A stretch of 39,082 bases of DNA from IMG/VR virus record IMGVR_UViG_3300009285_001166, positions 1 to 39,082 of that record, one strand, 5' to 3'. Shown piece after piece: positions 1 to 39,082 of the stretch. The stretch comes from a virus. How positions within the stretch are numbered: the first letter of the stretch is position 1; each line of letters begins with the position of its first letter. The position numbers were made by a program, and so were the translations under genes. The notes beneath the pieces are model-generated. The model ran no database searches. It had not been told where the DNA came from and was given only the letters and a program-made list of their open reading frames with translations.

Positions 1-68
1 ATTTCCCACCCCCAGTTTGCGTAAGTAACATATACTCCCTCTTTCCACTAGGCTACCTGGAGCCAATA

Positions 69-2255
69 ATGATTCGCCGCGACTTTTTGAAGTCGGCAGC
101 GGTTACCATAATCATGCCAAGGTTGAATAGTGATGACGACCGGCGATCGAGGGACAGGCAGCGGAAACGGGCATCGACTGCGTCAGACAAGGACGTCTTG
201 ATTCCCGATCTCCCAGCGAAGAACCGCAGGCGTCGGCTGCGATATGAGAAGGACGACGCCGCATGGCTTCGATTCTACTTCGGTCCGAAGTCCAACGTGG
301 CCGATCCGTTTACGTACAGGTTCACAGGACAGCAGAACGAGATGATAGCGGCGATCCGGCACGCCATTCGGTACGGCGGGGACCAGTCGATTGCGGCTAG
401 CCGGGGAGAAGGCAAGACCACCCTGGCCGAGCGACTGATCGTCAAGTACACGCTCCAGGGGATGGTGTCGTTTTCCGTTCTCTGTGCGGCTACTGGCTCA
501 GCCGCGGGAAATTCCCTCGAATCGATTCGGGACGCGATTGAAAACAACGATCTACTGGCGGAGGATTACCCCGAGGCATGCATTCCGGTCAGGGCGTTGG
601 AGAACACCCCAAATCGAGCCCACTACCAGACTGTCACCGGGAATCGATTCGACACGGGCGAACCGTTCGAGCGGGTCCCGTCCAGATTCTCTTGGTGCGG
701 TCAGGAGGTGGTGTTGCCGGCGGTGCCTGGTTCTCCGTCGCGTGGTGCAATCATTGCCACACGTGGCCTAGACGCGGCAGTGCGCGGGCTGAAGCGTAAG
801 GGGAAGCGGCCCGATGTGGTTATCATCGACGATCCCGACACGGAGGAAACCGCCAGGAGTGCCGACCAGGCGAAGAAGCTGGAAGCCCGAATTGACAACG
901 CACTCGGTGCCCTAGGTGGCCAGAAGAAGAACGTCGCTCGCGTGATGCTTACGACGCTCCAGAACCGAATTGCCGTGAGCTATCGGTATACCGATCCCGC
1001 ACAAAAGGCATCGTGGAAAGGCAAGCGGTTTCGGTATCTCGTCGAACCGCCTGCCCGGTCAGACCTCTGGGACGAGTACGTGCAACTCCGCGGCACGTGC
1101 CAACAGCGAGTAGGCGACGACGGGGAAGCATCCGATCCGTTTGCAAGAGACGCCCACCGCTTTTACCTTTCGCGTCGCGCCGAGATGGACGCCGGGGCCC
1201 TGGTCGCCAACCCGAATCGGTTCAACGACGAGAAGTTGCCGGACGGAAGCCGGTACGAGGTGTCGGCCCTGCAGCACTACTACAACGAAATGGCGGACAA
1301 GTCGCCCGAGTTCTGTCAATGTGAACTCGACAACGATCCGCCCGAGGAAACCGGCCCGGTTGAATCCGGATTGACGTCCCATGTAATCCTCCAGCATTTG
1401 AGCGGATACGAGCGTTCCGTGGTGCCTCCTGGTTGCAACCTGATCACACAGGGTATCGACGTCGGCAAGTACGCACTCCATTATGTGGTGCGTGCGTGGA
1501 AGCCCGATGGCACTGGTTACGTGATCGACAAGGGCGTTCAGGACGTCGCCGGAACAACGCTCGGGCAAGACGTCGGCGTGGAACACGCGATTCTGCAAGC
1601 GTTGCGTGCCCGTATGGAGACCGCAAATGCTGGCAATTACCGGAAGATCGATGGCCAGCCGATGCCGGTAGACTTGACGCTGATCGACGCCGGATACAAA
1701 TCAGACGCCATCTATGCGTTCTGTCGGGAGTCTGGTTTGTCGTGTCGACCGGCCATGGGATTCGGAAAGTCTGCCGGATGCATCAAAGCGAATTTCTCGC
1801 CAGTTGTTCGTGCCAGCCGTGACAGAAAGCCAGGTGACAACTGGTTCCTTAGTCGGCAGAACAACGGCGTCTGGCTGGTTTGCATGCACACGGACCACTG
1901 GAAATCATGGGAACACGCACGCTGGCTGACGGCGACCGACCAGCCCGGAACGATGCTCATCTACGGCATTGCGAGCGAGACAGTGAAGCGACGCGGTCGA
2001 TACGAGATCGAACATTTTTCCTACGCCAAGCACATCGTGGCCGAGATTGAGGTTGAGGAACCTGTCAAGGGCGTACTGGTTCGTCGGTGGCATGTCAAGA
2101 GCGACACAAACCACTTTTTAGATGCGAGTTACATGTCGGATGTGGCGGCTAATATGAGGGGGCTACGGTTATTACGTGCATTGTCTAGCAATGGGCATCT
2201 GCCGAAGCCTGGCGGATGGTTCGAGGCTCAGAAAAAAGCACGGAGGGCGTCATGA
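69..2255 (+). CDS. Terminase large subunit (gpA-like)
   Basis: Motor of DNA packaging: an ATPase that drives DNA into the prohead and a nuclease that cuts concatemers. In the 728-aa product the Walker A motif SRGEGKTT is at residues 111-118 and the Walker B motif VVIIDDPD near 250-257. The C-terminal RNase H-like nuclease shows QGIDVG (D464) and LIDAGYKSD (D540), the pattern of the lambda gpA/GpA terminase family. The start is chosen because TGGAG lies 6 bases upstream; a second in-frame ATG at 114 has no clear ribosome binding site. The first residues, RRDFLKSAAV, look like a twin-arginine export motif, which is unexpected for a packaging enzyme and probably chance. It is followed at once by head genes. 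No small terminase was seen; it may lie before the window. Confidence 0.93.
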   Translation: MIRRDFLKSAAVTIIMPRLNSDDDRRSRDRQRKRASTASDKDVLIPDLPAKNRRRRLRYEKDDAAWLRFYFGPKSNVADPFTYRFTGQQNEMIAAIRHAIRYGGDQSIAASRGEGKTTLAERLIVKYTLQGMVSFSVLCAATGSAAGNSLESIRDAIENNDLLAEDYPEACIPVRALENTPNRAHYQTVTGNRFDTGEPFERVPSRFSWCGQEVVLPAVPGSPSRGAIIATRGLDAAVRGLKRKGKRPDVVIIDDPDTEETARSADQAKKLEARIDNALGALGGQKKNVARVMLTTLQNRIAVSYRYTDPAQKASWKGKRFRYLVEPPARSDLWDEYVQLRGTCQQRVGDDGEASDPFARDAHRFYLSRRAEMDAGALVANPNRFNDEKLPDGSRYEVSALQHYYNEMADKSPEFCQCELDNDPPEETGPVESGLTSHVILQHLSGYERSVVPPGCNLITQGIDVGKYALHYVVRAWKPDGTGYVIDKGVQDVAGTTLGQDVGVEHAILQALRARMETANAGNYRKIDGQPMPVDLTLIDAGYKSDAIYAFCRESGLSCRPAMGFGKSAGCIKANFSPVVRASRDRKPGDNWFLSRQNNGVWLVCMHTDHWKSWEHARWLTATDQPGTMLIYGIASETVKRRGRYEIEHFSYAKHIVAEIEVEEPVKGVLVRRWHVKSDTNHFLDASYMSDVAANMRGLRLLRALSSNGHLPKPGGWFEAQKKARRAS

Positions 2256-2698
2256 GTTTCGTCATGCTTGATTTAGCAAACGGTCCGCCGTGCCCTCGCT
2301 GTGGATGTCGCGACGTGCGAGTCACTCAGTCTCCACCGTTGGGCAAGTCGTGGTTTATGCAAGGGCGGGCGACGTGCCGACATTGCGGGACACCGTTTGC
2401 GTTTCGTGAATTCCCCCAGGATGCCGTGGCTCCGGCGGAGGAGGAAACGCATGCTGACGATGAATTCGAGCCGGCCAGCATGATCGACATCAATGAGGAG
2501 CCTCCCCGTGATTCCGGCTACCCCGTGCGGGAATGTCCGCATTGCGGCTGTCCCGATACCGTGATCGTATCGAGCGGGAAAAGGCCCAAGCCAGGTCTGC
2601 CACGGATTCGGTATCATCGCTGTCGTGGGTGCGACAAGACGTTCAAAAGCGTTGACGCACGCCATCTTACGACGCATCTGCGCCTTGCATCGCAGTAA
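2252..2698 (+). CDS. Double zinc-ribbon protein
   Basis: A 148-aa protein of unknown function whose ATG overlaps the terminase stop (ATGA), with CGGAGGG as ribosome binding site. It has two zinc-ribbon units: CPRCGCRD with CRHCG in the first half, and CPHCGCPD with CRGCD in the second half, joined by an acidic linker (EEETHADDEFE). Zinc ribbons of this kind usually bind nucleic acid or a partner protein. Its place between terminase and portal suggests a packaging or head role, but no family was recognised. Confidence 0.75.
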   Translation: MSFVMLDLANGPPCPRCGCRDVRVTQSPPLGKSWFMQGRATCRHCGTPFAFREFPQDAVAPAEEETHADDEFEPASMIDINEEPPRDSGYPVRECPHCGCPDTVIVSSGKRPKPGLPRIRYHRCRGCDKTFKSVDARHLTTHLRLASQ

Positions 2699-2701
2699 CC
2701 T

Positions 2702-2756
2702 GCGGTAGTTTACAGATCGTGTAAACCTCACATCCCGCAACATCTTGCGTTACCGC
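2702..2756 (+). other. Three-way-junction structure before the connector gene
   Basis: The short gap before the next gene holds three nested inverted repeats. GCGGTA (2702-2707) pairs with TACCGC (2751-2756); inside, GTTTACA (2708-2714) pairs with TGTAAAC (2720-2726), and CGCAA (2736-2740) pairs with TTGCG (2745-2749). Helix 1 abuts helix 2 directly, as in a coaxial stack. There is no U-run, so it is not a standard terminator; an mRNA processing or translation-control element is possible. Confidence 0.5.
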
Positions 2757-2769
2757 GATACTCGATTCC

Positions 2770-3057
2770 ATGAGTATCGCCCAATTCACCGCACTCTACA
2801 CTGCAGCGTCTACCGCTTTCGACAGCGGGGACTATGCGTCTGCGATCGCGGCCGCCACGAAAGCACAGCTTTTGTTGGCAACGACGCCCAACCTCCAGCG
2901 ATCGGTTGGTCAGGGTAACCAAGCGATCACGTGGAACGATGGGGTGGCGATTGAGCGATTTATTCAGAATTGCCGCGGGCTCCAGCGTGCTGCGTCGATG
3001 GCATCAACTGGCGTCTTCTCGCAGTCCAAGGTCACCTATGCGAGGCCTACGTCATGA
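2770..3057 (+). CDS. Small head-tail joining protein candidate (gpW position)
   Basis: A 95-aa product rich in Ala and Thr, beginning MSIAQFTALYTAAS, with an N-terminal helical part containing AIAAATKAQLLL. Its size and its place between terminase and portal match lambda gpW, the small connector protein, but the sequence alone does not prove the family. The ribosome binding site is weak. Its stop overlaps the portal ATG by ATGA, which suggests coupled translation. It could also be another small connector or an unrelated head protein. Confidence 0.6.
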   Translation: MSIAQFTALYTAASTAFDSGDYASAIAAATKAQLLLATTPNLQRSVGQGNQAITWNDGVAIERFIQNCRGLQRAASMASTGVFSQSKVTYARPTS

Positions 3058-4583
3058 GCAGGCCACGCAAGAGCATGATCCTGGATTCCAGCGGCGATAA
3101 CTTCGTCGTATCGGCCGATGCTGCCGGCGGCAGGCAATACGAGTCACTGCCGTTGTGGATGGCGAGGCACTGGGAGGCCGGAGCGACCGACCGGCTAAAC
3201 GAGGCCCATTGGTCGCTTACGGAAGCCAGCAACGTCCCGATCAATGATTGGCTATCGGAGTCGCTAGGCACTATTCGCTCCCGAGCAACCTATGAAGTCC
3301 GGCAAAATGGCGACCTGGCCGGCATGGTCGGCACGCTAATTGACGATGTTGTGGGGCCCGACGGGCCGACGCTCGAAGTTCAAAGCGACAACAACGCCTA
3401 CAACGATGAGGCCGAAGCGACATGGAAGGGGTGGTTTAAGTCACCCACGTTTGACCGTACGCTTTCCGGCGCCGCATTGCTCCGTATGTGGGTCGGGAAT
3501 CTGCCGAAATGCGGCGAATTCCTGGCCGAGATCGCCACCGATCCTACGGCAGATGGTCCGGTCAAAATGCGACTGAGGCCAAAACACCCCCGCGATTTAC
3601 AGAGTCCGGTCGACTTGACCGGCGATGCCCGCATGGTTCTCGGCGTGGAGTACGAGACGACCGAGCTTGACCGGCCCGCCCGATACTGGCTCGCGAAATA
3701 CACGGCGAACGGGTACACGACCGAAGTCGAGCCGTGGCCGGCCGATCTGGTGATTCACGAATTCATTTCCGAAGAAGAGAAGCAGGCCCGCGGCTATCCG
3801 TGGTTCACCTCGTCTCTTTCGTCTGCGGCCGATCTTCGTGATTACGACGATCAGATCCAGGATGCCGCTCGGTTGATGGCAGACCAGGCATGCTTGCTCT
3901 ACACGACAGATGCTTCAGAGCCATGGGGGACTCCAGAGTCAACTGAATTCGAGCGGCGAACGATCAAAATGGTGCCTCCTGGATGGCAGCCGTTCACGCA
4001 AAACGCCGCACTTCCGCCGGTCCAATACCCTGATTACGTGGCGGCCAGACAGAGAAAAATCGCCCGACCGATCCGTATGCCGCTGATGATTGCACAGGCC
4101 GACGCAAGCCGGCACAACTACTCCTCGGCAAGATTCGACAGCCAGGGATGGGCCCGGTTTGTCCAATTCGTCCAGTTCTGGCTGAGCGGTTCCGACAAGT
4201 CATATGGCGTGCTGAATCGTCTGGTCGATCTCGTGCTGGCGGAAGCCCGGTTCTCCAGCCCGACACTTCGAACCGCTCCCGCGAAAGTATCATACGAGTG
4301 GACTTGGCCGGTTCGCCCCCACGTCGACCCGCTCAAGGAAGCCGCTGCCAGCGAGAAGGACCTTGTCAACCGGGTGTCGAGCTTGACTGAAGAACTGGCG
4401 GCTCGTGGTAAGTCGCTCGATACGCATATCGCGACATTGAAACGCGAGCAGGAAAAACTCGAAGCCGCTGGGATTCCGCTGCCAGCCTACATGACTGGCG
4501 GTGGTTCTACCGTCGACGTCGACCCAGAGGACGACGAGGAAGATGCCAGCAACAGCAAACAAGGGGCAAAGGCAAATGGATAA
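3054..4583 (+). CDS. Portal protein (lambda gpB-like)
   Basis: Forms the dodecameric ring at the head vertex through which DNA enters and leaves. The 509-aa product has the portal pattern of the lambda family: the central segment VIHEFISEEEKQARGYPW, then a helical stretch LRDYDDQIQDAARLMADQA, and a coiled-coil C-terminus. A longer reading from 2970 would overlap the previous gene; ATG 3054 is preferred because of the ATGA junction. It is followed with an 8-base overlap by the protease-capsid gene, as in lambda B-C order. Length is close to the family norm of about 500-530 aa. Confidence 0.9.
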   Translation: MSRPRKSMILDSSGDNFVVSADAAGGRQYESLPLWMARHWEAGATDRLNEAHWSLTEASNVPINDWLSESLGTIRSRATYEVRQNGDLAGMVGTLIDDVVGPDGPTLEVQSDNNAYNDEAEATWKGWFKSPTFDRTLSGAALLRMWVGNLPKCGEFLAEIATDPTADGPVKMRLRPKHPRDLQSPVDLTGDARMVLGVEYETTELDRPARYWLAKYTANGYTTEVEPWPADLVIHEFISEEEKQARGYPWFTSSLSSAADLRDYDDQIQDAARLMADQACLLYTTDASEPWGTPESTEFERRTIKMVPPGWQPFTQNAALPPVQYPDYVAARQRKIARPIRMPLMIAQADASRHNYSSARFDSQGWARFVQFVQFWLSGSDKSYGVLNRLVDLVLAEARFSSPTLRTAPAKVSYEWTWPVRPHVDPLKEAAASEKDLVNRVSSLTEELAARGKSLDTHIATLKREQEKLEAAGIPLPAYMTGGGSTVDVDPEDDEEDASNSKQGAKANG

Positions 4584-6960
4584 GGACTTGCGGGAATTGC
4601 TCGAAGAACATGGGCTTCAGCCCACCGTCACCGACGACGAAGCCAAGCATTTTTTTGACGCCATGACGCTCGAACAGAAGGGAATCATCGGCACGAAGAT
4701 GGCGCAACGTGGATGGGACAAGCATGAACGGCCTGATGCTGGTGTGACGACCCGTTCGATTGCCGACGATATCGCCATACGCGAGATCACTACCAGGGCG
4801 TTTTCCATTCGTGCCGAGTCGGTGGACGAGGAAACGCGGTCCGTTGAAGCCATCATTGCCACCGACTCGCCCGTCACTGTCTACGATTGGCGAAGTGGCG
4901 AGCTGATTGACGAGGTGCTTCGAATTGACGGCATGGCAATGGCGGACAAAGTTCCTTTGTTGGCCAACCACTCCCGTTACTCACTGGATGACGTGTTCGG
5001 ATCAGCCAGGCAGATAACGACAACCGCACATGAAGCACGCGGCCGACTCCATTTTGCTCGTGACGACGATTCAAACCGAGCATGGCAAAAGGTGCAAGAC
5101 GGTCATCTCAGCGACGTGTCGGCGGGCTACCGTGTCGACAAATACACAGATATTCGGCCCGGCCAGTCTGCGGTAGTTGGCGGGAAAACCTACACAGCCA
5201 AGGGGCGAACACTTCGGGTGTCCACCCAATGGACGTTACGAGAAGTTTCACTTGTCCCGATCGGTGCGGATTCCCGCAGCAAGATTCGGGCTGCACAACC
5301 AAAAAAGGAAATCCCCATGAAAAAGGAACTCCGCGAGTACCTGGAATCTATCGGGCTCCGAGCCGACGCGAACGAAGAGGACGCAAAAACGTTTCTGGCC
5401 GATCTCAAAGGCGAGAACAAAACGCGTGCCGCTGCGATCGAGGCTGGAGAAAGAAGTGAACCGCCGGCTAGCCCTCCGCAGGATCCGCCGAAGGAGCCAA
5501 ACCGAACCGAACCGCCGGCGGAACCGACGGACCCCGAGGCTGTTGCACGCAAGGTGATTGCGGCCGAGCGGGAGCGTGTCCGCAGGCTGACCGATCTGGC
5601 TGGCGAGGATGTATCGCAAGATACGTTGCGGAAAGCAATCGAAGAAGGCTGGGACGTTGAAAGGGCGAGCATGGCGTTTCTCAAAAGTGTTCGCGAACGT
5701 GGCCCGGTTGGACCTGCCATCCATTCCCGCAGTCACGACAAGGATTGCACCGCTCGCAGTCTGGCTGCCGGATTCATGGCAACGGACGGAATCGACCCAA
5801 CCAAGCACGCGATGCACAACGGCCGCACCGATCCCCGCAAGGCCGACAATATCACGGACGAGGACGCAGAACGCGGTGACGATTACCGCGGCATGTCGAC
5901 CTATGACCTCGTTCGCGAATGCGTCCTGATTGACACGGGCAAACACGTCAGAACGATGAACCAAGCGGTCGATGCTCTTCGCTCGACGCCGAGCGGGGCC
6001 ACGTTGTCCTATGTTTTCACCACCAATGTCTATGCTCGCCTGCTACAAGGCTGGACGTCGATTGGCGACACCACAACCGGATGGTGTGATGAGGAAGACG
6101 TGCCGAACTTCCTTCAGCAGGAGGATATTTCGCTTGACGCGTCCGCTCGACTGGAACGGCTTACCCGTGGCGATACGGCCAAGCACGCAACCGCGAGCGA
6201 CTCGCACGAGACGTACAAAATCGCTCGTTACGCCAAGCAGTTTGCCGTGGACGAGCAGGACATCATCGACGACCGGCTTGGGGCCATCATGCGCATGCCG
6301 ATGGAGATGGGCGAGGCTGCTCGAACGCTCAGACCGGACATGGTGTATTCCATCATGCTGGAAAATCCGACGATGGTTGGTGATTCCGGGGCCGTATTCA
6401 ACGCTACAGCCGTTACCACGTCCGGCGGACATGCCAACTTGCAAACCGCCGCTCTGTCGTCTACGGCCTTGAAGGCTGCGATCAGTGCTATGGTTACGCA
6501 GCGTCTGAATCGCACCACGACAAATCCCGGCAAGCAACTCAATATCCGGCCGCGATTCCTGATCGTGCCAGCCGCATTGGAATGGACTGCACGCGAATTG
6601 ACGGCTTCCGAATTCCTCATGAAGTTGTTTGCCGATTCGAGCGATCCGTTCTACTCGCAACTCAATTTGCTTGCCAGGGAAGGATTGATTCCGGTGATCG
6701 ACGATCGGATTGGAGCTGTCGGCGTTATGGACCCGAGGACCGGAACGGCCAGAACAGGCACTGCCACAAACTGGTTTCTGACCCAGGGCGGCAGCCGCGG
6801 ACTTCGTGTCGCGTATCGGCGTGGTACGAATCGCCAGCCGGTCATGCGATCGTTCACCCTCGATAAGGGCCAATGGGGAATTGGATGGGACGTCAACCAC
6901 GACCTCGGTGTTGCGTTCACCGAATGGAAAACTTGGCTCAAGTCTACAGGAGCCGCGTAG
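4576..6960 (+). CDS. Prohead protease-scaffold-major capsid protein fusion
   Basis: One 794-aa polyprotein carries three head functions. Residues about 80-240 are an HK97-type prohead protease: His132 in LLANHS and Ser182 in LSDVSAGY are the likely catalytic pair. Residues about 248-400 are charged and Pro-rich, with a coiled coil, as in scaffolds. Residues about 400-794 look like a gpT/HK97-fold major capsid protein. An internal in-frame ATG at 5317, with AAGGAA before it, could make scaffold-capsid alone. The fusion probably self-cleaves during maturation. ATG 4576 is chosen because it overlaps the portal end and follows a purine-rich site. Confidence 0.87.
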   Translation: MDKDLRELLEEHGLQPTVTDDEAKHFFDAMTLEQKGIIGTKMAQRGWDKHERPDAGVTTRSIADDIAIREITTRAFSIRAESVDEETRSVEAIIATDSPVTVYDWRSGELIDEVLRIDGMAMADKVPLLANHSRYSLDDVFGSARQITTTAHEARGRLHFARDDDSNRAWQKVQDGHLSDVSAGYRVDKYTDIRPGQSAVVGGKTYTAKGRTLRVSTQWTLREVSLVPIGADSRSKIRAAQPKKEIPMKKELREYLESIGLRADANEEDAKTFLADLKGENKTRAAAIEAGERSEPPASPPQDPPKEPNRTEPPAEPTDPEAVARKVIAAERERVRRLTDLAGEDVSQDTLRKAIEEGWDVERASMAFLKSVRERGPVGPAIHSRSHDKDCTARSLAAGFMATDGIDPTKHAMHNGRTDPRKADNITDEDAERGDDYRGMSTYDLVRECVLIDTGKHVRTMNQAVDALRSTPSGATLSYVFTTNVYARLLQGWTSIGDTTTGWCDEEDVPNFLQQEDISLDASARLERLTRGDTAKHATASDSHETYKIARYAKQFAVDEQDIIDDRLGAIMRMPMEMGEAARTLRPDMVYSIMLENPTMVGDSGAVFNATAVTTSGGHANLQTAALSSTALKAAISAMVTQRLNRTTTNPGKQLNIRPRFLIVPAALEWTARELTASEFLMKLFADSSDPFYSQLNLLAREGLIPVIDDRIGAVGVMDPRTGTARTGTATNWFLTQGGSRGLRVAYRRGTNRQPVMRSFTLDKGQWGIGWDVNHDLGVAFTEWKTWLKSTGAA
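5317..6960 (+). CDS. Internal start: scaffold-capsid product
   Basis: An in-frame ATG inside the protease-capsid gene has a convincing ribosome binding site (AAGGAA at 5305-5310, 6 bases away) and would give a 547-aa protein without the protease. Its first residues, MKKELREYLESIGL, resemble the full gene's own start, MDKDLRELLEEHGL, so the start region seems duplicated. Lambda makes its scaffold Nu3 from an in-frame start within the protease gene C, so this is a known strategy; here the capsid protein itself would be included. Use of this start is inferred. Confidence 0.6.
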   Translation: MKKELREYLESIGLRADANEEDAKTFLADLKGENKTRAAAIEAGERSEPPASPPQDPPKEPNRTEPPAEPTDPEAVARKVIAAERERVRRLTDLAGEDVSQDTLRKAIEEGWDVERASMAFLKSVRERGPVGPAIHSRSHDKDCTARSLAAGFMATDGIDPTKHAMHNGRTDPRKADNITDEDAERGDDYRGMSTYDLVRECVLIDTGKHVRTMNQAVDALRSTPSGATLSYVFTTNVYARLLQGWTSIGDTTTGWCDEEDVPNFLQQEDISLDASARLERLTRGDTAKHATASDSHETYKIARYAKQFAVDEQDIIDDRLGAIMRMPMEMGEAARTLRPDMVYSIMLENPTMVGDSGAVFNATAVTTSGGHANLQTAALSSTALKAAISAMVTQRLNRTTTNPGKQLNIRPRFLIVPAALEWTARELTASEFLMKLFADSSDPFYSQLNLLAREGLIPVIDDRIGAVGVMDPRTGTARTGTATNWFLTQGGSRGLRVAYRRGTNRQPVMRSFTLDKGQWGIGWDVNHDLGVAFTEWKTWLKSTGAA

Positions 6961-6961
6961 T

Positions 6962-7002
6962 TGGCCGCTTCAGCGTTTTTTGGCCGACGCTGAAATCGGC
7001 CA
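6962..7002 (+). other. Long hairpin between capsid and decoration genes
   Basis: TGGCCG (6962-6967) pairs with CGGCCA (6997-7002), and TTCAGCGT (6969-6976) pairs with ACGCTGAA (6987-6994), a stem of 14 pairs with a small internal loop. The T-run sits in the loop and not after the stem, so it is not a normal terminator. It may protect or separate the abundant capsid messages. Confidence 0.6.
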
Positions 7003-7031
7003 GCAACAAATTTACTTAGGAGACAATAACC

Positions 7032-7994
7032 ATGGCGGAAGCCACACTGAGCAAAGACGGAAACGCAAACGCGATGGACGTCACGGCACCGGAGGCACTT
7101 AGCTCCGGTGAAATCATCCAACTGCCCGACGGCCGAATTGGCGTTACTCTCGGCTTGACCGACGTCACCTCCGGCGATCCGGCTACGTTGGCAACGGCAG
7201 GCCAATTCACAATGACCAAGACGGCCAGCGTGGTCTGTCTCGACGGAGGCCGGGCCTACTTCGACAAGTCGGCAGGCTCGATCACACCCTTGCAGACCGA
7301 GGACGCCGACAACGTCTATGCCGGCGTGTTCGTCGGCGATGCTGCAAGTGCTGACACGACCTGCGTGGTTGACATCAACGTCGAGCAACGCACGGTGTGG
7401 AACATGCACGGCGGAGCGGCTGATACCGCGATCGTGCAGACCACGGGCACAACGAAGCTGGAATGGAGCGGAGGCACCTGCCAGTTTTCGTTCTCGACCA
7501 ACGCAGAAGCCGAGAAGGTTGACGTTCTCAGCAAAACCTCGGTGCCCGTTACGCAGAAGATGATCTTCGAGGGCATCTTCGAGGTTGTGACGGCTGCCGA
7601 TGCGGACGTTGCCGATCTGAATATCGGGCTCGCGAACGCTACTCACGCGAGTGATGCAGACTCGATTACGGAGTCGGTGTTCTTCCACAACGATTCCGGA
7701 GCCGACCTCAACCTCGATGCTGAGAGCGACGACGGAACGACCGAGGTTGCAGCGACCGATACCACGGTCGATCTGGCGGCCGGAACGCCGAAGGAAGTTT
7801 GGATCGACGCACGCGACCTGTCCGATATTCAGATGTACGTCGATGGCGTGCTTGTGCTCGGATCGACTACGTTTGTTCTGAGTGAGGCAACCGGTCCATT
7901 GAAGGCGCTATGGCACGTCGAGAAAACCGCGAACGACACGGCCGGCGTTTATCAACTCCACCGGATGGTCATTCGCACAACCGACGTAGCGTAG
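7032..7994 (+). CDS. Capsid decoration protein with C-terminal lectin-like domain
   Basis: A 320-aa virion protein directly after the capsid gene, with TTAGGAGA as ribosome binding site. The first 100 residues resemble small capsid-cement proteins (DUF2190 type): GEIIQLPDGRIGVTLG and a repeated Gly/Val pattern. The rest, about residues 120-320, is all-beta, with KMIFEGIFEV, a run of Asp-rich strands and MYVDGVLVLGS, which fits a concanavalin or laminin-G-like fold. The likely role is stabilising the head while showing a binding domain outside. The domain assignment rests on pattern only. Confidence 0.6.
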   Translation: MAEATLSKDGNANAMDVTAPEALSSGEIIQLPDGRIGVTLGLTDVTSGDPATLATAGQFTMTKTASVVCLDGGRAYFDKSAGSITPLQTEDADNVYAGVFVGDAASADTTCVVDINVEQRTVWNMHGGAADTAIVQTTGTTKLEWSGGTCQFSFSTNAEAEKVDVLSKTSVPVTQKMIFEGIFEVVTAADADVADLNIGLANATHASDADSITESVFFHNDSGADLNLDAESDDGTTEVAATDTTVDLAAGTPKEVWIDARDLSDIQMYVDGVLVLGSTTFVLSEATGPLKALWHVEKTANDTAGVYQLHRMVIRTTDVA

Positions 7995-8001
7995 GGTAAT
8001 C

Positions 8002-8376
8002 ATGCCATCCGCGTTTGATTCGGATTTTGAAGACGCAACAGACTTCCTCTCCGAGGTGTTCGGAGAGGAAGTTACGCTGCACCGTGCAGCCGACTCAACC
8101 GCAAGCGTTCCAGCAGTTTTCGCCGTCCAGGGATCTGAAATCCAGACGCAAACCCAGATGGGTGTCAAAACCTCATTCATCGACCGCGTGTGGTTGATAG
8201 CGAAAACGGCGTACATCATTGACGGTTCCGCGGTCACCCCGGCGGCCGGGGATAGGATAGTTGATTCGGATAGCGCTAGATGGGAAGTGATGAGTCAGCC
8301 AAATCTGCCGGCAGCAGAAAGCTATGCTGGCGGTCTTGAATGGCTGTTGCGGACCAAACGGATAGCGAGCGCGTAG
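8002..8376 (+). CDS. Head-tail joining protein (gpFII-like)
   Basis: A 124-aa product with the layout of small head-completion proteins. It has an N-terminal helix, then a beta barrel ending in AAGDRIVDSDSARWEVM, a pattern typical of the gpFII/head-tail adaptor group, in which a property is computed against a reference value at the connector. It stands between the decoration protein and a tail-completion protein, the expected place. A perfect 13-bp hairpin lies inside its first codons (8042-8072). Confidence 0.6.
   Translation: MPSAFDSDFEDATDFLSEVFGEEVTLHRAADSTASVPAVFAVQGSEIQTQTQMGVKTSFIDRVWLIAKTAYIIDGSAVTPAAGDRIVDSDSARWEVMSQPNLPAAESYAGGLEWLLRTKRIASA
8042..8072 (+). other. Perfect hairpin inside the connector gene
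   Basis: ACTTCCTCTCCGA (8042-8054) and TCGGAGAGGAAGT (8060-8072) form a perfect 13-bp stem with a 5-base loop, about 40 bases into the coding sequence. Such a stem could slow ribosomes or set an RNase cleavage site; it could also be chance in the repeated FLSEVFGEEV coding stretch. Confidence 0.55.
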
Positions 8377-8377
8377 C

Positions 8378-8773
8378 ATGTTCTTCCTACAAACGAAACT
8401 CGACGCCACGCCGAAGCGGGTTGATGCTGCCGTGGACAAGGCGGCTTACCGGAGTTTTTTCCACGCTGCCGGTAGCATTCGCAAGTCGGCCCGCACAAGC
8501 ATCGAGTCCGGCAAACCGGGACCTCCTGGCGGCCCGATCCGCACGAAAAAAGGCAGAGGCGGCGGACTTGCAAAGCGGTCGATCTTGTTCTCCGCCGACA
8601 AGCAGGGGGCCGTGATCGGGTTTGCCGCCAGCAGAATCGACCAGGCAATACAGGTGCACGAACATGGCGGCGTTCGTGGCGGCGTGCGTTTTCCAGCCCG
8701 GCCAACCATGGCCCCGGCATTGCAGCGAAACCTTGCCCGATTCCACCGAGAGTGGCGTGGCATCATAGGGTAA
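8378..8773 (+). CDS. Tail completion protein (HK97 gp10/gpZ-like)
   Basis: A basic 131-aa protein beginning two bases after the previous stop. The C-terminal signature VHEHGG followed by FPARPTMAPALQRNLARF is typical of HK97 gp10-like and lambda gpZ-like tail-completion proteins, which sit at the tail end of the connector. The middle is Gly- and Lys-rich (KKGRGGGLAKRS). Order and size agree with the role. Confidence 0.7.
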   Translation: MFFLQTKLDATPKRVDAAVDKAAYRSFFHAAGSIRKSARTSIESGKPGPPGGPIRTKKGRGGGLAKRSILFSADKQGAVIGFAASRIDQAIQVHEHGGVRGGVRFPARPTMAPALQRNLARFHREWRGIIG

Positions 8774-8794
8774 ACACATACAGGAGATTGACCG

Positions 8795-9235
8795 ATGGCG
8801 AAGAAACGCAAAGGCCACGAGATGGTTGTGTACTACGGCACAGCCGGAAGTACAGCCGCAACCCACATTGACGATAACGTGGTCGATGCCAATCCCGGTG
8901 GGGCCGACTTCGACTTTGTCGATCTGCCTGACCGAGGCGACGGCTCGACCGTCCCGCAGATGGACGAATATCCGACCAAGAAAAACTCGAAGCCCACGTT
9001 CTCGATGATCTACCACGACAGCGACGCGAACATGACTGCACTTCTGGCGGCTGCTGATGCGAATCCGCCAGTCGGCAAGGCGTTTAAGTTCCTCCGTGTC
9101 GCGAGCGGAGAAGTGGCGTTCGACGGCGATTGCTGGATCAAGTACAGCAGCCCGGGGGCCATCGCGGACGGCCAGACCGTTGAATTCGAGCTTCACCCAA
9201 CGTCGGCCTATGGGCGTGACTTCGTAACTACGTGA
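8795..9235 (+). CDS. Major tail tube protein
   Basis: A 146-aa protein with a strong ribosome binding site (CAGGAGA). It is rich in beta strands and acidic residues, starts MAKKRKGHEMVVYYG, and ends ADGQTVEFELHPTSAYGRD, which fits the single-domain tail-tube fold of siphoviruses (lambda gpV type). Position between the tail completion gene and the chaperone and tape-measure genes supports this. The tube polymerises around the tape measure. Confidence 0.7.
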   Translation: MAKKRKGHEMVVYYGTAGSTAATHIDDNVVDANPGGADFDFVDLPDRGDGSTVPQMDEYPTKKNSKPTFSMIYHDSDANMTALLAAADANPPVGKAFKFLRVASGEVAFDGDCWIKYSSPGAIADGQTVEFELHPTSAYGRDFVTT

Positions 9236-9250
9236 TAAGGAGTCCCGCGA

Positions 9251-9511
9251 ATGATCGCTATCACCAAAAAAACACTACGGCAATTAAACGCCGCGACCGG
9301 CAAGCTTGACGTCGATTCTGAGCAAGTATTCGTCGGATTCGTCGGTCGTCTTCACATGTCAGACCGGCTTTATTATGGCGAGTTGCGATTTTCCCCGGCT
9401 GGCGACGATCCGCCGGAAGACATCGTATCCATTCAATCAATACTTGGTTCGCAGCCGCTGACTGCGTCTGTCGAAATGGAGGAGGTGACTGATGGCGACC
9501 CACAAGATTAG
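9251..9511 (+). CDS. Hypothetical tail-region protein
   Basis: An 86-aa product with AAGGAG as ribosome binding site. No family was recognised. It is a small alpha/beta protein with an acidic C-terminus (MEEVTDGDPQD) that overlaps the next gene's start by 20 bases, implying coupled translation. A minor virion component is the simplest guess from its place. Confidence 0.6.
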   Translation: MIAITKKTLRQLNAATGKLDVDSEQVFVGFVGRLHMSDRLYYGELRFSPAGDDPPEDIVSIQSILGSQPLTASVEMEEVTDGDPQD

Positions 9512-9878
9512 TTTGGCTGTCGAGGGCTCCGGCGTCTCGCGAACCAAGACCATTGAAAATACGCAAGGCGGAGTGGCCTTGATTGACGGCGAGACAGTAG
9601 TTACGGCATCGACCGATTACGAGATCAATTTTGACCTCGACGTATCGGCGTGCAAGAGCTTTTACCTCGAATCCGACCAAAACGTGACGTTCGAGACGAA
9701 CGACGGGACCACGCCTGCTGACACAATCGCACTGCTCGCGAACAAACCGTACGTGTGGCATGTCGATTCCTACGACGCGTTTCTGCTGGGAACCGACGTC
9801 ACCAGCGTATTTATCACCAACGCATCGGGATCAACGGCAACCATCTACTGTGTTGCTCTGTTTGACGCGACACCATAA
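9492..9878 (+). CDS. Hypothetical virion beta protein
   Basis: A 128-aa protein that is almost wholly beta, with many Thr, Asp and Ser residues (DYEINFDLDVSACKSFYLES). It starts inside the end of the previous gene after a GGAGG site. The composition suits an extracellular virion domain such as a tail-tube ornament. No known family was recognised. Confidence 0.6.
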   Translation: MATHKISLAVEGSGVSRTKTIENTQGGVALIDGETVVTASTDYEINFDLDVSACKSFYLESDQNVTFETNDGTTPADTIALLANKPYVWHVDSYDAFLLGTDVTSVFITNASGSTATIYCVALFDATP

Positions 9879-9889
9879 AGGAGGGCGAT

Positions 9890-10540
9890 GTGGCTGGACG
9901 TTTCAACGGAACCGCGACGCTATCCGGCGATTTTGTGCCCGGCGACGGGTCAATCACCAACGGCCAGATTTCAGCCGCGGCCGAAATCGCACGGACCAAG
10001 CTTGAGCAAAACGCTGCTGAGAAATATATCGTACCGTGGTCCGCCTTTCGCGTTCATGACGCGATTCAGACATCGCTACCAAGTCCGTCAGCAAATGACG
10101 ATCTTGGTTTTCCGGCAACGCAGACGCTCGGAACGGTGTCGTGGTATCTCGACACTCACGATCTGAAAACGACAACCACGACCTGTTACGCGCGGTTCTG
10201 TTTTGAATTGCCGCCAGAGTACGACGGAGGCGAAACGATCACGTTGCGGATTCGTGGTGGCATGAAAACCACGATTGCCGACGGGTCGGCGACAATCGAT
10301 GCAGAGGTTTACAAAGCCGACCGGGACGGCGCTGTCGGGGCGGATTTGTGTTCCACGGCAGCACAGAGCATCAACAACCTCGCGAATGCCGACAAGGACT
10401 TCACGATCAGTCCGTCAGGTCTTGCCGGCGGCGACATACTGGATTGCCGGATAGCTTTGGCCGTTGTCGATACGGCATCTGGTACTGCCGTGATCGGCGA
10501 GGTGCTTGAAGTGGCTTTTTTACTGGACATACGAGGATAG
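9890..10540 (+). CDS. Hypothetical virion protein, GTG start
   Basis: A 216-aa product starting at GTG, chosen because AAAGGAGGG lies 5 bases upstream; the ATG at 9888 is in another frame. The N-terminus (FNGTATLSGDFVPGDGSI) and the segment GQISAAAEIARTKLEQNA resemble the repeat-like necks of phage fibre proteins. The C-terminal half is beta-rich (ETITLRIRGGM) and may be a jelly-roll-like display domain. It ends the connector-tube block, before a strong terminator. The fibre role is inferred. Confidence 0.6.
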   Translation: MAGRFNGTATLSGDFVPGDGSITNGQISAAAEIARTKLEQNAAEKYIVPWSAFRVHDAIQTSLPSPSANDDLGFPATQTLGTVSWYLDTHDLKTTTTTCYARFCFELPPEYDGGETITLRIRGGMKTTIADGSATIDAEVYKADRDGAVGADLCSTAAQSINNLANADKDFTISPSGLAGGDILDCRIALAVVDTASGTAVIGEVLEVAFLLDIRG

Positions 10541-10573
10541 TCCCTTCTGCTGGCTCGGTCCGGCAGCCCACCG

Positions 10574-10607
10574 CTCCCCGCCGGTGTCTGAACCGGCGGG
10601 GAGTTTT
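10574..10607 (+). terminator. Intrinsic terminator after the tube block
   Basis: CTCCCCGCCGGT (10574-10585) and ACCGGCGGGGAG (10592-10603) form a perfect 12-bp GC-rich stem with a 6-base loop, followed by TTTT. It separates the head and tube genes from the chaperone and tape-measure genes, so it may lower downstream tail-gene transcription. Confidence 0.85.
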
Positions 10608-10632
10608 CCTATCAGGCTAGGAGATAAACACT

Positions 10633-11214
10633 ATGGCGACATTCAAGGATGCCTTGGGGCAAGAGTGGCGGGTTGAGTTCGACGGATTTTTGCTCGACCG
10701 GATCGAGAAGGACGCCAAGATCGATCTGGCGGACTTGACGGCTGGTGGATTGCTGGCGGTCGAACGCGACGCGAAGGCGTTGGTTCGCGTGCTCGCCGTG
10801 GCCTGTGACGATCAGTTGCGGGAGCAACGCAAGCCGGTTTCCGAATTCCAAAAGCAGATCCGAAAAGACGCCATCACGTGGGCACGTGCAGCGGTCATGG
10901 AGGCGCTCGCCGATTTTTTCCCGGAGATCGAATGGTCCGCGATTCGATCGGCCTTGACGAGGCGGAAGAACCAGCCGGAAATAACGCCGGAACAATTGCA
11001 GCTAGCAGCAGGGTTCCTCCGAATGGACCCGTCAGTTCAGCGGGACGTGATGGAACTAATCCGGCAAGAGAACGGCGAACCTGGGAATTTGCCCGAATCA
11101 ACGGAGCCCTCGTCTGCTGCTGGCCTGGATGCCATCCCGCCGATGCCTGCTACCGATTCGCAGGAGAGTGCCATATTAGCCCCCGAGGTTTCACCCTCCG
11201 GCAACTCTGGTTGA
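10633..11214 (+). CDS. Tail assembly chaperone (gpG-like)
   Basis: A 193-aa protein that should coat the tape measure during tail assembly. The first 130 residues are a helical domain (DGFLLDRIEKDAKIDLADL); the last 40 are low-complexity, rich in Ser, Pro and Ala. A candidate -1 slippery heptamer, T TTT TTC, lies in frame at 10914-10920. The -1 frame is open from before that point to 11429, so a longer G-T type fusion can be made. Position directly before the tape measure is diagnostic of the family. Confidence 0.7.
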   Translation: MATFKDALGQEWRVEFDGFLLDRIEKDAKIDLADLTAGGLLAVERDAKALVRVLAVACDDQLREQRKPVSEFQKQIRKDAITWARAAVMEALADFFPEIEWSAIRSALTRRKNQPEITPEQLQLAAGFLRMDPSVQRDVMELIRQENGEPGNLPESTEPSSAAGLDAIPPMPATDSQESAILAPEVSPSGNSG

Positions 11215-11429
11215 TGGCGGCCGGTGCCCGCGAATCGCGACGGGCGCTTGCCGTGGACGTGCGTGCGTTGGTGTGGCAACAGGAGCGGTTCGACGCTGGC
11301 CGATTCATCGAAACCGGTCATCTTATCGAGTGGGGCAATTACGGAGCACCCGACACGCCAGCAATGAGAGAGGCCAAGGCCGCAGTCGAACGGGAGCGGG
11401 AAATGCACCAGAAGGCAGGAAGGGGCTGA
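11214..11429 (+). CDS. Tail chaperone extension (T-like), by coupling or frameshift
   Basis: A 71-residue frame that starts at the TGATG overlap with the previous gene and ends two bases before the tape-measure ATG. The sequence just upstream in the same frame, SPRGFTLRQLWLMAAGAR, resembles the beginning of the second tail-chaperone domain, so the true product may start earlier through -1 frameshifting in the previous gene rather than at this ATG. No Shine-Dalgarno site was seen. Its place matches the lambda T frame. Confidence 0.6.
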   Translation: MAAGARESRRALAVDVRALVWQQERFDAGRFIETGHLIEWGNYGAPDTPAMREAKAAVEREREMHQKAGRG

Positions 11430-11430
11430 G

Positions 11431-13653
11431 ATGGCAAGCAAAGCGGATGTCGAAGCCGGACGTGCTTTCGTGCGGTTGTTCCTGAAGAACGACATGAGCA
11501 AACAGCTTGCCGGGGCCTTGCGGGCGGCCGGCGATCAACTGAAGTCGTTTGGTACACAGGTCATGGGCGTCGGTGCCGGGCTTGCGGCTGCCGGGGCCAG
11601 TATTCTGACGCCGTTGACGCTGGCGATCAAATCGTTCGCCTCGCAAGGCGACGAACTCGACAAAATGGCCAAACGGACCGGCATTGCGGGTTCCGCCCTG
11701 GCTGAGCTTAGCTTTGCCGCAGAGCAATCTGGGTCCAGCTTGTCTGATGTAGAAGCCGGCGTACGTCGAATGCAAAGGTCTATTCTCGACCTTTCGCAGG
11801 GAACGCAAACTACCAAGGATGCTTTTGGCGAACTCGGCATCACGTTGGACGACATCAACGGAAAGTCCCCTGACGATCAGTTCCAGATGCTGGCTGATCG
11901 TATTGCATCAATCGAAGATCCGACGCGACGGGCGGCGGTTGCCATGGAGATATTCGGAAGTGGCGGGACAGCTATTCTACCGATGCTCGGGAATCTCGCG
12001 GAGCTTCGCCAAGAAGCCCGCGACCTGGGCATCATTCCGGCACAAGAGGAAATCGAAAACGCAGCGAAAGTCACGGACGCAATCAACCGAGTCCGCCGCG
12101 TGGTCAAGGCGATGATTTTCGACATCGGCGAAAGCATGGTTGAGCCCACGCTGCGATTCCTCGATTCAGCGAAGCGAATCGGAGTTGCCATCAAGACGTG
12201 GGTGAAGAGCAACGGCGAGCTGATCCGAACTGCCGCACTTGTCGGAGTTGTGTTGATGGCTGCTGGTGCAGCAGTAACCGCGTTTGGCGCTGCAATATTT
12301 GGGGCGGGTGTCGTGCTCACTGCCCTTGCATCTGTGGTATCCGCGGTTCTTTCGCCGGTCGGCTTGGTTGTTGCCGCCGTGGCCGGAGCGATCGTCGCTT
12401 TCTTCCGCTGGACGGAGGCGGGGCAATCTGCCTACACCTCGCTTTCATCGATGCTGGGCAAACTACTTGGACGATTCCGCGACGTGTTCGGCGGGATCGG
12501 AAAGGCCATCCAATCGGGAAAATTCGAGTTAGCGTTTGAGATCATGAAAGCGGCAGCCTCGCTGGCATTTGCTGAGGTGGCTGCCCGTGCAAAGTACGTA
12601 TTTGCGACACTGATTCCCGGGCTCGCGTCGGCGACGTTTCAGGGAATGCTCGGCGGCTTCAGTGCGGTTGTCGACGGATGGCGGAGGCCGTTGTTTGCGT
12701 TCTTCGATTTGTTGAAAACCCAGATTGTCGTCGGTTTTGACTTTTGGGTGAAATACACTCAGTCTCAATGGACTCTATTCGGCGACTTGTCCAAGGTTGC
12801 CATTCAGGACTCGCTGGCATTTCTGATCAACGGCATGATCACGGTTGGCGAGTTTATCCGCAAGACATTCAGCGAGGCTCTGATAGGGCCTATCGGGGAC
12901 TTCGTCGAAGCGGCCGCGAAAGCGGCCCAGACTGCGGCTAAGAACTTCACGCGTGCCATGATGGGGCTCGGGCCGACAGGGGGCGAAAGTCACATCGTAT
13001 CCGACGCATTTAAGGAGGCGGAACGCAAACGGAATGCCGCTACTGCCGCAAGTCAGGCCGGCGGGTCGTCGATCATTGCCGGACTGGCTGGCCAATATGC
13101 TTCGCCGGAAGACGCGATCCGGGCCCACATGCAACGTATAGCGGAAGCCGGCAAGGAAGCCGCCTCGATACTCGGACCGGCCGCAAGTGAATTTGACGAG
13201 GCCATGCGAGGCTTGAGCGGAGACGTACGCGACCGATTCATGGAGCGATTTCACGAGGCGTTTGCGGAGGTTGGCGATTACAAAGACCCGGCGGCCGTCG
13301 AGGCATTGCGGCATGAACTTTACGGCCTGATTTCAGAGGCGAGTGCCACGGGAGCTATTGGCGGTGAAGCGGCAGGGGCCATGGCCGGAGGCGGTGCGGG
13401 ATCTGCAGCGGCTGGCGGCGGAGTGACCGGCCCCGAGCGTGGCGTGGCCTTGACCGCAACCTACTCGGCTGCGGCGGCGAGAATCTCAGGCTACCAGCCG
13501 GGCGGCGGACCGGAAGAAAAGATTGCCGGCGGCATTGCAGCGATCGGCGACAACACGAAACAAATGGTAACGGCAATCGACGCTCTGCTGGCACAGGAAG
13601 AGAAGATGCAACGCACATACGAGCAGTTTCTCGCTGGATGGCAGGTGGGGTAA
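11431..13653 (+). CDS. Tape measure protein
   Basis: Sets tail length and passes into the host during DNA entry. The 740-aa product starts after GGAAGGGGC, has the family's N-terminal pattern (FASQGDELDKMAKRTGI, then LAELSFAAEQSG), a long hydrophobic stretch at about residues 260-325 that could span membranes (VGVVLMAAGAAVTAFGAAIF), long helices and a Gly/Ala-rich region at about residues 640-670. It follows the chaperone frames as in all siphoviruses. At about 740 residues the tail would be roughly 110 nm long, using the common 0.15 nm per residue rule. Confidence 0.92.
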   Translation: MASKADVEAGRAFVRLFLKNDMSKQLAGALRAAGDQLKSFGTQVMGVGAGLAAAGASILTPLTLAIKSFASQGDELDKMAKRTGIAGSALAELSFAAEQSGSSLSDVEAGVRRMQRSILDLSQGTQTTKDAFGELGITLDDINGKSPDDQFQMLADRIASIEDPTRRAAVAMEIFGSGGTAILPMLGNLAELRQEARDLGIIPAQEEIENAAKVTDAINRVRRVVKAMIFDIGESMVEPTLRFLDSAKRIGVAIKTWVKSNGELIRTAALVGVVLMAAGAAVTAFGAAIFGAGVVLTALASVVSAVLSPVGLVVAAVAGAIVAFFRWTEAGQSAYTSLSSMLGKLLGRFRDVFGGIGKAIQSGKFELAFEIMKAAASLAFAEVAARAKYVFATLIPGLASATFQGMLGGFSAVVDGWRRPLFAFFDLLKTQIVVGFDFWVKYTQSQWTLFGDLSKVAIQDSLAFLINGMITVGEFIRKTFSEALIGPIGDFVEAAAKAAQTAAKNFTRAMMGLGPTGGESHIVSDAFKEAERKRNAATAASQAGGSSIIAGLAGQYASPEDAIRAHMQRIAEAGKEAASILGPAASEFDEAMRGLSGDVRDRFMERFHEAFAEVGDYKDPAAVEALRHELYGLISEASATGAIGGEAAGAMAGGGAGSAAAGGGVTGPERGVALTATYSAAAARISGYQPGGGPEEKIAGGIAAIGDNTKQMVTAIDALLAQEEKMQRTYEQFLAGWQVG

Positions 13654-14495
13654 TGGCACTCACGCTCGAACTCGTTACCGGATCTGACCTGACGCTCGAC
13701 CGCGACAATTTAACGATCGTGCGAAAGTTCCGCGTTCGGGGGACACTGCCTTATACGGGCGGCGGCGATGCGTTCGACGTGGTTGCCTCGCAGGTCATGG
13801 GGCTCATTGTAACGAGCTACCCGACCTACGGCACACCATACGGAACGCTCTTCTGGAATTCGATCCAGTTGCATGAATCGTACTACGCGCAACTCTACGA
13901 CATCAGCGTAACGTATTCGCCTTACGAGCGGCAAACCGGCTCTTACATGATTCGCGTCGAGCACGCGGCCGGGACGGCGAAGGCGACGGCGGGAACTCGG
14001 ATTGCCGGCTATCCGTCAACGACTGCCGTGGACAATGAGGGCGTGATCTGGAACGGCAAGGAGGTTGTCGGCGTCGACGTGCCTTACAATCAGACTCGTA
14101 TCGTGGTGTCGTATCGCCACCCCCAGATGTTTCTCAATCATGCTTATCTGCGGGCCGTCGGGGCCCTGGTCGGGCACCCAAACAGCGACACATTCCTTGG
14201 CTACGCACCGGGGGAAATTGCCTACGCTGGCGGCAACGCGACAGAGACAGAGGCGGAAGCAACTGCCGAGTACAGTTTCGAGGTGTCGCGAAACGAAACG
14301 AACATCGTGGTTGGCGGAATCACGATAGCCCAAAAGTATGGCTTTGATGTGTTGTCACCAGTCTACAAATGGGACACGGACACGGACGGCAGCGGCGACA
14401 CGAAGGCCATCCGGCCGATCGATTACATTGAGATCATTCGTCCGCGTGGCCGTGAGTGGACCGCCTACACAACCGTATTCGGCTGGGGTGGATGA
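13653..14495 (+). CDS. Tail-tip protein after the tape measure
   Basis: A 280-aa protein whose ATG overlaps the tape-measure stop (TAATG) with AGGTGGGG before it. It is beta-rich (YAQLYDISVTYSPYERQTG and VPYNQTRIVVSYRHPQ) and stands where siphoviruses encode distal tail or hub proteins, but the sequence does not match one I recognise. The C-terminal part contains RPIDYIEIIRPRGREW. Confidence 0.65.
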   Translation: MALTLELVTGSDLTLDRDNLTIVRKFRVRGTLPYTGGGDAFDVVASQVMGLIVTSYPTYGTPYGTLFWNSIQLHESYYAQLYDISVTYSPYERQTGSYMIRVEHAAGTAKATAGTRIAGYPSTTAVDNEGVIWNGKEVVGVDVPYNQTRIVVSYRHPQMFLNHAYLRAVGALVGHPNSDTFLGYAPGEIAYAGGNATETEAEATAEYSFEVSRNETNIVVGGITIAQKYGFDVLSPVYKWDTDTDGSGDTKAIRPIDYIEIIRPRGREWTAYTTVFGWGG

Positions 14496-15235
14496 TGCGA
14501 CGATACCGCAAGGGGCAATTTTGGCGACCACCGACTGCGGCCGATAATGCGGCGGCTGCTGACTCGATCGAGACACATCGCAGGCGGCCAGAGCTTCCGC
14601 AGGCCGTTACGCGACCGATCGACGGCAACCAGGTGATTGTGCGGAACGATTCCGGCAGTGCTCAGGCGATTGGCGACGTGCTGGCGGTTACGAGTTCGGC
14701 GTTCCTGACCGCAGTCGACCGGGAATTCCCGTGGGTGAGCGCCGACAGCCTGGACGCCAATAATTTCTGGTTCCCGCTGTGCGTGTTGCTCGAACCTCTG
14801 GCGAATGGCGGGATCGGCCCCGCTTTGGTTTCCGGCGTGGCCGTGACGAAAGTCAACGTCGGCGCGACGACGCACACCCGTGCGTATCCGACCAGTGCTG
14901 CGGTTCTCGTGTCCGGCACATTCGGGCCGTTCCGCATTCTGTCTGACCTGACGTCGACCGGTTCGCAGTTGGTGCTGTGCCTGATCGGAACCGACTGGCC
15001 GATTCTTCGCGGCAAGCTGGACGCGGCCTTGAACAGTGGCAGCTCTGCCGCAATGAGCGTATGGGACGGGGCAACGCTGGCCGACACGAGCGAAAACATC
15101 ACGCTCTACGATTCGTCCGCACTGCCGTTCATCACGGCTGGCTACAAAATTGCGTCGGGGGTGGCCGTGACGGCGTCGTTCGCCAGCGGCAAGTGGTATC
15201 TGCTCACGCCCGCGGCGTGCGAGGTTGCCCAATGA
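14492..15235 (+). CDS. Tail-tip or fibre-like protein
   Basis: A 247-aa product beginning at tandem ATGs that overlap the previous stop. The N-terminus is basic and aromatic (RRYRKGQFWRPPT) and may dock on the tail tip. The middle contains NDSGSAQAIGDVLAVTSSAF and beta-rich segments. No family recognised; the order suggests a baseplate or receptor-binding accessory. Confidence 0.65.
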   Translation: MMRRYRKGQFWRPPTAADNAAAADSIETHRRRPELPQAVTRPIDGNQVIVRNDSGSAQAIGDVLAVTSSAFLTAVDREFPWVSADSLDANNFWFPLCVLLEPLANGGIGPALVSGVAVTKVNVGATTHTRAYPTSAAVLVSGTFGPFRILSDLTSTGSQLVLCLIGTDWPILRGKLDAALNSGSSAAMSVWDGATLADTSENITLYDSSALPFITAGYKIASGVAVTASFASGKWYLLTPAACEVAQ

Positions 15236-15864
15236 GTCCGAAGCGCAGTCCGCGAGTTGACCGACGATGGGAGCGGAGGCCGGGGACAGGTTTGATTTTA
15301 CCACGGCGGACGAGCCGAGAGCGGTTCATTCAGCAAATCGGCACGCCACATTATTGCTGTGGACCATGCAATCCTGATTTCACCCTACATAAAGAATATG
15401 ATGCAACGATCACAGGAGTCGCAGCGAGCGGGACTTGCGACGAATCCAACTGTGATACGATGGTGTTTACCGACATCGATCTGAATCACACGTATCGGCT
15501 GGAATTCAACCCAGCGTTATCTTCATACCAGAACTGTTACTGGATATTCGTTGTTGAAAATGCCGCGATATTGGTTTCGACCGATGGCAACAACGACTGC
15601 GGCCTCACGCCTGGAGATTTTCCGTTCACGTGCGATGCAGAAATTCGGATACGAGTTACTGTGTACACGGCTGGCAGTTGGGGCGTTTACTGGAACATAC
15701 AGCTAGGGCCATGCGTAAAAGCCAACGGCGGTCTCGCGTCGTTTACGGCAATTCTAAAGTACACTGACGGCCTCAATGGCTTGTCGCTAGATGCGACGTT
15801 TTCTGATCCTGACTGTTGCCTTGACATCTTCACCGGAATGAACATGACTCTGGTTGGCGTATGA
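15232..15864 (+). CDS. Cysteine-rich tail-tip protein
   Basis: A 210-aa protein starting at an ATGA overlap. It is unusually rich in cysteine for a cytoplasmic protein (HYCCGPCNPDF, TCDESNCD, DPDCCLD), suggesting metal or disulphide bonding in an extracellular virion part. A basic N-terminus precedes an all-beta region with repeated aromatic residues (YWIFVVENA, WGVYWNIQLG). Function unknown; the operon position implies the tail tip. Confidence 0.65.
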   Translation: MSPKRSPRVDRRWERRPGTGLILPRRTSRERFIQQIGTPHYCCGPCNPDFTLHKEYDATITGVAASGTCDESNCDTMVFTDIDLNHTYRLEFNPALSSYQNCYWIFVVENAAILVSTDGNNDCGLTPGDFPFTCDAEIRIRVTVYTAGSWGVYWNIQLGPCVKANGGLASFTAILKYTDGLNGLSLDATFSDPDCCLDIFTGMNMTLVGV

Positions 15865-16232
15865 TCCTGTGCACTTTTCACAGAGAATCCGATTCGTCGG
15901 AATGGGAATGCTCCCGGTGCGGCGCGAGGGCCAAGCCGATATACAGCGAACCGCCCAGAGCAAGGTGCAAGGTTGGCAACACAGACGACCAGACGTGGCG
16001 TGTTGTATCGCGTCTCACGCCGCACGGCCTCGCCCGCCTACAACTCTGCAAGGCAGCCGGCTGCGGCCAGATGGTGACCGAGAACGGCGTCACACGATGC
16101 GGCCGACTCGGCAAGAAGTGCGACGGCGTGGTTGCCTGGTCCGCCTATCTCAATGGCGAGCGGTGGCAGTGTGAGCACTGGCCGGCCGCGGCAGAGCCGG
16201 CGGAACCTGACGCGCCGCAAGATCCTGTCTGA
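15861..16232 (+). CDS. Zinc-binding hypothetical protein
   Basis: A 123-aa product starting at an ATGA overlap. It has a zinc-ribbon-like start (CTFHRESDSSEWECSRCGAR) and further paired cysteines (CKAAGCGQM and CGRLGKKCDG). It is the last + strand gene of the tail block. Its 3' end overlaps the minus-strand gene below by 83 bases. No family recognised. Confidence 0.6.
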   Translation: MILCTFHRESDSSEWECSRCGARAKPIYSEPPRARCKVGNTDDQTWRVVSRLTPHGLARLQLCKAAGCGQMVTENGVTRCGRLGKKCDGVVAWSAYLNGERWQCEHWPAAAEPAEPDAPQDPV

Positions 16233-16425
16233 GCCCACGCAGTTCGGCGACCGCCTGTCTGGCGAGTGTCAGGGCCTCGATCGCACCCACGCAGCAGACG
16301 AGAAAAAAGCCGGCCCAGACAGTCATAATTCCGAGCCCACCGGCGGCAATCGAATTGAGCACCATGAACGCGGACAGTGCCGCGAACACCCCAAGTCCGA
16401 CGCGAGCTAGTAACGTAGTTTTCAT
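16150..16425 (-). CDS. Small membrane protein on the opposite strand
   Basis: A 91-aa protein read from the minus strand with a perfect AGGAGG site before its ATG. Two hydrophobic segments (VGLGVFAALSAFMVLNSIA and MTVWAGFFLVCCVGAI) predict two transmembrane helices, then a helical, Ala-rich tail. It is the only minus-strand gene I could support here. It has its own promoter, divergent from the CRISPR operon promoter. A role in superinfection control, membrane change or holin function is possible but not shown. Confidence 0.65.
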   Translation of the reverse strand: MKTTLLARVGLGVFAALSAFMVLNSIAAGGLGIMTVWAGFFLVCCVGAIEALTLARQAVAELRGLRQDLAARQVPPALPRPASAHTATARH

Positions 16426-16445
16426 TGTGATTCCTCCTGGCTGGC

Positions 16446-16474
16446 AGCATACCGCCAACCGAGAATTCTGTCAA
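16446..16474 (-). promoter_or_regulatory. Promoter of the minus-strand gene
   Basis: On the minus strand TTGACA (16469-16474) is separated by 17 bases from TATGCT (16446-16451), a near-consensus sigma-70 promoter. Transcription would start about 10 bases later, close to the ribosome binding site of the small membrane protein. Confidence 0.65.
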
Positions 16475-16537
16475 ATGCCGCCCACTGACGCAAACGCGTA
16501 ACGGCGTTGCACTTTTGCGTATTCCAGGAAAAGTCTA

Positions 16538-16566
16538 TTGACGACGATATATAAAGTCGATAGTAT
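16538..16566 (+). promoter_or_regulatory. Promoter of the CRISPR operon
   Basis: TTGACG (16538-16543), 17 bases, TAGTAT (16561-16566). It shares the upstream octamer CTATTGAC with the promoters at 19326 and 36555, so the three may be controlled together. It lies 51 bases before the first gene of the CRISPR locus. Confidence 0.7.
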
Positions 16567-16617
16567 CTGGTTATCGCTTGGCTGACGAACCAAAATGAAA
16601 TCAACGGGAGGATGCAG

Positions 16618-17160
16618 ATGGCTTACAAGACGCTGGAAACGCTGGCTCAAAACTGGCGTAGTGCGATGCTCGCGATAGGCCGCGAGTTGTGCCGGTTGAA
16701 GGCCGCCGGCGAAAACACCGACATTATTCGCTCCGCCGTGCTACGCGAAAGGTACGGTATGCCCATGGCTCAATCTACTGTGGCCATGCGGTGGGCGGCG
16801 GGTGAATTCGGCAAATACGCGGAAACGATCGTGTCGAAGCTGCCGCCATCGGTGCTCCACGAAATGGATGCGGCCGTCGCTATCGGATTGGCCGAGATGC
16901 GGCACTCGATCCAGTCGCCGACTGAGGGGCGGATCGTGTCGAAAAAACTCTCAGAAATGACACGCGACGAAATCACGCATTCGATCGACAGGCATGGGGC
17001 CCGCACCACGTCACCTCCTGACCGCGTGTTCCGTTCCGTGCTCGCTAGCCACGTCGAGCGAGATGAGAGTGGCATCTACATTGTAACTAAGGGCGTTTCG
17101 CCCATGCGAGTCAAGCTGACCGCGAAGATTCTTGCCGAGCTAGAGCCGGCTTGCGTCTGA
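16618..17160 (+). CDS. DUF3102-like protein, first gene of the CRISPR locus
   Basis: A 180-aa helical protein. ATG 16618 is chosen over 16612 because GGGAGG is 6 bases from it. The N-terminal 80 residues (AIGRELCRLKAAG, then YGMPMAQSTVAMRWAAGEFGKYA) follow the pattern of DUF3102-type phage and plasmid proteins with a helix-turn-helix-like core. The C-terminal half includes a short segment ending ILAELEPACV. It is the first gene after the promoter at 16538 and precedes the effector by 112 bases of structured sequence. It may regulate the operon; this is inference. Confidence 0.6.
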   Translation: MAYKTLETLAQNWRSAMLAIGRELCRLKAAGENTDIIRSAVLRERYGMPMAQSTVAMRWAAGEFGKYAETIVSKLPPSVLHEMDAAVAIGLAEMRHSIQSPTEGRIVSKKLSEMTRDEITHSIDRHGARTTSPPDRVFRSVLASHVERDESGIYIVTKGVSPMRVKLTAKILAELEPACV

Positions 17161-17166
17161 AAATAA

Positions 17167-17258
17167 CGCTACACCTTTACGGGATTCTGTGATCCCAGGA
17201 GGTGAGGACAGGTCCGCCGGTTGACAGGCGGCGACCGCTCACCAACACCCTTCTTTTT
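17167..17258 (+). ncRNA. Candidate tracrRNA or scaffold RNA upstream of the effector
   Basis: CGCTACACC (17167-17175) is the exact reverse complement of the first nine bases of the array repeat. A hairpin follows (GGGAT 17181-17185 with ATCCC 17192-17196), then GGTGAG (17201-17206) paired with CTCACC (17238-17243) enclosing CCGCC/GGCGG (17214-17218/17227-17231). The end has GCTCACC and ACCCTTC, complementary to the repeat's GAAGGGTGAGC in two pieces, then TTTTT. GGATTCTG and GTGAGGACAGG also match the repeat in direct orientation. It is a degenerate repeat-derived region on the effector strand; whether it is a separate RNA is unproven. Confidence 0.55.
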
Positions 17259-17272
17259 CGAGACGAAACACC

Positions 17273-18526
17273 ATGTCAGAAAAAACTGCTGTCGACAAGC
17301 CAAAGCCAAAAAAAGTCGGCATTTCCCTGCGAATGTTCACCGACAAGACGACCGGCGACTATCTGTATGATGTGGCTCGTGAGGCCACGTTCTGCGAGAA
17401 CGCACTGTGGGATCTTTGGCGAATGCGCGACCCGGTGACCTACCTCGACATTCAGGCGATGAATGCCGAGCGTGAGGCCACCGGCAAATGGCCGAAGCTG
17501 CCGAAATACTCGCTTAAGGATGCAGCCGAAGGAAAGACGCCGCATTTCATCGGCAAAAACCTCTGCCCCAATCTGACTGGCCACGTCACTGCCGGCGTGG
17601 TGAATCAGGTGCGAAAACTCTACGGCAAGCTGAGGTGGAAAATCCTCTGGAATACGCAGCGAATGCCGAAAGCATCCGATCCTCGGATTCGATTCCGGGA
17701 GCGAGCCATTAGGATTGAGCGGCACGTGTGGACCGACAAAGAAGGCCGCGAGCAACGCGGGTTTGCGGTGCGGTGCCGGTTCCTCCGTAGCGGTGATGCG
17801 GTGATCCCGATCAGCACACGGCGGATGAACAAACATCACCTGGCGTGGTTGGAGCATTGGGCCGGAGTCAAAGCCGGCCCGTGTGGTGGCATGGTGATGA
17901 CGAAAACCGTGCGAGGGAAGAAACGCTGGTTCATCGCGTTGGCTCGCGAGCGGGCTGACGGCGAGATCCGCCGAGTGCTGGACCCGGTCGAAGGCAGGTG
18001 TTGCTACGTCTACGCACCATTGCCGGAATCTGGCAGTGAGGCGGCCTTAGTGATGAGAGTGCAGCCGACCCCCAACGGCAGGCCGTGGCGTGAGGAAATC
18101 GAGGCTCACGACCTAGTGCGTGTGAGGCTTCGCTGGCGTGAGAAAAACGAGCAGCAGGGACGCAACTTTCACCAGTCGCGAGAGCGGTCGGCGGCCAGCG
18201 GGCATGGCGAGAAGCGGAGGATGCGGAGTAAAAAGCCGGATGCTCGACGGTACGGCAACCAGTGCCAGGCGTGGATTGAGAATCGCAGTCGAGCAATCGT
18301 TGACTTCGCAATCAACACACGATGCTGCGAAGTGCTCATGGAGGATCTGGTTGCTCGCGACAGCCGAACGATGCGGATAGGCGAATTCCCCTACTATCAG
18401 TTCATGTTGAGGACGCAGCAAAAAGCGGAAGAAGCCGGGTTGAAGTTCCGGAAGATCGCGAATTTGGACGGCGTATTTTCAGCGTTAGGTGTTGAGCTGT
18501 CAGGAGTTGCGGCGGATGAGGTGTAG
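17273..18526 (+). CDS. Compact type V/TnpB-like CRISPR effector, RuvC-degenerate
   Basis: A 417-aa RNA-guided protein of the TnpB/Cas12 group. Residues 15-235 fit the wedge and recognition part. The RuvC-I segment after KKRWFIALA (216-224) should carry a GID motif, but reads EGRCCYVYAPLPESG (240-254) without the aspartate. The RuvC bridge and second motif are present: ENRSRAIVDFAI (336-347) and VLMEDL with E357. After KAEEAGLKFRKIANLDG (384-400) the protein ends before the zinc finger and RuvC-III aspartate. DNA cleavage therefore seems unlikely; binding and silencing is the inferred role. The stop codon lies within the first array repeat. Its ribosome binding site is weak. Confidence 0.8.
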   Translation: MSEKTAVDKPKPKKVGISLRMFTDKTTGDYLYDVAREATFCENALWDLWRMRDPVTYLDIQAMNAEREATGKWPKLPKYSLKDAAEGKTPHFIGKNLCPNLTGHVTAGVVNQVRKLYGKLRWKILWNTQRMPKASDPRIRFRERAIRIERHVWTDKEGREQRGFAVRCRFLRSGDAVIPISTRRMNKHHLAWLEHWAGVKAGPCGGMVMTKTVRGKKRWFIALARERADGEIRRVLDPVEGRCCYVYAPLPESGSEAALVMRVQPTPNGRPWREEIEAHDLVRVRLRWREKNEQQGRNFHQSRERSAASGHGEKRRMRSKKPDARRYGNQCQAWIENRSRAIVDFAINTRCCEVLMEDLVARDSRTMRIGEFPYYQFMLRTQQKAEEAGLKFRKIANLDGVFSALGVELSGVAADEV

Positions 18527-19008
18527 CGAATCGGATTCTGAAGGGTGAGCACAGGAACGAGCGAGGCTACTTCCTGCAACCGGCCGGTGTAGCGAATCGG
18601 ATTCTGAAGGGTGAGCACAGGCGATGGGAACAACTGAAACCTCGCGTAGCTGGTGTAGCGAATCGGATTCTGAAGGGTGAGCACAGGGGACGAATTCGTA
18701 TCCTCTCACGCGTCGCCGGTGTAGCGAATCGGATTCTGAAGGGTGAGCACAGGGCGAAGCGGTGATAGTCCCCCTGACGCCGGGGTGTAGCGAATCGGAT
18801 TCTGAAGGGTGAGCACAGGGTCGAGGATTCGGTGGTCGAGGCCACCTTGGGTGTAGTGGAGCAGTTTTTGAAGGGTGAGCACAGGACCGATACTCACCTG
18901 ATCCTCAGGCCCCACGGTGTAGTGGAGCAGTTTTTGAAGGGTGAGCACAGGCCGCAGTCCGTTCCGTTGCCAGTCGAGACAGGTGTAGTGGAGCAGTTTT
19001 TGAAGGGT
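18520..19008 (+). CRISPR. CRISPR array, eight repeats and seven 30-base spacers
   Basis: Repeats of 36 bases start at 18520, 18586, 18652, 18718, 18784, 18850, 18916 and 18982, exactly 66 apart; every spacer is 30 bases and all seven differ. The first five repeats are identical (GGTGTAGCGAATCGGATTCT, then GAAGGGTGAGCACAGG). Repeats 6 and 7 are identical to each other and differ from those at six positions (GGTGTAGTGGAGCAGTTTTT, same end). The eighth has the second form and stops after 27 bases. The first repeat overlaps the effector's last codons. No cas1 or cas2 is near, so spacers are not obviously acquired here. Confidence 0.95.
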
Positions 19009-19025
19009 TTTATGCGAGAAACGAA

Positions 19026-19253
19026 ATGAGTGCAAAACTACCACGACGCGGCCTGATAACAGTGGCCGAAGCCGCCGAGATACTCGGAGTGACGACGGCC
19101 CGTGTACACCAGTTCATTGATGACGGCAGGCTCGCGGCCGAGACTCATTTCCGCCTGAAATTTCTCTCGTCCAGCCAAGTCCGCCGGTTCGCGGAAACTC
19201 GGTCGACGAAACCGGGGCCGGTTCCTGGGAAGAAGCGGGCCAAGCCGGCGTAA
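19026..19253 (+). CDS. Helix-turn-helix protein after the array
   Basis: A 75-aa protein beginning 17 bases after the truncated last repeat. LITVAEAAEILGVTTARVHQ followed by FIDDGRLAAE is an excisionase/MerR-like winged HTH, the DNA-binding fold of many phage and plasmid regulators. The C-terminus is basic (PGPVPGKKRAKPA). There is no clear ribosome binding site. It may be co-transcribed with the array and could control the locus or the divergent promoters; this is inferred from position only. Confidence 0.7.
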   Translation: MSAKLPRRGLITVAEAAEILGVTTARVHQFIDDGRLAAETHFRLKFLSSSQVRRFAETRSTKPGPVPGKKRAKPA

Positions 19254-19325
19254 CCTCTTATCCGCCAATGGTTTCCGGCGATGGAAAAATTCCCGAAAAT
19301 TCCCCGGATTTTCCTCGAATTCCTA

Positions 19326-19353
19326 TTGACGCCTAAAGGAATTATGCGATAAT
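19326..19353 (+). promoter_or_regulatory. Promoter of the HNH-csrA block
   Basis: TTGACG (19326-19331), 16 bases, GATAAT (19348-19353), with the shared CTATTGAC octamer. Just upstream, GGAAAA (19283-19288) and TTTTCC (19309-19314) form an AT-rich inverted repeat that could be an operator. The downstream gene begins at 19403. Confidence 0.7.
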
Positions 19354-19402
19354 ACATACAGTGAGAGTGAGACACGGGAACCACAAACAACGAGGTGACG
19401 AG

Positions 19403-19795
19403 ATGGCCAAGACGACGAAAAAAGCCACGAACGGCCGAAACGGGAAAGCCGGCTACAAAGGCGTCGTCTGCCGTAAGGACCTGCGACTGGCCATCTACCT
19501 CCGAGACAGTTTCCGCTGCGTCTATTGCTGCCGGGATCTGCACGGCGCCCACCCCAGCGACATCACACTCGACCATGTGCGGCCAGACAGCGACGGCGGC
19601 AGCAACGAGCCGGCCAATCTGGTTACTGCCTGCCGATCGTGCAATTGCAGCCGGCAGGACAAACCGATCAGCCGATTCGCCGGCCCCGAGACCCGAGCCG
19701 ACATCCGCCGGCTGACTCGCAGGTCGATCCGCCCCTATCGCCAGTTGGCGAAAGCCATCATCGACGGCGAGACCGAAGACCCCCGCGGCAACTGA
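19403..19795 (+). CDS. HNH endonuclease
   Basis: A 130-aa nuclease with a complete HNH core: zinc pair CVYC (39-42), catalytic LDHVRP with D57-H58, N72, and the second zinc pair CRSCN (77-81). The family cuts DNA with one metal ion; in phages it often serves packaging or homing. ATG 19403 is chosen for its GAGGTG site; a GTG at 19361 would give a longer form. It is the first gene after the promoter at 19326, far from the terminase, so packaging is less likely. Confidence 0.85.
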   Translation: MAKTTKKATNGRNGKAGYKGVVCRKDLRLAIYLRDSFRCVYCCRDLHGAHPSDITLDHVRPDSDGGSNEPANLVTACRSCNCSRQDKPISRFAGPETRADIRRLTRRSIRPYRQLAKAIIDGETEDPRGN

Positions 19796-19841
19796 GCCGC
19801 AACCCCACGGCGGGTAGCCGAGAAATGAACGAGGCGATGAG

Positions 19842-20279
19842 ATGACTATTAACGAGATCAACGAGGACACCCACCGGCTCGCAGTGGATGCGGACACGAC
19901 ACACGAGGATGCACGGGGGTGGTACGAATCATACGGGTGGGGCATTACCACCGAGCACGCCGGAAACGTGATGCTCCAGGCGTGCGAATATGGCTGGCTC
20001 GATGAGGACGATGATACCGCGGTCCGCAATCTCATGGCGTCTAACCACGCCCTGATGGCCGCTGAAGCGGCCGAGATCGTCTCGATGGCCCGCAGTGTCC
20101 GCGAGATGGCCGAGGAGGTGGAGGGGCTCCTCGACGTAGCAGTAGAGGCGTACCGCTCCGGTGATCTTGCCGCAACCATCACGGCACTAGAGGCATGTGA
20201 GAGACGAGAGATCGACGGCGGAGACAGCCCTGCCACCCAATCGCTGGCCGACGAATTGATCGACGAGATTGACAACTGA
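19842..20279 (+). CDS. Acidic hypothetical protein
   Basis: A 145-aa, strongly acidic, helical protein (LDEDDDTAVRNLM and a long helix AAEAAEIVSMARSVREMAEE). Ribosome binding site GAGGCGATGAG. The middle WYESYGWGITTEHAGNV is distinctive. It could be a DNA mimic or a small adaptor, but no family is recognised. Between its stop and the next gene are 177 bases without a supported gene, containing a G-run and TTTTTT (20337-20342) that might be a weak terminator. Confidence 0.6.
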   Translation: MTINEINEDTHRLAVDADTTHEDARGWYESYGWGITTEHAGNVMLQACEYGWLDEDDDTAVRNLMASNHALMAAEAAEIVSMARSVREMAEEVEGLLDVAVEAYRSGDLAATITALEACERREIDGGDSPATQSLADELIDEIDN

Positions 20280-20456
20280 TTCTCACCTCGTCCCCTGCCT
20301 CGTCGCTCGTGGCGGCGGGGTGGGGGGTTATCCAGTTTTTTGGGAAAATGAACCAAGCAACCAAACAATCATGCCGCCGACGCGCCACGCATCAGCCCCA
20401 TCTGGGCACGGAGTGGTTCCCGTTGTGTCTCGTCGGCTTTTATGTAGGAGACAGAA

Positions 20457-20954
20457 ATGAAAATCGAGTTGCACGAAGTCGGCCGGACGCGCAAGGACCA
20501 TGTGGTATTCCAGGTGAGTAACGATGAACGGCCTGACGTCTGGAAATTCAAGGCAACCAACAAGGTTGAGTTGGCCGTGTGGAACATGCCAAGTTGGGAC
20601 CACGAGACACTGTTTCTCCAGGGAGCCACGCCATCAATGGACGACTCCCTGTGTTCCGCCACTGTCGACGAATGGGAACGAATCCAGGCCGCCGTGGCCG
20701 AGGCCAACGAGGCGCAAAAAGCGAAGCCGAAGCGGATCTGGCTGAACCGCTATGCTAACGGGGAGCTTGGCCGAAATTGGTTCCGAACGGCCGTGGACGC
20801 GAAGGGCATGGCTGCATCTTGGCCGGAGCCCACCACGCAGCACGAATTCCGCGAAATGATGCCCGACGATCCAGACCCCGACGAGGCCCGTGCCGACCGC
20901 GCGGAATTGGAGGTACTAGGCAATCACACCATACGCGACAGGAAGGAACCTTAA
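20457..20954 (+). CDS. Hypothetical protein before csrA
   Basis: A 165-aa protein with TAGGAGA as ribosome binding site. The N-terminal half is mixed (VWKFKATNKVELAVWNMPSW) and the C-terminal half acidic (MMPDDPDPDEARADRAELE). The stop overlaps the next ATG by TAATG, so translation is coupled to the CsrA homologue. No family recognised. Confidence 0.6.
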   Translation: MKIELHEVGRTRKDHVVFQVSNDERPDVWKFKATNKVELAVWNMPSWDHETLFLQGATPSMDDSLCSATVDEWERIQAAVAEANEAQKAKPKRIWLNRYANGELGRNWFRTAVDAKGMAASWPEPTTQHEFREMMPDDPDPDEARADRAELEVLGNHTIRDRKEP

Positions 20955-21316
20955 TGCTCGTCCTCAGACGCCGCACAGGCCAATCGATCGTCACCAGCAC
21001 AGGAATTCGTTTCACGGTGCTGTCAACAAGCCGGAACTACGCGAAAATCGGAATTGACGGGCCCGCCGAAGTCACGTTCGTCCGCCCGGAAGTCGTGGAG
21101 CGAGCGATTGCCAACGGTACTCTAGACAGCCTGGAGCGGCGAATCGACCTGGCGGAAAACGCCCCATGTCGGCCGGCTGAAGACGACATGATTTCTGCCC
21201 CGCGGGCCAGAGCAATGGCCCAGCAGGTGGCGACACTACAGGCCGCACTGGAACACCTCCGCGAGGAGAACGCCGGGCTGCGGGCGAAGCTCCAGGACAA
21301 GGAGCACGTCGGATGA
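20954..21316 (+). CDS. CsrA-like RNA-binding regulator with coiled-coil extension
   Basis: The first 60 residues match the carbon storage regulator family: MLVLRRRTGQSIVTSTGIRF, then YAKIGIDGPAEVTFVRPEVV. The residues that contact GGA motifs in CsrA (Leu4, the Arg cluster at 5-7 and the Arg of VRPE) are kept. CsrA dimers bind GGA in mRNA leaders and block or promote translation. The typical family length is 60-70 aa; here 50 more residues form a helical tail (QQVATLQAALEHLREENAGL), probably an oligomerisation extension. It is placed in an early-type block, so it may rewire host translation. Confidence 0.85.
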   Translation: MLVLRRRTGQSIVTSTGIRFTVLSTSRNYAKIGIDGPAEVTFVRPEVVERAIANGTLDSLERRIDLAENAPCRPAEDDMISAPRARAMAQQVATLQAALEHLREENAGLRAKLQDKEHVG

Positions 21317-21432
21317 AAACGGACGATGAACTTCGGCGCGAGGAGGTGCTCGTTCTTCTCGCTGCCTGCATCGGCGGAATCGTGCTGACGTGTGCGACCG
21401 TGTGGTTTCTCCACTGGTCGGGGAGATGGTGA
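21313..21432 (+). CDS. Small single-pass membrane protein
   Basis: A 39-aa product joined by ATGA to the csrA-like gene and by TGATG to the methylase gene. A charged start (KTDDELRREE) precedes a hydrophobic helix (VLVLLAACIGGIVLTCATVW), predicting one membrane span with a short C-terminal end. The tight overlaps at both ends support that it is translated. Function unknown. Confidence 0.6.
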   Translation: MKTDDELRREEVLVLLAACIGGIVLTCATVWFLHWSGRW

Positions 21433-22463
21433 TGAGTGCGCTTTGCGAATCACTTCCGCCGTGCTACCGATGCGGGAGGCAGCCGTGCGAGTGTGCGAAT
21501 ACCGACTTGCGATCTCCGTACCCGTGGTTTGGCGGCAAGCGAACCATAGCCGACGAAGTATGGAAGCGGTTCGGCGACTGCAGAAACTACGTCGAGCCGT
21601 TCTTCGGCAGTGGGGCGGTTCTGTTGGGACGCCCCCAACCGTTTGTGGGCACCGAAACGGTGAACGATCTGAACGGGTGGTTGTGCAACTTTTGGCGAGC
21701 GTTGCAGGCTGAGCCGGATGAGGTGGCTCGCTATGCGGACTGGCCGGTTTCCGAGTTGGATCTCCACGCTCGCGGTGATTGGCTATTCTATCGTGAGGGT
21801 GTGGCAGAGTTCATTGAGCGGATGCGTTCCGATCCTGGCTACTACGACGTGAAGTCTGCTGGCTGGTGGGTGTGGGGGCAATGCTGTTGGATCGGAGGTG
21901 GATGGGGGCCTCGCCAGCTTCCGCACCTCGGCGACGCGGGGCGGGGCGTGAACCGCCAGCTTCCGCACCTCGGCGACGCGGGGCAGGGCGTGAACCGCCA
22001 GCTTCCGCACCTCGGCGACGCGGGGCGGGGCGATGCCCTACTGATGTATTTGCGTGGCCTTGCCGAGCGGATGCGGAATGTTCGCGTTTGCTGTGGAGAT
22101 TGGTCGCGAGTCTGCGGCCCGACGCCAACTGTGAAAATGGGCCTAACCGCCGTGTTTCTCGACCCGCCCTATGGAGTAGTTGACAGGGCTGACTGTTACG
22201 ACGGACACGAAGACAGAAACGTCAGCACGGCGGTGCGTGAATGGTGTCTCCAGTGGCAGGACAACAAACGGATGCGAATTGCCCTGTGCGGCTACGAAGG
22301 GGAACACGACATGCCGGAAACCTGGAGTTGCCTCGAATGGAAGGCGCGTGGTGGTTACGGATCGATGGCGAAGGACGGCAACGATAATTGCAAGCGCGAA
22401 CGAATTTGGTTTTCACCGCACTGTTTGCGAGTACGCCTTGAGCAAGGAGTATTGTTCCAGTGA
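21432..22463 (+). CDS. D12-class N6-adenine DNA methylase with in-frame repeats
   Basis: A 343-aa Dam-like methyltransferase that should methylate adenine in DNA, perhaps to protect phage DNA from restriction. PYPWFGGKRTIA and YVEPFFGSGAVLL are the SAM-binding motifs, and FLDPPYG is the catalytic motif. An extra zinc-like knot, CYRCGRQPCECA, opens the protein. An unusual insert of three near-identical 14-residue repeats (RQLPHLGDAGRGVN) lies between motifs. TGATG joins it to the previous gene. Confidence 0.88.
   Translation: MSALCESLPPCYRCGRQPCECANTDLRSPYPWFGGKRTIADEVWKRFGDCRNYVEPFFGSGAVLLGRPQPFVGTETVNDLNGWLCNFWRALQAEPDEVARYADWPVSELDLHARGDWLFYREGVAEFIERMRSDPGYYDVKSAGWWVWGQCCWIGGGWGPRQLPHLGDAGRGVNRQLPHLGDAGQGVNRQLPHLGDAGRGDALLMYLRGLAERMRNVRVCCGDWSRVCGPTPTVKMGLTAVFLDPPYGVVDRADCYDGHEDRNVSTAVREWCLQWQDNKRMRIALCGYEGEHDMPETWSCLEWKARGGYGSMAKDGNDNCKRERIWFSPHCLRVRLEQGVLFQ
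21912..22032 (+). repeat. 42-base tandem repeat inside the methylase gene
   Basis: Copies start at 21912, 21954 and 21996 with a period of 42 bases; the third is partial. They encode RQLPHLGDAGRGVN in frame and differ by one residue (R to Q). The length is a multiple of three, so copy number can change without breaking the protein. Confidence 0.9.
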
Positions 22464-22777
22464 ACCCAGAAGGTTTCCCAGCCGGAACAACCGAGCGCGA
22501 ACGCCGCGAGTTGCAGGAATTCGAGCGCACGCGCCGCGAGTTTGACGAACAATGGAGCGACGAACAACTCACGGAACTGGCAGAACGCCAGAGAACACGA
22601 AAGGAGAATGAAATGCTTTGCCCACAGTGCAACAACAAGCCTGGGGTGGTCGAGGAATGCGATTACTGTTCAGGCGATGGCGAAGTTTGTCCTGATTGCC
22701 GGGAGCCATACGACGTGTGTCAGTGTGATGATTGGGACGATGACGATGACGATTACGATGACGAATGGGACGTCTGA
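22460..22777 (+). CDS. Zinc-ribbon protein with acidic tail
   Basis: A 105-aa protein from a GTG that overlaps the methylase stop. A helical charged half (ERERRELQEFERTRREF) is followed by CPQC, CDYC, CPDC and CQC cysteine pairs and a run of Asp. A second start at ATG 22613 has a better site (AAAGGAG) and would give the 54-aa zinc-ribbon alone; both may be made. The DnaJ-like cysteine spacing suggests a small adaptor or chaperone-like zinc protein. Function unknown. Confidence 0.6.
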   Translation: MNPEGFPAGTTERERRELQEFERTRREFDEQWSDEQLTELAERQRTRKENEMLCPQCNNKPGVVEECDYCSGDGEVCPDCREPYDVCQCDDWDDDDDDYDDEWDV

Positions 22778-22988
22778 GCACAGTTACTACCACGTCTGCT
22801 GGATCGACACGGGCCGGAAAGTTTACGTCGGGCGTTCGATCGACAAAGCAGCCGAGGCCCTGGTTCCGGGAACCGTTTACGGAGCGGGTGCGACGAAATA
22901 CGATGCCTGGCTACGTGCCGATAAGATGCGACGGAAAGCGATCGCGAGAAACCACGGAGTAAATCATGAACCTGGAAAAGCTGTCTGA
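22758..22988 (+). CDS. Small hypothetical protein
   Basis: A 76-aa reading frame that starts within the Asp-rich end of the previous gene and continues past it. The protein-like part is YYHVCWIDTGRKVYVGRSID, then EALVPGTVYGAG, and a basic C-terminal end. The start lacks a Shine-Dalgarno site, so the exact start is uncertain. Confidence 0.5.
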   Translation: MTNGTSEHSYYHVCWIDTGRKVYVGRSIDKAAEALVPGTVYGAGATKYDAWLRADKMRRKAIARNHGVNHEPGKAV

Positions 22989-23018
22989 ACCTTATCGAAG
23001 CAATCGGAGACTTTAAGG

Positions 23019-23564
23019 ATGAGCGATCGCAAAACAGAGACTATTGAAATCGGTCGAGGGGTGACATACGCCAAAGTCGCCAGTAGATCGGCGGAATTTC
23101 ACAGGGACAACGATAAGTGTTCCGTCGAGACGGCGTGCGAATTCAAGGAAGGGTTCGTGCTGTTTTCCGCGAAAGTCACGACCAAGAAGGGGACGTTTAC
23201 CGGCCATTCGATGGATAAGTTGGGCGGTAGGCAAAAGCAATTCGAGAAGCAGGAAACCATTGCGGTTGGAAGAGCGCTGGCTTTCGCCGGATACCTGTCT
23301 TCGGGCGATATCGCGTGCCAGGAAGAGATGAACGACGTTATCACACCAATGCAATTGACTGCGATTAGAACTAAATGGGCCACTCTAAACCAAGACATTC
23401 TGCGAGGGATGGACTACGCAGAACAAGCAAAGCGGTTTAATGAGTGGGCGCATTCCGTCGTCGGCGAAGATATTGACTACACGACTCACACGACATGGTC
23501 GAGTGAATGGCTTCCGATGTGCTGGGCCGATCTTGGCGTTATTCTCGGCGTGCCATTTGATTGA
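23019..23564 (+). CDS. Single-strand annealing protein candidate (ERF/Rad52-like)
   Basis: A 181-aa protein whose core ETIAVGRALAFAGYLSSGD follows the GRALA pattern of phage annealing proteins (ERF, Redbeta-related and Rad52-like groups). It is followed by a FEN-like exonuclease, NinG and an SMC-like ATPase, the typical company of a phage recombination module. The early part is beta-rich (VLFSAKVTTKKGTFTGHS). The family call is moderate and needs profile support. Confidence 0.6.
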   Translation: MSDRKTETIEIGRGVTYAKVASRSAEFHRDNDKCSVETACEFKEGFVLFSAKVTTKKGTFTGHSMDKLGGRQKQFEKQETIAVGRALAFAGYLSSGDIACQEEMNDVITPMQLTAIRTKWATLNQDILRGMDYAEQAKRFNEWAHSVVGEDIDYTTHTTWSSEWLPMCWADLGVILGVPFD

Positions 23565-23574
23565 AGGGCAACCA

Positions 23575-24744
23575 ATGAGCGGCCTAAAACCAGAGCTACC
23601 TGACAACCTGGAACAACTTCAGCAGCACGCCCAATTCTGGGTCGATGCGCAAAAACTCTGCCTGTGGGCAATCGGTGACATTGCCATCAAGGCCCGCGGG
23701 ATGGGAGAGAACGCACTACAGCAAGTCTTTCCTGTGGAAACCAGTCCGGGGCTCATTGCTCGCTGCGAAGCCGTTTCCATGGCGTACAAACCAGAAGAAC
23801 GAGTGGACGGCGCGACGTGGTCGCAGGCGATGAAGCTCGCCAAAGATCCCCAGCGGATTCAGAAACTCCAGGAGATCGTGGACAAGGGGCTTACAACCGA
23901 CGAATCCAACAGGCCGGCCCCAACGGAAGACGGGAAGCCTCGCTGGTTGTTGGCTGTCGACTGCAACTACTACCTCCATAAACATTGGTTCTCGGGGGCT
24001 GGAGTTGAAGCGGCGCAACGCGTCTCGGAATGGATTCGGCGAACCGTCGACCGACTCAAACAGAAAGGGCTCACGGATGCGGTGATGTGCTTCGATTCGC
24101 GGGAGTCATTTCGGAAGGCCCTCACGAAGGAATGGGAAGACAAGTACAAGGACCGTCCCCCGAAGCCTCCCGAGTTGGTTCAGCAACTCCACCTTGTTTC
24201 CGACTTGTTGGGAAAAGGCGGTTTCCGGTGCGTGACAGTGGATGGCTTTGAATCCGACGATGTGATGGCTTCCTACGCGAAACAGTTTCCTGGGCGCGTA
24301 ACGATCATGACCGCCGACAAGGATCTTCGCCAGTGTCTTTCCGACGAGTGCAACATTCTCACGGACGTGGAATGGGAGGAAGATCCCAACAGCGGCGACA
24401 TGCTCCCAGATTACAAGTGGCTGTCGGCGAAACAGCACACGGAAGCAACCGGGATTCGACCCGACCAATGGAGCGACCTGCAAATGCTGATGGGGGACAC
24501 AACAGACGGAATTAAGGGAGCCCCGAACATCGGAGAAACCGGGGCGAAGAACATCGTACAGGAATTCGGAAGCGCTGAGGCAGCTATTCAGGCAGCCAAA
24601 GACGGAGAGGAACGGTTGCTGTCAATGAGGCGAGGCAAGATCATGGCAGAGGGACTCCTGGAACTTGAGAAAACCTTGGATATCACGAGACAGTTGGTGA
24701 CGATGCGAACCGATTGCCCGATTCAATTTGACACTCGAATCTGA
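23575..24744 (+). CDS. 5'-3' exonuclease (FEN/T5 exonuclease-like)
   Basis: A 389-aa protein with an N-terminal extension of about 120 residues and a complete flap-endonuclease core. Metal-site motifs are LLAVDCNYYLH, VDGFESDDVMA, TADKDLRQCL and GDTTDGIKGA, the last leading into the helix-hairpin-helix (PNIGETGAKNIVQEF). The family removes flaps and RNA primers and degrades from 5' ends, feeding replication and recombination. ATG 23575 is chosen for its GAAGGG site. Confidence 0.88.
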   Translation: MSGLKPELPDNLEQLQQHAQFWVDAQKLCLWAIGDIAIKARGMGENALQQVFPVETSPGLIARCEAVSMAYKPEERVDGATWSQAMKLAKDPQRIQKLQEIVDKGLTTDESNRPAPTEDGKPRWLLAVDCNYYLHKHWFSGAGVEAAQRVSEWIRRTVDRLKQKGLTDAVMCFDSRESFRKALTKEWEDKYKDRPPKPPELVQQLHLVSDLLGKGGFRCVTVDGFESDDVMASYAKQFPGRVTIMTADKDLRQCLSDECNILTDVEWEEDPNSGDMLPDYKWLSAKQHTEATGIRPDQWSDLQMLMGDTTDGIKGAPNIGETGAKNIVQEFGSAEAAIQAAKDGEERLLSMRRGKIMAEGLLELEKTLDITRQLVTMRTDCPIQFDTRI

Positions 24745-24757
24745 AAGGAGCATAGCC

Positions 24758-24883
24758 ATGCCAATTTGCAAGCGATGCGGTGAATGGATGATTGAAGACG
24801 AAGATATCTGTCAGACCTGCTGGAACGAAGAAGAAGAAGACGATGACTTCGATGACGATCTGGACGACGAATTGACGTACTGA
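24758..24883 (+). CDS. Tiny zinc-ribbon protein
   Basis: A 41-aa product with a strong GAAAGGAG site. CKRCGEWM and CQTC form one zinc ribbon, followed by an acidic tail (EEEEDDDFDDDLDDE). It resembles the C-terminal half of the protein at 22460, so the two may be related. The 144 bases after it hold only very short frames. Confidence 0.65.
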   Translation: MPICKRCGEWMIEDEDICQTCWNEEEEDDDFDDDLDDELTY

Positions 24884-25027
24884 AACCATGCGGACGTTTG
24901 CACCACCAACTGGAACCCGCGACTGTCACGAGTAGCGATGTCCAAAATCGTGAAAGATGTCGCTATGGCTCAACTCTGGTGGGAGTCCCATATTTTCTGC
25001 CCAAACACTCACTGAAGCGAGGGTGAC

Positions 25028-25285
25028 ATGGAAAACTACAAATTCCAGTGGAATCTACCATACGAGATCGATCCCGACGAATCAGAGATCACAGTCGAAT
25101 TCTGCGCGATCCCAGGCGAGGCGCAGACACGCGACTATCCTGGTTCTCCGCCCGTCGTGGAAATCGAACGTGTAACACGGGACGGCGTTCCAATCAATCC
25201 GCACGCATTCAAGTCGATCTACAAGGAACTGGAACAAGCGGCGTGGAATTATTTGGAAAGTCTTTTCGAGGAACGAGACGCATGA
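25028..25285 (+). CDS. Small phage protein
   Basis: An 85-aa acidic protein starting after a GAGGG site. It has the pattern of a common small phage family (VEFCAIPGEAQTRDYPGSPP, then VVEIERVTRDGVPINP), often found near NinG. Function unknown. Its stop overlaps the ninG-like ATG by ATGA. Confidence 0.65.
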   Translation: MENYKFQWNLPYEIDPDESEITVEFCAIPGEAQTRDYPGSPPVVEIERVTRDGVPINPHAFKSIYKELEQAAWNYLESLFEERDA

Positions 25286-25794
25286 ACAAGCGAGACAAGA
25301 TGCTCGAAAAAGCACGGGAGTACCAGATCGGCACCTACGTTAATCGGTTCGTCTCGAAGGACTTCCAGGCCCTGATTCGAGCGGAGGCGGCGGCAAAACC
25401 AGCGGGCATGACGCCTGCCGTTGTTTCAGGCGAAATGACCGACGTATTCCGGAAACCTGGACAATGCGTGTGCGTCACGTGCGGATCGGTGAAAGCCTGG
25501 AAAGGCGAAGGCTACGGGCAGATGGAAACCGGGCACTTCCTGGCAGGTCGTCGCGCATCGATCGTTCTGGACGAAGAGAATGTGGCGCCGCAGTGTTCCC
25601 ACTGCAACAAGCACCTATCCGGAAACCAAGTAGCGTTTCGTTTGTGGATGGAAACCGTCCGAGGCATTGAAGTGATCGAGCGGCTGGAGGCGTTGAAGCA
25701 GACGTCTCGCCAGTTTACCAGAGAGGAACTGGTTGACATGCGAATCGAATTCCGCCGTCGGCTGAAGGCGGCTGAAGAACAGATGAGTGGTTAA
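25282..25794 (+). CDS. NinG-like recombination protein (Rap family)
   Basis: A 170-aa protein of the lambda NinG/Rap group, structure-selective nucleases that act on recombination junctions. CVTCGSVKAW and the zinc-HNH-like part METGHFLAGRRASIVLDEEN, followed by PQCSHCNKHLSGNQVAF, form the family core. ATG 25282 is used because it overlaps the previous stop. It works in the recombination module with the annealing protein and exonuclease. Confidence 0.85.
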   Translation: MNKRDKMLEKAREYQIGTYVNRFVSKDFQALIRAEAAAKPAGMTPAVVSGEMTDVFRKPGQCVCVTCGSVKAWKGEGYGQMETGHFLAGRRASIVLDEENVAPQCSHCNKHLSGNQVAFRLWMETVRGIEVIERLEALKQTSRQFTREELVDMRIEFRRRLKAAEEQMSG

Positions 25795-25821
25795 ACGATA
25801 ATTCTTAACAGGAGAGAAACC

Positions 25822-27306
25822 GTGAGCAAGATCGAGTTGACAAACAGTGGACCCATCGAGGGAACCTTCGCGATTGACCTGTCGAAAGGCCCTGGAGCCT
25901 ACGAATTCCGCGGGGCGAGAGGAACGGGCAAGACGACCTGCATTTCGTCCATCGACTGGCTCGCCGGTCACAAGGTGGACGTGACGCTTCACGACGCGGC
26001 ACCCAGCGGCAAGGTTGAGGGATTCGGTGTCGTCGCACCAATCGGAGGCCGGAAGAGGCGAAAGGGAGACTTCGAACTCGACACGATCGATGCCGAGAAA
26101 TTCAGCCTGACGGATCTGATCGACCCTCCCGGCAAGACGCCGGAAGTGCGAGACGCGCACGCTATCAAGGCGCTGGCTGTCCTCTCTGAGGCGAAGGCCG
26201 ACGCGAAGCTCTACTACGATCTGGCTGGCGGGCAAGCGGAGTTTGACGCACTCGGAATCCAGACGACCGACGATCCGGTCCTTTTGGCAACGCGAGTCAA
26301 GAAGGCGTTCGATTCTGTCGCGAGCGAACGGAAGAACACGGCCGAGGCGGAAGCGAATCATGCGATTCCGTTGGAGCACGTTCCTGACGGCCTTGATCTG
26401 TCTCAGTCCTCCGATCTGGTGCAACTGGGCCGAGACCGTGACGAAGCACGCGACGAACTCCAGCGATTGACGACCGCGCGAGTCAACGGAATCGCAAGGG
26501 AAAACGAGATCAAAGCCGCCAAGGAAAGGCTCGCGAAGATCAAGGCCGAATACAGCGGCCCAACCGTCGAAGTCGCCGAAAAATCGAGGCAAGCAGCAAT
26601 CGACAAAGGCACGTCTTCCAAGGCCAAGGTCGAAGAACTCGAACGCGAACTGGACAAGTCCCGTGCTGCCGTCGAAGCGTGCAAGACCGAATACGTAGCT
26701 GCCAATTCGACCTACGAGGCTGCCAAATCGCATCAAGCCGCAGTCCAGGAACTTCAGACGCTCGCGTCTCAGGAAGTGACCTATCCTGACGACCAGATGA
26801 TTGCGAAGATTGCAAGCGCCGTGGAGGCCAACACAGCGGCCTACGATCGCGGTATCAGAATCCGCGACGTTCAGCAAAACCAGATCAAAGCGAAGGCCCA
26901 CCGATCATCCACAGAGAAGGCCGAGAAGGCCGAGAAGGAAGCACGCAACAAGGCCGGACAGGTCTTCGACATTCTGGCTCAGTCGCTTCACACGAAGCAC
27001 CTGGAGATTCACAGCGTCGACGGAAACCCCCGCCTGTTCGTGAAACATCCGAAGCGTGGCAAGACGGCTTTTGATCGCGTCAATGGCCTTAGCGACGGCG
27101 AGCGAGTGGACTTCACGCTCCGAGAGTTGCTTCCGCATATCGAATCGCCTGGACTACTGCCAATTCCCCAGCGAGTCTGGCAAGACCTTCAACCGACCGA
27201 CCGCACGAACCTCCACGCACTCGCCGTCGAGAAGGGGCTTTACCTCTTCGGAGCCCAGGTCGACGATGGAGAATTGCGTGTGGTGTACCTCGGAGATTCC
27301 GCTTGA
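25822..27306 (+). CDS. SMC/SbcC-like ATPase
   Basis: A 494-aa coiled-coil ATPase starting at GTG after AGGAGAG. The Walker A motif GARGTGKTT is at about residues 32-40. A long coiled coil spans about 180-390 (ELERELDKSRAAVEACKTEY). The C-terminal lobe has the family signature GLSDGERVDFT. Such proteins use ATP to act on DNA ends, usually with an SbcD-like nuclease; none is adjacent here, so it may use another partner. Confidence 0.75.
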   Translation: MSKIELTNSGPIEGTFAIDLSKGPGAYEFRGARGTGKTTCISSIDWLAGHKVDVTLHDAAPSGKVEGFGVVAPIGGRKRRKGDFELDTIDAEKFSLTDLIDPPGKTPEVRDAHAIKALAVLSEAKADAKLYYDLAGGQAEFDALGIQTTDDPVLLATRVKKAFDSVASERKNTAEAEANHAIPLEHVPDGLDLSQSSDLVQLGRDRDEARDELQRLTTARVNGIARENEIKAAKERLAKIKAEYSGPTVEVAEKSRQAAIDKGTSSKAKVEELERELDKSRAAVEACKTEYVAANSTYEAAKSHQAAVQELQTLASQEVTYPDDQMIAKIASAVEANTAAYDRGIRIRDVQQNQIKAKAHRSSTEKAEKAEKEARNKAGQVFDILAQSLHTKHLEIHSVDGNPRLFVKHPKRGKTAFDRVNGLSDGERVDFTLRELLPHIESPGLLPIPQRVWQDLQPTDRTNLHALAVEKGLYLFGAQVDDGELRVVYLGDSA

Positions 27307-27346
27307 CTACGTGCCACAGAGTGGGCACGAACCTGGAGAGGAAACG

Positions 27347-27589
27347 ATGGATAAATTCACACGGCCAACTGACATGCCGGGACGAGTGTGCAGAGTCCTC
27401 GAAGGGCTCGTAGCGGACAGTGACGATCCACTCGCGGGCGTGATTTACCGGTTCGCGCATGTTGCTTCCGGCCGCTGCGGGAATCCTCACAAAGCATGGG
27501 TGGATGAATTCGAGGCGGTGGAACAGGAAATGGAGCTGAGCTATTACACGTCGCCAGCGGAAAGGCGGGCCGCCAGAGAGGATCAGTGA
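27347..27589 (+). CDS. Small hypothetical protein
   Basis: An 80-aa protein with GGAGAGG as ribosome binding site, starting 40 bases after the ATPase gene. No family recognised. Sequence VYRFAHVASGRCGNPHKAW is not seen; the visible form is GVIYRFAHVASGRCG followed by an acidic helix. It ends the recombination block. Confidence 0.6.
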   Translation: MDKFTRPTDMPGRVCRVLEGLVADSDDPLAGVIYRFAHVASGRCGNPHKAWVDEFEAVEQEMELSYYTSPAERRAAREDQ

Positions 27590-27592
27590 CCA

Positions 27593-27612
27593 TTTTGTTG
27601 ACGCCAACAAAA
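27593..27612 (+). promoter_or_regulatory. Inverted repeat, operator candidate
   Basis: TTTTGTTG (27593-27600) and CAACAAAA (27605-27612) form a perfect 8-bp palindrome with a 4-base centre, 26 bases upstream of the strong promoter at 27638. It could be a repressor site, or a weak terminator for the block before it. Confidence 0.5.
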
Positions 27613-27637
27613 AGGTTGACGAGCGTTCGGAAAAACC

Positions 27638-27666
27638 TTGACACCATTTCCCGGACTCGCTATACT
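27638..27666 (+). promoter_or_regulatory. Strong promoter of the parB-helicase block
   Basis: TTGACA (27638-27643), exactly 17 bases, TATACT (27661-27666): nearly a perfect sigma-70 consensus and the best promoter in the window. Its transcript would start about 27673 and carry a leader of roughly 190 bases before the parB-like gene. Confidence 0.85.
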
Positions 27667-27715
27667 CGCCAGCAGTTGGGCGTTGTGGCCCAGAAAGAAG
27701 TCGAGTCATGAAGCA

Positions 27716-27839
27716 CGTTACCAATCCCGTCGCTTGGCCCTGCAATGAAGCTGCGCACTCTCTCCCAGGTAGTGCGTTGTGGAGCGGGGAACGGCGTCGA
27801 CTTCTGCCGTCCACAACCCAGGCGACGGGATTGGTAACG
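27716..27839 (+). ncRNA. Three-way-junction leader RNA
   Basis: Helix 1 is 22 pairs with one wobble: 27716-27737 (CGTTACCAATCCCGTCGC then TTGG) with 27818-27839. Inside, helix 2 is CGCACT (27754-27759) with AGTGCG (27771-27776), and helix 3 is TTGTGG (27777-27782) with CCACAA (27811-27816), continued by ACGGC (27791-27795) with GCCGT (27806-27810). The region sits between a strong promoter and the ribosome binding site of the parB-like gene. It could be a regulatory leader or a separate RNA. A 54-codon frame (27708-27872) crosses it; I think the structure is the real signal. Confidence 0.75.
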
Positions 27840-27864
27840 TTCGGAATTCTCTGGAGATTCTTCT

Positions 27865-28848
27865 ATGGATGACCTGCATATCTCGAAACGGCTCAAGGCT
27901 ATTCTTCCGGCCCTGGAAAAAGAGGACTTGGAACAACTAGAAAGAAACATCGAATCTGATGGGGAAATCATCGACCCCATCATCTTCTGGAACGACGGAA
28001 AGCGGAACGTCGTTCTCGATGGCATGCACCGACTCGCCATAGCCAAGAAAATGAACTTGGCATTCTCAAGGTTGGAAATCAAGATTGACGGCGGCTATGA
28101 CGAAGCCGCACTGTGGATTCTCGACCACGCACTCGGGCAACGAAACATCAAGCCATCCGTAATCCGCACGATTCGGGGAAAACTGTACAACCAATTAAAG
28201 CGTAAGGATGGGGGGCATGGAAGCCAAAAAGCGGAGTGTCAAAATGACACCCCGCTCAAGACGGCAGCAGAGAAAGCATCGGAAATTGCAGGGGTTTCCG
28301 AAAGCACCGTCAAAAGAGACGGAGCAAGAGTCGAGGCCATCGAGTCCATCACCAAGCCCGCTCAGGCCATCGCTGATCGGGCGACGGACGCTGAAATCAA
28401 GCGTCTGGCGAAACTCGATCCTGGCGACCAGACGAAGGTGGCCCGCATGGTTCGCGTCGGGCAGGCTGGCAGCGTTTCTGACGCATTGAAGCTGATAGGA
28501 AAGGACGGAAGTTCGGCAGGGAAGCCAGAGGAGTCAGACAGCCGGACGCCGAGGAAAGGCAAGGACAAACCGGCTGACTTGGGCAAGTGCCCGAACTGTG
28601 CCGGGACGAAGTGGAAGGAAGATAATTACGGCACCGTCTGCGCCAAGTGCCTTCATCCGCACGGAGAGAGTGCCGGCGACGTTGACGCCGATAGGGTGAA
28701 TACCCAACGGCAGAAGACCGTCAAAACGATTGAAGCCCTGATGCGTGCGTTCGACGACCTGCATCTGTTGCTGGCACGACCGGACGATCACAAGTATGCC
28801 GTCGATTCGTGCAAGGCTCTGCTGAAGACTGCGAGGGCATGGAAGTGA
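27865..28848 (+). CDS. ParB-like nuclease-domain protein
   Basis: A 327-aa protein with a ParB/sulfiredoxin-fold start, recognised by VVLDGMHRLAIAKKMNL, the family's GxHR box. A helix-turn-helix-like middle (KTAAEKASEIAGVSESTVKR) binds DNA in ParB proteins. The C-terminal part has a zinc ribbon (CPNC, then CAKC). In phages such proteins act in DNA modification, partition or CTP-dependent DNA binding. It is the first gene after the leader RNA and overlaps the helicase gene. Confidence 0.8.
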   Translation: MDDLHISKRLKAILPALEKEDLEQLERNIESDGEIIDPIIFWNDGKRNVVLDGMHRLAIAKKMNLAFSRLEIKIDGGYDEAALWILDHALGQRNIKPSVIRTIRGKLYNQLKRKDGGHGSQKAECQNDTPLKTAAEKASEIAGVSESTVKRDGARVEAIESITKPAQAIADRATDAEIKRLAKLDPGDQTKVARMVRVGQAGSVSDALKLIGKDGSSAGKPEESDSRTPRKGKDKPADLGKCPNCAGTKWKEDNYGTVCAKCLHPHGESAGDVDADRVNTQRQKTVKTIEALMRAFDDLHLLLARPDDHKYAVDSCKALLKTARAWK

Positions 28849-30437
28849 TCGAACTGCCGACCTTGTATCAGCATCAGGAATCGCTACGTGATCGCACAAG
28901 GGCCGCGCTCGCGAAGCATGGCCGGGTGATTCTCACGGCACCGCCTGGCATGGGCAAGACGCGGTGTTCCAAGTGGATTCTCGGAGCGAGTGCGAACAGG
29001 GAGCCGAACGAACGGCAGAGTGGGCACAGTCTTTTTGCCGTTCACCGCAGGGGCCTGGTTGACAACGCGGTGAATTCATTCGGCGAGGAACCGGAACTGC
29101 CCCATGCCGTGATTATGTCGGGCAGGGAAACAGACTACTCTGAGAGAATTCAGGTTGCCTCTATCGACTCGCTGCTGAGTTGGTTCATAGAGGATAACCA
29201 CTACAGGCCACGCCTCACGTTTGACCTGATCGTGTTCGACGAGGCGCACAGTCACCACCAGAAGCTCGCCCGATTTCTGAAGTACCACGACGCCAAACGC
29301 GAGGAAATGGGCTTGCATCCGGCCTACGTGATCGGACTGACGGCTACGCCGCAGGCGAAGGGGCTGGCAGATGTGTACAAGGAAATCGTGCTGGGGCCTT
29401 CCACGCAATGGCTGATCGACAACAAGTACCTTTCGCCATTCCGGTATTTCCGAGCAACAGAGGGCAAGCTAGGGCTACTTGTCAAACGTGGTGGGGAGTT
29501 CACGAAGGACAGTGTCTGCGAGGCGATGGACGGGCTTGCTGGCGATCTTGTACGCGACTGGAAGCAGTTCGCCGAGGGGCGGCCGACAGTCGGATTCTTT
29601 CCGAGGCGTTCTCACGCGAAGGATGCGATGGAACAACTTCAGCAGGCTGGGCTCCGAGTCGAGTACGTTGACGGGGAAACACCAGACGAGGAACGACGAA
29701 AAATATTCCGCTATCTGAACGGAGCACACATCGACTATCTCTGCAACGTCCAAGTGGTGGAGCGTGGTACGGACATTCCACGCATCGGGTGCGTGCAGGT
29801 ATGCACCGCTATTGGTTCGGTTGTTCGATGGCGGCAGATGATCGGCCGCGGGAGCCGGGTTCATCCAGAGAAATTAGATGTGATCGTGCTCGATCATGGG
29901 GGAAATCTGAAACGAGGGCTCGGTTTCTTCGAAAATGACCCGCTATGGTCGCTCGACGTTACCACGAAAGACCCAGGCGAAGCTGGCGCGAGGCCGACTA
30001 TCGAATGCCCGAAGTGCCATGCCATCTACCGAGGTGGCAAGTGCCGATATTGTGGCTACGAGCCGACGCCGCGCGAACGACGGGCGCAGGGACTCGAATT
30101 CAACGGCGCTGAACTGAAGGAAGTCACACGTGAGGAGAAGAAGGAAACCGCCGTCAAGAGTGCGGAAGAACTCATGATGTCTTCGCTCTACATGGCCGGA
30201 CGTACAGGGAGAACATGGCGGCAGTGCTGCGGCATATTCAAAAGCAAATGTGAAAAGCAGGGCACGAACTACCGCGTCCCAAAGTTCGTCACGGTTGGAG
30301 GCCACCGATACGAAATGCTGCGGTTCGGTTCGGACGACAGCAATCGCCGGGTGTCAATGCTATACCCGTTTACGAATGGCCAGCACGGTGGTTCATACTT
30401 GGTTAATCAACATCCGACAGTTGGAACACCTTACTAG
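28839..30437 (+). CDS. SF2 DEAD/DEAH-type helicase with zinc ribbon
   Basis: A 532-aa helicase that unwinds or translocates on nucleic acid using ATP. Motif I is APPGMGKTR, motif II VFDEAHSHH, motif III GLTATPQA, motif V ERGTDIPRI and motif VI QMIGRGSRVH. A zinc ribbon (CPKCHAIYRGGKCRYCGYE) follows the second RecA domain. ATG 28839 overlaps the ParB-like gene by 10 bases. It may be the replication or recombination helicase of this phage. Confidence 0.88.
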   Translation: MEVIELPTLYQHQESLRDRTRAALAKHGRVILTAPPGMGKTRCSKWILGASANREPNERQSGHSLFAVHRRGLVDNAVNSFGEEPELPHAVIMSGRETDYSERIQVASIDSLLSWFIEDNHYRPRLTFDLIVFDEAHSHHQKLARFLKYHDAKREEMGLHPAYVIGLTATPQAKGLADVYKEIVLGPSTQWLIDNKYLSPFRYFRATEGKLGLLVKRGGEFTKDSVCEAMDGLAGDLVRDWKQFAEGRPTVGFFPRRSHAKDAMEQLQQAGLRVEYVDGETPDEERRKIFRYLNGAHIDYLCNVQVVERGTDIPRIGCVQVCTAIGSVVRWRQMIGRGSRVHPEKLDVIVLDHGGNLKRGLGFFENDPLWSLDVTTKDPGEAGARPTIECPKCHAIYRGGKCRYCGYEPTPRERRAQGLEFNGAELKEVTREEKKETAVKSAEELMMSSLYMAGRTGRTWRQCCGIFKSKCEKQGTNYRVPKFVTVGGHRYEMLRFGSDDSNRRVSMLYPFTNGQHGGSYLVNQHPTVGTPY

Positions 30438-30454
30438 GAAAAAGGAAATGACCA

Positions 30455-30652
30455 ATGCAGATTCTGCTGAATAAAGGCGATGTGAAAGTCAAGGCCACGA
30501 AGCCGGAACTGAAGAAGCTCTACGATGCCAAGGCGCTCGTGGAAGCCATTCCAGCGGGGCTTGGATTCGACTACGAACTCAAAGCGACGGCGAGCGCCAT
30601 GGGCGACCTGTTGAATATCCTGGACCCGCCGTCAGACGCACCGGAGGAGTGA
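30455..30652 (+). CDS. Small hypothetical protein
   Basis: A 65-aa alpha/beta protein after AAAGGAA. The start MQILLNKGDVKVKATKPELKK resembles a ubiquitin-like or small adaptor beginning; not assigned to a family. The end is acidic (DPPSDAPEE). Confidence 0.6.
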   Translation: MQILLNKGDVKVKATKPELKKLYDAKALVEAIPAGLGFDYELKATASAMGDLLNILDPPSDAPEE

Positions 30653-30654
30653 GG

Positions 30655-30930
30655 ATGAGTCACACAACACCAGGGCCGTGGCACACAGCAGGAAAGCCCA
30701 ACGCCCTTGGCACATTCACGGTGTTCCATGGACACGGAGAGGGGCCGCACAATCAGGTCTGCCAGACGCCATATCTGGACGATGCCAACGCCATCGCTGC
30801 GCTACCCGATACGCTGCTGGCGTGCGAGGCGATTGTTCACGCCGTACGAATGAACGATTCGGCGCTCATGGCGGTAGCTGGCATCCTTGCCGAGGCTGCC
30901 ATTGCGAAAGCAGACGGAACGAAAAGCTGA
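30655..30930 (+). CDS. Small phage protein
   Basis: A 91-aa protein beginning after GGAGGAGTGAGG. The opening HTTPGPWHTAGKPN and the segment CQTPYLDDANAIAALPDTL match a very common phage family of unknown role. It lies between replication genes and the membrane protein. Confidence 0.7.
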   Translation: MSHTTPGPWHTAGKPNALGTFTVFHGHGEGPHNQVCQTPYLDDANAIAALPDTLLACEAIVHAVRMNDSALMAVAGILAEAAIAKADGTKS

Positions 30931-30973
30931 CGACGGCACATGACATGGTTATCCTGGGAGAATGTGAAAGTCA

Positions 30974-31177
30974 ATGATTCAGACAATTGCGCAATGGGTA
31001 GTTCTGCTTCTGTTTGTCGTCGTCCAGCTTTTTGTAATGATATATTCAGATTTTCACGGCAAAAAGGCGTCTCCTTCAGGTGGCTTCAGTGGGTTCTTCG
31101 CTTCTGTGGCTACTGTCGTGATGATTGCGATCCTCTTGTACTTAGCTGGTTCATTCGACGTGCTGTTTGGTGGATGA
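30974..31177 (+). CDS. Small two-span membrane protein
   Basis: A 67-aa protein with two hydrophobic segments (WVVLLLFVVVQLFVMIY and VATVVMIAILLYLAGSF) split by a short basic loop (DFHGKKASPSG). The layout fits a class II holin, but no lysin is adjacent, and small phage membrane proteins have many roles. The ribosome binding site (GGGAGA) is about 12 bases away. Confidence 0.55.
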   Translation: MIQTIAQWVVLLLFVVVQLFVMIYSDFHGKKASPSGGFSGFFASVATVVMIAILLYLAGSFDVLFGG

Positions 31178-31220
31178 GACTTGATTGTTCTTCCCGGGGA
31201 GCGACTGGCAGAAATTTCTC

Positions 31221-31249
31221 TTGACATGTACGGATGATATGGCTATGTT
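31221..31249 (+). promoter_or_regulatory. Promoter of RNA cassette 1
   Basis: TTGACA (31221-31226), 17 bases, TATGTT (31244-31249). The -35 is preceded by TTTCTC and the -10 is followed by TACCAGAAGTTC; both flanks recur at the second cassette (31864). The predicted start is near 31256, just before the first helix. Confidence 0.75.
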
Positions 31250-31260
31250 TACCAGAAGTT

Positions 31261-31343
31261 CGGACCCGCAAACGAACAACGATACAAGCCACCTTCAGTG
31301 CTTCTCACCTTTGCGGGTCCGCGCACTGTTAGGTGGCTTTTTT
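31261..31343 (+). ncRNA. Pseudoknot-terminator RNA 1
   Basis: Helix A is 12 pairs, 31261-31272 with 31310-31321 (CGGACCCGCAAA/TTTGCGGGTCCG). Helix B is AGCCACCT (31287-31294) with AGGTGGCT (31331-31338) plus CAGTGC (31296-31301) with GCACTG (31323-31328). Helix B has a one-by-two internal loop and is followed by six T, an intrinsic terminator. The A and B strands alternate, as in a pseudoknot or switch. The linker CGAACaaCGATACAA recurs in RNA 2. The next gene's ribosome binding site follows the U-run at once. Confidence 0.75.
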
Positions 31344-31358
31344 ATTGGGAGACTAGAC

Positions 31359-31616
31359 ATGAAACGACTTGTTGAAACCACTGGCGAAGGGCTGGAAGCA
31401 TACCTCGGACAGAAGGTTACGCTGTTCTGCCTCGTGTACATCTACACCGGCGTACTGTCGGGAGTCAACGAACACGACGTGGAGTTGACGGACCCGTTCA
31501 TCGTCTATGAGACTGGCGAATTGAATTCGGGAGATTGGAAAGACGCACAGCAACTCCCGTCTCCGCATTACGTTCGGACGTCAGCCATAGAATCATGGGG
31601 AGGTGCAAAATGCTGA
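31359..31616 (+). CDS. Hypothetical protein of cassette 1
   Basis: An 85-aa protein that starts 15 bases after the U-run of RNA 1, with GGGAGA as ribosome binding site. The middle KVTLFCLVYIYTGVLSGVNE looks like a beta barrel of the Sm or SH3 kind (VTLFCLVYIYTGVL, then DVELTDPFIVYETGE). An RNA-binding Sm-like protein is possible. It overlaps the next gene by ATGCTGA. Confidence 0.6.
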   Translation: MKRLVETTGEGLEAYLGQKVTLFCLVYIYTGVLSGVNEHDVELTDPFIVYETGELNSGDWKDAQQLPSPHYVRTSAIESWGGAKC

Positions 31617-31867
31617 GTCGCAAGGTACGTAGCTGGAGCGGGAGCTGGAGCGGGAGCAGGAGCGGGAGCGGGAGCGGGAGCAGGAGCAGGAGCTGGAGCT
31701 GGAGCAGGAGCTGGAGCGGGAGCGGGAGCTGGAGCGGGAGCAGGAGCTGGAGCTGGAGCAGGAGCGGGAGCTGGAGCGGGAGCTGGAGCGGGAGCGGGAG
31801 CGGGAGCTGGAGCGGGAGCGGGAGCAGGAGCGGGAGCAGGAGCGGGAGCGGGAGACATTTCTCTTGA
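31610..31867 (+). CDS. Ser-alternating low-complexity protein from the hexamer repeat
   Basis: An 85-aa frame whose ATG follows GGGGAGG by 6 bases and overlaps the previous stop. After MLSRKVR comes 37 times Ser alternating with Trp, Gly or Arg, then RHFS. The ribosome binding site and overlap argue that it is translated. Such a chain could be disordered and bind RNA or DNA through Arg and Trp. It may equally be a by-product of a repeat kept for its RNA. The stop codon lies within the -35 box of the next promoter. Confidence 0.5.
   Translation: MLSRKVRSWSGSWSGSRSGSGSGSRSRSWSWSRSWSGSGSWSGSRSWSWSRSGSWSGSWSGSGSGSWSGSGSRSGSRSGSGRHFS
31631..31852 (+). repeat. NGGAGC hexamer repeat, 37 units
   Basis: A 222-base uninterrupted run in units of six, with one variable base per unit: T, G or A, never C, before GGAGC. 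It contains 37 GGA trinucleotides. The + strand is nearly all purine. It lies between the two promoter-RNA cassettes. Possible explanations are slippage expansion, a CsrA-binding sponge, or a protein repeat. Confidence 0.95.
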
Positions 31868-31892
31868 CACCTGAGATGGGAGTAGCTATGTT
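31864..31892 (+). promoter_or_regulatory. Promoter of RNA cassette 2
   Basis: TTGACA (31864-31869), 17 bases, TATGTT (31887-31892), with the same flanks (TTTCTC before, TACCAGAAGTTC after) as the promoter at 31221. The two promoters are therefore a duplicated unit. Confidence 0.75.
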
Positions 31893-31905
31893 TACCAGAA
31901 GTTCA

Positions 31906-31984
31906 GGGCCTGCCAGTTTCCGAACGCGATACAACCGCCGATCCACGTTCTAGCCTGGCAGGCCCCGTGGTGAGGCGGTTTTTT
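31906..31984 (+). ncRNA. Pseudoknot-terminator RNA 2
   Basis: Helix A is GGGCCTGCCAG (31906-31916) with CTGGCAGGCCC (31955-31965). Helix B is AACCGCC (31933-31939) with GGCGGTT (31974-31980), plus CCACG (31943-31947) with CGTGG (31966-31970). Six T (31979-31984) complete an intrinsic terminator. The order A, B, A', B' is the same as in RNA 1, but the helix sequences are unrelated, so the pairing was kept while bases changed. Only the loops (CGAAC, CGATACAA, TTCT) are conserved. A ribosome binding site follows the U-run. Confidence 0.75.
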
Positions 31985-31998
31985 ATTGGAGATACGAA

Positions 31999-32334
31999 AT
32001 GACAACCGAGACAGCAGATGTATGTGCTTTATCCCAGAGAGAACTTACCCTTGTCCTTAATGAGGTAGATTCTCGACGCATCGACCGCACGCAAATCATC
32101 GGAGCGTTATCTCCAATCGAATGGATCAAGATGCGGACTCTGCTTCTCCAAGCGTTCGCAACTCGCGACATCCGAACAGCAGGACGCGCGTTCCGAAATG
32201 GATTGTCCGACATCAACCTGCGAGAGAAGGAGCAAATTCAGGCGTGCAACATCGTCGCCTCCTTGCTCCTGTCTGTTGTTTCCGAAGCAGGGATACAGTC
32301 CTGGCGAATGGCGACGAAGACTATCGCAGAATAG
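31999..32334 (+). CDS. Hypothetical protein of cassette 2
   Basis: A 111-aa helical protein starting after TTGGAGA. No family recognised. Segments include LSQRELTLVLNEVDSRRID and REKEQIQACNIVASLLLSVV. It is the first gene after RNA 2 and shows no similarity to the protein of cassette 1, so only the regulatory RNA is duplicated. Confidence 0.6.
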   Translation: MTTETADVCALSQRELTLVLNEVDSRRIDRTQIIGALSPIEWIKMRTLLLQAFATRDIRTAGRAFRNGLSDINLREKEQIQACNIVASLLLSVVSEAGIQSWRMATKTIAE

Positions 32335-32670
32335 CACTACGCTGTTGTTTCGTGGAGTCTCGAACGGACCGGAGCACGGTCGCCCAAGCCGGTCGAGCAC
32401 ATAGGCCACAAAGCCAAGCGGCAAGACTCCACCGTGCCAGCCATGCGAGTTGGTGGGCAAATGGAGTAATAGCCTGGCTGAGCTATCGGAGTGGGATCTG
32501 TAGCAGGTGCCCCACACGATCGGCAGCCAACCAAGTCCAGTCTGACCAGCCGGGCAACGTCGCGGGGATCGTAACAAGAGTGGCAGCGACGATAAATAAG
32601 AGTCGGGGAAGGAAGGCGACCCGTCATAGTCTGGAGCTTCGCGAATGTTGAAATTCTACGGAGTATCACC
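32335..32670 (+). other. 336-base stretch without a supported gene
   Basis: No reading frame here has a ribosome binding site and protein-like composition. It includes GACCGG and CCGGTC inverted repeats (about 32370-32395) and GTGGG...CCCAC (about 32495-32515). It may hold an unrecognised RNA or a decayed gene. I see no promoter. Confidence 0.45.
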
Positions 32671-33534
32671 GTGAGTAAATCGGGCAAATGGATTCGCGTG
32701 TCGAGACAGGAACCGTGTCCGATCTGTGGGCATTCCGATTACTGCACACGAACGACGGACGGTGAAACTGCCAAGTGCATGCGCGTTGAATCGGATAAGC
32801 CGGTTGCTAAAGGCGGATGGGTTCACACGCTATCAGAACCGCTTCCTGTCAGGCCAGCGCCAAAGCCCGTAGAGAAGAGGCCCGACTGGACGTGCGAGTG
32901 TCGCAAGATGTTCAAGCATTCACGGGCAGCGCAGAAACGAACGGACGTAGCGCGGCAGTTGGGAGTGAGTGTGGAATCGCTCGAACTACTCAGAGTCGGA
33001 ATCGGATGGGACTCATGGAACAACATGGAGTTTTCGAGCTGGCCGTCACGGGATGAGATAGGGCGGTGTATCGGATACGTTCGGCGGTACAGCGACGGCG
33101 AGAAGAAAACGAACAGCGGTGGCTCAACGGGCGTCTTCTACACGCGGCAGTGGTTTCGACATCCTGGTCCGATATTCATCGTGGAAGGTGGTTCTGACGT
33201 TGCTGCTTGCGAGACTCACGGCCTATCTTCTATCGGACGTGCGAGTAATGTCTGCGGCGAGGAATGGATTAGGAAGATGATTCGGAGGCACAGGGATCGG
33301 CCTGTTATTGTTGTCGGAGAACGGGACGAAAAGCCTGAGAAGCGGGGTGGAGTCAAGACGTGTCCCCTGAACTGCCCAGGTTGTGCGTGGTGTTGGCCTG
33401 GGATGTTCGGAATGCAGAAGTTCGCGAAGGAGCTTGCGGCGACTGGAATCATGGTTCCCGAGCCGTACAAGGACATGCGGGAACTTCTGAGGGCTGGTGG
33501 AAAGGACGAGTTTCTTCAGGGGCTGGTGATATGA
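32671..33534 (+). CDS. DNA primase (zinc finger plus TOPRIM)
   Basis: A 287-aa primase from a GTG start after GGAG. The N-terminal zinc finger (CPICGHSDYC, then CMR) reads template DNA; the TOPRIM part has FIVEGGSDVAACE and VIVVGERDEKPE, the metal-binding acidic residues. It would make RNA primers for phage replication. No helicase domain is fused; the SF2 protein at 28839 is separate. Confidence 0.85.
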   Translation: MSKSGKWIRVSRQEPCPICGHSDYCTRTTDGETAKCMRVESDKPVAKGGWVHTLSEPLPVRPAPKPVEKRPDWTCECRKMFKHSRAAQKRTDVARQLGVSVESLELLRVGIGWDSWNNMEFSSWPSRDEIGRCIGYVRRYSDGEKKTNSGGSTGVFYTRQWFRHPGPIFIVEGGSDVAACETHGLSSIGRASNVCGEEWIRKMIRRHRDRPVIVVGERDEKPEKRGGVKTCPLNCPGCAWCWPGMFGMQKFAKELAATGIMVPEPYKDMRELLRAGGKDEFLQGLVI

Positions 33535-33701
33535 ACGAACAGGCGATAGACGCGATGGCGAAACGTGGCCCGACTCCAGAGGGACTGGAAACGATTGCCG
33601 GGCTGTTGGAGATTTACCACTGCGATGGTTTCGCGGAAGTGTGCAGGCGATGGGCACAGAAAGGACGGGAGGAACAAAATGAACGGCGCAACGCAAGCTA
33701 A
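33531..33701 (+). CDS. Small hypothetical protein
   Basis: A 56-aa product starting at an ATGA overlap with the primase. The segment PTPEGLETIAGLLEIYHCDG suggests a helical adaptor. It overlaps the next frame by 23 bases. Function unknown. Confidence 0.55.
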   Translation: MNEQAIDAMAKRGPTPEGLETIAGLLEIYHCDGFAEVCRRWAQKGREEQNERRNAS

Positions 33702-33922
33702 GGTTCACCGCATGTATGAGGCGGGTTTCGACCAGAATGCGATCGCGGCCGGAGGTGGGCAGCACGCAGCTTGCCGTCTCGCGGGTCGTCTATCGCTGCG
33801 GCATCTGGACGCTGGTAGGCGAGGATGTTCGTGTTGACGGCACAATACTCGGCATTGCTGGTAGACGCGGCGTGGTGCATAGTGGCAGGCTCGTGATGGT
33901 CGATTGCCCGGAGGATGATTGA
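33679..33922 (+). pseudogene. HTH gene split between two frames
   Basis: From ATG 33679 the frame reads VHRMYEAGFDQNAIAAG, the first helix of a HTH protein. Past about 33750 the HTH continues only in the +1 frame as STQLAVSRVVYRCG, followed by a beta part (VRVDGTILGIAGRRGVVHSG) to the stop at 33922. The two halves make one sensible 80-aa protein if joined in the GGAGGTGGG stretch. It could be a frameshift mutation, a sequencing error or programmed slipping. Confidence 0.5.
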
Positions 33923-34422
33923 TGGGAAGAAACACGATGAGCAATCGACGACCATTAAAGTGGAATTTTCGATGCGGACTCGGCCAGATGGCGACAAGGT
34001 CAGCGAGCACGGACCACGTCGTGGCTGTGATAGGCGATCCATTTGAGCCAGGCGTAACTAGGGCCCAACAGGATCTGCTGTTCGCGGTCATCGCATCGCG
34101 GGGAACGTGGGTGTTTCGCGCAACCACGAGCCATCCATTGCGGTACGATGCGTACATGGAGAGCGTGGCGAAGCGATCGGTCGGAGCCGCCGAGCATTAC
34201 GAAAAGCGCATGAAGGCACATTTTAAGAAGTACAAGTTCAAGTTTCGGGAAGGCTATTCGCTTCCGTGTCCGCCGACTCCGGAACTGCGAGTGATCTACG
34301 ATTCGGCTGCGAAGGCGGAACATCGTCCCAGTAATCCGTGCGGAACGACGTGGAGGTCGGGATTCTCGCTCGGCGAATATCACTGGCGGCACTGGCCACT
34401 AAACAATGTGCGTTTCGTTTAG
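33922..34422 (+). CDS. Hypothetical protein
   Basis: A 166-aa basic protein beginning after GGAGGA. Segments TSHPLRYDAYMESVAKRS and YEKRMKAHFKKYKFKFREG indicate a helical, positively charged surface that may bind nucleic acid. No family recognised. Confidence 0.6.
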   Translation: MGRNTMSNRRPLKWNFRCGLGQMATRSASTDHVVAVIGDPFEPGVTRAQQDLLFAVIASRGTWVFRATTSHPLRYDAYMESVAKRSVGAAEHYEKRMKAHFKKYKFKFREGYSLPCPPTPELRVIYDSAAKAEHRPSNPCGTTWRSGFSLGEYHWRHWPLNNVRFV

Positions 34423-34518
34423 GCGAGGGAAACGATGGGCGTTTTTGGTGACCAGTGACAGCAAGGGTTCCGATCCGTCCGAGTGGCCAGCGGATCTCAG
34501 AGTCAGGGAGTTGCCGGA

Positions 34519-34686
34519 ATGACTCACTACTGGCGAATCCTAAAATGGCGTGGAGACCGGTTCGGCGAGCAGTGCCGCCTGATCGCAGCCGGGCGAAATG
34601 GAAACGTCCTGGTCGAATTCGCCGACGGCGAGCAGATTGTAACGTCTCGGTTTTCGATCAGGCGACTTAGTGTTAGGGAGCGATGA
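34519..34686 (+). CDS. Small hypothetical protein
   Basis: A 55-aa beta-rich protein (HYWRILKWRGDRFGEQCRLI, then GNVLVEFADGEQIV) after AGGGAG. The pattern suggests a small SH3-like barrel. The 96 bases before it contain no gene. Confidence 0.6.
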   Translation: MTHYWRILKWRGDRFGEQCRLIAAGRNGNVLVEFADGEQIVTSRFSIRRLSVRER

Positions 34687-34687
34687 C

Positions 34688-35278
34688 ATGAAAGAACCAT
34701 CAATACGATTCATCGCATGGGAGGTGCGTGCTGTCTTGGATGGCCGCAAGACGCAGACGCGGCGAGTCGTGAAACACATCGAGAATCGATGGGAGGTGGA
34801 CGATTCGGACGGGTACATGTGGCCGTATTGGCCGTGCTATGTCTACGGCCAGCCCCAGCCGGTGAAGATGCCGTGCCCCTACGGCGAGCCTGGATACAGG
34901 CTGTGGGTGAGGGAAACGTGGGCACCGATGGATGGCGAAGGCGGGCAGGTTCCGGCGATATATCGGGCGGATTACACAGGGCCTGAGCGATGGAAGTGGA
35001 AGTCGTCAATCCACATGCCACGCTGGGCCTCTCGAATCACGCTGGAAGTCAAGGCGGTTCGTTGTGAACGGTTGCAGGACATCACGCCGAGTGATGCGAA
35101 ATCAGAGGGGGCTCCTGAATTGTCTGGGATGTTGGAATATCACGAACGCGGGGAGCAGTGCTACGTCGATTGGTTTCGCGAACTATGGGACTCTATCAAC
35201 GCCAAATGCGGCTTCCCGTGGGAGTCGAATCCGTGGGTGTGGGTAGTTGAATTTGAACCGATTGAAAGGAACGTGTGA
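34688..35278 (+). CDS. ASCH-domain phage protein
   Basis: A 196-aa member of the common phage ASCH group: PSIRFIAWEVRAVLDGRKTQ then TRRVVK, WVRETW, and MPRWASRITLEVKAVRCERL. ASCH domains resemble the PUA fold and are thought to bind RNA or modified bases. ATG 34688 is chosen after GGGAG. Neighbouring genes do not reveal a process. Confidence 0.85.
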   Translation: MKEPSIRFIAWEVRAVLDGRKTQTRRVVKHIENRWEVDDSDGYMWPYWPCYVYGQPQPVKMPCPYGEPGYRLWVRETWAPMDGEGGQVPAIYRADYTGPERWKWKSSIHMPRWASRITLEVKAVRCERLQDITPSDAKSEGAPELSGMLEYHERGEQCYVDWFRELWDSINAKCGFPWESNPWVWVVEFEPIERNV

Positions 35279-35844
35279 TGAGTGAGGAAAAAGCGGACTA
35301 CCTGAAAAGACTGAACGTGACCGCGGCCGAGTTGGCCGAGCTGAAAGGGACGTGGAAGGTCGCCGGCGGACTGTCGGAGCGGAGCCAGGCCATACTAAGG
35401 GCTGCGAGAATGGCCGGCGACATTCTCCTGTGCTGGAATGTAGACGAATTTTACTTAACATCTCTCGATGATATTCTCTCATCTGGTCGCTGCTACCGCC
35501 TTCGTCCCGACCTGGAGTTGCCGCCGCCCGAGCCAGCGAAACGGGAGGGCAACAGGCCGTTCCTGCACACGGTGGACGGTGCTGAGGTTTGGTGCTGTCC
35601 TGTGTTTCCGAGGAAAATTTGCGGTCTAACGGAGTTGCGATTCCTGCTGCCGAGTAGTGACGCTTCGTTTTGGGTGTCACGAGCTGCGGGCTTACGCGAG
35701 TTCCTTGGCGCGATGACCTCGGACGAGAACGGCTGGCCGAAGGATTGGATACGCCACAACGGGGTGATTGAACGCAACATGGGGATGTTGGCGGGATGGC
35801 ACCTATTGCCACTCATTGCCTACGTGTGCTTCCGGAAGGACTGA
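35278..35844 (+). CDS. Hypothetical protein
   Basis: A 188-aa protein starting one base from the ASCH gene stop (TGATG). The middle GRCYRLRPDLELPPPEPAKR and the end GMLAGWHLLPLIAYVCFRKD are typical of a phage family of unknown role that often follows ASCH genes. Ribosome binding site AAAGGA. Confidence 0.6.
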   Translation: MSEEKADYLKRLNVTAAELAELKGTWKVAGGLSERSQAILRAARMAGDILLCWNVDEFYLTSLDDILSSGRCYRLRPDLELPPPEPAKREGNRPFLHTVDGAEVWCCPVFPRKICGLTELRFLLPSSDASFWVSRAAGLREFLGAMTSDENGWPKDWIRHNGVIERNMGMLAGWHLLPLIAYVCFRKD

Positions 35845-35887
35845 CACCGCGGCTCATTTTTTGAACACAATTCAGAAAGGTAGTCAA

Positions 35888-36130
35888 ATGACATTCGTGC
35901 AAGGATTTTTGTGGGGATCTGGTTTGTCGCTCGGACTCTGCGTCGGGCTGGTCGCGTGGTCATTCCTCGCTGATCGGTTGTCGGAAAGAACAGGTCGGTG
36001 GGATTCGCAGCTCAAACTCCAACGCGAAAGCCTCGATGCTCTGCGAGAACGAAACGAGTTGACGATTGAAACCAGTCAGCGATTGGGACGTATCGCGGAC
36101 AACTTGGAGCGACTGACACCACGGTCGTGA
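35888..36130 (+). CDS. Membrane-anchored coiled-coil protein
   Basis: An 80-aa protein with an N-terminal hydrophobic span (FLWGSGLSLGLCVGLVAWSF) followed by a charged coiled coil (DSQLKLQRESLDALRERNEL). The shape resembles Rz-like spanins or anchored adaptors, but no partner is adjacent. Ribosome binding site AAAGG. Confidence 0.55.
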   Translation: MTFVQGFLWGSGLSLGLCVGLVAWSFLADRLSERTGRWDSQLKLQRESLDALRERNELTIETSQRLGRIADNLERLTPRS

Positions 36131-36160
36131 GATAGAGCGGCCGCCTAACCACGGATCAGC

Positions 36161-36544
36161 ATGATGGCGATAACTGACGCGGAAATGCAGTCGATGCTTT
36201 GCCCGCTGTGCGGTTCCCGGATGGTCTTGACAAGCAAGAGCGTTGCGCAGTGCCCGGCCGACGCCGTCAACCCGTTCGTCGGCGAGACTCACGCAGGCAT
36301 CGTGTTGTTGCGTGGCCGTGCGAAGAAGGTAGCGGCGATGGCGTCTCTTCCTGCGGCGGAAAAGATTGGCGTGCAGCGTATGAACACGCGAGGCTGCGAG
36401 CGGTGGCGGGTCGTCTACAATGTGTACGGCGTGCTCTACAGACAGGCGTGGAGTTTTTGCGAGGATGCTATTTTCGCCCGTCTGCGGCGTGGTGACGGCT
36501 GGGTGCGTGTTCGACTGGTACGGGCGGAGGCGGAAACGTGGTGA
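36161..36544 (+). CDS. Zinc-knuckle phage protein
   Basis: A 127-aa protein, start at 36161 or 36164. A short Cys segment (LCPLCGSRMVL, then QCPADAVN) at the start suggests a Lar-type restriction-alleviation fold, which is small and Zn-binding in phages; this is tentative. The C-terminal region is basic and aromatic. Confidence 0.55.
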   Translation: MMAITDAEMQSMLCPLCGSRMVLTSKSVAQCPADAVNPFVGETHAGIVLLRGRAKKVAAMASLPAAEKIGVQRMNTRGCERWRVVYNVYGVLYRQAWSFCEDAIFARLRRGDGWVRVRLVRAEAETW

Positions 36545-36554
36545 CGTATTTCTA

Positions 36555-36582
36555 TTGACAAGCCCCCCCAACCTGGGATAAT
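36555..36582 (+). promoter_or_regulatory. Promoter of the DUF1353 block
   Basis: TTGACA (36555-36560), 16 bases, GATAAT (36577-36582), preceded by the shared CTATTGAC octamer. It starts a set of genes that ends with the secreted protein and protease. Confidence 0.75.
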
Positions 36583-36608
36583 GGCGGAAATAATGGGAGA
36601 TTCTGACC

Positions 36609-37088
36609 ATGCCTGACCACGGATATTTTGCCGGTCCCGATAATCTGAAACCGCTGGAGTTCCAGGTTATCTCGACGGACCACCTCCGCGGCAAGCCTCT
36701 CCCCGGCATTCTCGGCCGGATTTTCTTTTGGGTTCGCGTCCCCCAGTATGTCCTCTCAAGCGACGTGGTCTACCTCACGCCGGAAGACACGAACCGTCAT
36801 CGAAAGCTGATTCGTGTGCCCACCGGATTCGTTTTCGACGGCGGCTCAGTCCCGTTCCTGTTCTGGTGGGTTTACCCACCAGATCAATCCGAGTGCCTGG
36901 CGGGATTCGTTGTTCACGACTGGTGTTGCACGCCGCGCGACGACGGAACCTACACCTACGATTCGCGAGACGTTCACGATTGGCTGTACCATGCGGCGAT
37001 AGCGAACGGTGCCAGCCGATTCCGAGCGGGGAATATCCGATTCTGGGTCCGGATCGCCGGACCGAAGTTTACAGCGGGAGGGAAGTAG
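36609..37088 (+). CDS. DUF1353 protein
   Basis: A 159-aa protein with the DUF1353 signature: VPTGFVFDGGSVPFLFWW followed by VVHDWCC and DVHDWLYHAA. The family is found in many tailed phages near lysis or tail-end genes; its function is not known. The His/Asp pattern may bind metal. Ribosome binding site GGGAG. Confidence 0.85.
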   Translation: MPDHGYFAGPDNLKPLEFQVISTDHLRGKPLPGILGRIFFWVRVPQYVLSSDVVYLTPEDTNRHRKLIRVPTGFVFDGGSVPFLFWWVYPPDQSECLAGFVVHDWCCTPRDDGTYTYDSRDVHDWLYHAAIANGASRFRAGNIRFWVRIAGPKFTAGGK

Positions 37089-37089
37089 G

Positions 37090-37296
37090 ATGAGGACACC
37101 GAGAATCAAACAGAGCGTTGCGGCGATGGCCGGCGACGTTGACCGCACCTCGCACAAGATCGACCAGCTAATTGCCAAGATCGACCAGTTGATAACCGTG
37201 ATTCTGGAACATGGCATCTCGATAGGTGCCGAAGTGGCCGGACACGAACTTCCCGGAGCGATAACCGTTAAACCCAATGACGTTGTAACCCAATGA
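37090..37296 (+). CDS. Small hypothetical protein
   Basis: A 68-aa protein starting two bases after the DUF1353 stop region (GTAGGATG). A heptad-like helix (TSHKIDQLIAKIDQLITVIL) suggests a coiled-coil oligomer. Function unknown. Confidence 0.6.
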   Translation: MRTPRIKQSVAAMAGDVDRTSHKIDQLIAKIDQLITVILEHGISIGAEVAGHELPGAITVKPNDVVTQ

Positions 37297-37311
37297 CAGA
37301 GGAAATGAGAC

Positions 37312-37620
37312 ATGAGTACCGATGTAGCGATTCCGCAACCCGAAGCAATTAGGCCAATCGGAAACAGACATGCCAGGCGAATGGGCATGAATCGCCTGTC
37401 TGGTTTGCGGACAGCACGCGACCTCAAACGTCGTGGTGTCATCAACAACGACATGTCGGCCAAGGACATCGCCACTGCGATTGCTGTTGAACTGGCGGCA
37501 CAAAACGCGGACGAAGTCGAGGCGTGCCAAGCGGAGGACGGGCGCGACTGGGAGTCGTTCTTCGCGGCTCTTGTCAAGTTCTTCGAGGCCATCATGCCGT
37601 TCATTTTGCTGTTTCTGTAA
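37312..37620 (+). CDS. Hypothetical protein with hydrophobic C-terminus
   Basis: A 102-aa protein after GAGGAAATGAG. The first half is basic (NRHARRMGMNRLSGLRTARD) and the end is hydrophobic (FFEAIMPFILLFL), which could insert in or touch a membrane. Its place before a secreted protein and protease suggests an exit function, by inference. Confidence 0.6.
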   Translation: MSTDVAIPQPEAIRPIGNRHARRMGMNRLSGLRTARDLKRRGVINNDMSAKDIATAIAVELAAQNADEVEACQAEDGRDWESFFAALVKFFEAIMPFILLFL

Positions 37621-37626
37621 TCCTCT

Positions 37627-37668
37627 CGTCAGTTCCCGGTGCGGAGAGATTCGTGCCGGGGGCTGACG
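37627..37668 (+). other. Hairpin in the gap after the hydrophobic protein
   Basis: CGTCAG (37627-37632) pairs with CTGACG (37663-37668), and CCCGG (37635-37639) pairs with CCGGG (37656-37660). No U-run follows. The 159-base gap to the next gene otherwise holds nothing I can support. Confidence 0.45.
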
Positions 37669-37779
37669 TGATGTCGCCGCGTGGAGAAGGAGTATCTCAC
37701 GGGCCCCATAAGCCCGAGACGCTGGTGCAATTCCAGCCGCGGCCACTTTTCGTTTCCGAAACCCTGACGGGAGAAACCA

Positions 37780-38580
37780 ATGAGAACCATCTACGCTCTG
37801 CTGCTGGCGTGCTGTCTGGCATTTCCAGCCATCGCGGCCGAACCACCTACACTGTGGTCGAATCTTACGCCGCAGCAACTGGCGAACATTCCGCCGTCGG
37901 CTGCCGACATCGTGGTCACCCCGGAGGTGGCCCAAGACCGTCATCCGATCGTGGCCGAGTTGTCCACCGAGATTCCAGACGGGGCGAAAGTCTACGGCAA
38001 CGGATGGACATGGTCCGAAGGCGTGCGGACGGTACCGGTTTCATCCACGAAGCACTTCATTTGGGCGGACCCAGGCGAACACACTATCAGCTATGACGGC
38101 GTGTGGGTACATACCGAGCGAATCGAGATCGTCGATACCGCAGGAAACAAGCGCACCATCGAATCACTGCTTGGGATGGGGATGATTGCCGCAAGGGCGA
38201 CGTTCTTCGTCGAGGGCAATCCAGAGCCTGATCCCAAACCGGACCCGAAACCTGATCCCAAGCCGGACCCATTCATCAAGGCTACGTGGGCAATAATCGT
38301 CGAAGAAAAAAGCGACCGGACTCAACTACCGGCCCCGCAGCGACTCGTATTCGAGTCGGCAAAGTTGAGGACCATGATGCCAGCCGGGCACTTCCTTCTC
38401 GTTGACCGGAATACGACTGACAAGACGATGTCTCAGTACGTCGAGCAAGCCGGGCGGATGGACATCCCGGTGCTGTTCCTCGTGTCGGATGACGGCGACG
38501 TAGTGTATTCTGGCCCCTTGCCGGAATCGGTCGATGCGACTGCGGAACTGATACGCACACATACTGGAGGTGGACTGTGA
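37780..38580 (+). CDS. Secreted protein with Pro-Asp linker
   Basis: A 266-aa exported protein. The first 20 residues (MRTIYALLLACCLAFPAIAA) are a signal peptide with an AIA-A cleavage site. The middle domain is Trp- and Asp-rich (GNGWTWSEGVRTVPVSSTKH). A linker PDPKPDPKPDPKPDP joins it to a C-terminal alpha/beta domain. Ribosome binding site GGGAGA. It may be part of the lysis or release machinery; the export is clear, the role is not. Confidence 0.7.
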   Translation: MRTIYALLLACCLAFPAIAAEPPTLWSNLTPQQLANIPPSAADIVVTPEVAQDRHPIVAELSTEIPDGAKVYGNGWTWSEGVRTVPVSSTKHFIWADPGEHTISYDGVWVHTERIEIVDTAGNKRTIESLLGMGMIAARATFFVEGNPEPDPKPDPKPDPKPDPFIKATWAIIVEEKSDRTQLPAPQRLVFESAKLRTMMPAGHFLLVDRNTTDKTMSQYVEQAGRMDIPVLFLVSDDGDVVYSGPLPESVDATAELIRTHTGGGL

Positions 38581-39082
38581 GCGAGAATCCGAAATCATTT
38601 CCCGATTACCAAGAGGCAATGCGAGTGCGGCACGCCGAGTTGCTGGAGTGGTACATGGAGCGACCGGCCGGATCTGTCGGCTTGAGGTTGGAGCACGAGC
38701 TGCGGTTTCTCGAACAGGAGATGCTCGAAAACCCGCCTGCCGGTTGTGCGACCGGGCTCTTGATGTCGAGTCAGCAGGCCCCGATACCAGGGCTGACGCT
38801 CAAAGCCCTGACGCTCGAAGAAATCGACATGAAAGTCCTGACGGACAGCGAAATTCGCGATATCGTCAGCGATCCTTATCGCACGCCACCGGATGCCTAC
38901 GTGATGGGAATAAACAATCAAGGCAGCGTTGGTTCCTGCGCAGCGGAGGCGGCATGTGGTGCGTACCGGTGCCGACGCAATGAGGACGGCCAAGACGATG
39001 TAGAGCTAAATCCCTACGCCGCCTACAGTACGACCTCTGGCGGAAGCGATCGAGGCTCGACGCTCGACGCCAACCTGGCATT
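38577..39082 (+). CDS. Papain-like cysteine protease, cut by the window end
   Basis: A frame from GTG 38577, overlapping the previous stop by GTGA, and open to the window edge. After an N-terminal region of about 100 residues, INNQGSVGSCAAEAACGAY holds the papain-family active-site motif (Gln, then GSC with the catalytic Cys). The His and Asn partners must lie beyond 39082. A phage protease of this type, next to a secreted protein, could attack a host surface protein layer. Confidence 0.75.
   Translation, partial: MSENPKSFPDYQEAMRVRHAELLEWYMERPAGSVGLRLEHELRFLEQEMLENPPAGCATGLLMSSQQAPIPGLTLKALTLEEIDMKVLTDSEIRDIVSDPYRTPPDAYVMGINNQGSVGSCAAEAACGAYRCRRNEDGQDDVELNPYAAYSTTSGGSDRGSTLDANLA

Follow-up and report, generated by a model that had tools for sequence, protein, structure and literature searches.

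A predicted three-way-junction leader RNA upstream of a phage ParB-like gene and a dispersed family of palindromes

In lambda and T7, phage operons carry structured 5′ leaders that are processed by RNase III. The phi29-type packaging RNA (pRNA) of phages, 120-170 nt long, has a three-way junction that is closed by pairing of its two ends, and in the msr-msd RNA of retrons inverted repeats close a multi-hairpin RNA. Here, we compare with these systems a locus from the window, that is, the whole stretch of DNA that was analysed, a single viral record of 39,082 bases. An initial annotation had described at this locus a strong promoter followed by a large folded RNA, and our analysis confirmed both the promoter match and the pairing in the sequence.

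The window carries genes for a gpA-type terminase, a lambda-type portal, a capsid with protease, a tape measure, an exonuclease, NinG, a ParB-like protein and a helicase. The large terminase is of the gpA type with its own nuclease domain, and its use as a query retrieved about 70 related phage records. Because the terminase relatives within bacterial assemblies were two Planctomycetota MAG contigs, the host of the phage probably belongs to the Planctomycetota. Among the approximately 70 terminase-related records, the ParB-like gene was absent except for C-terminal pieces and the helicase was absent too. No close relative was found in IMG/VR with the ParB-like or helicase queries, or in GTDB genomes with the ParB-like query.

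The strong promoter corresponded to a sigma-70-like site, TTGACA-17-TATACT, at 27638-27666 on the + strand, which matched 11 of 12 consensus positions and from which a transcript start at about 27672-27675 would be expected. It was the sole sigma-70-like site found in positions 25000-30000. Since shuffled sequences contained a mean of 1.3 such sites per 5 kb, one site per 5 kb is at chance level, and the promoter is therefore notable for its strength, its near-consensus match and its place rather than for its existence. Upstream of it lies a small gene of 80 aa (27347-27589, + strand), recognised by its translation and codon score and with no PHROG match, whose TGA codon (27587-27589) is followed right after by the arms of a palindrome. 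Downstream, about 40 nt 3′ of the promoter and on the same strand, begins the closing helix of the element (P1), and about 10 nt 3′ of P1 we read from the sequence a ribosome-binding site (GGAG within CTGGAGATTCTTCTATG, 27851-27856, + strand). As originally described, the element thus stands directly 5′ of the ParB-like gene, which has its own Shine-Dalgarno just past P1. This gene (27865-28848, + strand, 327 aa; PHROG 4715, ParB-like partition protein, E = 1.4e-5) encodes a ParB N domain followed by a C-terminal region with Cys-rich motifs (alignment A3). It overlaps the DNA helicase gene (28809-30437, + strand; PHROG 16, E = 6.8e-67), which places both in the same operon. On the + strand, no terminator was predicted from the promoter to the ParB-like start at 27865.

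Both the fold and the inverted-repeat search identified the arms of P1 on the + strand, ACGTTACCAATCCCGTCGCTTGG at 27715-27737 and CCAGGCGACGGGATTGGTAACGT at 27818-27840. They are 96% complementary, lie 80 nt apart and form 23 pairs, 22 Watson-Crick and one G-U. The helix of 22 pairs with one wobble that had been proposed to close 124 bases (27716-27839) fits P1, to which our analysis adds one further outer A-U pair. P1 was the longest uninterrupted helix of the window with arms within 220 nt, and the notion that such a long pairing is unlikely by chance held: in 60 dinucleotide-shuffled versions of the window, the longest helix reached a maximum of 18 pairs (mean 13.7). Similarly, the predicted fold of 27718-27841 had an energy of -66.3 kcal/mol compared to -41.9 +/- 3.8 in the shuffles (z = -6.36; none of 200 as good), while the - strand folded more weakly (z = -4.81). 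The two inner helices that had been noticed were recovered as P2 and P3 inside P1, which gives a predicted three-way junction. P2 (27738-27789, + strand) pairs CCCTGC (27738-27743) with 27784-27789, and its helix is continued by a hairpin with arms 27753-27759 and 27771-27777. The P3 hairpin (27791-27810, + strand) has its stem at 27791-27796 and 27805-27810 and its loop, TCGACTTC, at 27797-27804. Along the sequence, P1 is followed immediately by P2, then by one base, P3, seven bases and the returning strand of P1.

The predicted leader also contains a candidate pseudoknot. All eight bases of the P3 loop are complementary to GAAGTCGA at 27697-27704, and the pairing comprises nine bases when 27696/27805 is counted, the 5′ strand being the leader segment AGAAGTCGA (27696-27704, + strand). 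The energy of the loop-leader pairing was -11.2 kcal/mol and 1 out of 3000 flank shuffles was equally good, an optimistic figure given that the match was spotted while reading the fold. This complementarity supports the RNA reading, because such a match is not expected from an inverted repeat alone. A masking of the Shine-Dalgarno by the apical loop of P2 was also considered and rejected, since 878 out of 3000 shuffles equalled it.

Searches for relatives of the RNA were negative throughout. The element had been said to match no known riboswitch class, and in agreement with this, Rfam gave no match at the gathering threshold or up to E = 5. The leader RNA was not found in 50 phage records sharing the terminase. 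At 80 loci with distant ParB-like genes, a covariance model built from the single sequence (R1) found none, and among 88 other loci the best upstream helix had 16 pairs, compared to 24 in this phage when one mismatch was allowed. With nothing similar at these 88 loci, we rejected the element as a general or conserved leader of phage ParB-like genes. In 294 Planctomycetota genomes, neither R1 nor BLAST detected an RNA homologue; a weak R1 match in another genome (E = 0.008) was an 81-base hairpin and was not accepted. BLAST of the element against phage and plasmid collections gave E values of about 2 or worse. The leader RNA, unusual as its stability is, is thus an orphan in everything searched; that no homologue was found in which to count compensatory changes weighs against the leader reading. 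The closest relative of the ParB-like C-terminus (G032, L088) shares 65% identity over 84 residues, and there the gene overlaps the preceding one with zero intergenic space for a leader, suggesting that the leader is either dispensable or recent. In that contig (L088, 1-1095), the ParB-like C-terminal domain is joined to a different N-terminal domain, and about 430 bases are directly repeated at that end of the contig, which may therefore be misassembled.

Because a ribosome-binding site for the ParB-like gene follows closely and no terminator intervenes, the element is best read as a structured 5′ leader for the operon of the ParB-like and helicase genes, a reading that we hold tentatively, as a little short of an even chance. 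Promoter, structured RNA and gene, the combination that characterises the leader class, are placed on one terminator-free transcript by sequence prediction only; that the region is transcribed, that its RNA folds in this way in the cell and forms the pseudoknot, and that it regulates at any step are inferences. The region would then control a replication operon of the phage, and the strong host-type promoter would start a transcript near 27673 and the first ~190 nucleotides would form a rigid leader with the 23-pair stem closing the three-way junction. According to the model, pairing of the P3 loop with the segment 5′ of P1 probably locks this fold as a pseudoknot. After the leader, the same transcript would carry the ParB-like gene and the helicase. 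The leader would most likely be cis-acting, shielding the 5′ end or offering an RNase III processing site, and would set the usage of the ribosome-binding site 10 nt past P1.

The compact self-contained fold, the long closing helix and the strong promoter of its own would also suit a separate small non-coding RNA of ~170-200 nt, trimmed by RNase III around P1, whose targets in the phage or the host would be reached in trans while the ParB operon is expressed through leakage or from upstream, and a candidate pseudoknot is a trait of many stable non-coding RNAs. However, no terminator is predicted 3′ of P1, the arms have no second match in the phage itself, and the lack of homologues in phages, plasmids and the 294 Planctomycetota genomes also counts against such an RNA, which we consider unlikely. 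Equally doubtful, and together with the small RNA the main rival reading, is that the element works as DNA, either as a site at which the ParB-like protein or the helicase binds, meets a cruciform or starts replication, or as a mobile inverted-repeat remnant, the RNA fold being a by-product. The identity of the next genes, a ParB-like DNA-binding protein and a helicase, would agree with it, as would the absence of the element at the equivalent place in the closest relative. In addition, folding as single-stranded DNA with DNA energy parameters was about as significant as RNA folding (z = -6.97), which would also allow roles at the DNA level. Against them, a DNA site would have no need for the further folding between the arms or for the match of that sequence to the leader, and the arms have no flanking direct repeats or target-site duplication and no second copy in the phage; for the lack of both a flanking direct repeat and a second copy, a mobile inverted-repeat element (MITE) was rejected.

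It is much less probable that the 54-codon open frame at 27708-27872 (+ strand) is a translated small gene and the pairing incidental. The frame crosses the element without a stop codon and, as translationally coupled genes do, overlaps the start of the ParB-like gene, and its codon score (-0.02 bits per codon) falls between those of gene pieces of that length (0.23 +/- 0.12) and off-frame sequence (-0.34 +/- 0.20). Nevertheless, this score is 2.2 sd below that of gene pieces, the sequence contains no clear Shine-Dalgarno for the frame, and phage and plasmid BLAST yielded no sequence relative. A small gene would also leave unexplained a 23-pair helix that is longer than any in the 60 shuffles. 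The frame is probably non-coding, and the structured leader stays the reading that we prefer.

The palindrome upstream of the promoter, ACCATTTTGTTGACGCCAACAAAAAGGT (27589-27616, as a strand-neutral feature), with the core TTTTGTTGACGCCAACAAAA at 27593-27612, belongs to a family that is dispersed in phages and also occurs inside dinD genes. The family was defined as CCATTTT-N12-AAAATGG, with outer CATTTT/AAAA(TG) arms and self-complementary inner arms (GTTG/CAAC). The window copy (27590-27612) has the left half and the inner arms exactly and reads AAAAAGG, not AAAATGG, in the right outer arm. BLAST with the region matched only at the palindrome, in Bifidobacterium phages, Synechococcus phages and gut phages, and a search of IMG/VR with CCATTTTGTTG-N4-CAACAAAA gave at least 120 matches. 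Many unrelated phages carry this motif too, so that the palindrome is more than a product of local chance. The outer arms alone gave at least 112 distinct sites; among these listed sites, which are not a random sample, all four inner pairs were present in 13 and at least three in 50, compared to about 0.4 and 5.7 expected with a pairing probability of 0.25 per position. The inner arms varied among the matches listed, GTTG/CAAC being the commonest and CCTG/CAGG, CGTG/CACG, GCTG/CAGC and GCCG/CGGC occurring as well. The palindrome had been taken to suggest added control of the promoter. It proved to be real and recurrent in unrelated phages, but the family is not generally linked to promoters: sigma-70-like sites (at least 11/12) lay beside 1.6% of the 127 palindromes listed and at 0.9% of random places, which is not an enrichment, so we rejected the idea that these palindromes are, as a rule, operators tied to a promoter. 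A literature search with its sequence found no paper.

Several particular sites were also noted. Two different versions of the palindrome adjoin in the same intergenic region at L005:3978-4035 and at L109 ~725-792. In the pairs L361:971 / L342:3027 and L433:13663 / L392:1639, the flanks are the same and the inner arms differ, as if the site had been exchanged or re-specified. In L110:960-1080, L131, L160, L096, L114 and L419, the palindrome is a hairpin within a conserved, possibly structured region laid out as CCCCC...GCATCATCC...palindrome...AGGAGCTAAGC...GGGGG, which has no Rfam name and in several contigs has a tRNA gene close by. Elsewhere, the palindrome forms part of the coding sequence in a family of phage portal-protein genes (L103, L118, L129, L132, L135, L138, L152, L153, L155, L182 and L195), HK97-type according to NCBIfam (L103), where it reads RFVGVNKMV and resembles the DinD peptide.

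In the damage-response gene dinD, the palindrome is located at about codons 62-70 and reads DHFVDVNKMV. Such copies were found in an Akkermansia phage, Streptococcus satellites, Bacteroidota plasmids and Planctomycetota genomes. Free-standing and dinD copies taken together, the loci noted for the family were window 27589-27616 and L302-L304, L307, L308, L310 and L312-L327. Between dinD genes the arms covary, with amino-acid changes: besides GTTG/CAAC, we observed CCTG/CAGG (L319), CGTG/CACG (L316), GCTG/CAGC (L327) and CATTTCG/CGAAATG (L313). That both arms change together along with amino acids points to selection on the dinD DNA or mRNA rather than on the protein only. A dinD remnant was rejected as the origin of the palindrome, given that only 8 out of 142 listed sites were in dinD-like sequence; the other 134 were outside dinD, and the neighbours sampled were mixed genes. 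Among the papers listed for DinD, none dealt with such a site. It is conceivable, though quite improbable in our estimate, that the palindromes form an undescribed family of sites of variable specificity, in which proteins of the DinD type (BRO-N) would each recognise the copy within their own gene, whose arms change together between dinD lineages, and matching copies in unrelated phages would serve as operators or cut sites, the one described here gating the promoter of a pseudoknotted leader RNA for the replication operon.

As an RNA, the element would be another orphan structured leader and evidence of large undescribed control RNAs in phages outside model hosts; an orphan leader without relatives is hard to build on. 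The palindrome family is the more surprising result and matters more than the RNA, as its paired changes within genes and its free-standing phage copies suggest a common recognition system.

Regarding the palindrome only, DinD/BRO-N genes (NF008573, PF02498) are the nearest comparison, since they contain a near-identical palindrome in coding sequence at the codons given above, whereas the window palindrome is intergenic and no BRO-N gene was present among the scanned window proteins. With the retron msr-msd RNA, the element shares inverted repeats that close a multi-hairpin RNA, but its neighbour gene is ParB-like and the scan of window proteins revealed no reverse transcriptase. Like the phi29-type pRNA, it would be a phage RNA with a three-way junction closed by pairing of its ends; in contrast, the gpA-type terminase of this phage implies a different packaging motor and no terminase gene lies beside the element. 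The gpA nuclease domain of the terminase, in place of a phi29-like packaging ATPase, and the lack of an Rfam match speak against identity with the pRNA. Compared to the leaders of the lambda and T7 type, the element has no sequence or Rfam relationship, its stem is much longer and more perfect, with a three-way junction and a possible pseudoknot, and its processing is a proposal, while what it has in common with them is a long stable stem directly 5′ of an early or replication gene, predicted on the same transcript.
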